Source: Alicyclobacillus contaminans DSM 17975 (GTDB taxonomy: Bacteria; Bacillota; Bacilli; Alicyclobacillales; Alicyclobacillaceae). From it: a stretch of 50,529 bases of DNA. The notes beneath the pieces were generated by a model, which was not told where the DNA came from, did not search any database, and worked only from the letters and a program-made list of their open reading frames with translations. A program made the position numbers and the translations under genes. Within the stretch, counting starts at the first letter, position 1; the number at the start of each line of letters is the position of its first letter. The stretch covers positions 1 through 50,529 of the forward strand of contig NZ_AUCA01000026.1 in the NCBI RefSeq assembly GCF_000429525.1, written 5' to 3'. Of this stretch, positions 1 through 50,529 are shown piece by piece.

Positions 1-240
1 TCCACCACCATAGCGGGGTTGAAGAGCCTCAAAGCCTTTCTCGTTAAATGCGTGAATCACATGGCGGACATGTTCCTCCGACAAGTGATAGAGTCGTGCG
101 ATTTCGGGGACCTTCATTCGTTGAGCAGAAGCCAGGACAACCAGTGCTCTACGCACGGAGACCGGATTGGACCCCTTACGGGCAATACGAACCAATCTGT
201 TACCCTCGGCAGGGCTCAATTCACGGACATACAGGCACAT
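1..240 (-). CDS. IS630 family transposase, N-terminal part (runs off window)
   Basis: The first 80 residues of an IS630-type transposase, starting at ATG 240-238 and still open at base 1. It reads MCLYVRELSPAEGNRLVRI and continues into a helix-turn-helix region with VPEIARLYHLSEEHVRHVI, the usual DNA-binding N-terminus of this family, which recognises the terminal repeats. The catalytic DDE domain is not in this fragment; its C-terminal part is seen in the right-hand copy. No good Shine-Dalgarno precedes the ATG. Instead the start codon directly abuts a perfect 26-base hairpin (241-266), which could limit translation. The gene is truncated only because the window ends. Confidence 0.8.
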   Translation of the reverse strand, partial: MCLYVRELSPAEGNRLVRIARKGSNPVSVRRALVVLASAQRMKVPEIARLYHLSEEHVRHVIHAFNEKGFEALQPRYGGG

Positions 241-266
241 GAATATCACCACCGTTGGTGATATTC
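241..266. repeat. Perfect hairpin abutting the transposase start codon
   Basis: An 11-bp inverted repeat (GAATATCACCA and its complement) with a 4-base loop. It ends at the base next to the transposase ATG. In the mRNA the stem occupies the place where a ribosome binding site is expected. Confidence 0.7.
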
Positions 267-305
267 TCCATTCCACTGGTTGATCCTCCACTTTCCTCAA
301 ACTAC

Positions 306-322
306 GTTGCCTGAAGGGGCAC
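306..322. repeat. IS630 terminal inverted repeat (left copy)
   Basis: GTTGCCTGAAGGGGCAC, the exact reverse complement of 50219-50235 (17 of 17 bases). It is followed by TA at 323-324, the expected duplicated target dinucleotide. Confidence 0.8.
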
Positions 323-405
323 TAGCCGTTGGCTTCACCACAGACCCTGCCTCGCCCCCGTTTGCTGTGCTATCATGGGAGGATGGAAAGGCAGGAGGTT
401 CGTAG

Positions 406-1305
406 GTGAAAAGCTACTTGGATTGGTATTCCGACTCGCGAAATCTCCCGCTGGTTTCTGCGGCGGGGCACATTCTGCTGCTGATTGTGTATTTTGTCCT
501 CGCGCGCATTGCGATCCGGATTTCCGTTTCGGCCGTGCACCGCTTGATGAAATCGCAGTTGATGCGATTGGACGAGCGTCGACGAATGACCCTCACTTCC
601 TTGTTGGACAACGTGGTGCGCTACATCATTTACTTCATCTTCGTCGTCGAGGTTTTGACGTCGCTGCACGTGCACGTCGAGACACTGATTGCGGGCGCGG
701 GCATCGCCGGTCTCGCAGTCGGCTTTGGCGCGCAGAGTTTGATTAAAGACATGCTGACGGGGCTGTTCATTTTGTTCGAGGACCAGTATGGCGTCGGCGA
801 TTGCGTAAAAATCAATCAATTCACAGGCACCGTGGAGAGCATCGGACTGCGTTTGACCCGCATTCGGGCGTGGACGGGGGAAGTGGAAATTATTCCGAAT
901 GGCCAGATCCAGCAGGTCACCAACTATTCCCGGCACAATTCCCTGGCTGTGATGGACATTCACGTCAACCGCGATGTGGATTTGAACCGAGCGATGGAGG
1001 TCATCGCCAACACCATGAAACAGGTCCGGCTGGAGGATGACAACATGCTGCGGGATGCGGAAATCCTCGGTGTCCAGGCGATGGAACAAAACGACATCAT
1101 CATCCGAGTGACCGCCGAGTGCCAGCCGATGACCCACGCTGCCGTACAGCGATTGGCTTACCAGCGCATCAAGGAAGCGTTCGACCGAGAGGGCATCGAG
1201 ACGCCGCTGCAGCGGCATGTCATACGGATTGAATCGTCCGCCGGTCCTGCGGCGGGGCCCGTGCCGAAGACCGCGGACGGACGGCAAACAGGAGGGGTTT
1301 CATGA
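406..1305 (+). CDS. MscS family mechanosensitive ion channel
   Basis: A small-conductance mechanosensitive channel of 299 residues that opens under membrane tension to release solutes after hypo-osmotic shock. Hydrophobic segments lie near residues 15-40, 65-85 and 90-115. The last is the pore helix, rich in Gly and Ala (AGAGIAGLAVGFGAQSLIKD), followed by the beta domain beginning FEDQYGVGDCVKI, both classic for MscS. The start is GTG 406, with AGGAGG at 393-398. The end overlaps the next ATG by four bases (ATGA), so translation is probably coupled to the DUF951 gene. It is the first gene after the IS end, so its native upstream region may have been displaced. Confidence 0.9.
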   Translation: MKSYLDWYSDSRNLPLVSAAGHILLLIVYFVLARIAIRISVSAVHRLMKSQLMRLDERRRMTLTSLLDNVVRYIIYFIFVVEVLTSLHVHVETLIAGAGIAGLAVGFGAQSLIKDMLTGLFILFEDQYGVGDCVKINQFTGTVESIGLRLTRIRAWTGEVEIIPNGQIQQVTNYSRHNSLAVMDIHVNRDVDLNRAMEVIANTMKQVRLEDDNMLRDAEILGVQAMEQNDIIIRVTAECQPMTHAAVQRLAYQRIKEAFDREGIETPLQRHVIRIESSAGPAAGPVPKTADGRQTGGVS

Positions 1306-1514
1306 CCATTTCCTACAGTTTGGGAGACACCGTCCAGCTCAAGAAGCCGCACGCGTGCGGTGCCAACGAATGGGTGGTCATTCGCCTCGGCATGGATATT
1401 CGCGTGAAATGCGCCAAGTGTGGCCACAGTGTGCTGATTCCGCGCGCTCGGTTTGACCGGATTGTCCGAAAACTGCTGAAAGCCGCCGAAGGGGGAATGG
1501 CAGATGATCGTTAA
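1302..1514 (+). CDS. yyzM: DUF951 family protein (YyzM-like)
   Basis: A 70-residue protein of the DUF951 family, found next to ychF in many Bacillales. It carries a HACG motif near residue 17 and a CAKCGH knuckle near residue 39, which together could bind one zinc; this is an inference from the cysteine spacing. Its function is not established. The start ATG lies inside the mscS stop, with GGAGGGG just upstream, and its own end overlaps the start of the oxidoreductase gene. The three genes therefore form one coupled unit. Confidence 0.85.
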   Translation: MTISYSLGDTVQLKKPHACGANEWVVIRLGMDIRVKCAKCGHSVLIPRARFDRIVRKLLKAAEGGMADDR

Positions 1515-3501
1515 AACCGCCTGTCCCTTGGATTGTTGGGACGCCTGCAGCATGCTTGCGGAGGTGGAGGACGGGGCAATCCGTCGTCTGTCGGGCGATC
1601 CGAATCACCCCGTCACCCAGGGGTTCATCTGCAACAAGGGGAGTCGGTTGAAAGACCGCCGGGATCACCCCGACAGAATCGTGCATCCGCTGAAAAAGGT
1701 GGAAGGACAGTGGCAACCGGTATCGTGGGACGAAGCGCTCGACGAAATTGCCGGGCTTGTGCGAGAAGTCCTCGACCGCCACGGGCATCATGCTATCCTT
1801 CACGCGTACGACTGGGGATCTGGCACCGTACTGAAAAACCTGAATCAGCGCTTTTTTTATTTGCTTGGTGGCTGCTCGGAGACGGTGGGCAGTCTGTGCT
1901 GGGATGCAGGGATTGAGGCGCAGCGTTACGATTTCGGCCAGGCGCGCAGCCATGCTCCGAACGACCTGTGCAACGCCAGAGGCATCGTGGTCTGGGGGCG
2001 GAACGCCAGTGTCACCAACATTCATCTGATTCCGTTTCTGAAGCGGGCGTTGAAAGACGGGGCCCGATTGGCGGTGGTCAATCCCTTGCCCATTGAGTTG
2101 GGCGAGCGGGCGGAGTTGGTGGTGGCGCCGAGGCCCGGATCGGACGCGCTGTTGGCGCTTGGCGTCCTGAAACTGTGCAAGGCGCAGGGGTGGGTTGATG
2201 AGGCGTTTGTGCAACAATGGTCGATTGGATGGCCGGAATTGTCGGCGTATCTCGACGAACTGTCGCTGGACGACGTGGTCAGCGGCACCGATGTTCCGCT
2301 CTCGCAGTTGAATGCACTGGCCGCTTTCTACGGCTGTCAGAAACCCGTCTCGACGATATTGGGCCTTGGTATGCAGCGGTATCCCGGTGGCGGCAACGCC
2401 ATCCGCGCCATCGATGCGTTGGCGGCAGCCACAGGTCACGTTGGCGTCCCCGGAGGCGGGGTCCAGTACGCAAACCGGCAAATGACGGAGTTTCTGAACG
2501 AGGAGGCCATTGCGAACCGGAGTGCGGCGAATGTCCGAACGTTTTCACGCGGACAACAGGCGAGTGAGATCCGCTCGGCCAATCCGCCCGTGGAACTGAT
2601 GTTTGTGACGCGGACGAATCCAGCCGTGCAGGTACCGGACACCGCGCGTTTGGTGGAGGCGTATCGGTCCATCCGCAGCATTGTCGCCATCGATCAATTC
2701 ATGACGAAGACGGCAGAACTGGCCGACTACTTTCTGCCCTGTACCAATGTGCTCGAAGAAGAGGATTTCGTATTTTCCACCATGTGGCATCCGTATGTGA
2801 CGTACATTCACCCGGTGCTGCCGCCGCGCGGAGAGGCCAAGCCGGACTGGTGGATTTTCGCTGAACTGGCGGATCGACTGGGATTCGGTTCGGAGATGCG
2901 CCGACCACTGGATGCGTGGATGGAGGCCGTGCTAGAACCGTTGAAACCGTACGGGGTAACGCTGGACACCTTGAAGGAGCGCGGGACGATTCGCCTGCCG
3001 CTGCCCGACGTTCCCTGGCAGGACCGTCAGTTTGCAACGCCGTCCGGCAAATTTGAATTTGTCTCGGCGCGGGCTCAAGCGGAAGGCCACAGCGCGCACG
3101 CGGTCTACATCCCGCCGCAGGAAATCGGACGCGGCAGGCATCCGTACGCGCTGTTGACGATTCATCCGCGGGTGTCCGAGAACTCGCAGCACCGGTTGGC
3201 GCCGAACCTGCCACACATCCCGAGTTTGGACGTACCGCCGGCCGTGGCGGAGCAAACGGGCGTACAGCACGGCGGTTTGGCACGGTTGTTCAACGATCGC
3301 GCGGAGCTGATTGTGCGCGTGCAAATTCGCGAAGGTGGGCATCCGCGTGCGGTGAAACTGGAATCCGGCTGGTGGGGGCAGGGCATCACCGTGAATCATT
3401 TCACCTCCGTTCGTTCAGCGGATCTTGGGGATCAGACCGCTCAGTACGATTGCGCGGTCAGTCTGGAGCCGGTGGTCGACGCGGAAGGTTTGGCGAGATA
3501 A
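1504..3501 (+). CDS. yyaE: Molybdopterin-dependent oxidoreductase, YyaE-like
   Basis: A 665-residue member of the DMSO-reductase superfamily, which uses bis-molybdopterin guanine dinucleotide and an N-terminal [4Fe-4S] cluster. The cluster ligands are visible as Cys7, Cys11, Cys15 and Cys43 (CPLDCWDAC and FICNKG). Cys132, in GSLCWDAG, is a candidate molybdenum ligand. The C-terminal molybdopterin dinucleotide-binding domain occupies about residues 530-660. There is no Tat signal, so the enzyme is predicted to be cytoplasmic. The position before ychF matches yyaE of B. subtilis. The physiological substrate is unknown. It needs cofactor made by the MoaA pathway; a moaA gene is present at 42182. 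Confidence 0.88.
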   Translation: MIVKTACPLDCWDACSMLAEVEDGAIRRLSGDPNHPVTQGFICNKGSRLKDRRDHPDRIVHPLKKVEGQWQPVSWDEALDEIAGLVREVLDRHGHHAILHAYDWGSGTVLKNLNQRFFYLLGGCSETVGSLCWDAGIEAQRYDFGQARSHAPNDLCNARGIVVWGRNASVTNIHLIPFLKRALKDGARLAVVNPLPIELGERAELVVAPRPGSDALLALGVLKLCKAQGWVDEAFVQQWSIGWPELSAYLDELSLDDVVSGTDVPLSQLNALAAFYGCQKPVSTILGLGMQRYPGGGNAIRAIDALAAATGHVGVPGGGVQYANRQMTEFLNEEAIANRSAANVRTFSRGQQASEIRSANPPVELMFVTRTNPAVQVPDTARLVEAYRSIRSIVAIDQFMTKTAELADYFLPCTNVLEEEDFVFSTMWHPYVTYIHPVLPPRGEAKPDWWIFAELADRLGFGSEMRRPLDAWMEAVLEPLKPYGVTLDTLKERGTIRLPLPDVPWQDRQFATPSGKFEFVSARAQAEGHSAHAVYIPPQEIGRGRHPYALLTIHPRVSENSQHRLAPNLPHIPSLDVPPAVAEQTGVQHGGLARLFNDRAELIVRVQIREGGHPRAVKLESGWWGQGITVNHFTSVRSADLGDQTAQYDCAVSLEPVVDAEGLAR

Positions 3502-3503
3502 GA

Positions 3504-3526
3504 GAAAAAGAGCCCGCCGAGGGCTC
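3504..3526 (-). terminator. Intrinsic terminator on the minus strand
   Basis: A stem of GAGCCC (3510-3515) and GGGCTC (3521-3526). On the minus strand it is followed by TTTTTCTC, so it ends transcription of the small gene at 3567-3686. It may also slow convergent transcription from yyaE. Confidence 0.65.
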
Positions 3527-3566
3527 CCGGATATACGAATATAAGTTCAGACAATTCACCGGATGG

Positions 3567-3686
3567 TCAGGAAGCGCAGTTCAGGGTAGCGCTCGACGGC
3601 TTGTTCGGCGCGAGCATTTCGGCCGCCAAGGCTTTTGTCGGAACTTTGCGCACCCGCAATTTACGCAGCAAACGCCGAAGCATCAT
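3567..3686 (-). CDS. Small cationic protein of 39 residues
   Basis: A short gene read on the minus strand between yyaE and ychF. It starts ATG ATG at 3686/3683, with a strong AAGGAGGTG at 3699-3691, and is followed by an intrinsic terminator. The product begins MMLRRLLRKLRVRKVPTKA and is strongly basic in its first half, forming a possible amphipathic helix; the second half is neutral. No family is recognised. The signal set (ribosome binding site, start, stop, terminator) is what supports it, since the length alone would not. It could be a membrane- or nucleic-acid-binding peptide. Confidence 0.6.
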   Translation of the reverse strand: MMLRRLLRKLRVRKVPTKALAAEMLAPNKPSSATLNCAS

Positions 3687-3822
3687 GAAACACCTCCTTG
3701 CTGTTCTTAGTTTGCCATAGATGGACGTTTGTATCCATACGGACATTTTGCCGAAGCGGCAGGTGTCACGGCGTTCTGGTGCATGCGCTGTGCACAACGG
3801 TATGAAAGTCTGCTGAAGGTCA

Positions 3823-3851
3823 TTGTTTCGGTGTTTCGCTTTCACTATAAT
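3823..3851 (+). promoter_or_regulatory. SigA-type promoter of ychF
   Basis: TTGTTT (3823-3828), a 17-base spacer and a perfect TATAAT (3846-3851), 33 bases before the ychF start. Confidence 0.75.
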
Positions 3852-3884
3852 GGGGCAAGCAACGCGTTGGAAAGAGGTGCTGAC

Positions 3885-4985
3885 ATGCCATTGCAGGCAG
3901 GGATTGTCGGATTGCCGAATGTCGGGAAATCCACACTGTTCAATGCTATCACACGGGCGGGGGCCGAGGCGGCCAATTATCCGTTCTGCACGATAGATCC
4001 GAACGTGGGCGTGGTTGAGGTGCCGGATCCGAGGTTGCAGGCGCTGGCGGAAATTGTCCATCCGCGCCGCATCGTCCCAACCGCCTTTGAATTCGTGGAT
4101 ATTGCCGGATTGGTTGCGGGCGCGAGCAAGGGGGAGGGGCTTGGCAACAAGTTCCTCGGCCACATCCGTGAGGTGGACGCCATCGTCCATGTGGTCCGGT
4201 GCTTCGAAAATGGAGACATCACGCATGTTTCCGGCTCTGTGGATCCCATCCGCGACATAGAGACGATTGATTTGGAATTGATCCTGGCGGACCTGGAGTC
4301 GGTCCAGAAGCGTCTGGAAAAAACGCGCAAGAGCATGAAGTCGGGAGACAAGCGGTTCGCCGTGGAGGCCGCAGCGCTGGAACGGCTGGTGGCCGCCTTT
4401 GAGGAAGGCAAGCCTGCGCGCTCCGTGGATCTTTCCGATGAAGAGCGGGAACTGCTTCGGGATTTGCCGCTGTTGACCGCCAAACCCGTGCTGTACGCGG
4501 CGAATGTGGGAGAAGACGACGTTGCGAATCCGGAGGCCAATGTCCACTTGGCCCGCGTGCGCGAGCGTGCGGCCGCCGAACAGGCTGAGGTGGTGGTGAT
4601 CTGTGCCCAGCTGGAAGCGGAGATTGCGGAATTGGACGGAGACGACCGGGCGGCGTTCCTCGCAGATCTGGGATTGGCCGAATCCGGCCTGGATAAGTTG
4701 ATTCGCGCGGCGTATTCGCTGCTGGGTCTCATCACCTACTTCACGGCAGGTGAACCGGAAGTCCGCGCCTGGACCATTCGTCGCGGAACCAAGGCGCCTC
4801 AGGCCGCTGGTGTCATTCACTCCGATTTCGAGCGCGGATTCATTCGGGCCGAGGTGGTGGCCTATGACGACCTGGTTACGGCGGGATCGTTCACCGCAGC
4901 GAAGGAAGCCGGGAAGTTCCGGCTGGAAGGCAAGGACTACGTGGTGCAGGACGGAGATGTGATGCATTTCCGGTTTAACGTATAA
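3885..4985 (+). CDS. ychF: Redox-regulated ATPase YchF/OLA1
   Basis: A universally conserved P-loop NTPase of the OBG family that prefers ATP and associates with ribosomes and stress responses. The length, 366 residues, is the family norm when ATG 3885 is used; that start has AAAGAGGTG upstream. The frame is open further 5', but the extra residues lie upstream of the promoter. The G1 loop is GLPNVGKST (residues 9-17), the DxxG-type switch is DIAGLV near residue 71, and NVGE stands in place of the usual NKxD. A C-terminal TGS domain covers about residues 280-366. It is followed by the rpsF operon, as in B. subtilis. Confidence 0.95.
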
Positions 4986-4990
4986 ATTTC

Positions 4991-5019
4991 TTGCTGTTTT
5001 GCCATGGGCGTGTTAACAT
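4991..5019 (+). promoter_or_regulatory. Probable promoter of the rpsF-ssb-rpsR operon
   Basis: TTGCTG (4991-4996), 17 bases, TAACAT (5014-5019). This gives a leader of about 75 bases before rpsF. Confidence 0.45.
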
Positions 5020-5058
5020 ATAGCCTTGGCACGTTCCATCGTGCACACCTGCCTTGCT

Positions 5059-5085
5059 CAATCCGAGGGATTGGGCCGCAGCCCA
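5059..5085 (+). promoter_or_regulatory. Paired hairpins in the rpsF leader (possible S6:S18 binding site)
   Basis: Two short stems share bases 5072-5073: CAATCC/GGATTG around GAG, and TGGGC/GCCCA around CGCA, directly before AGGAGGTG. S6:S18 autoregulatory leaders are known upstream of rpsF in many bacteria. Assignment to that motif is an inference from position and from the CCGAGG and CCGC elements. Confidence 0.4.
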
Positions 5086-5102
5086 TGAGGAGGTGAAATC
5101 GC

Positions 5103-5390
5103 GTGCGCCAGTATGAAACGATGTACATCTTGAAGCCAGAGCTCGAGGCGGAGGAAATCAAGGAATTGGTGGACAAGTACCAAGCCCTCGTCACCGAGCA
5201 CGGCGGCCAGATCACCGAACTTCAGGAGATGGGGAAACGCCGCTTGGCTTACGAGATCAATCGGAACCGCGAAGGCTATTACGTGCTCATGCAGTTCTCC
5301 GCAGACACGGACCTGACTCGCGAGCTGGAACGCGTGTTGAGACTCGAAGACCGGGTTCTTCGTTATCTCACCGTGCGTTTAGGCGAATAG
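5103..5390 (+). CDS. rpsF: 30S ribosomal protein S6
   Basis: S6, 95 residues, normal length. It begins MRQYETMYILKPELEAEE and has the ferredoxin-like fold pattern of this protein, which pairs with S18 on the platform of the 30S subunit. The start is GTG 5103, with AGGAGGTG at 5088-5095. It heads the rpsF-ssb-rpsR operon, in which S6 and S18 flank the single-stranded DNA-binding protein gene. Confidence 0.97.
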   Translation: MRQYETMYILKPELEAEEIKELVDKYQALVTEHGGQITELQEMGKRRLAYEINRNREGYYVLMQFSADTDLTRELERVLRLEDRVLRYLTVRLGE

Positions 5391-5410
5391 ATCTCGTTGG
5401 AGGGGTATGC

Positions 5411-5881
5411 ATGCTAAACCGGGTGATTTTGATTGGCCGTTTGACCCAGGATCCTGAGCTCCGGTACACCAATTCCGGTACGGCGGTGGCGTCGTTCGGC
5501 TTGGCGGTCGACAGACCTCGGCCAAACCAAAACGGCGAACGCGAGACGGACTTCATCAACATTGTTGTATGGCAAAAGCAGGCCGAACTGTGTGCACAGT
5601 ATCTGCACAAGGGTCGGTTGGCTGCGGTGGACGGACGGTTGCAGATTCGCACCTACGAAAATCGCGATGGCCAGAAAGTTCGTGTGGCGGAAGTCGTGGC
5701 GGAAACGGTGCGGTTCTTGGATAGAGGGGATCAGGCGGGGAGCAGCGGCGGCGGGATGCCGGTTTCCGGCGGAGCGCGCGTCACTCCGGGGGAAAGCAGG
5801 CGTACTCCACGGTTTGAGGATGATCCATTTGCGGACGACAGCCAGACCATCGACATTTCAGAAGACGATTTGCCATTCTGA
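5411..5881 (+). CDS. ssb: Single-stranded DNA-binding protein
   Basis: SSB, 156 residues, which coats single-stranded DNA in replication, recombination and repair. The N-terminal OB fold (about residues 1-105) begins MLNRVILIGRLTQDPELRY. A Gly-rich linker follows, then the acidic tip DISEDDLPF, which recruits partner proteins. The start ATG 5411 has GGAGGGG upstream. It sits between rpsF and rpsR as in most Firmicutes and is probably the main SsbA-type paralogue. Confidence 0.97.
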   Translation: MLNRVILIGRLTQDPELRYTNSGTAVASFGLAVDRPRPNQNGERETDFINIVVWQKQAELCAQYLHKGRLAAVDGRLQIRTYENRDGQKVRVAEVVAETVRFLDRGDQAGSSGGGMPVSGGARVTPGESRRTPRFEDDPFADDSQTIDISEDDLPF

Positions 5882-5945
5882 GTGCGGGGGCTCGTCCGGT
5901 CAGGTGTAATCCGATACAGACAAATTACGACGAGGAGTGATTCAC

Positions 5946-6176
5946 ATGCCGCGCAAAGGCCGTGGCGGAAAGCGTCGTAAGGTTTGTCAGTTCTGCGTGG
6001 ACAAGATTGATTTCGCTGATTACAAGGATGTCAATCGTCTGTCAAAGTATCTGACTGACCGCGGCAAGATTTTGCCGAGACGGATTTCCGGAAACTGCGC
6101 ACGTCATCAACGCCAGGTGACGGTTGCCATTAAGCGTGCGCGTCAGGTTGCCCTGATGCCGTACACCACAGAGTGA
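5946..6176 (+). CDS. rpsR: 30S ribosomal protein S18
   Basis: S18, 76 residues, partner of S6 on the 30S platform. The start is ATG 5946, with GAGGAG at 5932-5937. An in-frame GTG at 5937 would overlap that site and is not used. The protein keeps CQFC near residue 15 and a later CARH, so it is the cysteine-containing (zinc-type, C+) form. A strong terminator follows directly. Confidence 0.96.
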
Positions 6177-6183
6177 CAATGAG

Positions 6184-6234
6184 AAGGGCTGTTCCGCAGA
6201 CCATCGCTGGATGGACTGCGAAGCAGCCCTTTTA
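6184..6234 (+). terminator. Intrinsic terminator after rpsR
   Basis: A long stem with outer arms AAGGGCTG (6184-6191) and CAGCCCTT (6224-6231), inner CGCAG/CTGCG and CCATC/GGATGG pairs, then TTTT. Confidence 0.9.
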
Positions 6235-6490
6235 TCATAAAGAATCTGGGGACAGAGCTTGAATGCTCTGCGGGCGCACGATGTCAATCCACGCATTCAT
6301 CCATACGAGTCTTCTCCCCTCCGCTCGACGGACGGTGTTTTCCCAAGGAAGGATGATCCAGACCGGGGCGCTTGTGCAATCCGGGGGCGCGAAGCCGCGG
6401 AAGTCCCTGGGCAGGAAATCGTTTGTTGCGCGTGGAATATGGACATGTTGTCGGTTTCCTGACTTTACCCCATCAGAGGAGGGCATCGCT

Positions 6491-6793
6491 GTGCCGAATA
6501 CGGATCCCCACAAGCAGATTGCCCGCAAACTCCGTTCCATTGAGACAGCGAAAATCGCCTTGATTCAGCAGGTCTCGGATGTGTTTCGAGGCATCCAGAC
6601 AGGAAATGAACGGGAAATGACGGAGGCGCTCGGCGGGTTAGTGGCGATTGCCTACTACATGGGGCAGCAACTCGGCCTGAATCTCGCCGGAGTGGACCGT
6701 CAGGCCGCATCCGGTCTGCCGCAGGGGCTCGAGTATGACGCGGATGCGACGGTGGATTTTTCCGTCGTACAAAGGTATCTCAATTCGAGGTGA
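6491..6793 (+). CDS. MazG-like family protein
   Basis: A 100-residue, mostly helical protein resembling the small MazG-like family that often lies between rpsR and yybS in Bacillales. The recognisable core runs IARKLRSIETAKIALIQQ and then ALGGLVAIAYYMGQQLGL. Full MazG enzymes are nucleoside-triphosphate pyrophosphohydrolases, but this short version does not obviously carry the complete catalytic set, so activity is uncertain. The chosen start is GTG 6491, with GAGGAGGG at 6475-6483. The 250 bases between the rpsR terminator and this start hold no other convincing gene. The end overlaps yybS by four bases. Confidence 0.7.
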   Translation: MPNTDPHKQIARKLRSIETAKIALIQQVSDVFRGIQTGNEREMTEALGGLVAIAYYMGQQLGLNLAGVDRQAASGLPQGLEYDADATVDFSVVQRYLNSR

Positions 6794-7701
6794 AATCATT
6801 GACGTCACCGAATTCCGGCGAGCGGTCCATCCTATTCGCCGCTGCGCTGTTCATTGTTTTGTGCGCCCTGGTGGTGGCCTGGCCGGTAGGGGTGGCGGTG
6901 GTGGGATTGCTGCCCGTACCGCTGGTGGTATTCGCGGCGAAGGGCGTTCGCGTTGGTCCACCGATGATGGCAGCGTTGATTGCTGTTCTGCTGTACGTGC
7001 GCGGCTTTCAATGGGCGGCGCTGTTGATTGGATTGGCAGCCTATTTCATCGGCTGGACCCTGGGAGACGTGTTAAAATGGAGACAACGCCCGTACCACGC
7101 GCTCATCTGGTGCACATTGGTCATTGTGCTGCTGGAGTTGGTCGGATTGGCCGCCTTGAAGAACGCGGGCGTGGACATCTACGGCGAATGGCGGCAGGCG
7201 GTGGTGCAGGCGTTGGTGGATCAGGGCGTCTCGGCCGCTGACGCCCAGGATTTTGGTGCCGTCATGGCGCAACAGTTCCACCTGTTGACCCCCGCGTTGT
7301 TGTGCATACAGGGATTTTTGTTGTCAGTCATCCAGTTGGTGCTGGGGCAGTGGCTGCTCGGCCCGCGCGCCCACGCGACGGGATGGCTGCTTGCGTTCCG
7401 GCTTCCGGCCAGTGTCGCGGGCGTGTATGTGTTGACGGCATTGCTGCAACTGTTCTCTTGGCAAGATATCGCCCCGTTTTGGTGGCAGGCGTGCAGCAAT
7501 GCGTCGCTGATTGCAGAGTTCTTCCTGGGCGTCCAAGGGCTTGCTTGGAGCTGGCGATTGGCGGCGCGAATTGCGAGTCCCGCCGGTCAGTTGTGGATTC
7601 GCTTGCTGCTTCTGATGGTTTCTCCGCTGCCTGTCATCAACAATCTCTTCGTATTGGCAGGTCTGATAGATATCATGAATGGCAGGAAACGTTTCGGATA
7701 G
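6790..7701 (+). CDS. yybS: YybS family membrane protein (DUF2232)
   Basis: A 303-residue integral membrane protein with about seven to eight hydrophobic segments spread over the whole length, matching YybS, which lies before rplI in Bacillales. The start is GTG 6790, overlapping the preceding stop (GTGA), so it is translationally coupled to the MazG-like gene. The biochemical role is not known. The fold resembles small membrane subunits of transport systems, but no substrate can be read from the sequence. Confidence 0.8.
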   Translation: MKSLTSPNSGERSILFAAALFIVLCALVVAWPVGVAVVGLLPVPLVVFAAKGVRVGPPMMAALIAVLLYVRGFQWAALLIGLAAYFIGWTLGDVLKWRQRPYHALIWCTLVIVLLELVGLAALKNAGVDIYGEWRQAVVQALVDQGVSAADAQDFGAVMAQQFHLLTPALLCIQGFLLSVIQLVLGQWLLGPRAHATGWLLAFRLPASVAGVYVLTALLQLFSWQDIAPFWWQACSNASLIAEFFLGVQGLAWSWRLAARIASPAGQLWIRLLLLMVSPLPVINNLFVLAGLIDIMNGRKRFG

Positions 7702-7713
7702 GGGGTAGATGCG

Positions 7714-8157
7714 ATGAAGGTCATCCTGTTGGAAGATGTGAAAGGACAGGGAAAGAAAGGCGAGATCAAGAACGTTTCGGAAGGGTATGCCCGCAATTAT
7801 TTGTTTCCGCGCAATCTCGCGCAGGAAGCAACCGAAGCCAATCTCAAACAGCTGCAGGCGGAGAAGGAAGCGGCACTGCGCCGAGAGGCAGAGGAGCTGC
7901 AGCGGGCGAAGGACCTCGCCAACCGGATGAACGAGCTGCGTGTGCCGGTGACCGCGCAGACCGGCGAAGGCGGCCGACTGTTCGGCGCCATCACGACCAA
8001 GCACATCGCGGATGCGTTGGCCAAACTCGGCTACGACGTGGATAAGCGCAAGATTCAACTGGCGGAGCCCATCAAATCGCTCGGGGGCCACGTGGTTCAT
8101 GTCAAACTGCATCCGGAAGTGACGGCGACCATCCATGTGTTTGTCTCCGCTGAATAA
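7714..8157 (+). CDS. rplI: 50S ribosomal protein L9
   Basis: L9, 147 residues, normal length. The N-terminal rRNA-binding domain begins [19 protein letters not shown] and has [10 protein letters not shown] long connecting helix rich in Glu, Ala and Lys (about residues 42-74) leads to the C-terminal domain. The gene lies between yybS and the replicative helicase as in B. subtilis. Confidence 0.97.
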
Positions 8158-8219
8158 CCGTTCCATGGGACATCGATGCACGGAACTACGCTGGGAGAAC
8201 GGGAAGAGGGTGTGAGTCC

Positions 8220-9602
8220 ATGGATGGGGTAGACCTGTTTGCCGGTGCGGCCGTGCCCGTAACCGATTCCGCTATCGCGCTGCCGCCGCAGCATCTGGAG
8301 GCGGAGCGCCATGTCCTTGGTGCAATGCTCATGTCCCAGGACGCGGCGACGGAAGCGATTGAACTGTTGGACGCGCGAGACTTCTACAAGCGCGAGCATC
8401 AGGTCTTGTTTTCCGCCATGCAGAAGTTGGCGGAGACGGGGCAGCCCATTGACGTGATCACGGTGACGGCGCAGTTGCAGGCGACGCCTGGATCGTTGGA
8501 GGCCGCGGGCGGCCCGGATTATATCGCTGGGTTGGCGTCCCTGATGCCGACCCCTCTCCATCTTCCGCACTACGCCAACATTATCCGGGAGAAAGCGACG
8601 CTTCGCAGGATTATCCAAACCGCGTCCGAATTGGCCAGTTCCAGCTACGCGGGTGCGCCGGCCATGGATGTGTTGGCGGATGCGGAACGCAAGATCATGG
8701 AGCTGTCCCAGAATCGGCGGACGCGTGACTTTACGCATATTTCAGAGATTCTGGAAGGCACATTTGAGCACCTGGAGCAGCTCTACGGCAGCGAAGGACA
8801 GTTGACGGGGGTTCCCACCGGGTACAGTGATCTGGACAGGATGACCAGCGGGTTTCAGAAATCCGATCTGATTATCGTCGCCGCGCGCCCCTCCGTTGGG
8901 AAAACGGCGTTCGTCTTAAATATATCGCAGAATATCGCGGTGCGCGCCGGCTTGCCCGTGGCCATTTTCAGTCTGGAAATGTCGAAGGAGCAATTGGTGC
9001 AGCGAATGCTCTGCGCCGAGGCGTACATTGACGGACATAAAATGCGAACGGGTCAGTTGGACGACGAGGATTGGCCGAAGTTGTCCATGGGCGTGAGCAC
9101 ACTGAGCAATGCGCCCATTTATATCGATGACTCGCCGGGTATCACCATTGCCGAAATTCGCAGCAAACTGCGCCGTTTGAAAATGGAGGTTGGCCTGGCG
9201 TTCGTCGCCATCGACTATTTGCAGCTGATTCGGGGCCGGCGCAGCTCAGGAGAAAGTCGACAGGAGGAGATCTCTGAAATCTCGCGTTCGCTCAAGCAAC
9301 TGGCGCGCGAATTGGAGGTGCCGGTGGTCGCCTTGGCTCAGTTGAGCCGAAGCGTGGAACAGCGTCAGGACAAGCGCCCCATGCTTTCTGACATCCGCGA
9401 GTCCGGTAGTATCGAACAGGATGCGGATGTCGTGGCGTTCTTGTATCGGGACGACTATTACGATCCGGAATCTGAGAAAAAGAACATCATCGAAATCATC
9501 ATTGCCAAACAGCGGAACGGACCGGTCGGCAAAACGGAACTGGTGTTCCTGAAAAACTATAACAAATTTGTGAACCTGGAAAAGGCGCACGTGGATTCAT
9601 GA
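8220..9602 (+). CDS. dnaB: Replicative DNA helicase DnaB (B. subtilis DnaC)
   Basis: The hexameric helicase that unwinds DNA ahead of the replication fork, 460 residues. The N-terminal domain (DnaG-interaction collar, about 20-120) begins at PPQHLEAERHVLGAML. The RecA-like motor begins near residue 190, with Walker A SVGKT (K228), Walker B FVAIDYLQLI and the arginine-finger region near residue 405. The start ATG 8220 has GAGGG about ten bases upstream. Its stop overlaps the start of the next gene (ATGA). In B. subtilis purA follows in this neighbourhood; here it does not. Confidence 0.96.
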   Translation: MDGVDLFAGAAVPVTDSAIALPPQHLEAERHVLGAMLMSQDAATEAIELLDARDFYKREHQVLFSAMQKLAETGQPIDVITVTAQLQATPGSLEAAGGPDYIAGLASLMPTPLHLPHYANIIREKATLRRIIQTASELASSSYAGAPAMDVLADAERKIMELSQNRRTRDFTHISEILEGTFEHLEQLYGSEGQLTGVPTGYSDLDRMTSGFQKSDLIIVAARPSVGKTAFVLNISQNIAVRAGLPVAIFSLEMSKEQLVQRMLCAEAYIDGHKMRTGQLDDEDWPKLSMGVSTLSNAPIYIDDSPGITIAEIRSKLRRLKMEVGLAFVAIDYLQLIRGRRSSGESRQEEISEISRSLKQLARELEVPVVALAQLSRSVEQRQDKRPMLSDIRESGSIEQDADVVAFLYRDDYYDPESEKKNIIEIIIAKQRNGPVGKTELVFLKNYNKFVNLEKAHVDS

Positions 9603-10036
9603 ACGAAAGCATCCGGCCAAACGGAAGCCGACGCGCACATCAAGCTATGTTGGCGCGACAGCGGCGTCGCCGCCGAAAGCGGCGACTGGCGCGCGTTCGG
9701 CGGATTCGGCGGCTGCGGGCGCTGCGCAGTCTCCGTTTTTGGGTACGCACGGCCTGTGCCGGTGTAGTGATGCTGCTGCTGGTGTTCTGGGCAAAGTTCG
9801 CCTTTGTCTATCATATTCCGGAGTACGCAGAACAGGGTCCCCTCGTCCATGCGGAGTGGTACATCACGGTGAAGCCGTGGTGGTTTGGGCCGCCCGTGTT
9901 TGACCTCGCGTCATACGCGCCGAATGCAGACGATCAGGGGCTCACTCATCCTTACGCGTATCTGCTCAACCAGTTGGGCAAGTACGCGGCGATTCTGGAG
10001 GCACCGCAACCGGTCTGGGTGCAGACCCAGCCATAG
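9599..10036 (+). CDS. Arg-rich single-pass membrane protein, unknown
   Basis: A 145-residue protein of no recognised family, translationally coupled to dnaB (ATGA overlap). Residues 10-48 are exceptionally basic, with a run of nine Arg/Lys in QRRRRRKRRL. They are followed by one hydrophobic segment (about 50-68, CAGVVMLLLVFWAKFAFVY) and then about 75 residues predicted to be outside the cell. The topology follows the positive-inside rule. The basic cytoplasmic part could bind nucleic acid or lipid head groups. The coupling to the helicase gene suggests co-production but does not prove a shared role. Confidence 0.65.
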   Translation: MNESIRPNGSRRAHQAMLARQRRRRRKRRLARVRRIRRLRALRSLRFWVRTACAGVVMLLLVFWAKFAFVYHIPEYAEQGPLVHAEWYITVKPWWFGPPVFDLASYAPNADDQGLTHPYAYLLNQLGKYAAILEAPQPVWVQTQP

Positions 10037-10061
10037 CGCTGCCTCGGCGCAGTGTACGGTA

Positions 10062-10433
10062 TCAAGTGTAGCCGTTGCAGGTCCGAATGACCTCGACCGC
10101 TTTGTCCACCAATGGTTCGGGGCACACCACCGTGAGCAGAAAGTTTCTGCCGGTGATGTTCCCCTGGCCGTCGGACATGCCGCTGGCGGCAGGGTCGACC
10201 GCGAGCAGCACGCCCGCGTCCCGGGTGCGGGGTTCCGTGTTCAAGGTGAGCGTGGACAGGCTGGGCACATCCCCGGTGATGGGGTGATACCGCCTATCCG
10301 GTGGCGTCCATCCGCCCAGCGCGTGAAGCTGATCCACCTGAACGGTTTCAACGCCCATCGCCTGGATGTGGTCAGCGGCCTTCTGGGCTTCCGCCCCTGA
10401 ATAGAATGATGCCAAGATGGTGCGCTCCCGCAT
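10062..10433 (-). CDS. Hypothetical protein, 123 residues
   Basis: A minus-strand gene between dnaB and walR. The start is ATG 10433, with GAGGGGG at 10448-10442; the frame is open further upstream but without a comparable site. The product begins MRERTILASFYSGAEAQKAA and has a C-terminal stretch FLLTVVCPEPLVDKAVEVI. The alternation of beta strand and helix suggests a small ferredoxin-like or stress-protein fold (compare YflT-type proteins), but no family is certain. There are no membrane segments. It may be expressed separately from the flanking operons. Confidence 0.6.
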   Translation of the reverse strand: MRERTILASFYSGAEAQKAADHIQAMGVETVQVDQLHALGGWTPPDRRYHPITGDVPSLSTLTLNTEPRTRDAGVLLAVDPAASGMSDGQGNITGRNFLLTVVCPEPLVDKAVEVIRTCNGYT

Positions 10434-10536
10434 GTCGCAAGCCCCCTCATTTGCATGTCGCACAGCTAGTTTGGACGAGCGCGCCGGTTGGCATGCCGCT
10501 GAAAATTGAGAAATCCTGAGCCAGGAGGGAATTCGT

Positions 10537-11223
10537 GTGAACATCCTCGTGGTCGAAGATGAGGAACCGATTTTGAACATTCTAAAATTCACGTTGGAGA
10601 AAGAGGGATACCAGGTGCAGACGGCCACCACCGGGACCAGCGCGGTTCGCCTGGCGAGAACCTGGCAGCCCCACCTCATTCTGCTCGACGTCATGCTGCC
10701 CGAAATGGACGGCTTTGAGGTTTGTCGCGAAGTTCGCGGATTCAGCACGGTTCCCATCATCATGCTCACCGCGCGCAATTCAGAGATTGATAAAGTGTTG
10801 GGGTTGGAACTGGGAGCGGACGACTATGTCACGAAGCCGTTCAGTATGCGGGAACTGCTGGCTCGCGTGAAGGCCAATCTACGGCGGACGTTCTCCGATG
10901 ACGAGTTTCGGGCGGAACTACGTGAAACCATTCGTATCGGCGATTTAGCGGTGGATTTCAACACCTATACTGTGACAAAACGGGGCGTGCCCGTGCCGCT
11001 CACGCATCGAGAGTTTGAACTGCTGGCTTTTCTCGCCGGACGTCCAGGGGTGGTGTTCACCCGAGACAGCCTGCTGACCCAGGTGTGGGGCAGTGATTAT
11101 GTGGGCGATGATCGGACGGTGGACGTGACCGTGCGGAGGCTTCGCGAGAAGCTGGAGGATGATCCGAGCAATCCCACCTACGTTCTGACCAAGCGCGGGG
11201 TTGGATACTTTGTGAGGAGGTAG
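10537..11223 (+). CDS. walR: Response regulator WalR (YycF)
   Basis: OmpR-type response regulator of the essential WalRK system, which controls peptidoglycan hydrolases and cell-wall metabolism in low-GC Gram-positives. 228 residues: receiver domain (1-118) with acidic pocket E7/D8, phosphoacceptor Asp51 (LILLDVMLPEMDG) and Lys100; winged-helix DNA-binding domain (130-228) with VTVRRLREKLEDDP. The start is GTG 10537, with AGGAGG at 10523-10528. It is the first gene of walR-walK-walH-walI-walJ-htrA-rlmH. Confidence 0.96.
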   Translation: MNILVVEDEEPILNILKFTLEKEGYQVQTATTGTSAVRLARTWQPHLILLDVMLPEMDGFEVCREVRGFSTVPIIMLTARNSEIDKVLGLELGADDYVTKPFSMRELLARVKANLRRTFSDDEFRAELRETIRIGDLAVDFNTYTVTKRGVPVPLTHREFELLAFLAGRPGVVFTRDSLLTQVWGSDYVGDDRTVDVTVRRLREKLEDDPSNPTYVLTKRGVGYFVRR

Positions 11224-11227
11224 TGCC

Positions 11228-12970
11228 GTGCTGCGGCCTCTGCGCAGTATCCGGAGCAAGTTCGTGCTGGTCTACCTGCTGTTGATTTTGTTCGCACTGC
11301 AGTTGGTTGGGGCGTATTTCGTCCGCACGCTGACCATTTCAATGGTGCGAAGCGCCACCGACGCGGCTGAAAGCCAAGCCCAGTTCATTGCGACGTTGGC
11401 CGCGCCGGAGGTCTCACCGTCCTCAGGGGCGGACAACGCGTCCATCATCAATTCGCTGCCTCAGCTGTTCACCGGCGTGGTGTACATTCTGAACAAGGAT
11501 GGTGTGGTGGTGGACACCAGCTCCGGTGCGGCTCTGATTGGCCAAAAGCGCGTGGATTCCGTGGCCACCCAGGCGCTCGTGTCGCAGAAACGGTCGGTCG
11601 CCATTCACACCGACCCTTCCACCGGCGAACACGTGCTGGCCGTCGCCGTGCCCATTTTCAATCAGCGCAGTTTCCTCGGCGTGGCCGAGTACGTGGCCTC
11701 GATTCAAAAGACGTACACCACGGTCCGCCAAATCACCACCATTTTTTACACCGGCAGCGTGGTGGTGCTGCTGTTGACAGCCCTGATTGGCGTGATTCTG
11801 TCCAGGTCGATGACGCGGCCGATTCTCGATGTCATCGCTCAGACTCGAAGCATGGCCAAAGGAGATTTCACGCGGCGCGTGGGCGTTCGCAGCGACGATG
11901 AGTTCGGGGACTTGTCCATGGCCGTGAATCACCTGGCGGACAAACTGCATGCGGCTTTGGCGGACAATTTGCGGGAGCGGGAGCGGCTGCGCGCGGTCAT
12001 CACCTGGATGGGAGATGGCGTGATTGCGTTGGATGCCGGGTTGCAAACGGTGTTTCTGAACCGGGCGGCAGAGGCGCTGCTCGGCCGTGGAGCCATGGAC
12101 GTTGTCGACGCCCTCGGGATTCGAGAATGGCTGCAGCGCGGCAACTCGGAAGGGGCGTTTCTGCGGCGATTGGGATCGAATGTGCTGCACGTGCACGTCA
12201 CGGCCATCCATCAGTCGGGGGCGGCGGACGGGTACGTCGCCGTGTTTCGCGACGTGACCGAGCAGGAGCGCTTGCAACAGTCCCGGCGCGACTTCGTGGT
12301 CAATGTGTCGCATGAGCTGCGCACGCCCTTGACCAGCATCAAATCGTATATCGAAGTGTTGCAGGAAGATGCGGAGAACCCGGAGATTCGGTCGCAATTT
12401 CTGCAGGTGATTGGGCAGGAGGCGGATCGAATGGCGCGGCTGATTGACGATTTGTTGCAATTGTCCGGTTTGGAGCAGGGGCGCACGGCGTTCAATCCCG
12501 CGCCTGTGAAGGTCGCGGCGAACGTGGAGGCGGCGGTGCAGCGGTTTCACATTCAAATTCTGGCCAGGAATTTGCAGCTCTCCGTGGCGTGCGACGAGGA
12601 GGCGGTCGTGTACGGCGATGTCGATTGGTTGGATCGGTTGCTGGACAATCTTTTCAGCAACGCGATCAAATATACGCCGGACAATGGAAGCGTTGCGGTG
12701 CGAGTGGTGGCGGAGACCGAGGATGTGGTGCTGACCGTGACCGACACGGGCATCGGCATCCCCGCGGAAGATTTGCCCCACGTGTTTGAACGGTTTTACC
12801 GCGTGGACAAAGCTCGGTCGCGGCGTATGGGCGGCACCGGACTCGGGCTGGCGCTGGTCCGGGAGATTACCGAACGGCATGGCGGGACCGTGAACATCGC
12901 CAGCGAACCTGGGAGTGGAACGCAAGTGACGGTTCGACTTCCCCGTTACAGGGGGGCTGTGGATGGTTAA
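11228..12970 (+). CDS. walK: Sensor histidine kinase WalK (YycG)
   Basis: Membrane kinase of 580 residues that phosphorylates WalR. TM1 lies at about 12-35 and TM2 at about 172-193, enclosing an extracytoplasmic sensor loop. HAMP (about 193-245) and PAS (about 255-350) domains follow, then the dimerisation domain with phosphoacceptor His362 (NVSHELRTPL) and an ATPase domain with DTGIGIP and GTGLGLA. The start is GTG 11228, five bases after walR. Architecture and order are those of the essential Bacillales WalK. It overlaps walH by eight bases. Confidence 0.96.
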   Translation: MLRPLRSIRSKFVLVYLLLILFALQLVGAYFVRTLTISMVRSATDAAESQAQFIATLAAPEVSPSSGADNASIINSLPQLFTGVVYILNKDGVVVDTSSGAALIGQKRVDSVATQALVSQKRSVAIHTDPSTGEHVLAVAVPIFNQRSFLGVAEYVASIQKTYTTVRQITTIFYTGSVVVLLLTALIGVILSRSMTRPILDVIAQTRSMAKGDFTRRVGVRSDDEFGDLSMAVNHLADKLHAALADNLRERERLRAVITWMGDGVIALDAGLQTVFLNRAAEALLGRGAMDVVDALGIREWLQRGNSEGAFLRRLGSNVLHVHVTAIHQSGAADGYVAVFRDVTEQERLQQSRRDFVVNVSHELRTPLTSIKSYIEVLQEDAENPEIRSQFLQVIGQEADRMARLIDDLLQLSGLEQGRTAFNPAPVKVAANVEAAVQRFHIQILARNLQLSVACDEEAVVYGDVDWLDRLLDNLFSNAIKYTPDNGSVAVRVVAETEDVVLTVTDTGIGIPAEDLPHVFERFYRVDKARSRRMGGTGLGLALVREITERHGGTVNIASEPGSGTQVTVRLPRYRGAVDG

Positions 12971-14252
12971 GGAACGAGTGAAGTCCGTGGTGCTGGCGGT
13001 TTTGGTGGTGATCAGCGTCGGCCTGAGCTTCGTCTTATGGCGCGGAGATTGGCAGGGCACCAGCACGGTTTCACTGAACGAGGGTGTCAAGTTGAATCCG
13101 GTGAAATCTCCCCGGGTGAAGGATGTGACGGCGCCCTACCGGATTGCGTTCACCGCAGCGGGGCAGAATTCGCTTGGCATGCCGGATTCCACCGTGTACA
13201 CGGACTGGCTGCGCCGGCTCGGTCAGTTGATCGTCTCCGATTGGCGCGCGGCATCCGGTGCAAGCAATCCGGCATCCGTTTCGGTGGCGTACGAATTTGG
13301 CGCACTGCTTTCGACCAGCGACTTGCGGACGTGGTTGCCGTCGTTGCTGGGGAATATCGGGGATGAGCGGATCGACCGCATCGTGCTGTACGTCGGCAAA
13401 GGGGCGGACGAGGTGACCGTGCGTTGTGAAGGCGCGCGGTCCTTCGAAGCCAGCACGAACCTGTCCGCCGCGTCATTCACGCACGACGTAACCGAGGTCG
13501 TCCAGAAGTCCCCCTGGCAGCCGTGGGACGCGGTGGGGGAGGTTTACGTGCCGAACGCCCCGCTTTCGGTGCCGACGTTTCGGGTGGCTGTGAGCATGCC
13601 GTCGACACTGCCGCTCGTGCACTCGTTCTTCGTCAATCCGACGGCGCTCACGAAGGCCCAGGAAAATCTGTCGACCACACTGTGGACGGACGGCAGCCGC
13701 GTGGTTTGGTGGGACGCGGAGAACCAAACGTTGACATTTGCCGATCCGAACGTCGTCAACACGGTTCCCGCGCAGGCCCCGGATCTGTCCTCTGCGGTGG
13801 AATTTCTGCGGAATCACGGAGGTATTCGGCCGACAACAGTGCTGACTCCCGAGGATTCGCCGGCCGCTGTATCGACACTGGAGTTCCGGACCTATGTGAA
13901 TGGGCTGCCCATTCTGGGAGATAACCAGGTCTATTCCATGCAGCTGATGGGGACGCATGTGGAGCAGTTCCAGCGTCCGCTGTATGGATTGGGGCAGCGA
14001 ACGATGGAATCTACCGTGCGGGTGATGGACTACAAATCGGTGCTGCGCACGCTGGAGTCGCGGTATCCCAAGGATTCTGATGGCGTGTTGCGGCGAACGC
14101 TGACGGTGGAGTTCGGGTATGCGCTGCGCGTGAACGCCGACGCGGAGGTGGCGCAGTTGTGGCCTGTGTACACGATTCGCCAGGGGAGCGCGGTCGTTGC
14201 GACCATCGACGCCGTGTCGGGCAGGGTGAGCAAAGGAATGAGTGACGAATGA
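12963..14252 (+). CDS. walH: Two-component system regulatory protein WalH (YycH)
   Basis: A 429-residue accessory protein of the WalRK system. One N-terminal membrane anchor (about residues 8-25) precedes a large extracytoplasmic part. In B. subtilis YycH and YycI bind the WalK transmembrane region and restrain its activity. Identification rests on position after walK, topology, length and the typical YycH repeat-like beta domains rather than on a catalytic motif. The start ATG 12963 lies inside the end of walK and the stop overlaps walI (ATGA). Confidence 0.88.
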   Translation: MVKERVKSVVLAVLVVISVGLSFVLWRGDWQGTSTVSLNEGVKLNPVKSPRVKDVTAPYRIAFTAAGQNSLGMPDSTVYTDWLRRLGQLIVSDWRAASGASNPASVSVAYEFGALLSTSDLRTWLPSLLGNIGDERIDRIVLYVGKGADEVTVRCEGARSFEASTNLSAASFTHDVTEVVQKSPWQPWDAVGEVYVPNAPLSVPTFRVAVSMPSTLPLVHSFFVNPTALTKAQENLSTTLWTDGSRVVWWDAENQTLTFADPNVVNTVPAQAPDLSSAVEFLRNHGGIRPTTVLTPEDSPAAVSTLEFRTYVNGLPILGDNQVYSMQLMGTHVEQFQRPLYGLGQRTMESTVRVMDYKSVLRTLESRYPKDSDGVLRRTLTVEFGYALRVNADAEVAQLWPVYTIRQGSAVVATIDAVSGRVSKGMSDE

Positions 14253-15130
14253 ACTGGGAACTGGCGAAAACCTGGTTGATTGTGATGTTCCTGTTGCTGG
14301 ACGCGATGCTCGGCTGGCAGGTGTACGAAAGCCACCGGGAGTTGACGGGGTATGTGGAATCGTATGCGGACCAGCTTGCGAACACGAAGACGCTTCTGGC
14401 TGAGCACGGGTTCAGCCTGGATACGACCGTGCCGGTGGATCACCCCGACATGGCCTTTCTGCAGGCGATACCGCAGGTTCCGGCACTGACGCAGTTGGCC
14501 AAGCAGGCGTTTCCGGACGCGGCGGCGCAGGCGGGACCGGAGATCACCGGCGACCAGGTGAGCACCGACGAAGGTACTGTTCACGTGCTCCATCGGGACG
14601 ACGCAACCTGGCAAGTCAGCTACGCTGCGGGACGCAAACTGGGGGCCAAAGGTACGGATGGTGAACTGCAGTATGTGTGGCAGGGCAGCCGCTATACGGC
14701 GGATGTCGGCCGGGATGCGCTGGACGTTTCCGGGGTGGGCGAGGGCCACCGCGCGGCGTGGTATGTGGAGCGCTTCGGGGATTTTCCGGTGTTTGACGCT
14801 GCGGTGCGGCTGGATGTCGTGAACGGAATGATGGTCGGGTACCTCCAGACGTACGTGGATTCCATGGAGGAAACCGGCGACAGGAAACCGACCATCACGG
14901 CGTTGGACGCGTTGAACAACCTGGCCAGTTCGGTGGACAAATCAGCGGACGGGTCGGATAATAAGATATTGAATATTGCGCTCGGGTATTACCACAAGCC
15001 TGCGGACGGAACGGCGGGCAGGGCACAGCTGCCGAGTACGTCCTATTGGTTTCCGGTCTGGCGCGTGATCACCAATCAATCTACGTTTTATATCAACGCG
15101 TTCACGGGAGAAGTGGAGACGCCGTCCTAG
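14249..15130 (+). CDS. walI: Two-component system regulatory protein WalI (YycI)
   Basis: A 293-residue protein with an N-terminal anchor (about residues 8-26, TWLIVMFLLLDAMLGWQVY) and an extracytoplasmic domain like the C-terminal part of YycH. It works with WalH in the complex that tunes WalK. The start overlaps the walH stop, and its own stop is embedded in the AGGAGG that serves walJ, so the operon is tightly packed. Confidence 0.88.
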   Translation: MNWELAKTWLIVMFLLLDAMLGWQVYESHRELTGYVESYADQLANTKTLLAEHGFSLDTTVPVDHPDMAFLQAIPQVPALTQLAKQAFPDAAAQAGPEITGDQVSTDEGTVHVLHRDDATWQVSYAAGRKLGAKGTDGELQYVWQGSRYTADVGRDALDVSGVGEGHRAAWYVERFGDFPVFDAAVRLDVVNGMMVGYLQTYVDSMEETGDRKPTITALDALNNLASSVDKSADGSDNKILNIALGYYHKPADGTAGRAQLPSTSYWFPVWRVITNQSTFYINAFTGEVETPS

Positions 15131-15141
15131 GAGGCTTACGG

Positions 15142-15948
15142 GTGTTGCAGTTCAGTGTATTGGCGAGCGGCAGCTCGGGGAATTCCGTGTATATTCGAAG
15201 TGACGAAACTGCGCTGCTGCTCGACGCGGGCATCAGCGGCAAGCAGATTCAGCAACGCTTGGCGGAGGCGGCCAGTGCGTCGCTCTCGTCCATCGATGCG
15301 GTGCTGGTGACCCATGAGCACGTGGATCATGTGCGAGGACTCAAGCAGGTGATGAAGCTGTCGGGTGGATCGCTGTATATCACCGAAGGCACTTGGCACC
15401 ATGTTCAAAAGCAGTTGGAAGACGTTTGCACAAAGGACGATCGACGCTTTGTAAAAGCGGACGAATCCTTTGTCATTGGCGACATTCGAGTGACGCCGTT
15501 CACAGTGTCGCACGATGCGGAGGAGCCGGTGGCGTATCGGTTTGACGCGGGAGAGGACAGTCTGGCGGTGGTCACCGATTTGGGCTATGTGAGCGACCAC
15601 ATCAAGGGCATCATTCGGGGCTGTGGAACGTACGTGTGGGAAGCGAACCACGATGTGGACATGCTGAGGGCCGGCCGCTATCCATGGAGTGTAAAGCGGC
15701 GTATCCTCGGGGACAAAGGGCATCTGTCGAACGAAGATTCGGCGGTGGCATTGGCGGATTTGTTGGAAAATCGGGAGGTCGATGTGTTTTTGGCCCACCT
15801 GAGTGAGGAGAACAATCAGCCGGATCTGGCGGAACTGACCGTGACGTCCATTCTCCGGGAAATGAGTGCTACCTTCGCGGAGCAGGTGCGATTGCATCGG
15901 ACCGCTCGCCATACCGCGACCGCGTTGAGGTCGATTGGTTCTGTATAG
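15142..15948 (+). CDS. walJ: WalJ/YycJ metallo-beta-lactamase fold hydrolase
   Basis: A 268-residue MBL-fold protein of the YycJ/WalJ type, linked to coordination of replication and cell-wall synthesis and reported to be a DNA exonuclease-like enzyme. It begins MLQFSVLASGSSGNSVYI. The metal-binding motif is THEHVDH near residue 57, with further ligands at SHDAEEP and in the C-terminal HLSEENN region. The start is GTG 15142, with AGGAGG at 15129-15134; the upstream open frame belongs to walI coding sequence. The protein is cytoplasmic. Confidence 0.93.
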   Translation: MLQFSVLASGSSGNSVYIRSDETALLLDAGISGKQIQQRLAEAASASLSSIDAVLVTHEHVDHVRGLKQVMKLSGGSLYITEGTWHHVQKQLEDVCTKDDRRFVKADESFVIGDIRVTPFTVSHDAEEPVAYRFDAGEDSLAVVTDLGYVSDHIKGIIRGCGTYVWEANHDVDMLRAGRYPWSVKRRILGDKGHLSNEDSAVALADLLENREVDVFLAHLSEENNQPDLAELTVTSILREMSATFAEQVRLHRTARHTATALRSIGSV

Positions 15949-16035
15949 ATTTTCCGACTTTGGGGAAAATGTGCGTGCCGTGATGTCGCAATCGAACGGC
16001 GCCCATGCTGGGCAGCAAGGAAAGGGTGAGGCGAC

Positions 16036-17304
16036 ATGGGCTATTATCGGCACGCGACAGAGGAACGGACGAGGCGTCAACGCCAGTGGGGGCGTTGGCT
16101 GGCGGTGGCGATGCTTTCGGCGGCTGCGGGTGGTGCCGCGACGTGGGCGACGCTCACGGTGTTTGCGGCAGATGGCACGCGCTCCACGTTCGCGCCGTTG
16201 GCCGCAGAGAGTCAGGATGCGAATGCCAAGGCGCGGCCGACCGCGGTGCAGGTCAACGTGACGGACGGGATTACAGAAGCGGTGAAGCGGGTGGAACCGG
16301 CCGTCATGGGTGTGGTGAATTACGCCCAGGTTTCGGATTTCTTCTCGCAGAGCAGCAAGCTGCAGGCGACCGGCGTGGGAACGGGCGTTCTGTTCAGCAA
16401 GGGCGGTGCATACGGATACGCCGTCACGAACAATCACGTGGTGGAAGGCGCGGCCAAGGTCGAAGTGGTGGTGGGTTCCGGCAAGCATGTGCAGGCCAAA
16501 GTGGTCGGAACGGATCCGTACACGGATTTGGCGGTGTTGCAGGTGCCAGTGGCGGCGGTGAAGGACATCCAGCCGGTTCGGTTTGCGGACTCGGACAAGA
16601 TTCAGGTGGGGGAACCGGCCATTGCGATTGGCACGCCGATGGGACTCGACTTTGCCGATACGGTCACGGCGGGGATTGTGAGCGCGAAGAAGCGGATCAT
16701 GCCGGTGGAAGAGCCGACGATGCAGCAGGTCCTCGACTACCAGGCGGTGATTCAGACGGATGCTGCCATCAATCCGGGCAACAGCGGCGGTCCGTTGGTG
16801 AACGTACATGGCGATGTGATGGGCATCAACAGCAGCAAAATCGTGGCGCAGAGTTTTGAGGGGATGGGATTTGCGATTCCTTCGAACCAGGTTCGCCACA
16901 TCGCCGATCAAATCTTGCGGACCGGTCATGCGGTGCATCCGGCGCTCGGGATTTCTGGGTATTCGCTGTCGGCGGTGCCGGAGCAGTACTGGCCGGACGT
17001 TCCGGTGGACTATGGCATCTGGGTCCGATCTGCAGGGAATGCGGCGAAAGCGGCCGGCATTCAGTCGCAGGACGTGATTGTCGGCATTGACGGGCATACG
17101 GTGAAGACGATGGCGGATCTGCGCACCTACTTGTTCGAGAAACAGCCGGGTCAGACGGTGGCGCTCCGGGTGTACCGGGGCAACGAACAGAAGCTGGTGA
17201 AGGTGAAGCTCGGCGCCATGCAGTCCATGAACACGACGAGCAGTCCGGCGGAGGACGACGTGGGTGGCGGGTGGTTTGGAATGCCAAACGGAGTTGGGGA
17301 TTGA
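16036..17304 (+). CDS. htrA: HtrA-like serine protease with PDZ domain
   Basis: A membrane-anchored S1C protease of 422 residues acting outside the membrane in quality control of exported proteins; the B. subtilis counterpart at this locus is YycK/HtrC. Residues 1-17 are basic, a membrane segment spans about 18-40, the trypsin-like domain spans about 75-290 and a PDZ domain about 300-400. The catalytic triad can be read as His134 (NNHVVEG), Asp164 (YTDLAVLQV) and Ser250 (NPGNSGGPL). The start ATG 16036 follows AAAGGGTGAGG. It belongs to the Wal operon region. Confidence 0.94.
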   Translation: MGYYRHATEERTRRQRQWGRWLAVAMLSAAAGGAATWATLTVFAADGTRSTFAPLAAESQDANAKARPTAVQVNVTDGITEAVKRVEPAVMGVVNYAQVSDFFSQSSKLQATGVGTGVLFSKGGAYGYAVTNNHVVEGAAKVEVVVGSGKHVQAKVVGTDPYTDLAVLQVPVAAVKDIQPVRFADSDKIQVGEPAIAIGTPMGLDFADTVTAGIVSAKKRIMPVEEPTMQQVLDYQAVIQTDAAINPGNSGGPLVNVHGDVMGINSSKIVAQSFEGMGFAIPSNQVRHIADQILRTGHAVHPALGISGYSLSAVPEQYWPDVPVDYGIWVRSAGNAAKAAGIQSQDVIVGIDGHTVKTMADLRTYLFEKQPGQTVALRVYRGNEQKLVKVKLGAMQSMNTTSSPAEDDVGGGWFGMPNGVGD

Positions 17305-17311
17305 GAGCAGG

Positions 17312-17791
17312 ATGCAATGTGCTGTGATTGCTGTGGGAAGGCTGAAAGAAGGGTATTGGAAACAGGCGCTGGCGGAATACGCCAAGCGCCTTTCCGCGTA
17401 TGTAAAGCTGGAGTTGGTGGAAGTGGCCGACGAGGCGACGCCGGATGGTCCGTCGGATGCGGAGCGGGAGCGCGTGCTGGCCGCAGAGGGAGAGCGGATT
17501 TTGCGGCATGTGCGGGATCGGGACGCTGTTGTGGTGCTGGATATCCAGGGGAAGGCGATGACGTCGGAACAGTGGAGCGCCCGGTTTGAGTCGTTGATGG
17601 CGGGGGGATACGGCCGCGTGGTATTTGTGGTGGGAGGATCTCTGGGGGTCTCCAAGGAAGTGCTGCAGCGCGCGGATGTCCGGTGGAGTTTTGGACCGTT
17701 GACGCTGCCTCATCAGCTGGCGAGAGTGGTTCTGCTGGAACAGTTGTATCGCGGGATTCGGATTGCGCGGGGGGAACCGTATCATAAGTAG
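17312..17791 (+). CDS. rlmH: 23S rRNA pseudouridine1915 N3-methyltransferase RlmH
   Basis: A SPOUT-class methyltransferase of 159 residues, exactly the family length when ATG 17312 is used. It modifies pseudouridine 1915 in helix 69 of 23S rRNA with S-adenosylmethionine. The knotted SAM site is seen as FVVGGSLGVSKEVL and the C-terminal signature as LPHQLARVVLLEQLYRG, ending EPYHK. It lies seven bases after htrA, as in B. subtilis, and faces the decayed genes of the minus strand. Confidence 0.96.
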   Translation: MQCAVIAVGRLKEGYWKQALAEYAKRLSAYVKLELVEVADEATPDGPSDAERERVLAAEGERILRHVRDRDAVVVLDIQGKAMTSEQWSARFESLMAGGYGRVVFVVGGSLGVSKEVLQRADVRWSFGPLTLPHQLARVVLLEQLYRGIRIARGEPYHK

Positions 17792-17821
17792 GCACGAGGT
17801 GATGGATGGAATGGCGATACC

Positions 17822-18299
17822 TCATGGATGCAACGAAGCCGTCGGCTCACTCGAAGTCGGTGCAATGGATGGATTCGGGACGCGCGAGAGAACGGCGATG
17901 CCGATGAGGAAGAGAAGAATGAGACTGAACACCCCGTCGCTGGAATGGTGCGTGAGCTGTACGGTGACGGCGAGGAGCCAGAGCAAGGAGCGGGATGGCA
18001 GAAAGGCCAGCAGCGCCGTGCAGGCGATCCCCAGCGTAAAGAAAACGGTGAAGAACTTCTTCTTGAATCCTTCGTAATCTGCAATCGTTCCCAGAACGGG
18101 TCCGAGCATGGCGAGGATGAAGGTGGAGACGGAGATGGTGTAGCCGAGATATGCGGTCGAATGGGTCGGGCTGTCGCCCGCCTGGGATGCCATGAATGTA
18201 GTACAGGGGGAAGACGGCCGTTGTAATGATGATGGAGTAGGCGGAGTTGGCCCAATCGTAAAAGATCCAGCTGGTCTCCTGTCGGCTGAATCGGCTCAA
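17822..18299 (-). pseudogene. UMF1-type MFS transporter, frameshifted and internally deleted
   Basis: Remnant of a transporter of the UMF1/Atg22-like MFS family. The N-terminus (TTG 18299, reading FSRQETSWIFYDWANSAYS) is intact to ITTAVFPLYY. Near 18195-18210 the frame shifts, and the protein continues in another frame as MASQAGDSPTHSTAYLGY through LLAFLPSRSLLWLLAV. It then jumps to what looks like the last membrane helix (GVFSLILLFLIGIAVL), so roughly half or more of the usual length (over 400 residues) is missing. The combination of a frameshift and a large in-frame internal loss points to decay, not to a sequencing error. Confidence 0.75.
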
Positions 18300-18419
18300 G
18301 GATGCCGGTCCCCTTTCGTGGTTCAGATACCGTAGATTTATTATAGTGGTTCCACAAGCTGAATGGTGAGATGGTTTAAAATTTTACATTGTACGCTCAG
18401 TTCTCAGTAAATATTGTAT

Positions 18420-18733
18420 TTAAGACAGCCATTTCTTCATGAAAATCAGTTCGTCGGTGTTGTATCCGAGTTTTACATAAAACGCGATCACTTTGGCATT
18501 TGAAGGTGACACCAATAGATTGACTTTATCGCATCCCTTGTCTCGTAATCTGCTTTCAAGTTCATCCATGATTTTCGTTCCGAGATGGTATCCTTGAAAT
18601 CTGGGTCAACCGCAAGATGATTGACAAACCCGCGCCGTCCGTCGTAACATCCCATGACCGCTCCTACGATTCGCGTGCCATACTCTGCTACGAAGAAAAC
18701 ACAATCCCTCCGTAGGCCGTTGAGCGATATCAC
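18420..18733 (-). pseudogene. GNAT family N-acetyltransferase, truncated and frameshifted
   Basis: Remnant of a GNAT acetyltransferase. The first readable part (to about 18600) has FFVAEYGTRIVGAVMGCYDG and FVNHLAVDPDF, corresponding to the central strands of the fold. One base appears to be missing at about 18598-18602. In the next frame the sequence continues GYHLGTKIMDELESRLRD and later AFYVKLGYNTDELIFMKKWL to a stop at 18420. The N-terminal 30-40 residues of a normal GNAT are absent. The DNA is more AT-rich than its neighbours, which suggests an acquired gene now decaying. Confidence 0.75.
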
Positions 18734-18847
18734 TCATCATCGATTCGTTGCAGATGATGCAGGTTCCTGTCGGCTAGACGAATCGAGCAACATTTTATGT
18801 ACATTGGTTTGAGGGACCTTGACATGCACCAGGAGGGGGGACGTCAG

Positions 18848-20041
18848 GTGAACGTGGTGATTGCCTGTGATTCGTTCAAAGGAAGTCTTTCCGCGGAAGC
18901 GGTGTGTGAGGCAATGGCGGAAGGGCTGGCGGAAGCGGTGCCGGACGTGAATGTGACATGTGTTCCGATGGCCGATGGCGGTGAAGGAACCTTGGGCGCG
19001 ATGGTATCGGCGACCGGGGGAAGGACGGTGTGCGTGGAGGTTTGTGGGCCGTTGCTGGAACGTCGGGCGGCAAGCTACGGAGTCCTGGGCGACGGTGAAA
19101 CTGTGGTGATTGAGGTGGCGCAGGCCGCTGGTTTGACACTGGTGCCAGAGCCGGATCGGAATCCGTTGCGGACTTCCACGTATGGTGTGGGCGAGCTGAT
19201 TCGACATGCGCTGGATGCGGGGTATCGAAAGTTCATTTTGGGTCTGGGAGGGAGTGCCACCAACGATGGAGGATTGGGCATGCTTCAGGCGCTCGGGGTT
19301 CGCGTGTTGGATGATGCCGGAGAGGAAGTGTCACACACAGGCGAAGGCCTGTTTCGCGCCGAGCGGGTGGATGTGAGGAACGTGGATACGCGCTTGTGGG
19401 CGAGCGAACTGACGGTGGCGAGTGATGTGGACAACCCGCTGTGTGGATCACAGGGCGCCACTGCGGTGTTCGGGCCCCAGAAAGGGGTTTCTGCAGATTT
19501 GGTGCCTGTGCTGGACAGGCAGTTGGGCAACTTTGCGAGAATGCTGGAAGCGGCCGTGGGGCGCTGCGTGGCGGCGGAGCCGGGCGCCGGTGCGGCGGGC
19601 GGACTTGGGTTTGCGCTTTTGGCGTTGGGGGCAACCGTGAGGTCGGGTGCGGCGCTGGTGGCGAACTCCGTGGGTCTCGAGAAAAGGCTGTTTGGTGCAG
19701 ACTGGGTGATCACTGGGGAAGGGCGGACGGACGCGCAGACGGTGCGCGGAAAGGTGCCGTACTTGGTGGCTCAGTTGGCGCGTCGGTACGGGGTCAAGCC
19801 GATCCTGGTGTCGGGCGGGTTGGCGGACGGTGTGCTCGGCACTGACGGGTGTTCCGCTGCGGATTCGGGCGAAGCGCAAGCGGAGAACTGGTCCGAGCGC
19901 CTCAGGGAACAGTTCGTGGCGGTGTTTTCGATTGTCACCAGGCCCATGAGCACGGCCGAGGCGATGGGGATGGCGCGGTTGCTGGTGCGACATACCGCAA
20001 GACAGATAGGGGCTTTGCTGGCGTCCCGAGGCGGACAATAG
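18848..20041 (+). CDS. glxK: Glycerate kinase (GlxK/GarK family)
   Basis: A 397-residue glycerate kinase that phosphorylates D-glycerate with ATP (2-phosphoglycerate in this family), feeding it into glycolysis. The N-terminus MNVVIACDSFKGSLSAEAV, the ADGGEGT motif and the LGGSATNDGG loop are characteristic. The chosen start is GTG 18848, with AGGAGGGGGG upstream at a slightly long spacing. The upstream neighbours are dead genes on the other strand, so it probably has its own promoter. Confidence 0.93.
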   Translation: MNVVIACDSFKGSLSAEAVCEAMAEGLAEAVPDVNVTCVPMADGGEGTLGAMVSATGGRTVCVEVCGPLLERRAASYGVLGDGETVVIEVAQAAGLTLVPEPDRNPLRTSTYGVGELIRHALDAGYRKFILGLGGSATNDGGLGMLQALGVRVLDDAGEEVSHTGEGLFRAERVDVRNVDTRLWASELTVASDVDNPLCGSQGATAVFGPQKGVSADLVPVLDRQLGNFARMLEAAVGRCVAAEPGAGAAGGLGFALLALGATVRSGAALVANSVGLEKRLFGADWVITGEGRTDAQTVRGKVPYLVAQLARRYGVKPILVSGGLADGVLGTDGCSAADSGEAQAENWSERLREQFVAVFSIVTRPMSTAEAMGMARLLVRHTARQIGALLASRGGQ

Positions 20042-20340
20042 TGTCGGGGGTGCGGAATTTGGACGGCTACCGCTACCGGTTGGGACGGCCACGCATACGG
20101 TGGACTGTGCTGCGAGGAAGGAAGGGCCCCCTGTGTACGACGGCGCATTCGGAGGAGATAGGCGTTGGGCTGTGGTGTTTCCGCTGATTTGTGCTCTTGT
20201 GGCTGCTGGTGGCCACGGATGTGAATACAGGTACCACGACATCCGGGTATGGAGGACGATGTGACACAGGGTGCACCGCATGGGAAGAGGGGGCCCGGCG
20301 CCGCGCCGTTTTGTTTGGAAACGCAGGGGAGGGGTTCGGA
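20042..20340. other. 299-base interval without a convincing gene
   Basis: GC-rich DNA between glycerate kinase and the next clear gene. It holds one weak candidate small frame (20133-20264). No hairpin with a U-tract, promoter or repeat stands out. Confidence 0.5.
20133..20264 (+). CDS. Possible small membrane-associated peptide (weak)
   Basis: A 43-residue frame from GTG 20133, with GAAGGAAGGG upstream at a long spacing. It has one hydrophobic stretch (WAVVFPLICALVAAGG) near the middle and a short charged tail. No family is recognised and overlapping frames are also open, so this is only a candidate. Confidence 0.2.
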   Translation: MYDGAFGGDRRWAVVFPLICALVAAGGHGCEYRYHDIRVWRTM

Positions 20341-20694
20341 ATGTACAACTGCTGGGAGTGTCAACGGTTTGTCGGGCGTTGGGTGCAGTTTCGGACACAG
20401 TATGGATGTCATTTGGGTTACGTGGAGCGTGTGTCCGAGGATTCGATGATTGTTGTGACGCCACAGAGGTACATGCCGGCGGCATTGCTGTCCGCGGCAA
20501 CGGCTGACGGGCAGACTTCTCGCATGGACGTGTCGTTGACGTGGGGCATACCGCGGTCAGGGCCCCGGCGTGCAGGTGTGGGTCCATGGGGACCCAACGG
20601 GGGGGTTCCGGGGTACGGGTTCGGTCCTGCGCCTTGGTATCGCTGGGCAGTATCGTTTCTCATCATTTACGCGTTGTGGGGCCTGCTTTGGTAG
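20341..20694 (+). CDS. Small protein with YG-H-G core and C-terminal membrane segment
   Basis: A 117-residue hypothetical protein. ATG 20341 has GGGGAGGGG upstream. Its first 40 residues (FVGRWVQFRTQYGCHLGYVE) share a pattern with the minus-strand gene at 47365-47664 (YVGQWVHVHSMYGMHVGIL), so the two appear to be paralogues. The core may be a small beta-barrel (Sm-like or SH3-like), which is an inference. The middle is rich in Gly and Pro, and the end (WAVSFLIIYALWGLLW) is hydrophobic enough to insert in a membrane. A terminator follows. Confidence 0.6.
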   Translation: MYNCWECQRFVGRWVQFRTQYGCHLGYVERVSEDSMIVVTPQRYMPAALLSAATADGQTSRMDVSLTWGIPRSGPRRAGVGPWGPNGGVPGYGFGPAPWYRWAVSFLIIYALWGLLW

Positions 20695-20735
20695 GTTTGG
20701 ACTCTCCGTCGGTTTCTCCATCGAGGTCCTTGCTG

Positions 20736-20780
20736 ACGCCGCCGTCGTTCGCGCTTTCTAGCGCGGAGACGGCGTTTTTT
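20736..20780 (+). terminator. Intrinsic terminator
   Basis: Outer stem CGCCGTC (20740-20746)/GACGGCG (20768-20774), inner CGCGCT/AGCGCG, then TTTTTT. It isolates the upstream genes from the ParMR cassette. Confidence 0.9.
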
Positions 20781-20816
20781 CGAGATCCCAACAGACAAAC
20801 TTTCCGCCACCAAACG

Positions 20817-20930
20817 TTAAATCGTAAAGTGTAAACTCTAAACTTTATAAAGTTTAGAGTTCGAACTTCGAACTTTGAATGTGTAAAATTTAAGCTTTAC
20901 GATTTAAAGTCTAGACTGCCAAAGTTTATG
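20817..20930. repeat. AT-rich repeat array, candidate parC centromere
   Basis: A block of about 114 bases, sharply AT-rich against its surroundings, made of variants of AAAGTTTAGA in both orientations about 11-12 bases apart (for example at 20826, 20837, 20849, 20868, 20906 and 20921). A perfect 28-bp palindrome occupies 20834-20861. A 13-bp inverted repeat (20817-20829 and 20895-20907) frames the centre. It lies directly upstream of parM and its promoter, where centromeres and operators of ParMRC systems are found. The centromere role is inferred. Confidence 0.7.
20834..20861. repeat. Perfect 28-bp palindrome inside the array
   Basis: Half-site AACTCTAAACTTTA followed directly by its reverse complement, with no loop. 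It is suited to binding a symmetric dimer such as a ribbon-helix-helix protein. Confidence 0.85.
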
Positions 20931-20939
20931 TCCAATTGA

Positions 20940-20968
20940 TTGGCGGGCCGGGCGGAATCCCTTATACT
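20940..20968 (+). promoter_or_regulatory. Promoter of parMR
   Basis: TTGGCG (20940-20945), 17 bases, TATACT (20963-20968). It begins ten bases after the repeat array, so the adaptor bound there could repress it. Confidence 0.6.
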
Positions 20969-21007
20969 GTTAGGGTAAAGAACGATTGGATGGAGAGGAG
21001 AACGAAC

Positions 21008-22216
21008 TTGGCAAAAAACGAAGCGCTCGTAACGACCATCGCATTGTCCATGGACAACGGCAGCAGTCACATTAAGGGGATTTACGATGCGTTGGACAAC
21101 ACGTTCATTTTCCCGAACGTGGTATCGCAGCCCGTTGGTGAACGGTTCCTATTGACGGAGCAAGGGAATCCTTTGGACTTCCTCGATGTCCAAATCACCT
21201 CGCCGGCGATTGAGAGCGAACAGTATCGCCACGTGTACGTCGGCAACCTGGCGATTGGCGACGAAGGGGTTGTCCACGAGATTGTCGGGGACAAGGCGGC
21301 GCAGAAGAAGGCCCAGCGCCCCGAGACGATGGTGACGCTGCTGACGGGGGCCGCCTATGCCGTGGCCAAAAAGCACGAGGCGGACATTCGGCGGGGCGTG
21401 AAGCGCATCAAGGCCGCTGTGCAGCTTGGGACCGGACTGCCCATCAGTGAAATTGCCAAGTTTCGAACAGAGTTTGCAGCCAAAATCACCGAGGGCGTGC
21501 ACTCGGTCAGCTTTGTTACAACACCCGTCTACAAGGGCGTGACCGTCGAGCTGGAATTCTCTCTACCTATCGACATTGGCATTGACGACGTGTCGGGTGT
21601 CTACGACATCGAGGCCACGTCCAAATCTCCGCTGTCCCACAAAGGGTTCGGCATTGCCGATGTCGGAGGCGTGGACATGGACATCGCCTTTTTCCGGCCG
21701 GGGCTGGAACTGGATCAACGGCATTCGACCGGAACCAAAATCCACCTCAATGATGCTCTCGAAAACATCCGGAACGAAGTGAACGCCGAGGGCGAGGAAC
21801 TGATTGCCAACACCGCAGAACTCACACAGATGCTGGTGAACAAAGAGTACGAGATTTATAGGGAAGGCAAAGTCGTCTTCGACATGACCAACCTGGTCAA
21901 CCGGCACATGCGCATCCTCGCCGAGAAGGTGTTGAAGTCCGCCCGCGGCGCGTGGAAGCACGTGCGCTATGCGAATGAGTTTTGGTTTATCGGCGGCGGA
22001 GCCATTGTCCTGCAGCCTTGGATTGAAAAATTGAATGCCGAATTGGGACTGCCCATTCGTTTCGACGCCGTGGAGTACAGTCAATTCCGCAACGCGCGGG
22101 GAACGTTCCTGCTGCTGAGCCACGCGCTGGAGACCCAGCCTGAGGTGGCGGTCGGCAAGCAGCCTGCGGCAGACACCTCCGCTGCGAAGACAGAGGACGG
22201 GACGGATTCGAATTGA
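21008..22216 (+). CDS. parM: ParM/StbA-like actin-type ATPase
   Basis: A 402-residue bacterial actin of the plasmid-segregation class, expected to form filaments that push or pull DNA. Actin-fold motifs can be read: phosphate-1 DNGSSHIKG (from Asp16), phosphate-2 IADVGGVDMD (about residues 217-226) and the adenosine motif IGGGA (about 328-332). The start is TTG 21008, with GAGAGGAG at 20993-21000; an earlier in-frame ATG (20990) lacks a site. The gene overlaps parR by four bases, lies downstream of the repeat array and is unlike MreB in motif spacing and context. Confidence 0.88.
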   Translation: MAKNEALVTTIALSMDNGSSHIKGIYDALDNTFIFPNVVSQPVGERFLLTEQGNPLDFLDVQITSPAIESEQYRHVYVGNLAIGDEGVVHEIVGDKAAQKKAQRPETMVTLLTGAAYAVAKKHEADIRRGVKRIKAAVQLGTGLPISEIAKFRTEFAAKITEGVHSVSFVTTPVYKGVTVELEFSLPIDIGIDDVSGVYDIEATSKSPLSHKGFGIADVGGVDMDIAFFRPGLELDQRHSTGTKIHLNDALENIRNEVNAEGEELIANTAELTQMLVNKEYEIYREGKVVFDMTNLVNRHMRILAEKVLKSARGAWKHVRYANEFWFIGGGAIVLQPWIEKLNAELGLPIRFDAVEYSQFRNARGTFLLLSHALETQPEVAVGKQPAADTSAAKTEDGTDSN

Positions 22217-22680
22217 AAAAGCGCCGTTCCACGGTGTACGTGCGACCTGGGAAGGACGTCACGCTGTACGTGCCGGCGGAAACGCCTCCGGAGGTCATCG
22301 AATACCTGAATCGCCTCAAGGATGAAGGGAACTTCAGCCAAGGGGTCATCGACATTCTTACCGAATACATCCAATCCAAGGGGCGTACAGCCGCGGCGAC
22401 GCAAGCGGCGGTGGACATCGACCCAGCCGATGGTCAGTCCGTCCATCCGCGCGAGCCATCGGTGATCGAATTCCCGACTGAGACGTCTCGGCAAGAACCA
22501 CCCGCATCCACGTCGTCCGCTTCCGACCCCGCTGGCGGTGCCGAGGTGGACAGGGCGGATGCCCCCACCGAGGAACCATCCGCACATGTGCCGGAGCCAC
22601 ACACGGAGCGGCGCAAGCTGAGCCTTGCGCAGATCTTCCGTCAGGCGCAACGAAACGCGGGTCGATTGACAGATGGCTGA
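22213..22680 (+). CDS. parR: ParR-like DNA-binding adaptor
   Basis: A 155-residue protein coupled to parM (TTG start within the parM stop). The N-terminal part has a strand (VTLYVPAET) and two helices (PPEVIEYLNRLKDEG, NFSQGVIDILTEYIQSKG), the layout of a ribbon-helix-helix or ParR-type DNA-binding dimer. Residues 65-130 are low-complexity, acidic and Pro-rich. A basic amphipathic helix ends the protein (LSLAQIFRQAQRNAGRL), a plausible filament-capping peptide as in known ParR proteins. The function is inferred from context and architecture. Confidence 0.7.
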   Translation: MKKRRSTVYVRPGKDVTLYVPAETPPEVIEYLNRLKDEGNFSQGVIDILTEYIQSKGRTAAATQAAVDIDPADGQSVHPREPSVIEFPTETSRQEPPASTSSASDPAGGAEVDRADAPTEEPSAHVPEPHTERRKLSLAQIFRQAQRNAGRLTDG

Positions 22681-22699
22681 CAATGCTCGATTCAGCAGG

Positions 22700-22728
22700 A
22701 AAAGGGCACCCTCCATGGGTGCCCTTTT
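22700..22728 (+). terminator. Intrinsic terminator after parR
   Basis: A perfect 12-bp stem AAAAGGGCACCC/GGGTGCCCTTTT with a 5-base loop. It closes the parMR unit. Confidence 0.93.
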
Positions 22729-22800
22729 CATACTGGGGCGTGTGACGCACCGCCGCTCTGGCAACAAACTGGAACGACGAGAACTGTTAGATTGAGATAT

Positions 22801-22829
22801 TTGGATTTTTTACGATCTGGTGCTAAGAT
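22801..22829 (+). promoter_or_regulatory. Promoter of the acp-ligase operon
   Basis: TTGGAT (22801-22806), 17 bases, TAAGAT (22824-22829), with an extended -10 TGC directly before. Confidence 0.6.
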
Positions 22830-22887
22830 CGACTCAGAAGTCGTACGCATGTGAATTCTGCATCATCCCTCGCGAGGAGTGAACGAA

Positions 22888-23139
22888 GTGGTTTCGATGA
22901 CGAAACAAGAAATTCAGGAGAAGGTGACACAGGTGGTGTGTCAGCAATTGCAGGTCGACGTTCAACAGGTCCAGCCGAACAGCCGATTCGTGGATGACCT
23001 GGGCGCTGACTCGCTGGACTTGACAGAACTGGTCGTCGCCTTCGAGGACGCGTTCGATTTGGAAATTCCGGATGCGGACTTTGACGCGTTGTCCACAGTG
23101 TCCAACGTGGTGGAATACCTTTCACAGCGGTTGGCTTGA
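22888..23139 (+). CDS. Acyl carrier protein
   Basis: An 83-residue carrier protein with the phosphopantetheine attachment site Ser42 in LGADSLDLTELV and the acidic helix II typical of ACPs. The preferred start is GTG 22888, with AGGAG at 22875-22879; ATG 22897 is an alternative. The gene sits alone with an AMP-forming ligase 30 bases downstream, not in the fatty-acid synthesis cluster. It is therefore probably a dedicated carrier and not the housekeeping AcpP, though this cannot be settled from the window. Confidence 0.88.
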   Translation: MVSMTKQEIQEKVTQVVCQQLQVDVQQVQPNSRFVDDLGADSLDLTELVVAFEDAFDLEIPDADFDALSTVSNVVEYLSQRLA

Positions 23140-23169
23140 CGGACATGCACAAGATGGGAGGAGAGCACT

Positions 23170-24816
23170 GTGATTGAATTCGCAGGCAGAACCTTGTCAT
23201 TGGAGCGAGCCCAAAGGTATTTGGAGGAAGGTGTATGGACGCAAGAATCGTTCGTCGATGTGCTGCAGAAAACCGCAGAAACCTGGCCGGACCTGATTCA
23301 CCGAGATGAAGAGCGGACGCTCACCTACCGCCAACTGTGGCAGGAGGTAGAAGCTCTGGCAGCCCATCTGTATGAACTCGGGATTCGGAAAGGAGACCGA
23401 GTGGCCATTCAACTGCCAAACACGCTCGACCATGTGGTGGCGGTGTTTGGTATCGCGCGGATTGGGGCCATTGGAGTCTCCCTGCAGATTGACCTCGGCC
23501 GTCAGGCGCTGGTGGGCAGCCTCAACCAGGCCCAGGCGAAACTGTGGATTCTGAGCGAAAACTACCGTGGACAACCCCTCTACGAGAACGCCAAGTCCCT
23601 CCTCCAAGACGTCCCCAGTGTGCAGAAGCTCATTCTTCAGGGAGATTACGCCAAACCTCGACCCGATACCCTTTCTTTCACCGACCTGAGGAGCGGACAC
23701 GCAGCACTGTCCGAGGACATCCTCCAGGCGCAGCGTCCAGAACCGCTCGACGCGTTCCTCATGGTGTTCACCTCTGGAACCACCGGCAGTCCGAAAGGCG
23801 TTGTCCATCTCCACGCCAACTACCTCTGGGCCGCAAGAGCTTACGCGAAGAACTTCGGATATGAACCCGGGCAGGGCGTGCTCGACTTGGCGCCCATCTA
23901 TCACCAGACCGGCATGCTGGCGGGCATTATGATGACCGTGGCGAGCGGAGGAAGAATCTTGCTCCTTGATCGCTTCTCCGCCGCCCGTGTGTTGAAGTGG
24001 GTGGCCCAAGAGCGGCCCACCTATTTGGTGGGAGCACCGCCGCACGTCATCCACGTCGCCAATGCCCCGGCGCTGGCCACCACGGACACGTCCAGCGTGA
24101 AGCTGTTCATCTACGCCGGCGCCCCTGTACCCAGCGCCGTGCTGCAACGCCTCCAGACGGATGGTGGCATGAAGGTCGGGTGCATGTTCGGTTGGAGCGA
24201 AGGGCTTGTGGCGACCATCACCCGTCCGGACGATCCGCTCGAAGTCCTCAGCACGACGGTTGGTGCCGCCGTTCCCGGGATTGAGATCCGCCTTGTGGAC
24301 GAGGAGGGAAACGATGTTCCCGATGGGACGCCCGGCGAAATGTGGTCGCGCGGCCCCAACTTCGGCGCGGGGTACTTCGAGAATCCGGTGGTCGCGAGCA
24401 GGCAGTGGGATGCGGAGGGATGGTTCCACTCCGGAGACCTGCTGCGTCGCGACGAGAACGGCCGATACACGTTCATTGCCCGCGCCGACGATGTGATTAA
24501 CCGCGGCGGTACGAAAATTGATCCGAAACGCGTCGAGGACGTCGTGGCGGCTTATCCTGGAGTTTCCATGGTGGCCGTGGTGGGAGCGCCGGATCCGACG
24601 CTGGGACAGCGGTCCGTGGCATGCATCGTGCTGCAGGACGGCGCGGAGCCGTTCACGCTGGACCAACTGCGGGAACACCTGGCGGCGCATGGGCTGGCTA
24701 AATTCGAATTTCCGGATCGGCTGGAATTCATGGCGGAACTCCCCACCACCGCCTCCGGAAAAATTAAAAAGAAGGCGTTGCGCGATCATTTCCAACGAGA
24801 AGCTGTCGCCGAGTAA
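23170..24816 (+). CDS. AMP-forming acyl-CoA/acyl-ACP ligase
   Basis: A 548-residue member of the ANL superfamily that activates a carboxylic acid as acyl-AMP and transfers it to CoA or a carrier. Visible motifs are the P-loop TSGTTGSPKG (201-210), GWSEG in the A5 region, WFHSGDL (A7), the hinge region RADDVINRGG and the catalytic Lys531 in TASGKIKKK. It is cytoplasmic. The adjacent lone ACP suggests that the activated acid is loaded on that carrier. The substrate cannot be read from the sequence; a bulky or alicyclic acid is one option given the likely taxon. GGAGGAGAG precedes the GTG start. Confidence 0.88.
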   Translation: MIEFAGRTLSLERAQRYLEEGVWTQESFVDVLQKTAETWPDLIHRDEERTLTYRQLWQEVEALAAHLYELGIRKGDRVAIQLPNTLDHVVAVFGIARIGAIGVSLQIDLGRQALVGSLNQAQAKLWILSENYRGQPLYENAKSLLQDVPSVQKLILQGDYAKPRPDTLSFTDLRSGHAALSEDILQAQRPEPLDAFLMVFTSGTTGSPKGVVHLHANYLWAARAYAKNFGYEPGQGVLDLAPIYHQTGMLAGIMMTVASGGRILLLDRFSAARVLKWVAQERPTYLVGAPPHVIHVANAPALATTDTSSVKLFIYAGAPVPSAVLQRLQTDGGMKVGCMFGWSEGLVATITRPDDPLEVLSTTVGAAVPGIEIRLVDEEGNDVPDGTPGEMWSRGPNFGAGYFENPVVASRQWDAEGWFHSGDLLRRDENGRYTFIARADDVINRGGTKIDPKRVEDVVAAYPGVSMVAVVGAPDPTLGQRSVACIVLQDGAEPFTLDQLREHLAAHGLAKFEFPDRLEFMAELPTTASGKIKKKALRDHFQREAVAE

Positions 24817-24829
24817 GCCGGAGCGGGCG

Positions 24830-24875
24830 GAGACAGCGCGGACCGTGGAGCACGTGGACGACGGTGCGCTGTCTC
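24830..24875. terminator. Hairpin between convergent genes (possible terminator)
   Basis: A 10-bp stem GAGACAGCGC/GCGCTGTCTC in the short gap between the ligase and lrgB. It lacks a clean U-tract on either strand, so a terminator role is uncertain. Confidence 0.35.
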
Positions 24876-24885
24876 TCTGCGTCGG

Positions 24886-25563
24886 TCACCGCAGAAAGGG
24901 CACCACGAGGGGAGCCAACAGCACGGTGAACGCCGCCGCCAGAATCATGGACAGGCTCGAGAACGTGCCTTCCAGCGGTCCGAATTCAAATGCGCGCGAC
25001 GTCCCAATGCCGTGGGCCCCCATGCCCATCAGCATACCCTTGGCAAGCGCCGATTGGATCTTCAGCCAGCGGATGGTCAAAGGCCCCACCACCAGTCCAA
25101 CGAACGCTGTGGCAATCACGAACACCGACGTAAGAATGGCATTCCCACCCAACTGCGCGGAGACTTGCATCGCAATCGGCGTTGTTACGGAGCGCGGTGC
25201 CAGACTGTCCATCAGGATGGGGGTCAGTCGCAGGAGGCGCGCGAGCGATACGGAGGAGACGACCGCCAATAAAGACCCCAGCGCTATGCCGCACAGCAGC
25301 TCCACCGCATGGCGCTTCAACAGTTCGAAATGGCGATGGAGCGGCACCGCGAACGCGACCGTGGCCGGGCCCAGGAGCAGCGTCAACAGGTCCGACCCTC
25401 GGATGTATGCGGCATACGACGTGTGTGTGGACAACAGCAACACCATGAGCAGGGCGACACTCGTGAGCATGGGATTCAACCACGGCAGGGGGTATCGGCG
25501 GTAGACCCACCGGCAGATCAGGTACACCGCCAGCGTGAGACCGATGTTAATCCAAGGCCGCAC
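24886..25563 (-). CDS. lrgB: LrgB/CidB family membrane protein
   Basis: A 225-residue LrgB-type membrane protein with six or more hydrophobic segments. The conserved signature is visible in PRSVTTPIAMQVSAQLGG and the C-terminal GMGAHGIGTSRAFEFG. With LrgA-type partners these holin-like proteins influence murein hydrolase activity and, in several Bacillales, export of pyruvate or other small acids. It overlaps lrgA by 17 bases and is co-transcribed with it on the minus strand. Confidence 0.9.
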   Translation of the reverse strand: MRPWINIGLTLAVYLICRWVYRRYPLPWLNPMLTSVALLMVLLLSTHTSYAAYIRGSDLLTLLLGPATVAFAVPLHRHFELLKRHAVELLCGIALGSLLAVVSSVSLARLLRLTPILMDSLAPRSVTTPIAMQVSAQLGGNAILTSVFVIATAFVGLVVGPLTIRWLKIQSALAKGMLMGMGAHGIGTSRAFEFGPLEGTFSSLSMILAAAFTVLLAPLVVPFLR

Positions 25564-25939
25564 GGCTTTTCGCCTCCTTCCTGCGACGATTGAGAAACTC
25601 AGCGAACCACCCGGTCATCCCCATCACCACAGCGGTACTGATGGCAATGACCAACAGCAATTGCACGCCGCTTTCCCGGATCAACCGTCCGTATTGAATC
25701 AATCCCAACGAAGACGGGATGAAGAACAACAGCATATTGGAGATGAGCAGTGCGGCACCCTGCTCCACCCACTCGATTTTCACCACGCGACACTGCAACA
25801 GGATGAATAGCAAAAGAAGACCAATGATGCTGCCAGGTACGGGTAAATGCGCCAAACTGGAAATTTCGTGGCCCAACCACGCCACAACCACCAGGATGGA
25901 TGTCTGCAACAACAGCCGGAGCAAGTGTGTGAATCGCAA
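25547..25939 (-). CDS. lrgA: LrgA/CidA family holin-like protein
   Basis: A 130-residue protein with four hydrophobic segments, typical of the LrgA/CidA family (LPVPGSIIGLLLLFILL is the family hallmark). A basic C-terminal tail (NRRRKEAKSR) lies in the cytoplasm. The start is TTG 25939, with GGGAGATG upstream at about 25947-25954. It is the first gene of lrgAB. No LytS/LytR-type regulator is present nearby. Confidence 0.87.
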   Translation of the reverse strand: MRFTHLLRLLLQTSILVVVAWLGHEISSLAHLPVPGSIIGLLLLFILLQCRVVKIEWVEQGAALLISNMLLFFIPSSLGLIQYGRLIRESGVQLLLVIAISTAVVMGMTGWFAEFLNRRRKEAKSRAALD

Positions 25940-25962
25940 AATGAATCATCTCCCAATACAAC

Positions 25963-25990
25963 AGTATGACGAATCAGCACAGGTGTCCAA
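25963..25990 (-). promoter_or_regulatory. Possible lrgAB promoter
   Basis: On the minus strand: TTGGAC (25990-25985), 16 bases, CATACT (25968-25963). It is close to the start codon and has a slightly short spacer. Confidence 0.35.
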
Positions 25991-26092
25991 TGCCATCCAA
26001 CCGCCTCTCGGTCCGGGAGGGGAAGCGAGTGGTCATGTAACCGGCATCACAGGCAGCAGATGGCACGGGAGCACCGATCGCAGTGAGAAAAG

Positions 26093-26122
26093 TTAGACAT
26101 TGCCTGCGATTTCTGCTATACT
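26093..26122 (+). promoter_or_regulatory. Promoter of the osmoprotectant operon
   Basis: TTAGAC (26093-26098), 18 bases, TATACT (26117-26122) with an extended -10 TGC. Transcription would start just before the c-di-AMP riboswitch. Confidence 0.65.
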
Positions 26123-26149
26123 AACCGAAATCAATTCATTTCCACACTA

Positions 26150-26305
26150 GGCAATCTAGGGACGGGCCGAGTTTTGAGTGGGGACACTCAAAAGCGGGGG
26201 AACCAACGTTCGGGGGTGAATTGCGCGGCTGCGCCAGCTTCCGCGCATAGGCGGCCTTGGTCTGCCAAACCCGTCAGCTAACCTCGTAGGCGAATACTGT
26301 GGGAT
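26150..26305 (+). promoter_or_regulatory. c-di-AMP riboswitch (ydaO/yuaA type)
   Basis: The conserved blocks of this class are present in order: AGGGACGGGCCGAG, a GAGTGGGGACACTC arm, GCGGGGGAACCAACG, GGGGGTGAATT and the strongly conserved CCCGTCAGCTAACCTCGTAG end. It precedes an osmolyte importer, a known target of this riboswitch, which switches expression off when c-di-AMP is high. The boundaries are approximate. Downstream, CCAGCA (26337-26342) can pair with TGCTGG at either 26316-26321 or 26367-26372, a possible expression platform. The rest up to 26489 is untranslated leader with a GC-rich palindrome at 26455-26470. Confidence 0.9.
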
Positions 26306-26489
26306 TGCTGGTTTTCCTCATCCAGACTCACACATGCCAGCATACATCGAGACAACGCGCATGGGTTGCTGGACGTCTCCACGCACAGACGTTCGGCGGC
26401 CTAATCGTACCCACCTTCATATTCGTCCTTGGCTATCCCTGCCTTGGTGATGCTGCACGGCGCGCCGTGCGAGAGAAAAGGGGGATACC

Positions 26490-27659
26490 ATGGAGAAATT
26501 CGCTGTCGAATTTCGCAATGTCAGCAAGTCGTACGGTGACCATCCAGTCGTTCGGGACATCAGCTTCGCCGTTGCCGTTGGTCAATTGGTCACTCTGATT
26601 GGCCCATCCGGGTGCGGTAAGACGACGACGCTGAAAATGGTCAATCGTTTGATTGAACCCACGTCCGGAACCCTCCTGGTCCATGGCGAAGATGTCCGAC
26701 GCCGCAACCCAGTCGAACTGCGCCGGAGCATTGGCTACGTGATTCAACAGATTGGCCTGTTTCCGCACCTCACCATTGAGGAAAACATCGCGTTGGTGCC
26801 GCGGCTGAACCGCCAGGATAAACGAGCCTATCTGCGACGCGCGGAGGAACTGCTCGATTTGATTGGGCTCGATCCGGCCCGTTTTCGCCACCGCTATCCT
26901 GGGGAACTCAGCGGCGGTCAGCAGCAGCGCGTGGGCGTCGCGCGCGCCCTTGCGGCGGATCCGGACATCATTCTGATGGATGAACCGTTCAGCGCCCTCG
27001 ACCCCATCAGCCGCGAAAGTCTGCAGGATGAATTGCTGCGCCTGCAGGGAACGCTCCGCAAAACGATTCTGTTTGTCACCCACGATATGGACGAAGCCAT
27101 GAAACTGGCCGACAACATCATCCTTATGAAGGACGGGGAGATTGTTCAGGCAGACTCTCCGGATCAAATCCTTCGACATCCGAAAGATGAGTTTGTCCGC
27201 GACTTTGTTGGGGAGAAACGTTTCCGGCAGGCCGCGTGGTCGGCGGTGGCAGGGGATGTGATGACCAACGCTGTCACCATCTCTCCGTCCCGCGGCCTTG
27301 CGGAAGCGGTGCATTTGATGGGGCGCCAGCGCGTCAACGGGCTGATGGTTACCGACAATCACCAGCACTACCTGGGGGTCGTCGGCGCTGAGGAAGTGTA
27401 TCGGAATTACGGTAACGAACGCCAGACTGTGGCGGACGTGATGAACCGGGATCTGCCCGTCGTGTCGGAGGACACCCCGCTCCCTCGCGTGCTGGCGGCG
27501 ATGGAATCGGGCAGAGGGTACCTCCCTGTGCTGGACGCGAACAGGAAGCTGCTCGGGGTGGTTACGCGGGCCAGTGTGATTCGACTGGTGGTAGAGACCT
27601 ACAGGGGAGGTGCGGCCAATGAACGCACTGATGCAGGCGTTGTCGCAAAACTGGGGTGA
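26490..27659 (+). CDS. opuCA: Osmoprotectant ABC transporter ATPase (OpuCA-like)
   Basis: ATP-binding subunit, 389 residues, of an importer for glycine betaine, carnitine, choline or related osmolytes. Walker A is GPSGCGKTT (38-46), the signature is LSGGQQQR (140-147) and Walker B is ILMDEP (160-165). Two C-terminal CBS domains (about 245-370) are typical of OpuA/OpuC ATPases, where they sense ionic strength or c-di-AMP. The start ATG 26490 follows AAAAGGGGG. It overlaps the permease gene by 41 bases. Control by the upstream c-di-AMP riboswitch fits this role. Confidence 0.93.
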   Translation: MEKFAVEFRNVSKSYGDHPVVRDISFAVAVGQLVTLIGPSGCGKTTTLKMVNRLIEPTSGTLLVHGEDVRRRNPVELRRSIGYVIQQIGLFPHLTIEENIALVPRLNRQDKRAYLRRAEELLDLIGLDPARFRHRYPGELSGGQQQRVGVARALAADPDIILMDEPFSALDPISRESLQDELLRLQGTLRKTILFVTHDMDEAMKLADNIILMKDGEIVQADSPDQILRHPKDEFVRDFVGEKRFRQAAWSAVAGDVMTNAVTISPSRGLAEAVHLMGRQRVNGLMVTDNHQHYLGVVGAEEVYRNYGNERQTVADVMNRDLPVVSEDTPLPRVLAAMESGRGYLPVLDANRKLLGVVTRASVIRLVVETYRGGAANERTDAGVVAKLG

Positions 27660-28332
27660 CTTGGCCACCGCGCTTGGGCAGCATCTGTTTCTGTCTCTGG
27701 TCGCCGTGGTGTTGGGATGCGTAATTTCGGTGCCGCTGGGTGTTTATCTGACGCGCCACCGACGCTTGGCCGGACCGGTGTTGACGGTGGTCTCCGTCAT
27801 CCAGACGATTCCCAGCCTGGCGTTGCTGGGCTTCATGATTCCGCTGCTCGGAATCGGCACGGTTCCGGCGGTGATTGCGTTGACGCTGTACGCCCTGTTG
27901 CCGATGGTTCGCAATACCTACACGGGCATTCAGGAAGTGGACCGAAGCCTGATTGAATCGGCGACGGGCATGGGGATGACGCGCCGGCAAATTCTGTGGA
28001 TGGTGGAACTGCCGATGGCGCGCGGCATCATTATCGCCGGCGTGCGTACGTCGGCGGTGACCACCATCGGCGTGGCGACGCTGGCCACGTTCATCGGCGC
28101 CGGCGGGCTGGGAGACATCATCATGCGCGGGATAGATATGATTGACACGCCCACGATTCTGGTGGGGGCCATCCCGGCAGCCCTGCTGGCCATCGTGTTC
28201 GACGTGTTGTTGATGTGGTTGGACCGCTGGCTCACCCCGCGTGGATTGCGGGTTGCTGCGCGCTCGGGGCAGCGCAGAGCCGACGGGAATGTGACGGTGG
28301 AGACGGCCGACATTCGGCGGCGTGGCGCTTAA
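27619..28332 (+). CDS. opuCB: Osmoprotectant ABC transporter permease (OpuCB-like)
   Basis: A 237-residue permease with about five to six membrane segments and the coupling-loop motif (ESATGMGMTRRQILWMVELP). The start ATG 27619 has GGAGG at 27604-27608; the in-frame GTG 27610 is too close to that site. Only one permease gene is present, so the channel is expected to be a homodimer, unlike the two-permease OpuC systems. It is followed by the binding-protein gene. Confidence 0.9.
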   Translation: MNALMQALSQNWGDLATALGQHLFLSLVAVVLGCVISVPLGVYLTRHRRLAGPVLTVVSVIQTIPSLALLGFMIPLLGIGTVPAVIALTLYALLPMVRNTYTGIQEVDRSLIESATGMGMTRRQILWMVELPMARGIIIAGVRTSAVTTIGVATLATFIGAGGLGDIIMRGIDMIDTPTILVGAIPAALLAIVFDVLLMWLDRWLTPRGLRVAARSGQRRADGNVTVETADIRRRGA

Positions 28333-28369
28333 CCTTGCCAGAGATGAGAACAACGGAGGGATGTGCAGG

Positions 28370-29299
28370 ATGTGGATGAACGTGAAACCGTGGATTTCAA
28401 TGCGCGGCGTGTCGAGAGGACTGTCCACTGTCGTACTGGCCGTCGGGCTCACCGCGGGGCTGACCGCCTGCGGTCCAGGCGTGAGCGATGCAGATACCAT
28501 CGTTGTCGGTGGGAAGAACTTCACCGAACAGGACATCATGGCCAACATGCTGACCGATTTGATTCAGAAAGATACGAAGCTGCATGTGAAAACGAAGACC
28601 TGGCTGGACAGCAACGTGGTCTGGAACGCGATGAAGAACGGCAGCATCGATGTTTATGTCGAATATACGGGCACCGGTCTCGCAAACATTCTCAAGGAGA
28701 AGCCGATGACCGATCCGCAGAAGGTCTACGATGAGGTGAAAAAGCAGTTTGAACAACAGTACCACGTGACCTGGCTCGAACCCATCGGGTTTAACAACAC
28801 GTACGCCATGGCCATGCGAGCAGGCGAAGCCAAGCGTCTCGGCATTTCGACCGTCTCTCAGTTGGCCGCAAAGTCCGATCAACTCACGCTCGGGACAGAG
28901 CAGGACTTCATCACGCGGGCCGATGGTCTTCCCGCGATGAACAAGCTGTACAACACCCATTTCAAGGCTGTCAAATCGATGGAAATTGGTTTGAAGTATT
29001 CCGCCTTGACCAATGGGAAGGTCGATGTGATTGACGCCTTCTCCACAGATGGCAATATTCCCGCCAATCACCTCGTTCTGCTGAAGGACGATAAACATCT
29101 GTTCCCACCATACTATGCCGTGCCCATTGTGAGAGACAGTGTCCTGAAGGCGCACCCTGAGCTGAAGGATGTGCTGAACAAATTGGCGGGCAAGATCACC
29201 GATGCAGAAATGCAGAAATTGAACGAGGAAGTGGATTTGCAGCACAAAAAGGCTGCCGATGTGGCGGAAGAGTGGCTGAAACAGAACGGTCTGCTGTGA
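28370..29299 (+). CDS. opuCC: Osmoprotectant-binding lipoprotein (OpuCC-like)
   Basis: A 309-residue substrate-binding lipoprotein. The signal peptide ends in a lipobox LTAC, so the mature protein is anchored by Cys outside the membrane. The mature part begins with IVVGGKNFTEQDIMANML, typical of the QAT family (OpuAC/OpuCC), and DVYVEYTGTGLANIL follows. The chosen start is ATG 28370, with GGAGG ten bases upstream; ATG 28361 abuts that site and is unlikely. It completes the ATPase-permease-binding protein set. Confidence 0.92.
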   Translation: MWMNVKPWISMRGVSRGLSTVVLAVGLTAGLTACGPGVSDADTIVVGGKNFTEQDIMANMLTDLIQKDTKLHVKTKTWLDSNVVWNAMKNGSIDVYVEYTGTGLANILKEKPMTDPQKVYDEVKKQFEQQYHVTWLEPIGFNNTYAMAMRAGEAKRLGISTVSQLAAKSDQLTLGTEQDFITRADGLPAMNKLYNTHFKAVKSMEIGLKYSALTNGKVDVIDAFSTDGNIPANHLVLLKDDKHLFPPYYAVPIVRDSVLKAHPELKDVLNKLAGKITDAEMQKLNEEVDLQHKKAADVAEEWLKQNGLL

Positions 29300-29466
29300 C
29301 AAAGCTGCTTTCCATCACAGAAAGGGCCGGTCCCTTCAGTCCATCTTTCAATGGCTTGGGACAGCCCGTTTCACTCAAGGAGCCCCTCTTTTGTTCAGGG
29401 GCTGCACTCTTGCTCCAAAATGCTCATGACGAAGGCGTCCTGGTACGCATGTCATAGTAAAATGTC

Positions 29467-29575
29467 ACTCCCTTCGCGGCTCTGTGCAGCATACGCGATG
29501 ACGGAAGGTTTTATCGGGCTTTTGAGTCCAGGGTCGTCATCTGCGAAAATAGACGGAGACCACAGCGAAGGGAGT
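29467..29575 (+). promoter_or_regulatory. Leader hairpin that can hide the exporter's ribosome binding site
   Basis: ACTCCCTTCGC (29467-29477) is the exact complement of GCGAAGGGAGT (29565-29575), which contains the Shine-Dalgarno of the MFS gene at 29580. Nested inside is a second pairing, GATGACG (29497-29503) with CGTCATC (29535-29541). The result is a closed, branched leader of about 109 bases. This is seen directly; a regulatory role is inferred. It does not match any riboswitch class I can name. Confidence 0.55.
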
Positions 29576-29579
29576 CCTC

Positions 29580-30788
29580 ATGGTGTCTTACATCGAACGC
29601 GGACAACCGGGATATGGCGCCGCCACGCTGGCGCTGTTTTCCGGTGCATTCATCACGTTCGCGGTGCTGTATACAACACAGCCGGTGATGCCGTTGTTGT
29701 CGCGTGACTACGGGGTGAGCCCCGCAGTGGCCAGTCTCTCTCTGTCCGCAGCCACCGGGGCGCTGGCTGTCGCCATGCTGTTCGTGTCAGGATTATCCGA
29801 CCGGTTTGGACGGAAGCGGGTGATGGCTCTGTCCCTGTTACTGTCTTCCCTGCTGTGCTTCGGCGTGGCTGCAGCACCGAGCTTCGGTTTGCTCGTGACG
29901 CTGCGCGCCGTACAGGGCGTGGTGTTGGCAGGATTTCCATCCATCGCCATGACCTATGTGAACGAGGAGTTTCATCCATCCTCCGCAGCGGCCGCGATGG
30001 GACTGTACGTCAGTGGAACCTCCGTCGGCGGGATGACCGGCCGAATTGTGACGGGGGTATTGACCGACCTGTATTCTTGGCGGCTGGCGATACTCGCCAT
30101 CGGCTGCATCAGCCTCGCACTGGCGGTGTGGTTCTGGCTGCGCCTGCCCAAACCGGCCCACTTTACGCCGCAGCCGGTCAGCGGCCGGGAAATGTGGCGA
30201 CGGTTTGTGCGGGCCATCCGACACCCTGCACTCATTTGCATGTATGGCCTTGGGTTTCTCTTGATGGGCGGGTTTGTGACCATGTACAACTACATCAGCT
30301 ATCTGCTGGTGGGACCACCGTACCACCTCAGCCAAACGGTGGTTGGATTTCTGTTTCTGGTATATCTGACGGGGACCATCAGTTCCGCCTGGATGGGGCG
30401 ACTGGCGCAGGAGATGGGGCGAGGCAGCGCGCTGCGCATCGCCGTGGTCCTTGCGCTATTCGGTTGTCTTGTCACGCTGTTTGGGGCATTGTGGATCAAG
30501 TTGGTGGGGCTGGCTGTTTTCACGTTCGGGTTTTTTGGCGCACACGCCGTGGTCAGTGGTTGGGTGGGCCAACTGGCGCGAGACGCTCGGGCTCAGGCGT
30601 CGTCCCTATATCTGTTCTTCTATTACGCCGGTTCGAGCATTGTCGGCGCCGTCGGCGGGCTGTTCTGGAGCGCACTCGCCTGGCCGGGCGTGGTGGGGTT
30701 GATTGCGGTACTTCTCCTGGTGGCTTGGGCCATGGAGTCTGTGGTTCAGCGTATTCTTCTGAAGGGAAATCCAAACTCGGCGTCGTGA
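29580..30788 (+). CDS. MFS transporter, YybF/YnfM-like
   Basis: A 402-residue major facilitator with about twelve membrane segments. The loop 2-3 motif is GLSDRFGRKRVM near residue 72. The arrangement resembles YybF of B. subtilis and YnfM of E. coli (DHA1-type exporters of the arabinose-efflux group). The substrate is unknown. The start ATG 29580 follows GAAGGGAGT, which is sequestered in the leader described at 29467-29575. It is a single-gene unit between the osmolyte operon and the c-di-GMP module. Confidence 0.87.
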   Translation: MVSYIERGQPGYGAATLALFSGAFITFAVLYTTQPVMPLLSRDYGVSPAVASLSLSAATGALAVAMLFVSGLSDRFGRKRVMALSLLLSSLLCFGVAAAPSFGLLVTLRAVQGVVLAGFPSIAMTYVNEEFHPSSAAAAMGLYVSGTSVGGMTGRIVTGVLTDLYSWRLAILAIGCISLALAVWFWLRLPKPAHFTPQPVSGREMWRRFVRAIRHPALICMYGLGFLLMGGFVTMYNYISYLLVGPPYHLSQTVVGFLFLVYLTGTISSAWMGRLAQEMGRGSALRIAVVLALFGCLVTLFGALWIKLVGLAVFTFGFFGAHAVVSGWVGQLARDARAQASSLYLFFYYAGSSIVGAVGGLFWSALAWPGVVGLIAVLLLVAWAMESVVQRILLKGNPNSAS

Positions 30789-30888
30789 ACTGTCGATTGC
30801 CGGCGCGGCGTGTCGATTTGGGGGTTGACAACCAGTCAATTCAACGAAAGAATAGAGTTGCTTGAGTGGAAACAAATCACATAAAAAG

Positions 30889-30976
30889 TAAGTGTCTCAA
30901 GGCAAACCAGTGGAAACGCTGGGGCGCAAAGCTACGGGTCTACGGACTGGAGGTCTATGATCGCCGGGTTGCCACG
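30889..30976 (+). promoter_or_regulatory. c-di-GMP-I riboswitch (GEMM)
   Basis: The GEMM-I core is clear: GGCAAACC (30901-30908), a GAAA-capped stem (CCAGTG/CGCTGG), GGGGCGCAAAGC, a second stem arm and the closing GGGTTGCC (30966-30973). A likely -35 TTGACA lies at 30825-30830, with a weak -10 near 30850. The closing strand GGGTTGCC can also pair with the 5' arm of the downstream terminator (31000-31006). This suggests that ligand binding favours termination. Confidence 0.9.
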
Positions 30977-30999
30977 CCATATTTGAATGAATTTCAATT

Positions 31000-31032
31000 G
31001 GGCAACTCCTGTGATTGGGGTTGCCCGTTGTT
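31000..31032 (+). terminator. Riboswitch-linked intrinsic terminator
   Basis: Stem GGGCAACTCC (31000-31009)/GGGGTTGCCC (31017-31026), then GTTGTTTGTT. It sits between the c-di-GMP aptamer and the EAL gene and is mutually exclusive with an antiterminator pairing to 30966-30973. Confidence 0.75.
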
Positions 31033-31056
31033 TGTTAGTGGGGTGAGGGCAAGCGC

Positions 31057-31908
31057 ATGAAGAGAGAGACAAAAAGTCGGGCAACGGGGGATGGCGCGAA
31101 CGTGACGGATGCGGACATCGCGGTGCTGCGCCCGAAAAATATGCAATCCATCGTTCAGGATGTTCTCGCAGGCGGGGATCTGCACATGGTTTACCAGCCG
31201 ATTGTCAACCACGCGGAGGGCATCTTATTCGGTCATGAAGCGCTGAGCAGGCCCCAGGCAAACGGAGAGATGGTCAGACCGGATTTGTGGTTTCGCGCAG
31301 CCCATCAGTGCGGCTTGGCGGTGGAAGCTGATTTGTTGGCATTGCACAGTGCCGTCAAACACGTGGCGTCATATGCGATGACAGACAACGTCATGCCGCT
31401 GTTTGTAAACATCACCCCGACCACGATTTCCGAGCCGCGATTCCTGCGGGCTTTGGAGGAGTTGTTCGACCATGGCATGCTCGTGCCGCAGGAAGTCGTG
31501 ATTGAACTCATCGAGTACATATCTTATAACCCTCGCTACCTCGCTGACGCAGTCAGTTCCCTGCGTTCCATGGGATTGCGGATTGCGTTGGACGACTTTG
31601 GCGTATGCGCGTCTGGCATGAGTGCGCTGGTTGAGCTCGATCCGGATTTCGTCAAAGTCGACCGCTCCTTGGTACAGGGCATTGCCGCATCAGACAGAAA
31701 GCGCCGACTGCTCATTCACCTGGCAGACTACATGAATACAGAAGAGTCAGTGATTGCCGAAGGGATTGAAGAGAAGGACGACCTCCAGGCCGTCCAAGAA
31801 ATCGGTGTATCGCTGAGTCAGGGGTATTATTGGGAGCGACCGGTCACCCTGGAACGACTGCCGGAATCCCATGCGGTGCTCCACCAGGAACGCCTGCGGT
31901 GGAAGTGA
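31057..31908 (+). CDS. EAL domain c-di-GMP phosphodiesterase
   Basis: A 283-residue stand-alone EAL protein that hydrolyses c-di-GMP to pGpG. Active-site positions are kept: EAL at 61-63 (HEALSRP), VNITP, ELIEY, LDDFG, the Lys of FVKVDRS, AEGIEE and SQGYYWERP. It should therefore be active. It has no membrane segment or sensor domain, only a short variable N-terminus. The start ATG 31057 has only a modest GAGGG upstream. Expression is governed by the c-di-GMP riboswitch directly upstream, giving a feedback loop between the messenger and its degrading enzyme. Confidence 0.92.
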   Translation: MKRETKSRATGDGANVTDADIAVLRPKNMQSIVQDVLAGGDLHMVYQPIVNHAEGILFGHEALSRPQANGEMVRPDLWFRAAHQCGLAVEADLLALHSAVKHVASYAMTDNVMPLFVNITPTTISEPRFLRALEELFDHGMLVPQEVVIELIEYISYNPRYLADAVSSLRSMGLRIALDDFGVCASGMSALVELDPDFVKVDRSLVQGIAASDRKRRLLIHLADYMNTEESVIAEGIEEKDDLQAVQEIGVSLSQGYYWERPVTLERLPESHAVLHQERLRWK

Positions 31909-31963
31909 ACGCGCCGCTCGGTAAGCGGCTGTGCAGCAAGCACGGCGGATGACCACTGGGGTT

Positions 31964-33184
31964 TCAGCGGTGGCGCAGCGTGGAGCCGACGGTGCCAGGG
32001 GTGTCGCTGCCCATACGGATTGGGTACAGTGTTTCAGATAAGGCGATGCCGGCAGCGCCCACCGCCATACTGTCCACTTTCGCCAGGTGGATGGGCGTGT
32101 GGCGCACCGCTTCGACCGATTTGATTTGCATGGCCACGCGCAGTTGCGGCAGAAGCCAGGACTCGGCTTGAATCAATTGACCACCCAGGAAAATGGCGTC
32201 AGGGTTCAGCGTATTGGCGATGTTGGCAACACCAACGCCGAGGAACTGGCCGAGCGTTGTGAGCGCACGCGCGCACTCCCGGCGGCCGCGATTGGCCTCT
32301 TGCACGACGCGAGCCACGAAGTCTCGTTCTCCTTCAGAAAACTCGGTGACGCCGTTTTCCAGCAGGTACCGATACAGGCTGTCCTGCGCTGCGTATCGCT
32401 CCCAGCAACCATAGTTTCCACAAGAACACCGGATTCCCATCGCCACGATGGTGGTGTGTCCGAATTCTCCCGCCACACCGCGACTTCCGCGGTACAGTTT
32501 TCCTTCCATGACCAATCCGGCGCCCACACCGATGCCCGCGGATACATAAATGAGATTCTGGTATTCCGGATGCAGCCGGTACGACGCCCATGCGCCACAG
32601 TTGGCGTCGTTGTCGATGAACACGGGCAATTGAAGGCGCGCTTGGAGCGGGGTGCGAACATCCCACTCGGTGACACCGAGGTTCGGCAGCATGTACACAT
32701 ATCCATTCTCGAAGCTGACCATGCCGGGCAACGCGATGCCTACGCCGAGGACCCCGTGTGGACTGGCCGGCGCCGCTGCGATGGCGCGCTTGGCTTCCAA
32801 CGTGAGCAGCTCCAGGAGCATGTTTTTCACCTCAGTGCCGGGAACGGTCATGTCGACCGTGTGCTCCCAGACCACCTGTTCCAAGGCGTTGCACAGGGTC
32901 GTTGTGACGTGCGAGATCTGGACGTCAATGCCCACGGTGAACGCAGCGTTGGCGTTGAACTCCAACAGGATGGGCTTGCGGCCGCCGTTGGAGTCGCCGA
33001 AACCCACTTCGACGATGTACTGTTCCGTCAGCAATTCATCTACCAGCGAAGAGATGGTGGCTTTGTTCAAGCCGGTCACTTCCGCCAATTGGATGCGCGA
33101 GATTGGGCTCTGCGACCGAATGCAGTGCAAGACGGTGGCCTTGTTCCACTGCCTCATTGTGGATGCGTCAATGCGCTTCGTCAT
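31964..33184 (-). CDS. ROK family transcriptional regulator
   Basis: A 406-residue XylR/NagC-type repressor. An N-terminal winged helix (about 15-75, ISRIQLAEVTGLNKATISSLVDE) is followed by the ROK sugar-kinase fold with the zinc motif CSCGNYGCWE and VAGEFGH. The phosphate-binding DxGxT motif of ROK kinases is altered (VGIDVQIS), as expected for a regulator. It is divergent from a sugar ABC importer at 33489, which it probably represses in the absence of the sugar. AGGGGTG precedes ATG 33184. Confidence 0.92.
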   Translation of the reverse strand: MTKRIDASTMRQWNKATVLHCIRSQSPISRIQLAEVTGLNKATISSLVDELLTEQYIVEVGFGDSNGGRKPILLEFNANAAFTVGIDVQISHVTTTLCNALEQVVWEHTVDMTVPGTEVKNMLLELLTLEAKRAIAAAPASPHGVLGVGIALPGMVSFENGYVYMLPNLGVTEWDVRTPLQARLQLPVFIDNDANCGAWASYRLHPEYQNLIYVSAGIGVGAGLVMEGKLYRGSRGVAGEFGHTTIVAMGIRCSCGNYGCWERYAAQDSLYRYLLENGVTEFSEGERDFVARVVQEANRGRRECARALTTLGQFLGVGVANIANTLNPDAIFLGGQLIQAESWLLPQLRVAMQIKSVEAVRHTPIHLAKVDSMAVGAAGIALSETLYPIRMGSDTPGTVGSTLRHR

Positions 33185-33251
33185 TCTGTCAGAACACCCC
33201 TAAAAACTGCATGAATCGGTGTGGAAACCTGTTGCAACCGCAGCGAAGATA

Positions 33252-33266
33252 GTTTACTATACAAAC
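33252..33266. promoter_or_regulatory. Candidate ROK operator 1
   Basis: GTTTACTATACAAAC: half-sites GTTT and AAAC separated by seven bases. It contains TATAGT on the minus strand, a possible -10 of the ROK gene, so binding here would be autoregulatory. Confidence 0.45.
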
Positions 33267-33316
33267 CAAGACTGGCGCTGATGTTGTGCAGACTCTCACA
33301 TGATACACTGAATCCG

Positions 33317-33345
33317 TTTACAATTGTACACCTTGGTTTTATAAA
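33317..33345 (+). promoter_or_regulatory. Promoter of the sugar importer operon
   Basis: TTTACA (33317-33322), 17 bases, TATAAA (33340-33345). The -10 lies inside candidate operator 2. Confidence 0.6.
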
Positions 33346-33350
33346 TAAAC
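33336..33350. promoter_or_regulatory. Candidate ROK operator 2
   Basis: GTTTTATAAATAAAC: the same GTTT-N7-AAAC layout as operator 1, overlapping the -10 of the importer promoter. It is enclosed by a 9-bp inverted repeat TCCGTTTAC (33313-33321)/GTAAACGGA (33359-33367). Confidence 0.5.
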
Positions 33351-33405
33351 AAACTGTCGTAAACGGAATAGAAATGTGGGGGGCTCTGCGCAGAAGAGCC
33401 AGAGT

Positions 33406-33435
33406 TTTGTATCCGCTTACGAAACCGGATACAAA
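33406..33435 (+). promoter_or_regulatory. 10-bp inverted repeat in the importer leader
   Basis: TTTGTATCCG/CGGATACAAA with a ten-base centre, about 50 bases before the binding-protein start. It could be an mRNA stem or the operator of a second regulator. Confidence 0.45.
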
Positions 33436-33488
33436 TGGGTTCGAGCGTTCCTTTAGGAAAATCAAGGATTGACGAGGGGGTTCAGTTC

Positions 33489-34787
33489 GTGAAGCTCAGC
33501 AAAGCGTTGAAATGGGGTTCCGCGGTGGCTGTGGCCGTCGCGCTGACCACAGCTTGTGGAACGTCCAGCAGCAATGGTGGGAATACGTCGAATTCGTCCG
33601 GATCGTCGGCGAAAAAGGTGGAGATTTTCTCGTGGTGGACAGGTGCCGGCGAAGCGGACGGCCTGCAGGCGTTGATTAAGTTGTTCCAAAATCAGAATCC
33701 GGACATTCAGGTTCAGAATTCTGCCGTGGCCGGCGGCGCTGGGACGAACGCGAAGCAGGTGTTGGCAACTCGGATGAACGCAAACAACCCACCGGATACG
33801 TTCCAGGTTCACGCGGGTGCGGAATTGATGTCCTGGGTGGACGCGGGCAAGATGCAGCCGCTGAACGACCTGTATCAGCAGGAAGGGTGGAACGACAAGT
33901 TCCCGAAGCAGTTGATTGACATGGTCAGCAAGGATGGGCAAATCTACGGCGTGCCGGTGGACATCCACCGCGGCAACGTGCTGTGGTACAACAAGAAAAT
34001 CTTTGACCAATACCACCTGACGCCGCCGAAGACGTTCGATGATTTCTTCAAGGACGCGGACGTCCTGAAGGCACACGGGGTCACCCCGTTGGCGCTGGGC
34101 GACAAGGATACATGGGAAGCCACCATGCTGTGGGAAGACGTGCTGCTTGGCACCATTGGCGCGGACAAGTACGACCAACTGTGGCAAGGTAAGCTGTCCT
34201 TTGACGATCCGGGCGTGAAACAGTCGCTCGAGACGTTTAAGAAGATGCTGCAGTACGTGAACAGTGACCACGCATCCCTCGTTTGGCAGGACGCTTCGCA
34301 ATTGGTGGCGAACGGCAAAGCGGCGATGAATGTGATGGGCGACTGGGCGAAGGGTTACTTCACCACCGACCTGCATCTGAAGCCGAACGTCGACTTTGGC
34401 TGGGTCACCACGCCCGGAACCGACAGTGACTTCATGGTCATCTCCGACACGTTCGGACTGCCGAAAGGCGCACCGCATCAGGACGGCGCCATCGCGTTCC
34501 TGAAGGTGCTCGGCAGCCAGGCGGGGCAGGATGCATTCAACCCGTTGAAGGGTTCCATCCCGGCGCGTCTCGACGCGGATACCAGCAAGTACGACGTGTA
34601 CAGCCAGTCTGCGATTGCGGACTTCAAGAAGGATTCGCTGACGCCGAGTCTCGCGCACGGATCGGCTGCAAATCCTGGATTCCTCGATGCGGTCAACCAG
34701 GCGATGCAGGTGTTCGTCAGCAACGGTGACATCAACAGCTTCATCACGCAGCTGAAGTCTGCGGCGGATCAGAACCCGCTCAGCTAA
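33489..34787 (+). CDS. Sugar ABC transporter substrate-binding lipoprotein
   Basis: A 432-residue extracellular binding protein of the CUT1 type. The signal peptide ends LTTACG, so the mature Cys is lipid-modified. A Ser/Asn/Gly-rich linker follows, then EIFSWWTGAGEADGLQAL, which resembles glucose/mannose-binding proteins; the exact sugar is uncertain. The start is GTG 33489, with GAGGGGG eight bases upstream. It heads an operon with two permeases and is divergent from the ROK regulator. Confidence 0.9.
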   Translation: MKLSKALKWGSAVAVAVALTTACGTSSSNGGNTSNSSGSSAKKVEIFSWWTGAGEADGLQALIKLFQNQNPDIQVQNSAVAGGAGTNAKQVLATRMNANNPPDTFQVHAGAELMSWVDAGKMQPLNDLYQQEGWNDKFPKQLIDMVSKDGQIYGVPVDIHRGNVLWYNKKIFDQYHLTPPKTFDDFFKDADVLKAHGVTPLALGDKDTWEATMLWEDVLLGTIGADKYDQLWQGKLSFDDPGVKQSLETFKKMLQYVNSDHASLVWQDASQLVANGKAAMNVMGDWAKGYFTTDLHLKPNVDFGWVTTPGTDSDFMVISDTFGLPKGAPHQDGAIAFLKVLGSQAGQDAFNPLKGSIPARLDADTSKYDVYSQSAIADFKKDSLTPSLAHGSAANPGFLDAVNQAMQVFVSNGDINSFITQLKSAADQNPLS

Positions 34788-34833
34788 GAATGGCGGAGTT
34801 GGAAACTGTGTGTTGCCATTCATACGAAAGCAG

Positions 34834-34875
34834 TGCAGGGTCAGGGCAGCGCACGTCGCTGCCTGACTTTCTGCA
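34834..34875 (+). terminator. Intercistronic stem-loop after the binding-protein gene
   Basis: GTCAGG-G-CAGCG (34840-34851) pairs with CGCTG-CCTGAC (34857-34867), and TGCAG/CTGCA extends the base. Only three T follow. Such structures commonly lower expression of permeases relative to the binding protein or stabilise its mRNA. Confidence 0.5.
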
Positions 34876-34923
34876 TCGAGAGACTTCCGTGATCACTCAT
34901 GCGCTATGAAAGGGGGAATTCCG

Positions 34924-35904
34924 GTGTCCCAAAACACCCCGCCAGCGGCAGGTCTGCCGCCGGTACCGACGAAGCGCAAGCGACCCTGGACGTGGGAGCG
35001 GGCATTCCCGTTTTTGACCGTGTTGCCTTCGTTCGTGGCCATTGTCGTATTTGTCTACGGGTTCATTGCCTGGACGGGCTGGATTTCCCTGACGAAGTGG
35101 AACACGCTGACGCCGAATATGGCGTTTGTCGGGTTGAAGAACTACGCCCGCCTGTTCACCGAATTCCGGTTTCAGGCAGACTTGCGCAACCTGTTGTTCT
35201 TTACGCTGCTGTTCATTCTGCTGTGTCTCGTCATAGGTTTGCTCCTGGCGGTGATGGTGGACCGCAAGATTCGCGCGGAAGGATTCTTCCGCAACATCTT
35301 CATTTTTCCAATGGCGCTCTCCTTCATCGTCACCGGTGTGGTCTGGCAATGGCTGCTCAGCCCGCGTTCCGGGTTCAACTTGATTTTGAAGGCCCTGGGA
35401 TGGAATCCGAACCATTTGCCTGGGTGGTACACGTCCACCAACATCATCCCGAGCATTCACTGGGGGCAAATTCAGTTCGGCATTCCCGTCGCACTGGTCG
35501 CTGTGGTAATTGCGGCGGTGTGGCAGATGTCCGGGTTTGCGATGGCGCTGTACCTGGCCGGATTGCGCGCCATTCCGGATGAGATCCATGAAGCGGCGCG
35601 CGTGGATGGAGCCAGTGAGTGGAAGTCGTTCTGGAAGGTCACGTTCCCGCAGCTGCGGCCGATTACCGCGACCACAATTATCATTTTGGCCCATATTTCG
35701 ATGAAAATATTTGACCTGATCTATGCCATGACCGGCCCCGGCGCGGAATTCGTCACCGACATGCCGAGCGTCAACATGTTCAACACCACCTTCCAGGGCC
35801 AGCATTACGCGGAAGGTGCCGCGATTGCCATCTTCATGCTGCTGGCATTGGCTGTGTTCATCGTGCCGTACATGGTGACCAGCCTGCGGAAGGAGGGTGA
35901 CTGA
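34924..35904 (+). CDS. Sugar ABC transporter permease (CUT1, MalF-like)
   Basis: A 326-residue inner-membrane permease with six or more membrane segments and the EAA coupling motif ([20 protein letters not shown]). The start is GTG 34924, with AAAGGGGG at 34909-34916; the in-frame ATG 34906 lies upstream of that site. A Pro/Lys-rich N-terminal tail of about 30 residues precedes the first helix. Its stop overlaps the next start (TGATGG). It forms the channel with the downstream permease. Confidence 0.91.
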
Positions 35905-36725
35905 TGGCGGTGCGTCGGCTCAATCGAGCGCTGTTGTATCTGCTTCTGATTATCTTCGCGTTGATCTACCTGATTCCGGTATACGTGGTGATTGTCACGA
36001 GTCTGAAGAGCAACGCGGAAATTGATCTGTCCCACATGTGGTGGCTGCCGAAACACCTGGACTTTTCGAGCTACGGGGAAGCGTTCAATAAGTTGGCGCC
36101 GAATCTGGGCAACAGCTTCTACCTCGCCATTCCCGGAACGGTGATCTCTGCGGTGCTCGGATCGCTCAACGGCTATGCGCTGTCGAAGTGGAAGTTCCGT
36201 GGCGCGGACGTGCTGTTTCCCATCATGCTGTTCGGCATGTTCATCCCGTATCAGAGTGTGTTGATTCCTCTGATTCAGTTCATGACCAACATCGGGTTGT
36301 ACAACACGATTCCGGGGTTGATTCTGATTCACGTCATCTACGGCCTGCCCATCTGCACGCTGATTTTCCGGAACTTCTACGCCGGAATTCCGACGGATCT
36401 GATTGAGGCGGCCACGATTGACGGCACGGGGTACTGGGGAATCTACCGGCGGATCATTCTTCCGCTGTCCATCTCCGGCTTCGTGGTGGTCGGCATCTGG
36501 CAGTTCACCTCGATTTGGAACGAGTTCCTGTTTGCCGTCTCCATGACGCAACCGCCCAACCAACCGGTCATGGTGGCGCTGCAGAACCTGTCGGGCAGCC
36601 AGATTGTGCAGTGGAATGTGCAAATGGCCGGCGCGTTTCTGTCCGCGCTGCCGACGCTGATTGTGTACGTCCTGCTCAGCCGGTACTTTGTGCGCGGTCT
36701 GCTGGCAGGTTCCATCAAAGGCTGA
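35904..36725 (+). CDS. Sugar ABC transporter permease (CUT1, MalG-like)
   Basis: A 273-residue permease with six membrane segments and the EAA motif ([20 protein letters not shown]), ending in the [12 protein letters not shown] tail characteristic of CUT1 MalG-type subunits. It is translationally coupled to the preceding permease. No ATPase gene follows, so the complex probably uses a shared MsmX-like ATPase encoded elsewhere, as in many Bacillales. Confidence 0.92.
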
Positions 36726-36791
36726 TGTTGCGCTCCGGCCGAGGTTGATTCGGGGAGAGCGCAGGCGGTTGAATGGTGCATGCAAGAATGT

Positions 36792-36836
36792 GGTCTGCCG
36801 AGTCCCATGCGGACGGGCAGACCTTGTTCACATTTT
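36792..36836 (+). terminator. Intrinsic terminator of the sugar operon
   Basis: Stem GGTCTGCC (36792-36799)/GGCAGACC (36816-36823), followed by TTGTTCACATTTT. Confidence 0.7.
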
Positions 36837-36898
36837 GCATGGTTCTCCCCCTTCTCTCATAAGAAAGAGAGAAAAAGTGGTGTGAAGGGGGACTGGCC

Positions 36899-37300
36899 AT
36901 GCCGGTGACGGTACGCAAGGACATTCAAGGGGCAGTGGATGCGTTCGTGCGGCTGCACGCCCAGATGAAGGCGGTGCGAGAAGAAATGGAGGCGCTGCGC
37001 CAAGTGATTGAGCCCTACATGGCGGAACAGGGCGTCGGCGTCATCACGACTTCCGATGGAACGGCCCGCGTCGAGCGGGCGACGCAGGACCGTCCGCTGC
37101 TGAGCGCGCGATACACCACCTACGAGTTGGATGAGGTTTTACCGTTGTTGCCGGCACAGGCGCGCAAACAATGCGTGGTGGAAGTTGTGGACAAAGAAAA
37201 ACTGGAGGCGCTTCATAAACTGGGCCAGGTCCCGGATGAAGCGCTGAAATGCAAGCGAACGAGGGTCACCGTCACCCTGTCGGTTCGGGGAGCGCGGTGA
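36899..37300 (+). CDS. Hypothetical coiled-coil protein, 133 residues
   Basis: No family recognised. Residues 5-45 form a probable helix or coiled coil (AFVRLHAQMKAVREEMEALR). A short beta region follows (GVGVITTSDGTARVERA), then a Leu/Ala-rich part and a basic end (CKRTRVTVTLSVRGAR). The pattern recalls small phage or host nuclease-associated proteins but is not diagnostic. The start ATG 36899 has GAAGGGGG upstream. It stands alone between the sugar operon terminator and pepP. Confidence 0.65.
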   Translation: MPVTVRKDIQGAVDAFVRLHAQMKAVREEMEALRQVIEPYMAEQGVGVITTSDGTARVERATQDRPLLSARYTTYELDEVLPLLPAQARKQCVVEVVDKEKLEALHKLGQVPDEALKCKRTRVTVTLSVRGAR

Positions 37301-37371
37301 CGGTGCACGATTTCCGGGGAAACAATCGGTATACTGGAAACAGGAACACGCGAAGGGAGCATACATAAACC

Positions 37372-38634
37372 ATGCTGAATTCAACCATCTACGCAGAGCG
37401 CAGAGCACAATTCGCCGCACAAATGGAGGAGCACTCGGTCTGTGTTCTGTTTTCCGGGACCGCTCCCCACAAGTCTGAAGACATGGAGTATCCGTATACG
37501 CCGAACCGGAACTTCTATTACCTGACGGGCATTGCACGTCCAAACATGATTTTGCTGCTGACCAAGCAGGCGGAAAACGTTTCCGAGATGTTGTTCATCG
37601 AGCCGGCCAACCCGGACTTGGAAAAATGGACGGGGCGCAGGTTGCGGGCCGCGGAGGCGATGGAGATTTCAGGCGTCACCACCGTGCACATCTTGGACCA
37701 CTTCTCCGCTGTCTTCGGACGCTTGTTGGCGCGGAGCCGGTGCGATGCCGCTTATCTCGACCTCGCCCGGGCGGGTTGGGACATTCCGTTGTCAAAGGCG
37801 CACGAGTTCGCCGCCGAACTGCAGCGCAAACACCCGTACCTCGTGATTCGTGATGCCCATCGCATGCTCGCGGGTATGCGCATGTTCAAGCGGGAAGAAG
37901 AGGTGGCGTGTATTCGGACGGCCATTGATCTCACGCGGCAAGGTATTGAGAACATGCTGACGCATGCCAGGCCGGGCATGATGGAGTACGAATTGGAGGC
38001 GTATTACGAGTTCCCCCTCCGCAGGCAGGGAGTGCGCGAGCCCGGCTTTGCGTCGATTGTCGCGAGCGGCCCCAACGGCGTCATTCTCCATTATGAAGAG
38101 AACAACCGCCGGACGGAGGATGGCGATCTCGTGCTGATTGACCTCGGCGCGCAATACGGGTACTACAGCGCGGACATCAGTCGTACGTTCCCGGTCAATG
38201 GGAAGTTCACCGACAGGCAGAAGCAGATATACAATCTGGTACTGGACGTGGAGGAACGCGTGATTGCCGCTGTGCGTCCCGGTGTCACGTGGCGAGCGTT
38301 GAATGAATGGACGAAGCAGTGGCTGGCGGAGGGACTGAAAGGGCTGGGCCTCATAACCCAGGACGAGGAACTCAGCCGCTACTACTACCACTCGGTCGGG
38401 CATCAACTGGGATTGAACGTCCACGATGTGACCGCGCTGTCCGATGCGGATCCTCTGCAGCCGGGGATGGTCATCACCATTGAACCTGGGCTTTACATTG
38501 CGGAAGAGGGGATTGGTGTCCGCATTGAGGACGATGTGCTGGTGACCTCGGATGGACACGAAAATTTATCAAAAAATATTCTCAAAACGGTCGAGGAAAT
38601 TGAAGCATTTATGGCGCAACGGCCGAATTCATAA
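37372..38634 (+). CDS. pepP: Xaa-Pro aminopeptidase (aminopeptidase P)
   Basis: A 420-residue M24B metallopeptidase that removes N-terminal residues before proline. The N-terminal creatinase-like domain (about 1-160) includes the YPYTPNRNFYYLTG motif. The pita-bread catalytic domain shows the ligands: DLGAQYGYYSADISRTF (two Asp), HSVGHQLGLNVHD (His), TIEPGLY (Glu) and RIEDDVLV (Glu). It is cytoplasmic with two divalent metals, usually Mn. A -10 like TATACT lies near 37330. A strong bidirectional terminator separates it from deoD. Confidence 0.94.
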   Translation: MLNSTIYAERRAQFAAQMEEHSVCVLFSGTAPHKSEDMEYPYTPNRNFYYLTGIARPNMILLLTKQAENVSEMLFIEPANPDLEKWTGRRLRAAEAMEISGVTTVHILDHFSAVFGRLLARSRCDAAYLDLARAGWDIPLSKAHEFAAELQRKHPYLVIRDAHRMLAGMRMFKREEEVACIRTAIDLTRQGIENMLTHARPGMMEYELEAYYEFPLRRQGVREPGFASIVASGPNGVILHYEENNRRTEDGDLVLIDLGAQYGYYSADISRTFPVNGKFTDRQKQIYNLVLDVEERVIAAVRPGVTWRALNEWTKQWLAEGLKGLGLITQDEELSRYYYHSVGHQLGLNVHDVTALSDADPLQPGMVITIEPGLYIAEEGIGVRIEDDVLVTSDGHENLSKNILKTVEEIEAFMAQRPNS

Positions 38635-38712
38635 TTGAACATCTCGCTGCTTGCCATTGAGGGAGGCAGCGGGGATGAACGGAGTCCCGTCCGCGTACAG
38701 CCGGAGAAGTGA

Positions 38713-38741
38713 AAACCGCTCCCATCGGAGCGGTTTCCCTT
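38713..38741. terminator. Bidirectional terminator between pepP and deoD
   Basis: A perfect 10-bp stem AAACCGCTCC (38713-38722)/GGAGCGGTTT (38727-38736) with a CATC loop. A T-rich tail follows on the + strand (CCCTTTG), and TTTTCACTT on the minus strand. Confidence 0.8.
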
Positions 38742-38761
38742 TGTCTGTGCTCATCTCAAGG

Positions 38762-39469
38762 TCATGCCCGGAGCGCCGTTTCGAGGCCAATCTCAATCAT
38801 CTGGTTGAGCGTGGTCTGTCGCTCCTCTGCGGAGGTGGCTTCTCCGGTCAGAACGTGGTCGCTGACGGTGAGAATGGTCAGCGCCCGCCGTCCAAACTTT
38901 GCCGCCAGCGTGTACAGAGCCGCCGTTTCCATTTCCAGGGCGAGGACGCCGTACTGTGCCCACTTGTGGACGGCGGATTCATCTTCATTGTAGAACGCGT
39001 CGGCGGTGAACACATTGCCGACGTGGACGTCCACCGCCAGTTCCTTGGCCACTTGGTACGCCGTTTGCAGGAGGCTGAAGTTCGCGGTGGGCGCGTAGTC
39101 GATGTTTCCGAAGCGCACCCGGTTGATGGCCGAATCGGTGGAGGCGCTCATCGCGAGCACCAGATCGCGAACGCGGATGTCTTTCTGGATGGCGCCGCAG
39201 GTGCCAACGCGAATCAAATTCTGGACGCCGTACTGCTCCATCAGCTCGTGGACGTAGATGGAGATGGAGGGGACGCCCATGCCCGTTCCCTGCACGGAGA
39301 TGCGGCGGCCTTTGTAGGTCCCGGTGAAACCGTACATGCCGCGCACCTGATTGTACTGCACGGGGTTTTCCAGATAGGTTTGCGCAATGTATTGGGCGCG
39401 AAGCGGATCGCCCGGGAGAAGCACGGTATCCGCGATGTCTCCGGGTTTGGCTCCAATATGGATGCTCAC
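38762..39469 (-). CDS. deoD: Purine nucleoside phosphorylase DeoD
   Basis: A 235-residue hexameric (type II) purine nucleoside phosphorylase that splits purine nucleosides with phosphate in salvage. Signatures are [14 protein letters not shown] near the N-terminus, RVGTCGAI, and [13 protein letters not shown] with the ribose-binding Glu. SDHVLTGE carries the catalytic Asp. The start is GTG 39469, with AAGGAGGT nine bases upstream and a TACAAT -10 near 39505. It is a single gene. Confidence 0.95.
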
Positions 39470-39616
39470 GCGAAAGAAACCTCCTTGTATGTTTGTCCAT
39501 CATTGTACCATGGAGCCTGTCCGTTCTCAGAGCGCCAAACAGGCGGCGCGAGTGACCGGGAACGGGTATAATGGCGGAAGTACAAAATGTCAAAACGGGA
39601 TGGAGCGTGCGATGCC

Positions 39617-41311
39617 ATGACATTTCAGGAAATGACGTACGAACGGCCGGATTTTGATCAATTGAAAGCGGCGTTTGACGCGGGGCTGGCCGAGTTCAAC
39701 GCGGCCGCCACGGCTGAGGCTCAGAACGCGGCGCTGAAGCGGTTGATTGACCTGCGGGAACACTTCGACTCCATGTACCAACTGGTGTATATACGGCACA
39801 GCGTGAATACCAAGGACGAATTTTACGCTGCGGAACAGGACTATTTCGACGAGACCATGCCCAAGTACCAGGCGTTGGTGGCCGACCTGTACAAAGCCAT
39901 GCTCGCATCTCGCTTCCGCCAGGAGCTGGAAGTCAAGTGGGGCAGTCAGCTGTTCGCGCTCGCGGAATGCACCGTGCGGTCCTTTTCACCGGAAATCGTG
40001 GCGGATTTGCAGGAGGAGAACAAGCGGGTCAGCGATTATGTGAAATTGATTGCGTCAGCGGAGATTCCTTTCGAAGGGGAAACGCGCACCCTGCCGCAAC
40101 TGCAGCCGTTCGAGCTGTCGCCGGATCGCGATATGCGGAAGCGCGCGGCGGACGCGCGCTGGTCGTTTTTCGCGGAGCATGAGGATACGATTGACCAAAT
40201 TTACTCCGACCTGGTGGCCATCCGCACAAGAATGGCGCGTAAATTGGGATTCTCCAACTACGCGGAGATGTCGTACCTCCTGATGAATCGAACCGACTAC
40301 AACGCCGACATGGTTGCCGCGTTTCGCAAACAGGTGCGCGAGGTGCTCGTGCCGGTTGCCACGCGGCTGCGGGAGAAGCAGCGCCGGCGCATCGGTGTGG
40401 ATACCCTGCGCTACTACGACGACGGATTCATGTTCAAGAGCGGCAACGCGACGCCGAAGGGAGATCCGCAGTGGATTGTGGAGAATGGCCGGCGGATGTA
40501 CGAAGCGCTGTCGCCGGAGACGGCGGAATTCTTCCACTTCATGCAGGAAAATCAGCTGCTCGATTTGGTCAGCAAACCTGGAAAAGCCAGTGGCGGATAC
40601 TGCACGTACATCCCGGAGTTCAAGTCGCCCTTCATTTTTTCCAACTTCAACGGTACGGCGGGGGACATCGACGTCCTCACCCACGAGGCGGGCCACGCCT
40701 TCCAGGTTTACCTCAGCCGCGGCTACGAAGTACCGGAATACCATTTTCCGACGTACGAAGCGTGCGAAATCCATTCCATGAGTATGGAATTTTTCACCTG
40801 GCCGTGGATGCAACAGTTCTTCCAGGATGAGACCGAGAAGTACCACTACGCGCACCTGACGGATGCGGTGTTCTTCATCCCGTACGGCGTGGCTGTGGAC
40901 GAATTTCAGCACATTGTGTATCAAAATCCGGACATGACGCCGGCCGAACGGAAGCAGGTGTGGCGCGATCTCGAAAAGGTGTATCTGCCTCATCGCAATT
41001 ACGAAGGCAATGCCTTCCTGGAGCGCGGCGGCTACTGGTTCCGACAGCAGCACATCTTCACGTCGCCGTTTTACTATATCGATTACACCTTAGCGCAGAT
41101 TTGCGCGCTGCAATTCTGGAAGAAGATGCACGAGGATAGGGACAGTGCCTGGGCAGACTATCTGCGTCTCTGCAAACTGGGAGGGAGTCAGTCCTTTCTC
41201 CGGCTGGTTGAGGAAGCGCGGCTGGTTTCCCCGTTTGACGAGGGATGCGTCGCGTCCGTCGTGGGTCACATCGAGCAGTGGCTGAACCAGGTGGACGACG
41301 CGCGTCTGTGA
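39617..41311 (+). CDS. M3 family oligoendopeptidase (PepF-like)
   Basis: A 564-residue zinc metallopeptidase of the M3 family that degrades oligopeptides in the cytoplasm. The active site is HEAGH at residues 356-360 (THEAGHAFQVYLSRG), with the third ligand Glu in the downstream YEACEIHSMSMEF helix. The start is ATG 39617, with GGAG about 11 bases upstream; an earlier in-frame ATG (39587) has no site. TATAAT at 39567-39572 is a likely -10. The length is that of the M3B group. Confidence 0.92.
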   Translation: MTFQEMTYERPDFDQLKAAFDAGLAEFNAAATAEAQNAALKRLIDLREHFDSMYQLVYIRHSVNTKDEFYAAEQDYFDETMPKYQALVADLYKAMLASRFRQELEVKWGSQLFALAECTVRSFSPEIVADLQEENKRVSDYVKLIASAEIPFEGETRTLPQLQPFELSPDRDMRKRAADARWSFFAEHEDTIDQIYSDLVAIRTRMARKLGFSNYAEMSYLLMNRTDYNADMVAAFRKQVREVLVPVATRLREKQRRRIGVDTLRYYDDGFMFKSGNATPKGDPQWIVENGRRMYEALSPETAEFFHFMQENQLLDLVSKPGKASGGYCTYIPEFKSPFIFSNFNGTAGDIDVLTHEAGHAFQVYLSRGYEVPEYHFPTYEACEIHSMSMEFFTWPWMQQFFQDETEKYHYAHLTDAVFFIPYGVAVDEFQHIVYQNPDMTPAERKQVWRDLEKVYLPHRNYEGNAFLERGGYWFRQQHIFTSPFYYIDYTLAQICALQFWKKMHEDRDSAWADYLRLCKLGGSQSFLRLVEEARLVSPFDEGCVASVVGHIEQWLNQVDDARL

Positions 41312-41396
41312 ATCTGTCCGTGTCATCCGATATAATGTAGGGTGCGACACCGCTATTTCCGAGCGGAATATGCACATTTCGATGGAGGTGCAACGC

Positions 41397-42023
41397 ATGA
41401 CGGTTTCCGCGAACACACATCCACAGCAACTGGTCCTCACGAACCGAAAGGCCGAGTACGAAATCGATCCGGTTTTCCTCCAGCGCTGGTCGCCTCGCGC
41501 ATACAGCTCTCGTCCCGTGAGCGATGAGACACTGCTCCAGGTACTTGAGGCTGCCCGCTGGGCGCCCTCCGCGGTGAACTGGCAGCCATGGCGATTCGTC
41601 GTGGCGAAAACGGAGGAAGACAGAGCCAAGTTTCTTTCGTTCCTGTTCGAAGGAAATGCGGTTTGGTGCAAACAGGCCCCGGTGCTCATCCTGCTTGCAT
41701 CCGAATCGCTCCGCCCGGACGGGGAGGGCGAGAACACGGCACACGCATTTGATGCAGGCACAGCGTGGGGATTCCTCTCCATTCAGGCGGCGCGCCTCGG
41801 TCTGTATACGCACGCCATGGGTGGCTTTGACAAAGAGCAGGCGAAGCGCGTGCTCAATCTGCCGGAGTCCGTGGTTCCCCATGTGGTCATCAGCCTGGGC
41901 TACTACGGAGACCCGGCGGAGCTTCCGGAACCGCTGAAGGCTCGCGAGCAACCGTCCACGCGGCGTCGGCTCGAAACGTTTGTCTTTGAAGGTCAATACG
42001 GGCAGGCACTCCGTGTGCGCTGA
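41397..42023 (+). CDS. Nitroreductase family protein
   Basis: A 208-residue FMN-dependent oxidoreductase of the nitroreductase family. The FMN-phosphate site is seen as RWSPRAYSSRPV, and AARWAPSAVNWQPWRFVV is the family hallmark. It probably uses NAD(P)H as donor; the physiological acceptor is unknown. The start ATG 41397 follows GGAGGTG, and TATAAT at 41331-41336 is a likely -10. It stands just before moaA, but a link to cofactor synthesis is not implied. Confidence 0.9.
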   Translation: MTVSANTHPQQLVLTNRKAEYEIDPVFLQRWSPRAYSSRPVSDETLLQVLEAARWAPSAVNWQPWRFVVAKTEEDRAKFLSFLFEGNAVWCKQAPVLILLASESLRPDGEGENTAHAFDAGTAWGFLSIQAARLGLYTHAMGGFDKEQAKRVLNLPESVVPHVVISLGYYGDPAELPEPLKAREQPSTRRRLETFVFEGQYGQALRVR

Positions 42024-42181
42024 CGCCCGTGTCCGAGTGATTCATCGCCATCCGATGCCCAGGCTGTGGGCATCGGATGGTTTGTTTTACGGTGCCCGCT
42101 TTGTTCCTCTGCAGCTTTTCGGTATTATGGATGAAGACGGGAGGCTTGCGTGCGTTCCGCATTCCAAACAGAAACGTTGTG

Positions 42182-43210
42182 ATGATGATGGCACCAAGGC
42201 GAGCAGTCCGGGATGGCTTGGGCCGGCCAGTGTCCGATCTGCGGATTTCGGTGACCGATAGATGCAACTTTCGCTGTACGTACTGCATGCCGAAGGAAGT
42301 ATTCGGCGCGGATTACCCGTTCTTACCCCACAGCGCGCTGCTCAGCTTCGAGGAAATTGTCCGCTTGGTTCGCCTGTTCGTCCAACTTGGCGTACGCAAA
42401 GTCAGATTGACCGGCGGCGAACCGCTGTTGCGCCGCGACCTGGAGACATTGGTGGCTATGATTGCAGAGGTCGAGGGCATTGAGGACATGGCGCTGACCA
42501 CGAACGGATCGATGTTGACGCCGGAACGTGCGAGAGCTCTGAAAGCCGCTGGGTTGCGGCGTGTCACCATCAGTCTCGACGCAATGGACGATGCCGTGTT
42601 CCAGGCCCTCAATGATGTCCGGTTTCCGGTGTCCCGCGTGTTGGCGGCGATGGATGCGGCCGCTGCGGCGGGGCTTCAGCCGGTCAAAATCAACGCAGTG
42701 GTCAAACGCGGTGTGAACGACCAACAGATCGTCCCGTTGGCGGAATATTTCCGCAACACGGGGCATGTCCTTCGCTTTATCGAGTACATGGACGTTGGCA
42801 ACACCAACGGCTGGCGAATGGAGGATGTGGTGCCCGCCGAGGACATGCTACGGGCAATCCACGAGCGTTGGCCACTGGAGCCGGTGCCGCCCGCCCATCC
42901 GGGAGAGGTCGCCACACGCTATCGCTACCTGGACGGCGCTGGCGAAATCGGCGTGATTGCCTCGGTGACGCGTCCATTTTGCGGAGGGTGTACGCGGGCG
43001 AGGCTGTCGTCGGACGGACAGCTCTTCACCTGTCTGTTTGGCAGTCGTGGGCACGATGTGCGCGCTTGGCTGCGGCAGAATTGGAGTGACGAGGCTCTTT
43101 TGGACGCGCTCGCAGGAGTCTGGGGCCGCCGCGTGGATCGGTATTCGGAAGTTCGATCCGCGCATACCACCCATTCCCCGCGCGTGGAAATGTCGAAAAT
43201 CGGAGGTTGA
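42182..43210 (+). CDS. moaA: GTP 3',8-cyclase MoaA
   Basis: Radical SAM enzyme that, with MoaC, converts GTP to cyclic pyranopterin monophosphate, the first step of molybdenum cofactor synthesis. The N-terminal cluster motif is Cys28-Cys32-Cys35 (CNFRCTYCMP) and the C-terminal cluster is CGGC-x13-C. The functionally essential C-terminal Gly-Gly is present (SKIGG). The length, 342 residues, is normal when one of the three consecutive ATG codons at 42182-42190 is used. None has a good Shine-Dalgarno, so the start is uncertain. No other moa or moe genes are in the window. Confidence 0.93.
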   Translation: MMMAPRRAVRDGLGRPVSDLRISVTDRCNFRCTYCMPKEVFGADYPFLPHSALLSFEEIVRLVRLFVQLGVRKVRLTGGEPLLRRDLETLVAMIAEVEGIEDMALTTNGSMLTPERARALKAAGLRRVTISLDAMDDAVFQALNDVRFPVSRVLAAMDAAAAAGLQPVKINAVVKRGVNDQQIVPLAEYFRNTGHVLRFIEYMDVGNTNGWRMEDVVPAEDMLRAIHERWPLEPVPPAHPGEVATRYRYLDGAGEIGVIASVTRPFCGGCTRARLSSDGQLFTCLFGSRGHDVRAWLRQNWSDEALLDALAGVWGRRVDRYSEVRSAHTTHSPRVEMSKIGG

Positions 43211-43218
43211 CACAAACA

Positions 43219-43968
43219 TTGTCGGGATTCAAAGGCAAAGTGGTCTTGGTGACCGGTGCGGCACGGGGGATTGGCCGCGCCGTGGCGTACGCGTATCTGT
43301 GCGAGGGTGCCCATGTGGCATTGGTTGACGTGGACGCGGCTGCACTGAAGGAGACGGCTGACGAATTCGGGCGCCTGGGCTCCTGCCTGCCCGTGGTGGC
43401 CGATGTCGCCGCTCCGGCCGATGTGATCCGTGCCGTGGAGGCGGTCGCCGCGGCTCATGGCCGACTGGATGTGCTGATTAACAATGCGGGCATCGGGATT
43501 TGGAAGTCTCCGCTCGAACTGACGGTGGAGGAGTGGGACAGGGTCCTCGCCGTGAACCTGCGCGGGACGTTTCTCATGGCCCGTGAGGCTGCGAAGGTGA
43601 TGCGGCGGACGGGAGGCGGGGCGATTGTCAATGTGGCGAGCACGCGATGGTTGATGTCCGAACCCAACTCCGAGGCATACGCGGCATCCAAGGGCGGCAT
43701 TGTTTCCTTGACGCACGCGTTGGCCGTCTCGCTCGGGCCCCACGGCATCCGGGTCAACGCCATCAGCCCCGGATGGATTGAGACGAATCCGAAAGCCGTC
43801 CTGCGCGACATTGACCACGCGCAACACCCCGCGGGTCGGGTTGGGCGACCGGCCGACATTGCGCGGGCTTGTCTGTACCTCACCCATCCGGAGAACGATT
43901 TTATCACCGGAGAGAATCTGGTGGTGGACGGCGGGATGACCAAGAAAATGATATATGAACCGGACTGA
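43219..43968 (+). CDS. Short-chain dehydrogenase/reductase
   Basis: A classical SDR of about 249 residues. The cofactor motif is TGAARGIG (12-19), with Asp at the end of strand 2 (LVDVDA) suggesting NAD(H). NNAG is followed by the catalytic set Ser141, Tyr154 and Lys158. The substrate is unknown. Two TTG starts are possible: 43207, which abuts CGGAGG, and 43219, with a better spacing, used here. It is coupled to moaA by overlap or near contact. Confidence 0.88.
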   Translation: MSGFKGKVVLVTGAARGIGRAVAYAYLCEGAHVALVDVDAAALKETADEFGRLGSCLPVVADVAAPADVIRAVEAVAAAHGRLDVLINNAGIGIWKSPLELTVEEWDRVLAVNLRGTFLMAREAAKVMRRTGGGAIVNVASTRWLMSEPNSEAYAASKGGIVSLTHALAVSLGPHGIRVNAISPGWIETNPKAVLRDIDHAQHPAGRVGRPADIARACLYLTHPENDFITGENLVVDGGMTKKMIYEPD

Positions 43969-44022
43969 GGAAGGCCTGGAAAACCGCGTTCCGTCTGCAG
44001 AATATTGCCTTCTAGAAATCGC

Positions 44023-44052
44023 TTGATCCTTTCTTTTGTTCTGAGGTATATT
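44023..44052 (+). promoter_or_regulatory. Promoter upstream of a structured leader
   Basis: TTGATC (44023-44028), 18 bases, TATATT (44047-44052). It lies in the 297-base gap between the SDR and the permease. Confidence 0.55.
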
Positions 44053-44057
44053 AGGAC

Positions 44058-44147
44058 ACATCGAAACAACGTTCGGCGTTCTGCGGTATCGCGGGGCGCC
44101 GGGCGGAAGGATTCATAGGCTTGCATGGACGCATGCGCGCCTTTTTT
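44058..44147 (+). ncRNA. Structured leader or small RNA of about 90 bases, unassigned
   Basis: The transcript expected from the promoter at 44023 folds into a long hairpin (GTTCGGCG paired with CGCCGGGC, inner CTGCG/CGCGG) followed by an intrinsic terminator at 44118-44147. It does not fit the T-box, lysine or other riboswitch consensus that I know. It may be an attenuating leader of the permease gene 120 bases further on, or an independent RNA. Confidence 0.4.
44118..44147 (+). terminator. Intrinsic terminator in the permease leader
   Basis: Stem GGCTTGCATG (44118-44127)/CATGCGCGCC (44132-44141) with one mismatch, then TTTTTT. Confidence 0.8.
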
Positions 44148-44265
44148 GTTGTCCGACCACTTTAGTTTGGTAAAGAAATAAATCGGTGCTGTTGCAGCGT
44201 GTGAGCGGAAAGACTCATCCCATCGCTGCTGTCCGTGCCTTGTTGTGCTCAGAGGGGGATGCGTT

Positions 44266-45723
44266 GTGAAAAACGGGCTGTTTGGAATCTGGATTCTGAC
44301 CGCGTTGGTGGTCGGCAATATGGTGGGCTCTGGCATCTTTATGCTGCCGTCCTCCTTGGCGCAGGCCGCCAGCCCTGCGGGTGTACTGCTGGCGTGGTGT
44401 GTGACGGGTCTTGGTGTGCTGATGCTGGCGCTTGTCTTTGGCAACCTCGCCATCCGCAGGCCGGAGTTGAACGGCGGGCCCCAGGCCTACGCCAGAGCGA
44501 TTTTCCGTGCTGGAACGCGGCGGTCCGACTTTGCGGGATACATGGTGGCGTGGGGGTACTGGGCGGCCAACTGGTCCGGCAATGTGGCAACCATCACGAC
44601 GTTCGCAAGCTATCTGTCGACATTCTTTCCTGTGATGGCGAGCCAGGCGGTCCTTTTTCAGGTAGGCCGGTTTGTGGTCACCGTCGGAGGCGCGCTCACG
44701 TTCCTCGTCTGCAGTGCGCTGCTGTGGGTCATTCACGCACTGATTGTGCGCGGTATAGAGGGTGCCGGTAAAGTCAACCTGGTGGCAACGACCGCCAAGG
44801 TGCTCGGGTTTGTGTTTTTCATCGTCGTCTGCCTGTTCACGTTTGAAAAGGCCAACCTCCTGCCCCTCGTTCAACCGCGTACCGATGCCTCGGGGGCGCC
44901 GTTGTCTCTGCTCGGGCAGGTGAACCACGCCGCCCTCTCCACCCTGTGGGCGTTTGTGGGCGTGGAATCGGCCGTTGTGCTGTCCGCTCGCGCTCGCAAA
45001 GCGAAGGATATCAAGGTCGCGACCATTCTCGGCCTGTTGATCGCGCTGGCGATTTACGTGGGGATTACACTGCTCACCATGGGCGCGTTGCCGCAACACG
45101 TGTTGATGGAGACCAACAAGCCATTGATTGACGCGCTGGACCGGGTGATTGGTTCGGGCGGCGCTTACGTCATGGCCGGCCTCGGGTTGATTTCGCTGGT
45201 CGGATCCACCATTGGGTGGATACTGTTGAGTGCGGAGGTGCCGTACCAAGCGGCTAAGGACGGCATGTTCCCGAAGTGGTTTGCGAAACAGAACCAACGC
45301 GGAACTCCGACGCGGGCGCTCACGGTGACCAACGTCATGTCGCAGATCCTCATTTTCTCCACCCTGTCGGAATCCATGTCCGGCGCTTTCACGTTTGTGA
45401 TCACGTTGGCGACCCTGTCGTACCTGCTGCCCTATCTGGTCTCGACCGTCTATCACGTGGTGATGGTTGTCCGCGGGGAAACGTACGATACGCAGCCGCG
45501 CGGGCGTCTGGCGGACGGCATCATCGCCGTGCTGGCGAGTGTGTACTCCGTGTGGGTGGTCAAGGCGGGATCGTCCGACTGGAAGACATTCCTGCTCGGC
45601 GTGGCCATGTTGGCGGTGGGCATGGTGTTCTTTCCGCTGGTTCCACGGTCGCGCAAGGAGTCGGGTGAGGAGACCCGCCCGATTTCCGCAGAAGTTGGCG
45701 CATCCTCCTCGGCCCGGCCATAG
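44266..45723 (+). CDS. APC family amino-acid permease (ArcD/APA-like)
   Basis: A 485-residue transporter of the basic amino acid/polyamine antiporter group with about twelve membrane segments. The N-terminal signature GIWILTALVVGNMVGSGIFM contains the GSGIF substrate-loop motif. Similar proteins exchange arginine and ornithine or related cationic substrates; the substrate here is not certain. The start is GTG 44266, with GAGGGGG at 44252-44258. The upstream terminator-bearing leader suggests attenuation. Confidence 0.87.
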   Translation: MKNGLFGIWILTALVVGNMVGSGIFMLPSSLAQAASPAGVLLAWCVTGLGVLMLALVFGNLAIRRPELNGGPQAYARAIFRAGTRRSDFAGYMVAWGYWAANWSGNVATITTFASYLSTFFPVMASQAVLFQVGRFVVTVGGALTFLVCSALLWVIHALIVRGIEGAGKVNLVATTAKVLGFVFFIVVCLFTFEKANLLPLVQPRTDASGAPLSLLGQVNHAALSTLWAFVGVESAVVLSARARKAKDIKVATILGLLIALAIYVGITLLTMGALPQHVLMETNKPLIDALDRVIGSGGAYVMAGLGLISLVGSTIGWILLSAEVPYQAAKDGMFPKWFAKQNQRGTPTRALTVTNVMSQILIFSTLSESMSGAFTFVITLATLSYLLPYLVSTVYHVVMVVRGETYDTQPRGRLADGIIAVLASVYSVWVVKAGSSDWKTFLLGVAMLAVGMVFFPLVPRSRKESGEETRPISAEVGASSSARP

Positions 45724-45764
45724 AGTGTGTGGAAGGCTCCCCGTGCTGGGGAGCGACACACACT
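45724..45764 (+). repeat. Intergenic hairpin abutting a ribosome binding site
   Basis: Outer arms AGTGTGTG/CACACACT and inner arms CTCCCC/GGGGAG. It ends one base before GAAGGAGGG of the next gene. There is no U-tract, so it is more likely an mRNA processing or stability element than a terminator. Confidence 0.6.
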
Positions 45765-45779
45765 GAAGGAGGGTGCAGC

Positions 45780-46214
45780 GTGTCGAAACCAGTCAAGCGT
45801 ACCGCGAAGAAGCACAGGGTTCGCGTTGCCAAGCCCAGTCCGGCTCCGGTGCAGCAGGAACCGGTGGTGGCGGAGACGACATCAGCGCCGAGCGGGAAAC
45901 CGTTGGATACGTTGAAACAGAATCTGTCCGGCAAGCGCAGGGCCATTTTCGAGATTCTGGATGATGTGAAAAAGGTCCGGCCGGAGCAATGGCAAGATCC
46001 GAACCAGGTGGAACAACTGGCGAAGACGTTCGCGGGAAAACTCGGGCTGCCGGTGCCGGAACAGCGCATCAAGCAGTTCGTGAATGCGTACAAGGACGCG
46101 ACAAAGAACGGTCCGAACGCCAATGTGGATGAGTTGGTGAAAAAGTACGGGAAGAACGTGGACAGCGAGACGCTGAACCAAATCAAAAAGTTTGTTCCGA
46201 AGGCGAAGGGCTGA
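45780..46214 (+). CDS. Hypothetical basic protein, 144 residues
   Basis: No family recognised. The N-terminal 40 residues are Lys/Arg/Pro-rich and disordered (KPVKRTAKKHRVRVAKPSP). The rest is helical and soluble (SGKRRAIFEILDDVKK; VDELVKKYGKNVDSETLNQI). The start is GTG 45780, with GAAGGAGGG six bases upstream. It faces a second Lys/Arg-rich gene (46317-46787), and both share a central terminator. A role in the spore is possible given the composition but not shown. Confidence 0.65.
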   Translation: MSKPVKRTAKKHRVRVAKPSPAPVQQEPVVAETTSAPSGKPLDTLKQNLSGKRRAIFEILDDVKKVRPEQWQDPNQVEQLAKTFAGKLGLPVPEQRIKQFVNAYKDATKNGPNANVDELVKKYGKNVDSETLNQIKKFVPKAKG

Positions 46215-46237
46215 CATCCGGAATCACGCTGTACAAC

Positions 46238-46272
46238 AAAACCCTCGTGTGACTGCGTCACGCGGGGGTTTT
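46238..46272. terminator. Bidirectional terminator
   Basis: AAAACCC (46238-46244) pairs with GGGTTTT (46266-46272), and GTGTGAC/GTCACGC lies inside. It serves both convergent genes. Confidence 0.85.
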
Positions 46273-46316
46273 GTGTGGAGGACGGCCATTCGCCGGGGCA
46301 CCGCAGAACCAAGCCA

Positions 46317-46787
46317 TCACGACTCCGTGTTCGCGTTGTCTTCACGGCCGCCTTTGAACAACTGAGCGCCGACCGGCGTGTTCATGAGTGCCATCAGGAT
46401 GTTGGTGAAGTCCTCGGTGTTCAGGTTCCTTCCTTTGTGCTTGACCAGTTTGTCGAGCACGCCGGTTTCTTTCAGCGAGTTGGAGGCCACGTACAACGTG
46501 TCCAACAATTGATCCGCCTGTTGTAAATATTGCAGCCAGTTTTTCACGGTGCCGCGCAGATTGCCGACGCTTTTCAGCGTGTCCTGCAGATTTTTGGGCG
46601 ATAGGAGTTTCCCAAAATTCAATCGGTTGCTGGTCGATCCCGGAGCAGCCGAGGACGGTGCGGCCGTCGGCTTGTTCAATCTGCGCTTCCGCTTTTGCGG
46701 CGTCGATTTCCGTCGGGGCGCGACGCCGGTCCGCCGCGCCCTGGAAGTCGGGTGTGCCCCAGTTCTTCTGGTGGGCGTGCCAGCCAA
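46317..46787 (-). CDS. Hypothetical protein with basic N-terminus (YqfQ/VrrA-like, tentative)
   Basis: A 156-residue protein. Residues 1-45 are extremely rich in Arg, Thr and Pro. A helical part follows (LLSPKNLQDTLKSVGNLRG; LQQADQLLDTLYVASNSLK) and an acidic tail. The layout recalls YqfQ-like proteins of sporulating Bacillales, but similarity is weak and the name is tentative. The preferred start is TTG 46787, with AGGGAGG eight bases upstream; the frame stays open to 46928 without a site. It converges with the gene at 45780. Confidence 0.55.
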   Translation of the reverse strand: MAGTPTRRTGAHPTSRARRTGVAPRRKSTPQKRKRRLNKPTAAPSSAAPGSTSNRLNFGKLLSPKNLQDTLKSVGNLRGTVKNWLQYLQQADQLLDTLYVASNSLKETGVLDKLVKHKGRNLNTEDFTNILMALMNTPVGAQLFKGGREDNANTES

Positions 46788-46959
46788 GCGTACCACCTCC
46801 CTCGCGGCCCTGGATGGGGTGTCGGCTACGATATAGTATTGGTTCCTCGCCGTGATGGTTCCAGCATATCGGGGGCCCGTAGATGCCGTCTGCAGCGTCA
46901 CCGGTGCGGCGGAATAGCGGCAAACCATTGAGGCAGACTAGTGGCGAGGGGGAGATGTG

Positions 46960-47181
46960 ATGCAACGCGAGCGTTCCTTGCACGCGAAGTACGGCGGCGT
47001 ACACTTTATCCAGTTGCGGCACGCCCGTGACATCAATGAGTTCGTGCGCGATCTGCCTGCGGACAAGAAGAACAGTCTGTTCGAGGTGCTTCAGGCATTG
47101 CAGGATCACGGATATATTGAAATGGCACACGACGGCCGTTGGATGGATCCGGGGGCGGAAATCCATCCTCCGCAAGCGTAA
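46960..47181 (+). CDS. Hypothetical protein, 73 residues
   Basis: A short soluble protein, MQRERSLHAKYGGVHFIQLR at the start, with a helical centre (ADKKNSLFEVLQALQDHGYIE) that looks like a small winged-helix or helical bundle. No family is recognised. ATG 46960 follows GAGGGGGAG; GTG 46957 is closer to the site and less likely. It is divergent from the gene at 46317 and followed by a terminator at 47295. Confidence 0.6.
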   Translation: MQRERSLHAKYGGVHFIQLRHARDINEFVRDLPADKKNSLFEVLQALQDHGYIEMAHDGRWMDPGAEIHPPQA

Positions 47182-47294
47182 CGGTCGTTGCAGTCAGTCA
47201 GGGCTTCGGCCCCTGGAACGCGTTTACCCCGTTCCACGGTCAAGTCCACGCAAAAGGACATGGACACCACTGAGCCATTGGGCAACGGATAGAC

Positions 47295-47325
47295 AAGCCC
47301 CCGCATGGATGCGGGGGCTTCTTTT
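47295..47325 (+). terminator. Intrinsic terminator
   Basis: A perfect 12-bp stem AAGCCCCCGCAT/ATGCGGGGGCTT with a two-base turn, then CTTTT. It ends transcription from the gene at 46960 and may stop convergent readthrough from 47365. Confidence 0.85.
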
Positions 47326-47364
47326 GGCGCCAGGGGCGGCGGATTCGGCGCGTAGGGCACGACA

Positions 47365-47664
47365 TCAGATGAAGAATGCCGGGCGGGGCCATATGCCGAA
47401 CAATCCGGCGTAGGGCACAAACAGACCGGGAGCCGGCAGGAAGAACTGCACCTGTGCCGCGTCCACGCCGTCTGCTGCGCGATGCACGCCGGGTTGAAAC
47501 GTGTCCGAAGATGCATGGATCCCGTGGGTCAGTTGGGTATGATGCACGAGGATGATGCCGTCGTGCAGAGTTCTGTGCAGAATTCCCACGTGCATGCCGT
47601 ACATGGAGTGGACATGAACCCACTGGCCCACGTATTTCCGGCAATGTTCTTTGGTCATCTCCAT
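47365..47664 (-). CDS. Small protein, paralogue of the one at 20341
   Basis: A 99-residue hypothetical protein. ATG 47664 has CGGAGG eight bases upstream; the longer open frame starts before that site. The N-terminal core KYVGQWVHVHSMYGMHVGIL matches the pattern of the protein at 20341 (FVGRWV, YG-H-G, then D-x-I-x-V). The centre is His-rich, and the end is Pro/Phe/Gly-rich and hydrophobic (FFLPAPGLFVPYAGLFG). The core may be a small beta-barrel and the end may touch membrane or coat; both are inferences. Confidence 0.6.
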   Translation of the reverse strand: MEMTKEHCRKYVGQWVHVHSMYGMHVGILHRTLHDGIILVHHTQLTHGIHASSDTFQPGVHRAADGVDAAQVQFFLPAPGLFVPYAGLFGIWPRPAFFI

Positions 47665-47789
47665 GAAATCAGCCTCCGTATGGGACATTTACAGGGTTGC
47701 TTCTGCCTACACCATACGCAGGGCTGTGTATCCGTTCCTGTGCGTTTGCCACGGCAGCTTGGTGAATTTCCAGTGGATGCGTATCCGCA

Positions 47790-48638
47790 TCATGGGTCTT
47801 GAAAGACGTGTTCCAACATCCGACGGATGGCCAGTCTGCGCACTGCGGGCGGCAGATGGTGCCCGTATCCAGAATAAGTGTGCAGCGCAAACGGCCGATG
47901 CGCTCTCTGCAGCGCCTCACACATGCGCTCCGCATGCCGGTAAGGCACCTGTACATCCTCCGTCCCGTGCACGATGAGAACCGGGCAGCGAATGGCCTGT
48001 GCGAAGTGAGCGGGAGAGCGGGATGCGTACGCCTCCGGGCGCCGCATGGGTGACTTGCCGAGCACGCGCCGGAGCATGCGGCGCAGGTCCACACGTTCTT
48101 CATACGTCCAGGCCAGGTCCGCCACACCGCCCCACAGAATGAGGTGGTGAACACCGGGCAGCGTGGCCGCCAAGCGGGCGGCATTGATGGCGCCGCGGGA
48201 GAATCCCAGCGCTGCCACTCGATCCGGTTGTACGAAAGGCAGCGACCGGACCAGGCGAAAGGCTTCGTTCACATCCTCACAATCGGCTCCGCCGAACTCA
48301 TCGCTTCCAGGTCCGCCGTATGTCCCTCGATACCATGGCGCCATGACCACCACGCCATGGGCCATGAAATCGTGAATCCAGTCCAGTTTTGCCATGCCCA
48401 CGCGGCCAATGCCGCCTCGACAGTACACGAGACCTGGCAGCGGGCCGGGGCGGACGGGCACGGCAGTGGCAGGCGCAGGTGTCGGTACCACCTCCACCGT
48501 CACGCCGCTGTGGGCTCCGTATCGCGCCCGGAGCAGGATCAGTATGTCATTGGGACAGATCTGTACGTGGTCAGGGATGCCGAGATATGCCCGCACGGGG
48601 AGTTCCTCGGACAGATAGGTGAGCTGGTAAATGGTCAT
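47790..48638 (-). CDS. Alpha/beta hydrolase (S9/dienelactone-hydrolase-like)
   Basis: A 282-residue alpha/beta hydrolase without signal peptide. The nucleophile elbow is GFSRG (Ser147), the acid is Asp228 in HGTEDVQVPYRHAE and the base is His260 or 261 in SGYGHH. This is the arrangement of prolyl-oligopeptidase-type peptidases and esterases. CRGGIGR probably contributes the oxyanion hole. The substrate is unknown. The start is ATG 48638. The 150 bases up to the next gene hold nothing clear. Confidence 0.87.
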   Translation of the reverse strand: MTIYQLTYLSEELPVRAYLGIPDHVQICPNDILILLRARYGAHSGVTVEVVPTPAPATAVPVRPGPLPGLVYCRGGIGRVGMAKLDWIHDFMAHGVVVMAPWYRGTYGGPGSDEFGGADCEDVNEAFRLVRSLPFVQPDRVAALGFSRGAINAARLAATLPGVHHLILWGGVADLAWTYEERVDLRRMLRRVLGKSPMRRPEAYASRSPAHFAQAIRCPVLIVHGTEDVQVPYRHAERMCEALQRAHRPFALHTYSGYGHHLPPAVRRLAIRRMLEHVFQDP

Positions 48639-48792
48639 GTCCCTATTTTATCCTCTCTTGGTGGCGGATGCCGAGTGTGTAGCCGCGTCGGAATGGCCCG
48701 AACACTGCCAGGGGGCAAAGGCGAGTCATCCGAGCAGAAAGCATGTGCTTGACTCTCCATTTACAGGAGTCTCTCCGACCCTTGAGTAAGGT

Positions 48793-50214
48793 TTAAATGA
48801 ATACATCTTCTGAGATGGAGATGCTCTGTTCCTTTTCGCTATTTCTGTCAAAGAGAAACAGTGCAGGAATGATTCCAGAAAGACCTAATAATGCTGAGAC
48901 AAGAAAAGCATCATGGAACGCCAATACGTTCGACATGAGTTGAACTTGCTGGTAGATTACCGACAAGCTCATTTGATGAGCTTGTTGAAGTTCATACCCT
49001 GCGGATTGGAACCGTTGAATAAGTACCTGCAGCATCTGTCCAGTTGTAGACCAAGGGGTAACCGATTCAGCAAGGTGCGCGAAATGAACAGGTACGCGCT
49101 CTTGGATGACACTGGTCAGTATAGCGACACCTAGTGAACTTCCAATTTGTCGCGTCATGTTGATAAACGCCGAACCCTGATTGACAAGATGTTCAGGCAG
49201 AACAGTGTAGGCCATCGTGATTGCGGGCATCATCGCGAACCCAATGCCTGCTCCGACAATGACGAGGTCACTCTCAATCGATGATATACTTGTGTCAATC
49301 TGGATTTGGGTTAAGGGAAAAGCGCCCGCAGTCATTATTGCGATCCCTATGATTGTTAAAATCCGTGCTCCAACAAGTGGCAACAATAAAGCACTAATAG
49401 GAATTAATACCGCCGCTCCAATCACTTCCGGAATTAAAATGATACCCGTCTCCATTGCCCCAAGTCCTCTGAGCTGCTGCATAAATAACGGAACAAGAAA
49501 TAGACTTCCAAAAAGCCCAATCATCATAAAGAACGTAATCCACAGAGATGCGGTGTAGACTCGATTTTTAAAGATCCTTAGATCGAGGAGGGGAACTGGG
49601 TGTCTGGCTTCTACGAATACAAATGTCAACAGACAGATTCCAGACAGGATAAATAGAGAGAGGATGGATAACGAGTGCCATCCATCCGTCGGGCCATTAC
49701 TTACGGCAAGCAGCAATGCAGCAAATCCAATCGCGGAAAAGATAAACCCGAACAGATCAAGTTTCTTAGACATGGTGGTAAATTCCTGCAACAACAAGAC
49801 AGAAGCGAAAACGGCCGTGATCCCAATGGGGATATTGATCCAGAATATCCATCTCCAGTTGATGTATTCAACGAAATAGCCTCCGATGGTTGGGCCCATG
49901 GCGGGCGCAACCAGTAAAGGAATTCCCATCAGTCCCATAGCTAGAGGCAATTCTTTCTTACTAAAGGTTTTTTCAACAATGGAGAGTGCAAGCGGCATAA
50001 TCATACCGCCGCCAGTGGCTTGAATGATGCGAAACACAATGAGTGATTGGATGTTCCACGCTATGGCGCAAAGTACCGATCCTGCGGTAAACACGACTAG
50101 GCTGAGGATGTAAATTCGCTTGGTCCCCAGTGTATCTGCCAAGTAAGCGGTCATCGGCTCGAAAAGCCCAATCATCATCATGTAGGCTGTAATCACATAT
50201 TGAGACAGGTGCAT
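48793..50214 (-). pseudogene. DHA2 family MFS multidrug transporter, 5' end cut by IS630
   Basis: A 473-residue remnant of an EmrB/QacA-type proton-driven drug exporter of 14-helix layout. The readable part begins MHLSQYVITAYMM, which is about the end of the first periplasmic loop and TM2 of the family, and keeps ADTLGTKRIYIL (motif A). The expected first 40-50 residues with TM1 are missing because the IS starts five bases upstream (TA at 50217-50218). The DNA is clearly more AT-rich than the rest of the window, indicating transfer. Loss of TM1 probably inactivates it, though ATG 50214 preceded by AAGGGG from the IS end could permit translation. Confidence 0.8.
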
Positions 50215-50218
50215 TGTA

Positions 50219-50235
50219 GTGCCCCTTCAGGCAAC
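50219..50235. repeat. IS630 terminal inverted repeat (right copy)
   Basis: GTGCCCCTTCAGGCAAC, the exact inverse of 306-322, preceded by target TA at 50217-50218. Confidence 0.8.
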
Positions 50236-50529
50236 CTTGATCTTCTTTTGTTCCCGTAGAAGGCTAGCGTTTCGCCTGTGCTTATTGCGCCAGCGAATAT
50301 ATGCCCGAATTGCGTCAGCAAGTGCCTTGTGGTCCTCATGGTTGCTGCCACTCAGCACAAACTTGCGCAACGGCCCGAAATGACACTCAATCCGATTGAG
50401 CCACGATGCGTGTGTCGGAGTGTAGACCAATTCCACATTGTTCTCGACCGCCCAGTTTCGGACACGCTCATGCTTGTGCGGCGAAAAGTTGTCCAGGATG
50501 ATGTACAGCCGCTCGGAACGGTGATAACG
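50227..50529 (-). CDS. IS630 family transposase, C-terminal part (runs off window)
   Basis: About 100 C-terminal residues of a DDE transposase. The second catalytic Asp is in LYIILDNFSPHKHERV, and the catalytic Glu is in the family hallmark YTPTHASWLNRIECHFG. The stop is TGA 50229-50227, inside the terminal repeat, so the gene reaches the very end of the element. The first catalytic Asp lies outside the window. It is probably the same transposase as the N-terminal fragment at 1-240. Confidence 0.88.
   Translation of the reverse strand, partial: RYHRSERLYIILDNFSPHKHERVRNWAVENNVELVYTPTHASWLNRIECHFGPLRKFVLSGSNHEDHKALADAIRAYIRWRNKHRRNASLLREQKKIKVA

Follow-up and report, generated by a model that had tools for sequence, protein, structure and literature searches.

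A chromosomal actin-type ParMRC cassette with putative heptad parC repeats in the origin region of Alicyclobacillus contaminans

Analysis of a 50,529-bp stretch of the Alicyclobacillus contaminans DSM 17975 chromosome confirms that it carries an actin-type (type II) ParMRC cassette in the origin region. The stretch, referred to below as the window, is a whole contig (C25) of a 3.27-Mb genome that belongs to the same genus group as genome G001. The cassette consists of a tandem repeat array adjoining an operon that encodes an actin-like ATPase of the ParM fold and a small adaptor, in the order array, parM, parR, with the start of parR overlapping the stop of parM by 4 nt (Table 1), an overlap also found in most relatives examined. 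A search at E ≤ 0.001 finds a single copy in this genome. The first-pass annotation of this DNA had described a complete chromosomal type II partition cassette, and the computed parts, layout and placement agree with that description. We infer, with a probability of about one half, that this origin-side cassette docks on its own parC and pushes apart or anchors sister origins beside ParABS.

The window contains in order genes for a molybdopterin oxidoreductase, ychF, a DnaB-type helicase, walR, walK, yycH, htrA and rlmH, an arrangement that we take to be the one left of oriC in B. subtilis, and continues beyond rlmH with glycerate kinase, the cassette, an acyl carrier protein (ACP) and an acyl-CoA ligase. 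The genes walK and rlmH end at 12970 and 17791, 8.0 and 3.2 kb from parM, in line with the few kilobases originally given. Three roles had been offered: origin segregation, stabilisation of an integrated element and another filament function. On computational grounds the first is the best supported of the three. The second is not supported by the flanks, in which glycerate kinase, ACP and acyl-CoA ligase are accompanied by two unknown ORFs near the cassette that have no match in a PHROG search; no mobile-element gene was recognised among the flanking window proteins scanned against Pfam and PHROG.

Table 1. Features of the ParMRC cassette, in positions of the window.
Feature	Coordinates	Strand	Basis
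Terminator-like hairpin + T6 after upstream gene	20735..20785	+	Fold -27.2 kcal/mol, z -3.5, 2/200 shuffles as good
Putative parC: ~14 tandem 7-bp repeats, consensus TTTAAAS, slips of 1-2 bases	20816..20916	.	Lag-7, repeat model, pattern search
Sigma-A-like promoter TTGGCG-17-TATACT, directly 3' of array	20940..20968	+	Boxes and spacing common to loci L032, L033 and L034
parM: actin-like ATPase, 402 aa, TTG start	21008..22216	+	Pfam/PHROG, VIA-align, invariant putative nucleotide-site residues
parR: adaptor, 155 aa	22213..22680	+	Overlap with parM; sequence pattern and AF2 model
Terminator-like hairpin downstream of parR	22690..22735	+	Fold -27.6 kcal/mol, z -6.3, 0/200 shuffles as good

The parM open reading frame spans 20936-22216, and its likely TTG start is preceded directly by GGAGAGGAG. 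Its product matches three Pfam families above their gathering thresholds (Alp7A_like_C, 2.9e-10; MreB-like_C, 2.5e-7; ALP_N, 5.8e-6) and PHROG 691, 'partition protein' (3.8e-24). An AF2 model of moderate confidence (mean pLDDT 68.2, pTM 0.68), compared with known structures using VIA-align, is closest to Alp7A (Z 26.6, 3.8 Å over 341 residues), followed by BtParM (Z 25.9, 5.2 Å over 346), Dh-cParM1 (Z 23.4, 3.8 Å over 338) and CorM (Z 22.2, 3.5 Å over 317), the last of which is known here by its PDB title alone. A profile search matches BtParM at 6e-10, and a single-sequence search of the PDB at E ≤ 1 returns only Dh-cParM1 (0.0063), which is about 18% identical to the window ParM in the structure alignment. 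Residues D16, D218, G220, G221 and G329-G331, presumably part of the nucleotide-site motifs, are invariant across 13 aligned ParM sequences, G009 (L043) being left out of that alignment. The actin-like ATPase of the first-pass annotation is thus borne out by Pfam, PHROG and fold comparison. The two nearest fold matches, Alp7A and BtParM, share the Alp7A_like_C family with the window protein and are plasmid-borne (PMC12270681), whereas the window cassette is chromosomal and origin-proximal in two bacterial groups.

ParR begins with a conserved ribbon-helix-helix (RHH)-like domain (about residues 1-58) and ends in a basic peptide that is also conserved, the linker between them differing in both length and sequence. 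A weak AF2 model (mean pLDDT 62.9, pTM 0.30) places helices at 26-38, 41-65 and, at the C-terminus, 138-151. Of the RHH-like adaptor with a basic C-terminal helix described earlier, the helix is predicted by this weak model; the RHH identity is plausible, the sequence pattern and modelled helices being compatible with such a domain, while no Pfam family was found at E ≤ 0.1, no meaningful match among Pfam and PDB profiles and no usable one in Foldseek and VIA fold searches. The promoter taken alone is at chance level (1 found, 1.0 expected), and the support for this part of the original description comes from the same boxes and 17-nt spacer being legible at L032, L033 and L034. Terminators on both sides had also been called, and both are recovered by folding, although neither is listed by the terminator scanner run on the window.

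The array upstream of parM has a clear 7-bp period, with a lag-7 match of 0.60 (z 6.8 against dinucleotide shuffles), and a repeat model counts 14 heptads in it, compared with a mean of 1.6 and a maximum of 7 when these 450 bases are shuffled 300 times with dinucleotides preserved. The repeat array of the first description is confirmed; its 7-bp period, the existence of an 8-bp version in a related group and its near-uniqueness in the 10 genomes searched are additions to it. Among loci of the heptad group, lag-7 z is at least 3.6 in 33 of 35, those under this cut being L037 (-0.6) and L072 (2.6, with 4.2 at lag 14). The repeat model, which was trained on the same 38 loci whose units it counts, finds 9-29 TTTAAAS units in 37 of them and four in L037 (G003), where the array is almost lost; in 380 full-length dinucleotide shuffles it finds a mean of 2.2 and a maximum of 10 units, with nine or more in two. 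A related group of cassettes, with ParMs 43-47% identical, has 8-bp arrays instead. Here lag-8 z is at least 2.5 in five of six loci, with weak signals in L040 and L041 and none in the stretch chosen for L042, and an octad model finds 10-19 units in all eight octad loci and at most nine in 320 shuffles. When each model is applied to the other group, the heptad model counts 0-5 units per octad locus and its octad counterpart 0-4 per heptad locus, except for L074 with 11.

In the genomes searched, the heptad pattern is also nearly confined to this position. A 23-base heptad pattern, searched with up to three mismatches in 10 genomes, gives 35 forward matches, many of them overlapping inside one array, and 34 lie within 400 bp upstream of parM; the sole match elsewhere is on contig C23 of G063. 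The pattern read backwards gives one match. The window array is the only match in its own genome, and G004 and G083 have none at this mismatch limit. The array also has a folded-strand z of -5.9, which reflects the palindromic nature of the repeats and is not used as evidence.

Since array and promoter adjoin, the repeats could serve solely as an operator, and this bears on the third of the proposed roles, in which a ParMR system has been domesticated for cell shape or another filament function and nothing but ParR control of the operon has preserved the array. There is precedent in FcmBC of filamentous cyanobacteria, a chromosomal ParMR derivative that acts in cell shape (PMC12645912; parC is mentioned there once, in the introduction and in relation to plasmids), the cyanobacterial filament protein CorM is among the folds nearest to ParM, and the hosts tested have ParB-family genes. 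However, the number of tandem repeats at 37 of 38 loci would seem excessive for an operator, the repeat period is kept within each group, and proximity to oriC is kept while neighbouring genes change, which a shape function would not require. We regard a repurposed cytoskeleton as unlikely, though deserving of some weight.

The order array, parM, parR is common to the window and the plasmid type II systems R1 and pSK41 ParMRC, in which tandem parC repeats lie upstream of the operon and the C-terminal tail of ParR binds ParM (PMC5016525). One passage of the same paper gives 10-bp parC repeats for plasmid ParMRC. The 7-bp period has a parallel in pSM19035, where contiguous 7-bp parS repeats lie at partition-gene promoters and bind one small RHH dimer of omega (ParB-pSM) per 7 bp (PMC9499535), and omega on DNA forms a left-handed helix (PMC5016525). 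The pSM19035 repeat is WATCACW and that of the window TTTAAAS, and the pSM19035 motor is ParA, whereas the operon partner in the window is an actin-like ATPase and not a ParA-type Walker protein. The parC repeats are 11 bp in R1 and 20 bp in pSK41, both longer than those of the window. With a 7-bp spacing, each dimer would be expected to sit at a different angle about the DNA axis from the one before, instead of all lying along a single face, suggesting a centromere geometry distinct from that of R1 and pSK41.

ParM orthologues 75-90% identical to that of the window are present in its family and in Paenibacillus chromosomes. A distribution survey covered 61 genomes, and among the 37 of the window's family 14 have the cassette, nine of the heptad type (ParM 80-100% identical, window included) and five of the octad type (43-46%), no genome having both; in the other 24 genomes no match exceeds 30%. 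A scan by pattern across 84,980 species, with a single genome for each, yields 38 loci, every one of which carries the label Alicyclobacillus, Paenibacillus or Gordonibacillus. For Paenibacillus, the cassette was found in 24 genomes out of 104 in one family and in 28 out of 392 in the order. A search for the ParB family as such found members in each of the 19 cassette-bearing genomes tested; these hosts thus have no need of the cassette as their source of a partition system, and it would supplement ParABS. Replacement of ParABS by the cassette was rejected on the same count.

ParM of the window is 85% identical to that of G061, with DnaA at 62%, and 44% identical to that of G036, with DnaA at 68%. 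Of 90 Alicyclobacillus-Paenibacillus pairs, all 90 have a higher identity in ParM than in DnaA (means 76% and 59%), as have 35 of 36 pairs within Alicyclobacillus (82% and 70%), but only 26 of 45 within Paenibacillus (84% and 83%). In a ParM tree the Alicyclobacillus heptad proteins nest among those of Paenibacillus, although the tree was made by a quick method, with an uncertain distant root on a long branch and 10 of its 30 inner branches open. Strict vertical descent is rejected by the contrast between G036 and G061, the pair counts and the tree. At fourfold-degenerate sites the window parM is 0.40 identical to that of G061 (0.38 expected from composition, with dnaA behaving likewise), 0.32 to that of G070 (0.26 expected) and 0.40 to that of G001 (0.32 expected), G009 (L043) and G035 being left out of the ParM and DnaA comparison. 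Sites are thus near saturation already within the genus, which implies that the cassette is not recent and has been under purifying selection, though not that it is as old as the split between the two groups. These near-saturated sites and the spread across relatives also reject a recent insertion. The simplest reading is that the cassette was transferred horizontally long ago and has since been inherited at roughly the rate of DnaA. The correlation of ParM and DnaA distances (Spearman 0.71, 171 non-independent pairs) is not used as evidence.

Such transfers invite the view that this is a mobile or plasmid-related cassette that travels between chromosomes, was brought in by a plasmid or prophage that integrated, or works in trans for plasmids. 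ParMRC systems are typically plasmid-borne, and both the nesting of the Alicyclobacillus proteins, with its long-branch root, and the pair counts point to transfers later than the host splits. Against this, the 28 matches in plasmid records are all below 60% identity, the best of the 20 matches listed being 29.5%; no relative was found in the phage records and viral contigs searched; the scanned flanks carry no recognised mobile-element gene; and the cassette has near-saturated synonymous sites and its own, nearly unique parC. We consider this view improbable. The refuting case named in the first-pass annotation, a recent lone insertion absent from close relatives, fails: relatives have the cassette and it is old and origin-proximal where measurable, although it is patchy and has been transferred between lineages.

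On 11 chromosome-scale contigs (seven heptad, four octad), the distance from dnaA to parM is 38-104 kb in 10, the exception being G036 at 548 kb. The gene is co-directional with the replication fork in nine, G003 and G024 having it on the other arm and head-on. In those drafts where a single contig holds both genes, a set biased toward short distances, parM is left of dnaA and pointing away from it in 21 of 21, at 31-145 kb. The nearness gives a Kolmogorov-Smirnov (KS) p of 5e-10, in which independence is overstated since the genomes are related. Fourteen orthologue-bearing genomes with the two genes on different contigs fall outside these counts (G066, G071, G072, G075, G080, G081, G082, G084, G085, G086, G018, G023, G035 and that of the window). 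Among them G081 is probably an exception to origin nearness, with ~220 kb of the left arm on the dnaA contig and no cassette there, and the G072 contig leaves at least 104 kb on the expected origin side if oriented like the others. The genome of the window has dnaA on contig C40, so its distance is inferred from G001, which has the same walR-to-rlmH-to-parM order and parM 38 kb from dnaA. As a control, ParM homologues of 26-29% identity lie 1.26 Mb (G008), 0.40 Mb (G011) and 0.93 Mb (G070) from dnaA on the three chromosome-scale contigs where both genes could be placed.

This position might owe nothing to action on the origin and instead reflect gene dosage or a locally conserved gene order. 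Core genes around oriC keep their order, and six genomes have the cassette 0.4-7.4 kb beyond rlmH (the heptad genomes of the window, G001, G004, G019 and G025, and the octad genome G013), so that transfer could have used shared flanks. But Paenibacillus, G003, G021 and G024 have other neighbours, yet parM is near dnaA where measurable, and the 39 loci fall into 18 neighbourhood clusters (at least three shared flanking proteins within 10 kb), so that origin nearness is kept beyond simple synteny and still after old transfers. We therefore hold an explanation from position alone to be quite improbable. The strongest hint of a meaning in the position is that the cassette lies near oriC on both sides of a transfer, amid differing genes, and because relatives are near the origin in most measurable Alicyclobacillus and Paenibacillus chromosomes the cassette may help to move the chromosome itself.

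Under origin segregation, the role that we favour, ParR dimers would line up next to one another along the heptads of the adjoining parC, where they would also repress the operon promoter abutting the array. The many C-terminal peptides thus presented would bind the ends of ParM filaments, and by analogy with plasmid type II systems (PMC5016525) the ParR-parC complex would cap and feed them. ATP-driven filaments could then push apart or anchor the two sister origin regions soon after replication of the locus, tens of kilobases from oriC, in addition to the action of ParABS. More tentatively, and somewhat short of an even chance, the cassette may be a dedicated actin-driven chromosome segregation machine, acting beside ParABS. 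Its heptad centromere would have been retained over a long time by Alicyclobacillus and Paenibacillus, in a place close to oriC that transfer between them did not alter, and ParR would sheathe the DNA at intervals of 7 bp (8 bp in the related group). Patchy spread, transfer between lineages as for a mobile cassette and retention of the ParB family count against origin segregation, as do the outlying and head-on placements, the operator option, the near loss of the array in L037 and the lack of pattern matches in G004 and G083.

A cassette of this kind is already known, since chromosome-encoded ParMs, Dh-cParM1 of Desulfitobacterium and Cb-cParM, were published in 2025 (J Biol Chem, PMC12270681), and the statement in the first-pass annotation that ParMRC systems are known mainly from plasmids omitted them. 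Dh-cParM1 forms filaments; the published account leaves the role of chromosomal ParMs open and reports that a conserved cparC was not identified in Cb strains (PMC12270681). As with those cParMs, the window belongs to a set of chromosomal parM-parR pairs in Firmicutes that are conserved within lineages and occur where other partition genes are also present (ParA/ParB in the published case, ParB-family genes here), but its cassette is patchy and has been transferred between lineages. The main text of PMC12270681 has no mention of Alicyclobacillus, Paenibacillus or heptads, and 'oriC' occurs there only in a reference title. In the titles and abstract openings searched for Alicyclobacillus and Paenibacillus ParM, a scope that takes in neither subscription papers nor preprints, no report of the cassette, the heptad array or the proximity to the origin was found. 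Two features seem to be new, a conserved heptad parC and a placement on the origin side.

These soil and food-spoilage spore formers offer a test of chromosome movement with a defined, conserved and nearly unique chromosomal parC, which in most of the cases measured is some tens of kilobases away from oriC. The 7-bp and 8-bp centromeres with their matching ParR groups provide a natural comparison. The N-terminal strand of ParR differs between the heptad and octad groups in step with the array type, suggesting that ParR and its array co-evolve.

The heptad arrays upstream of parM are tandem 7-bp repeats that form the putative parC. At the A. pomorum locus (L035) there are two distinct arrays, one about 255-360 and the other about 90-200 bases 5' of parM, which together contain 29 repeat units. 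At locus L037 of genome G003 the array is almost gone, with 4 units left upstream of parM, and both the parM and parR reading frames are open despite this near-loss. The upstream region of this parM contains a different, GC-richer repeat-like stretch, as judged by eye. The sole match to the heptad pattern that is not beside parM in the 10 genomes searched (G063, contig C23, 112545-112567) is possibly a second ParR site or else a chance match. The parM match at the Gordonibacillus locus (L077) changes frame close to its end, around 10957-11026, reflecting either a frameshift or a sequencing error.

Of a comparison set of 27 genomes, 21 have an additional ParM (about 25-29% identical), which is partial in G078. 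In G070, the only genome of this set in which the distance was taken, it lies 0.93 Mb from dnaA.

Coordinates of the second ParM of G070 and of features in the window
Feature	Location	Strand	Score (bits)	Remark
Second ParM of G070	G070:C1:1948991-1950016			counterparts at similar places in other Paenibacillus
ORF, 167 aa	window 20191-20694	+		between glycerate kinase and the ParMRC cassette
c-di-AMP (ydaO) riboswitch	window 26155-26307	+	73.7	
c-di-GMP-I riboswitch	window 30891-30976	+	72.6	

The 167-aa ORF matched no family in Pfam or PHROG. Downstream of the ydaO riboswitch are OpuA-like ABC transporter genes (ABC-CBS ATPase at 26490 and OpuAC at 28322), and a 283-aa ORF at 31057 is situated directly 3' of the c-di-GMP-I riboswitch.
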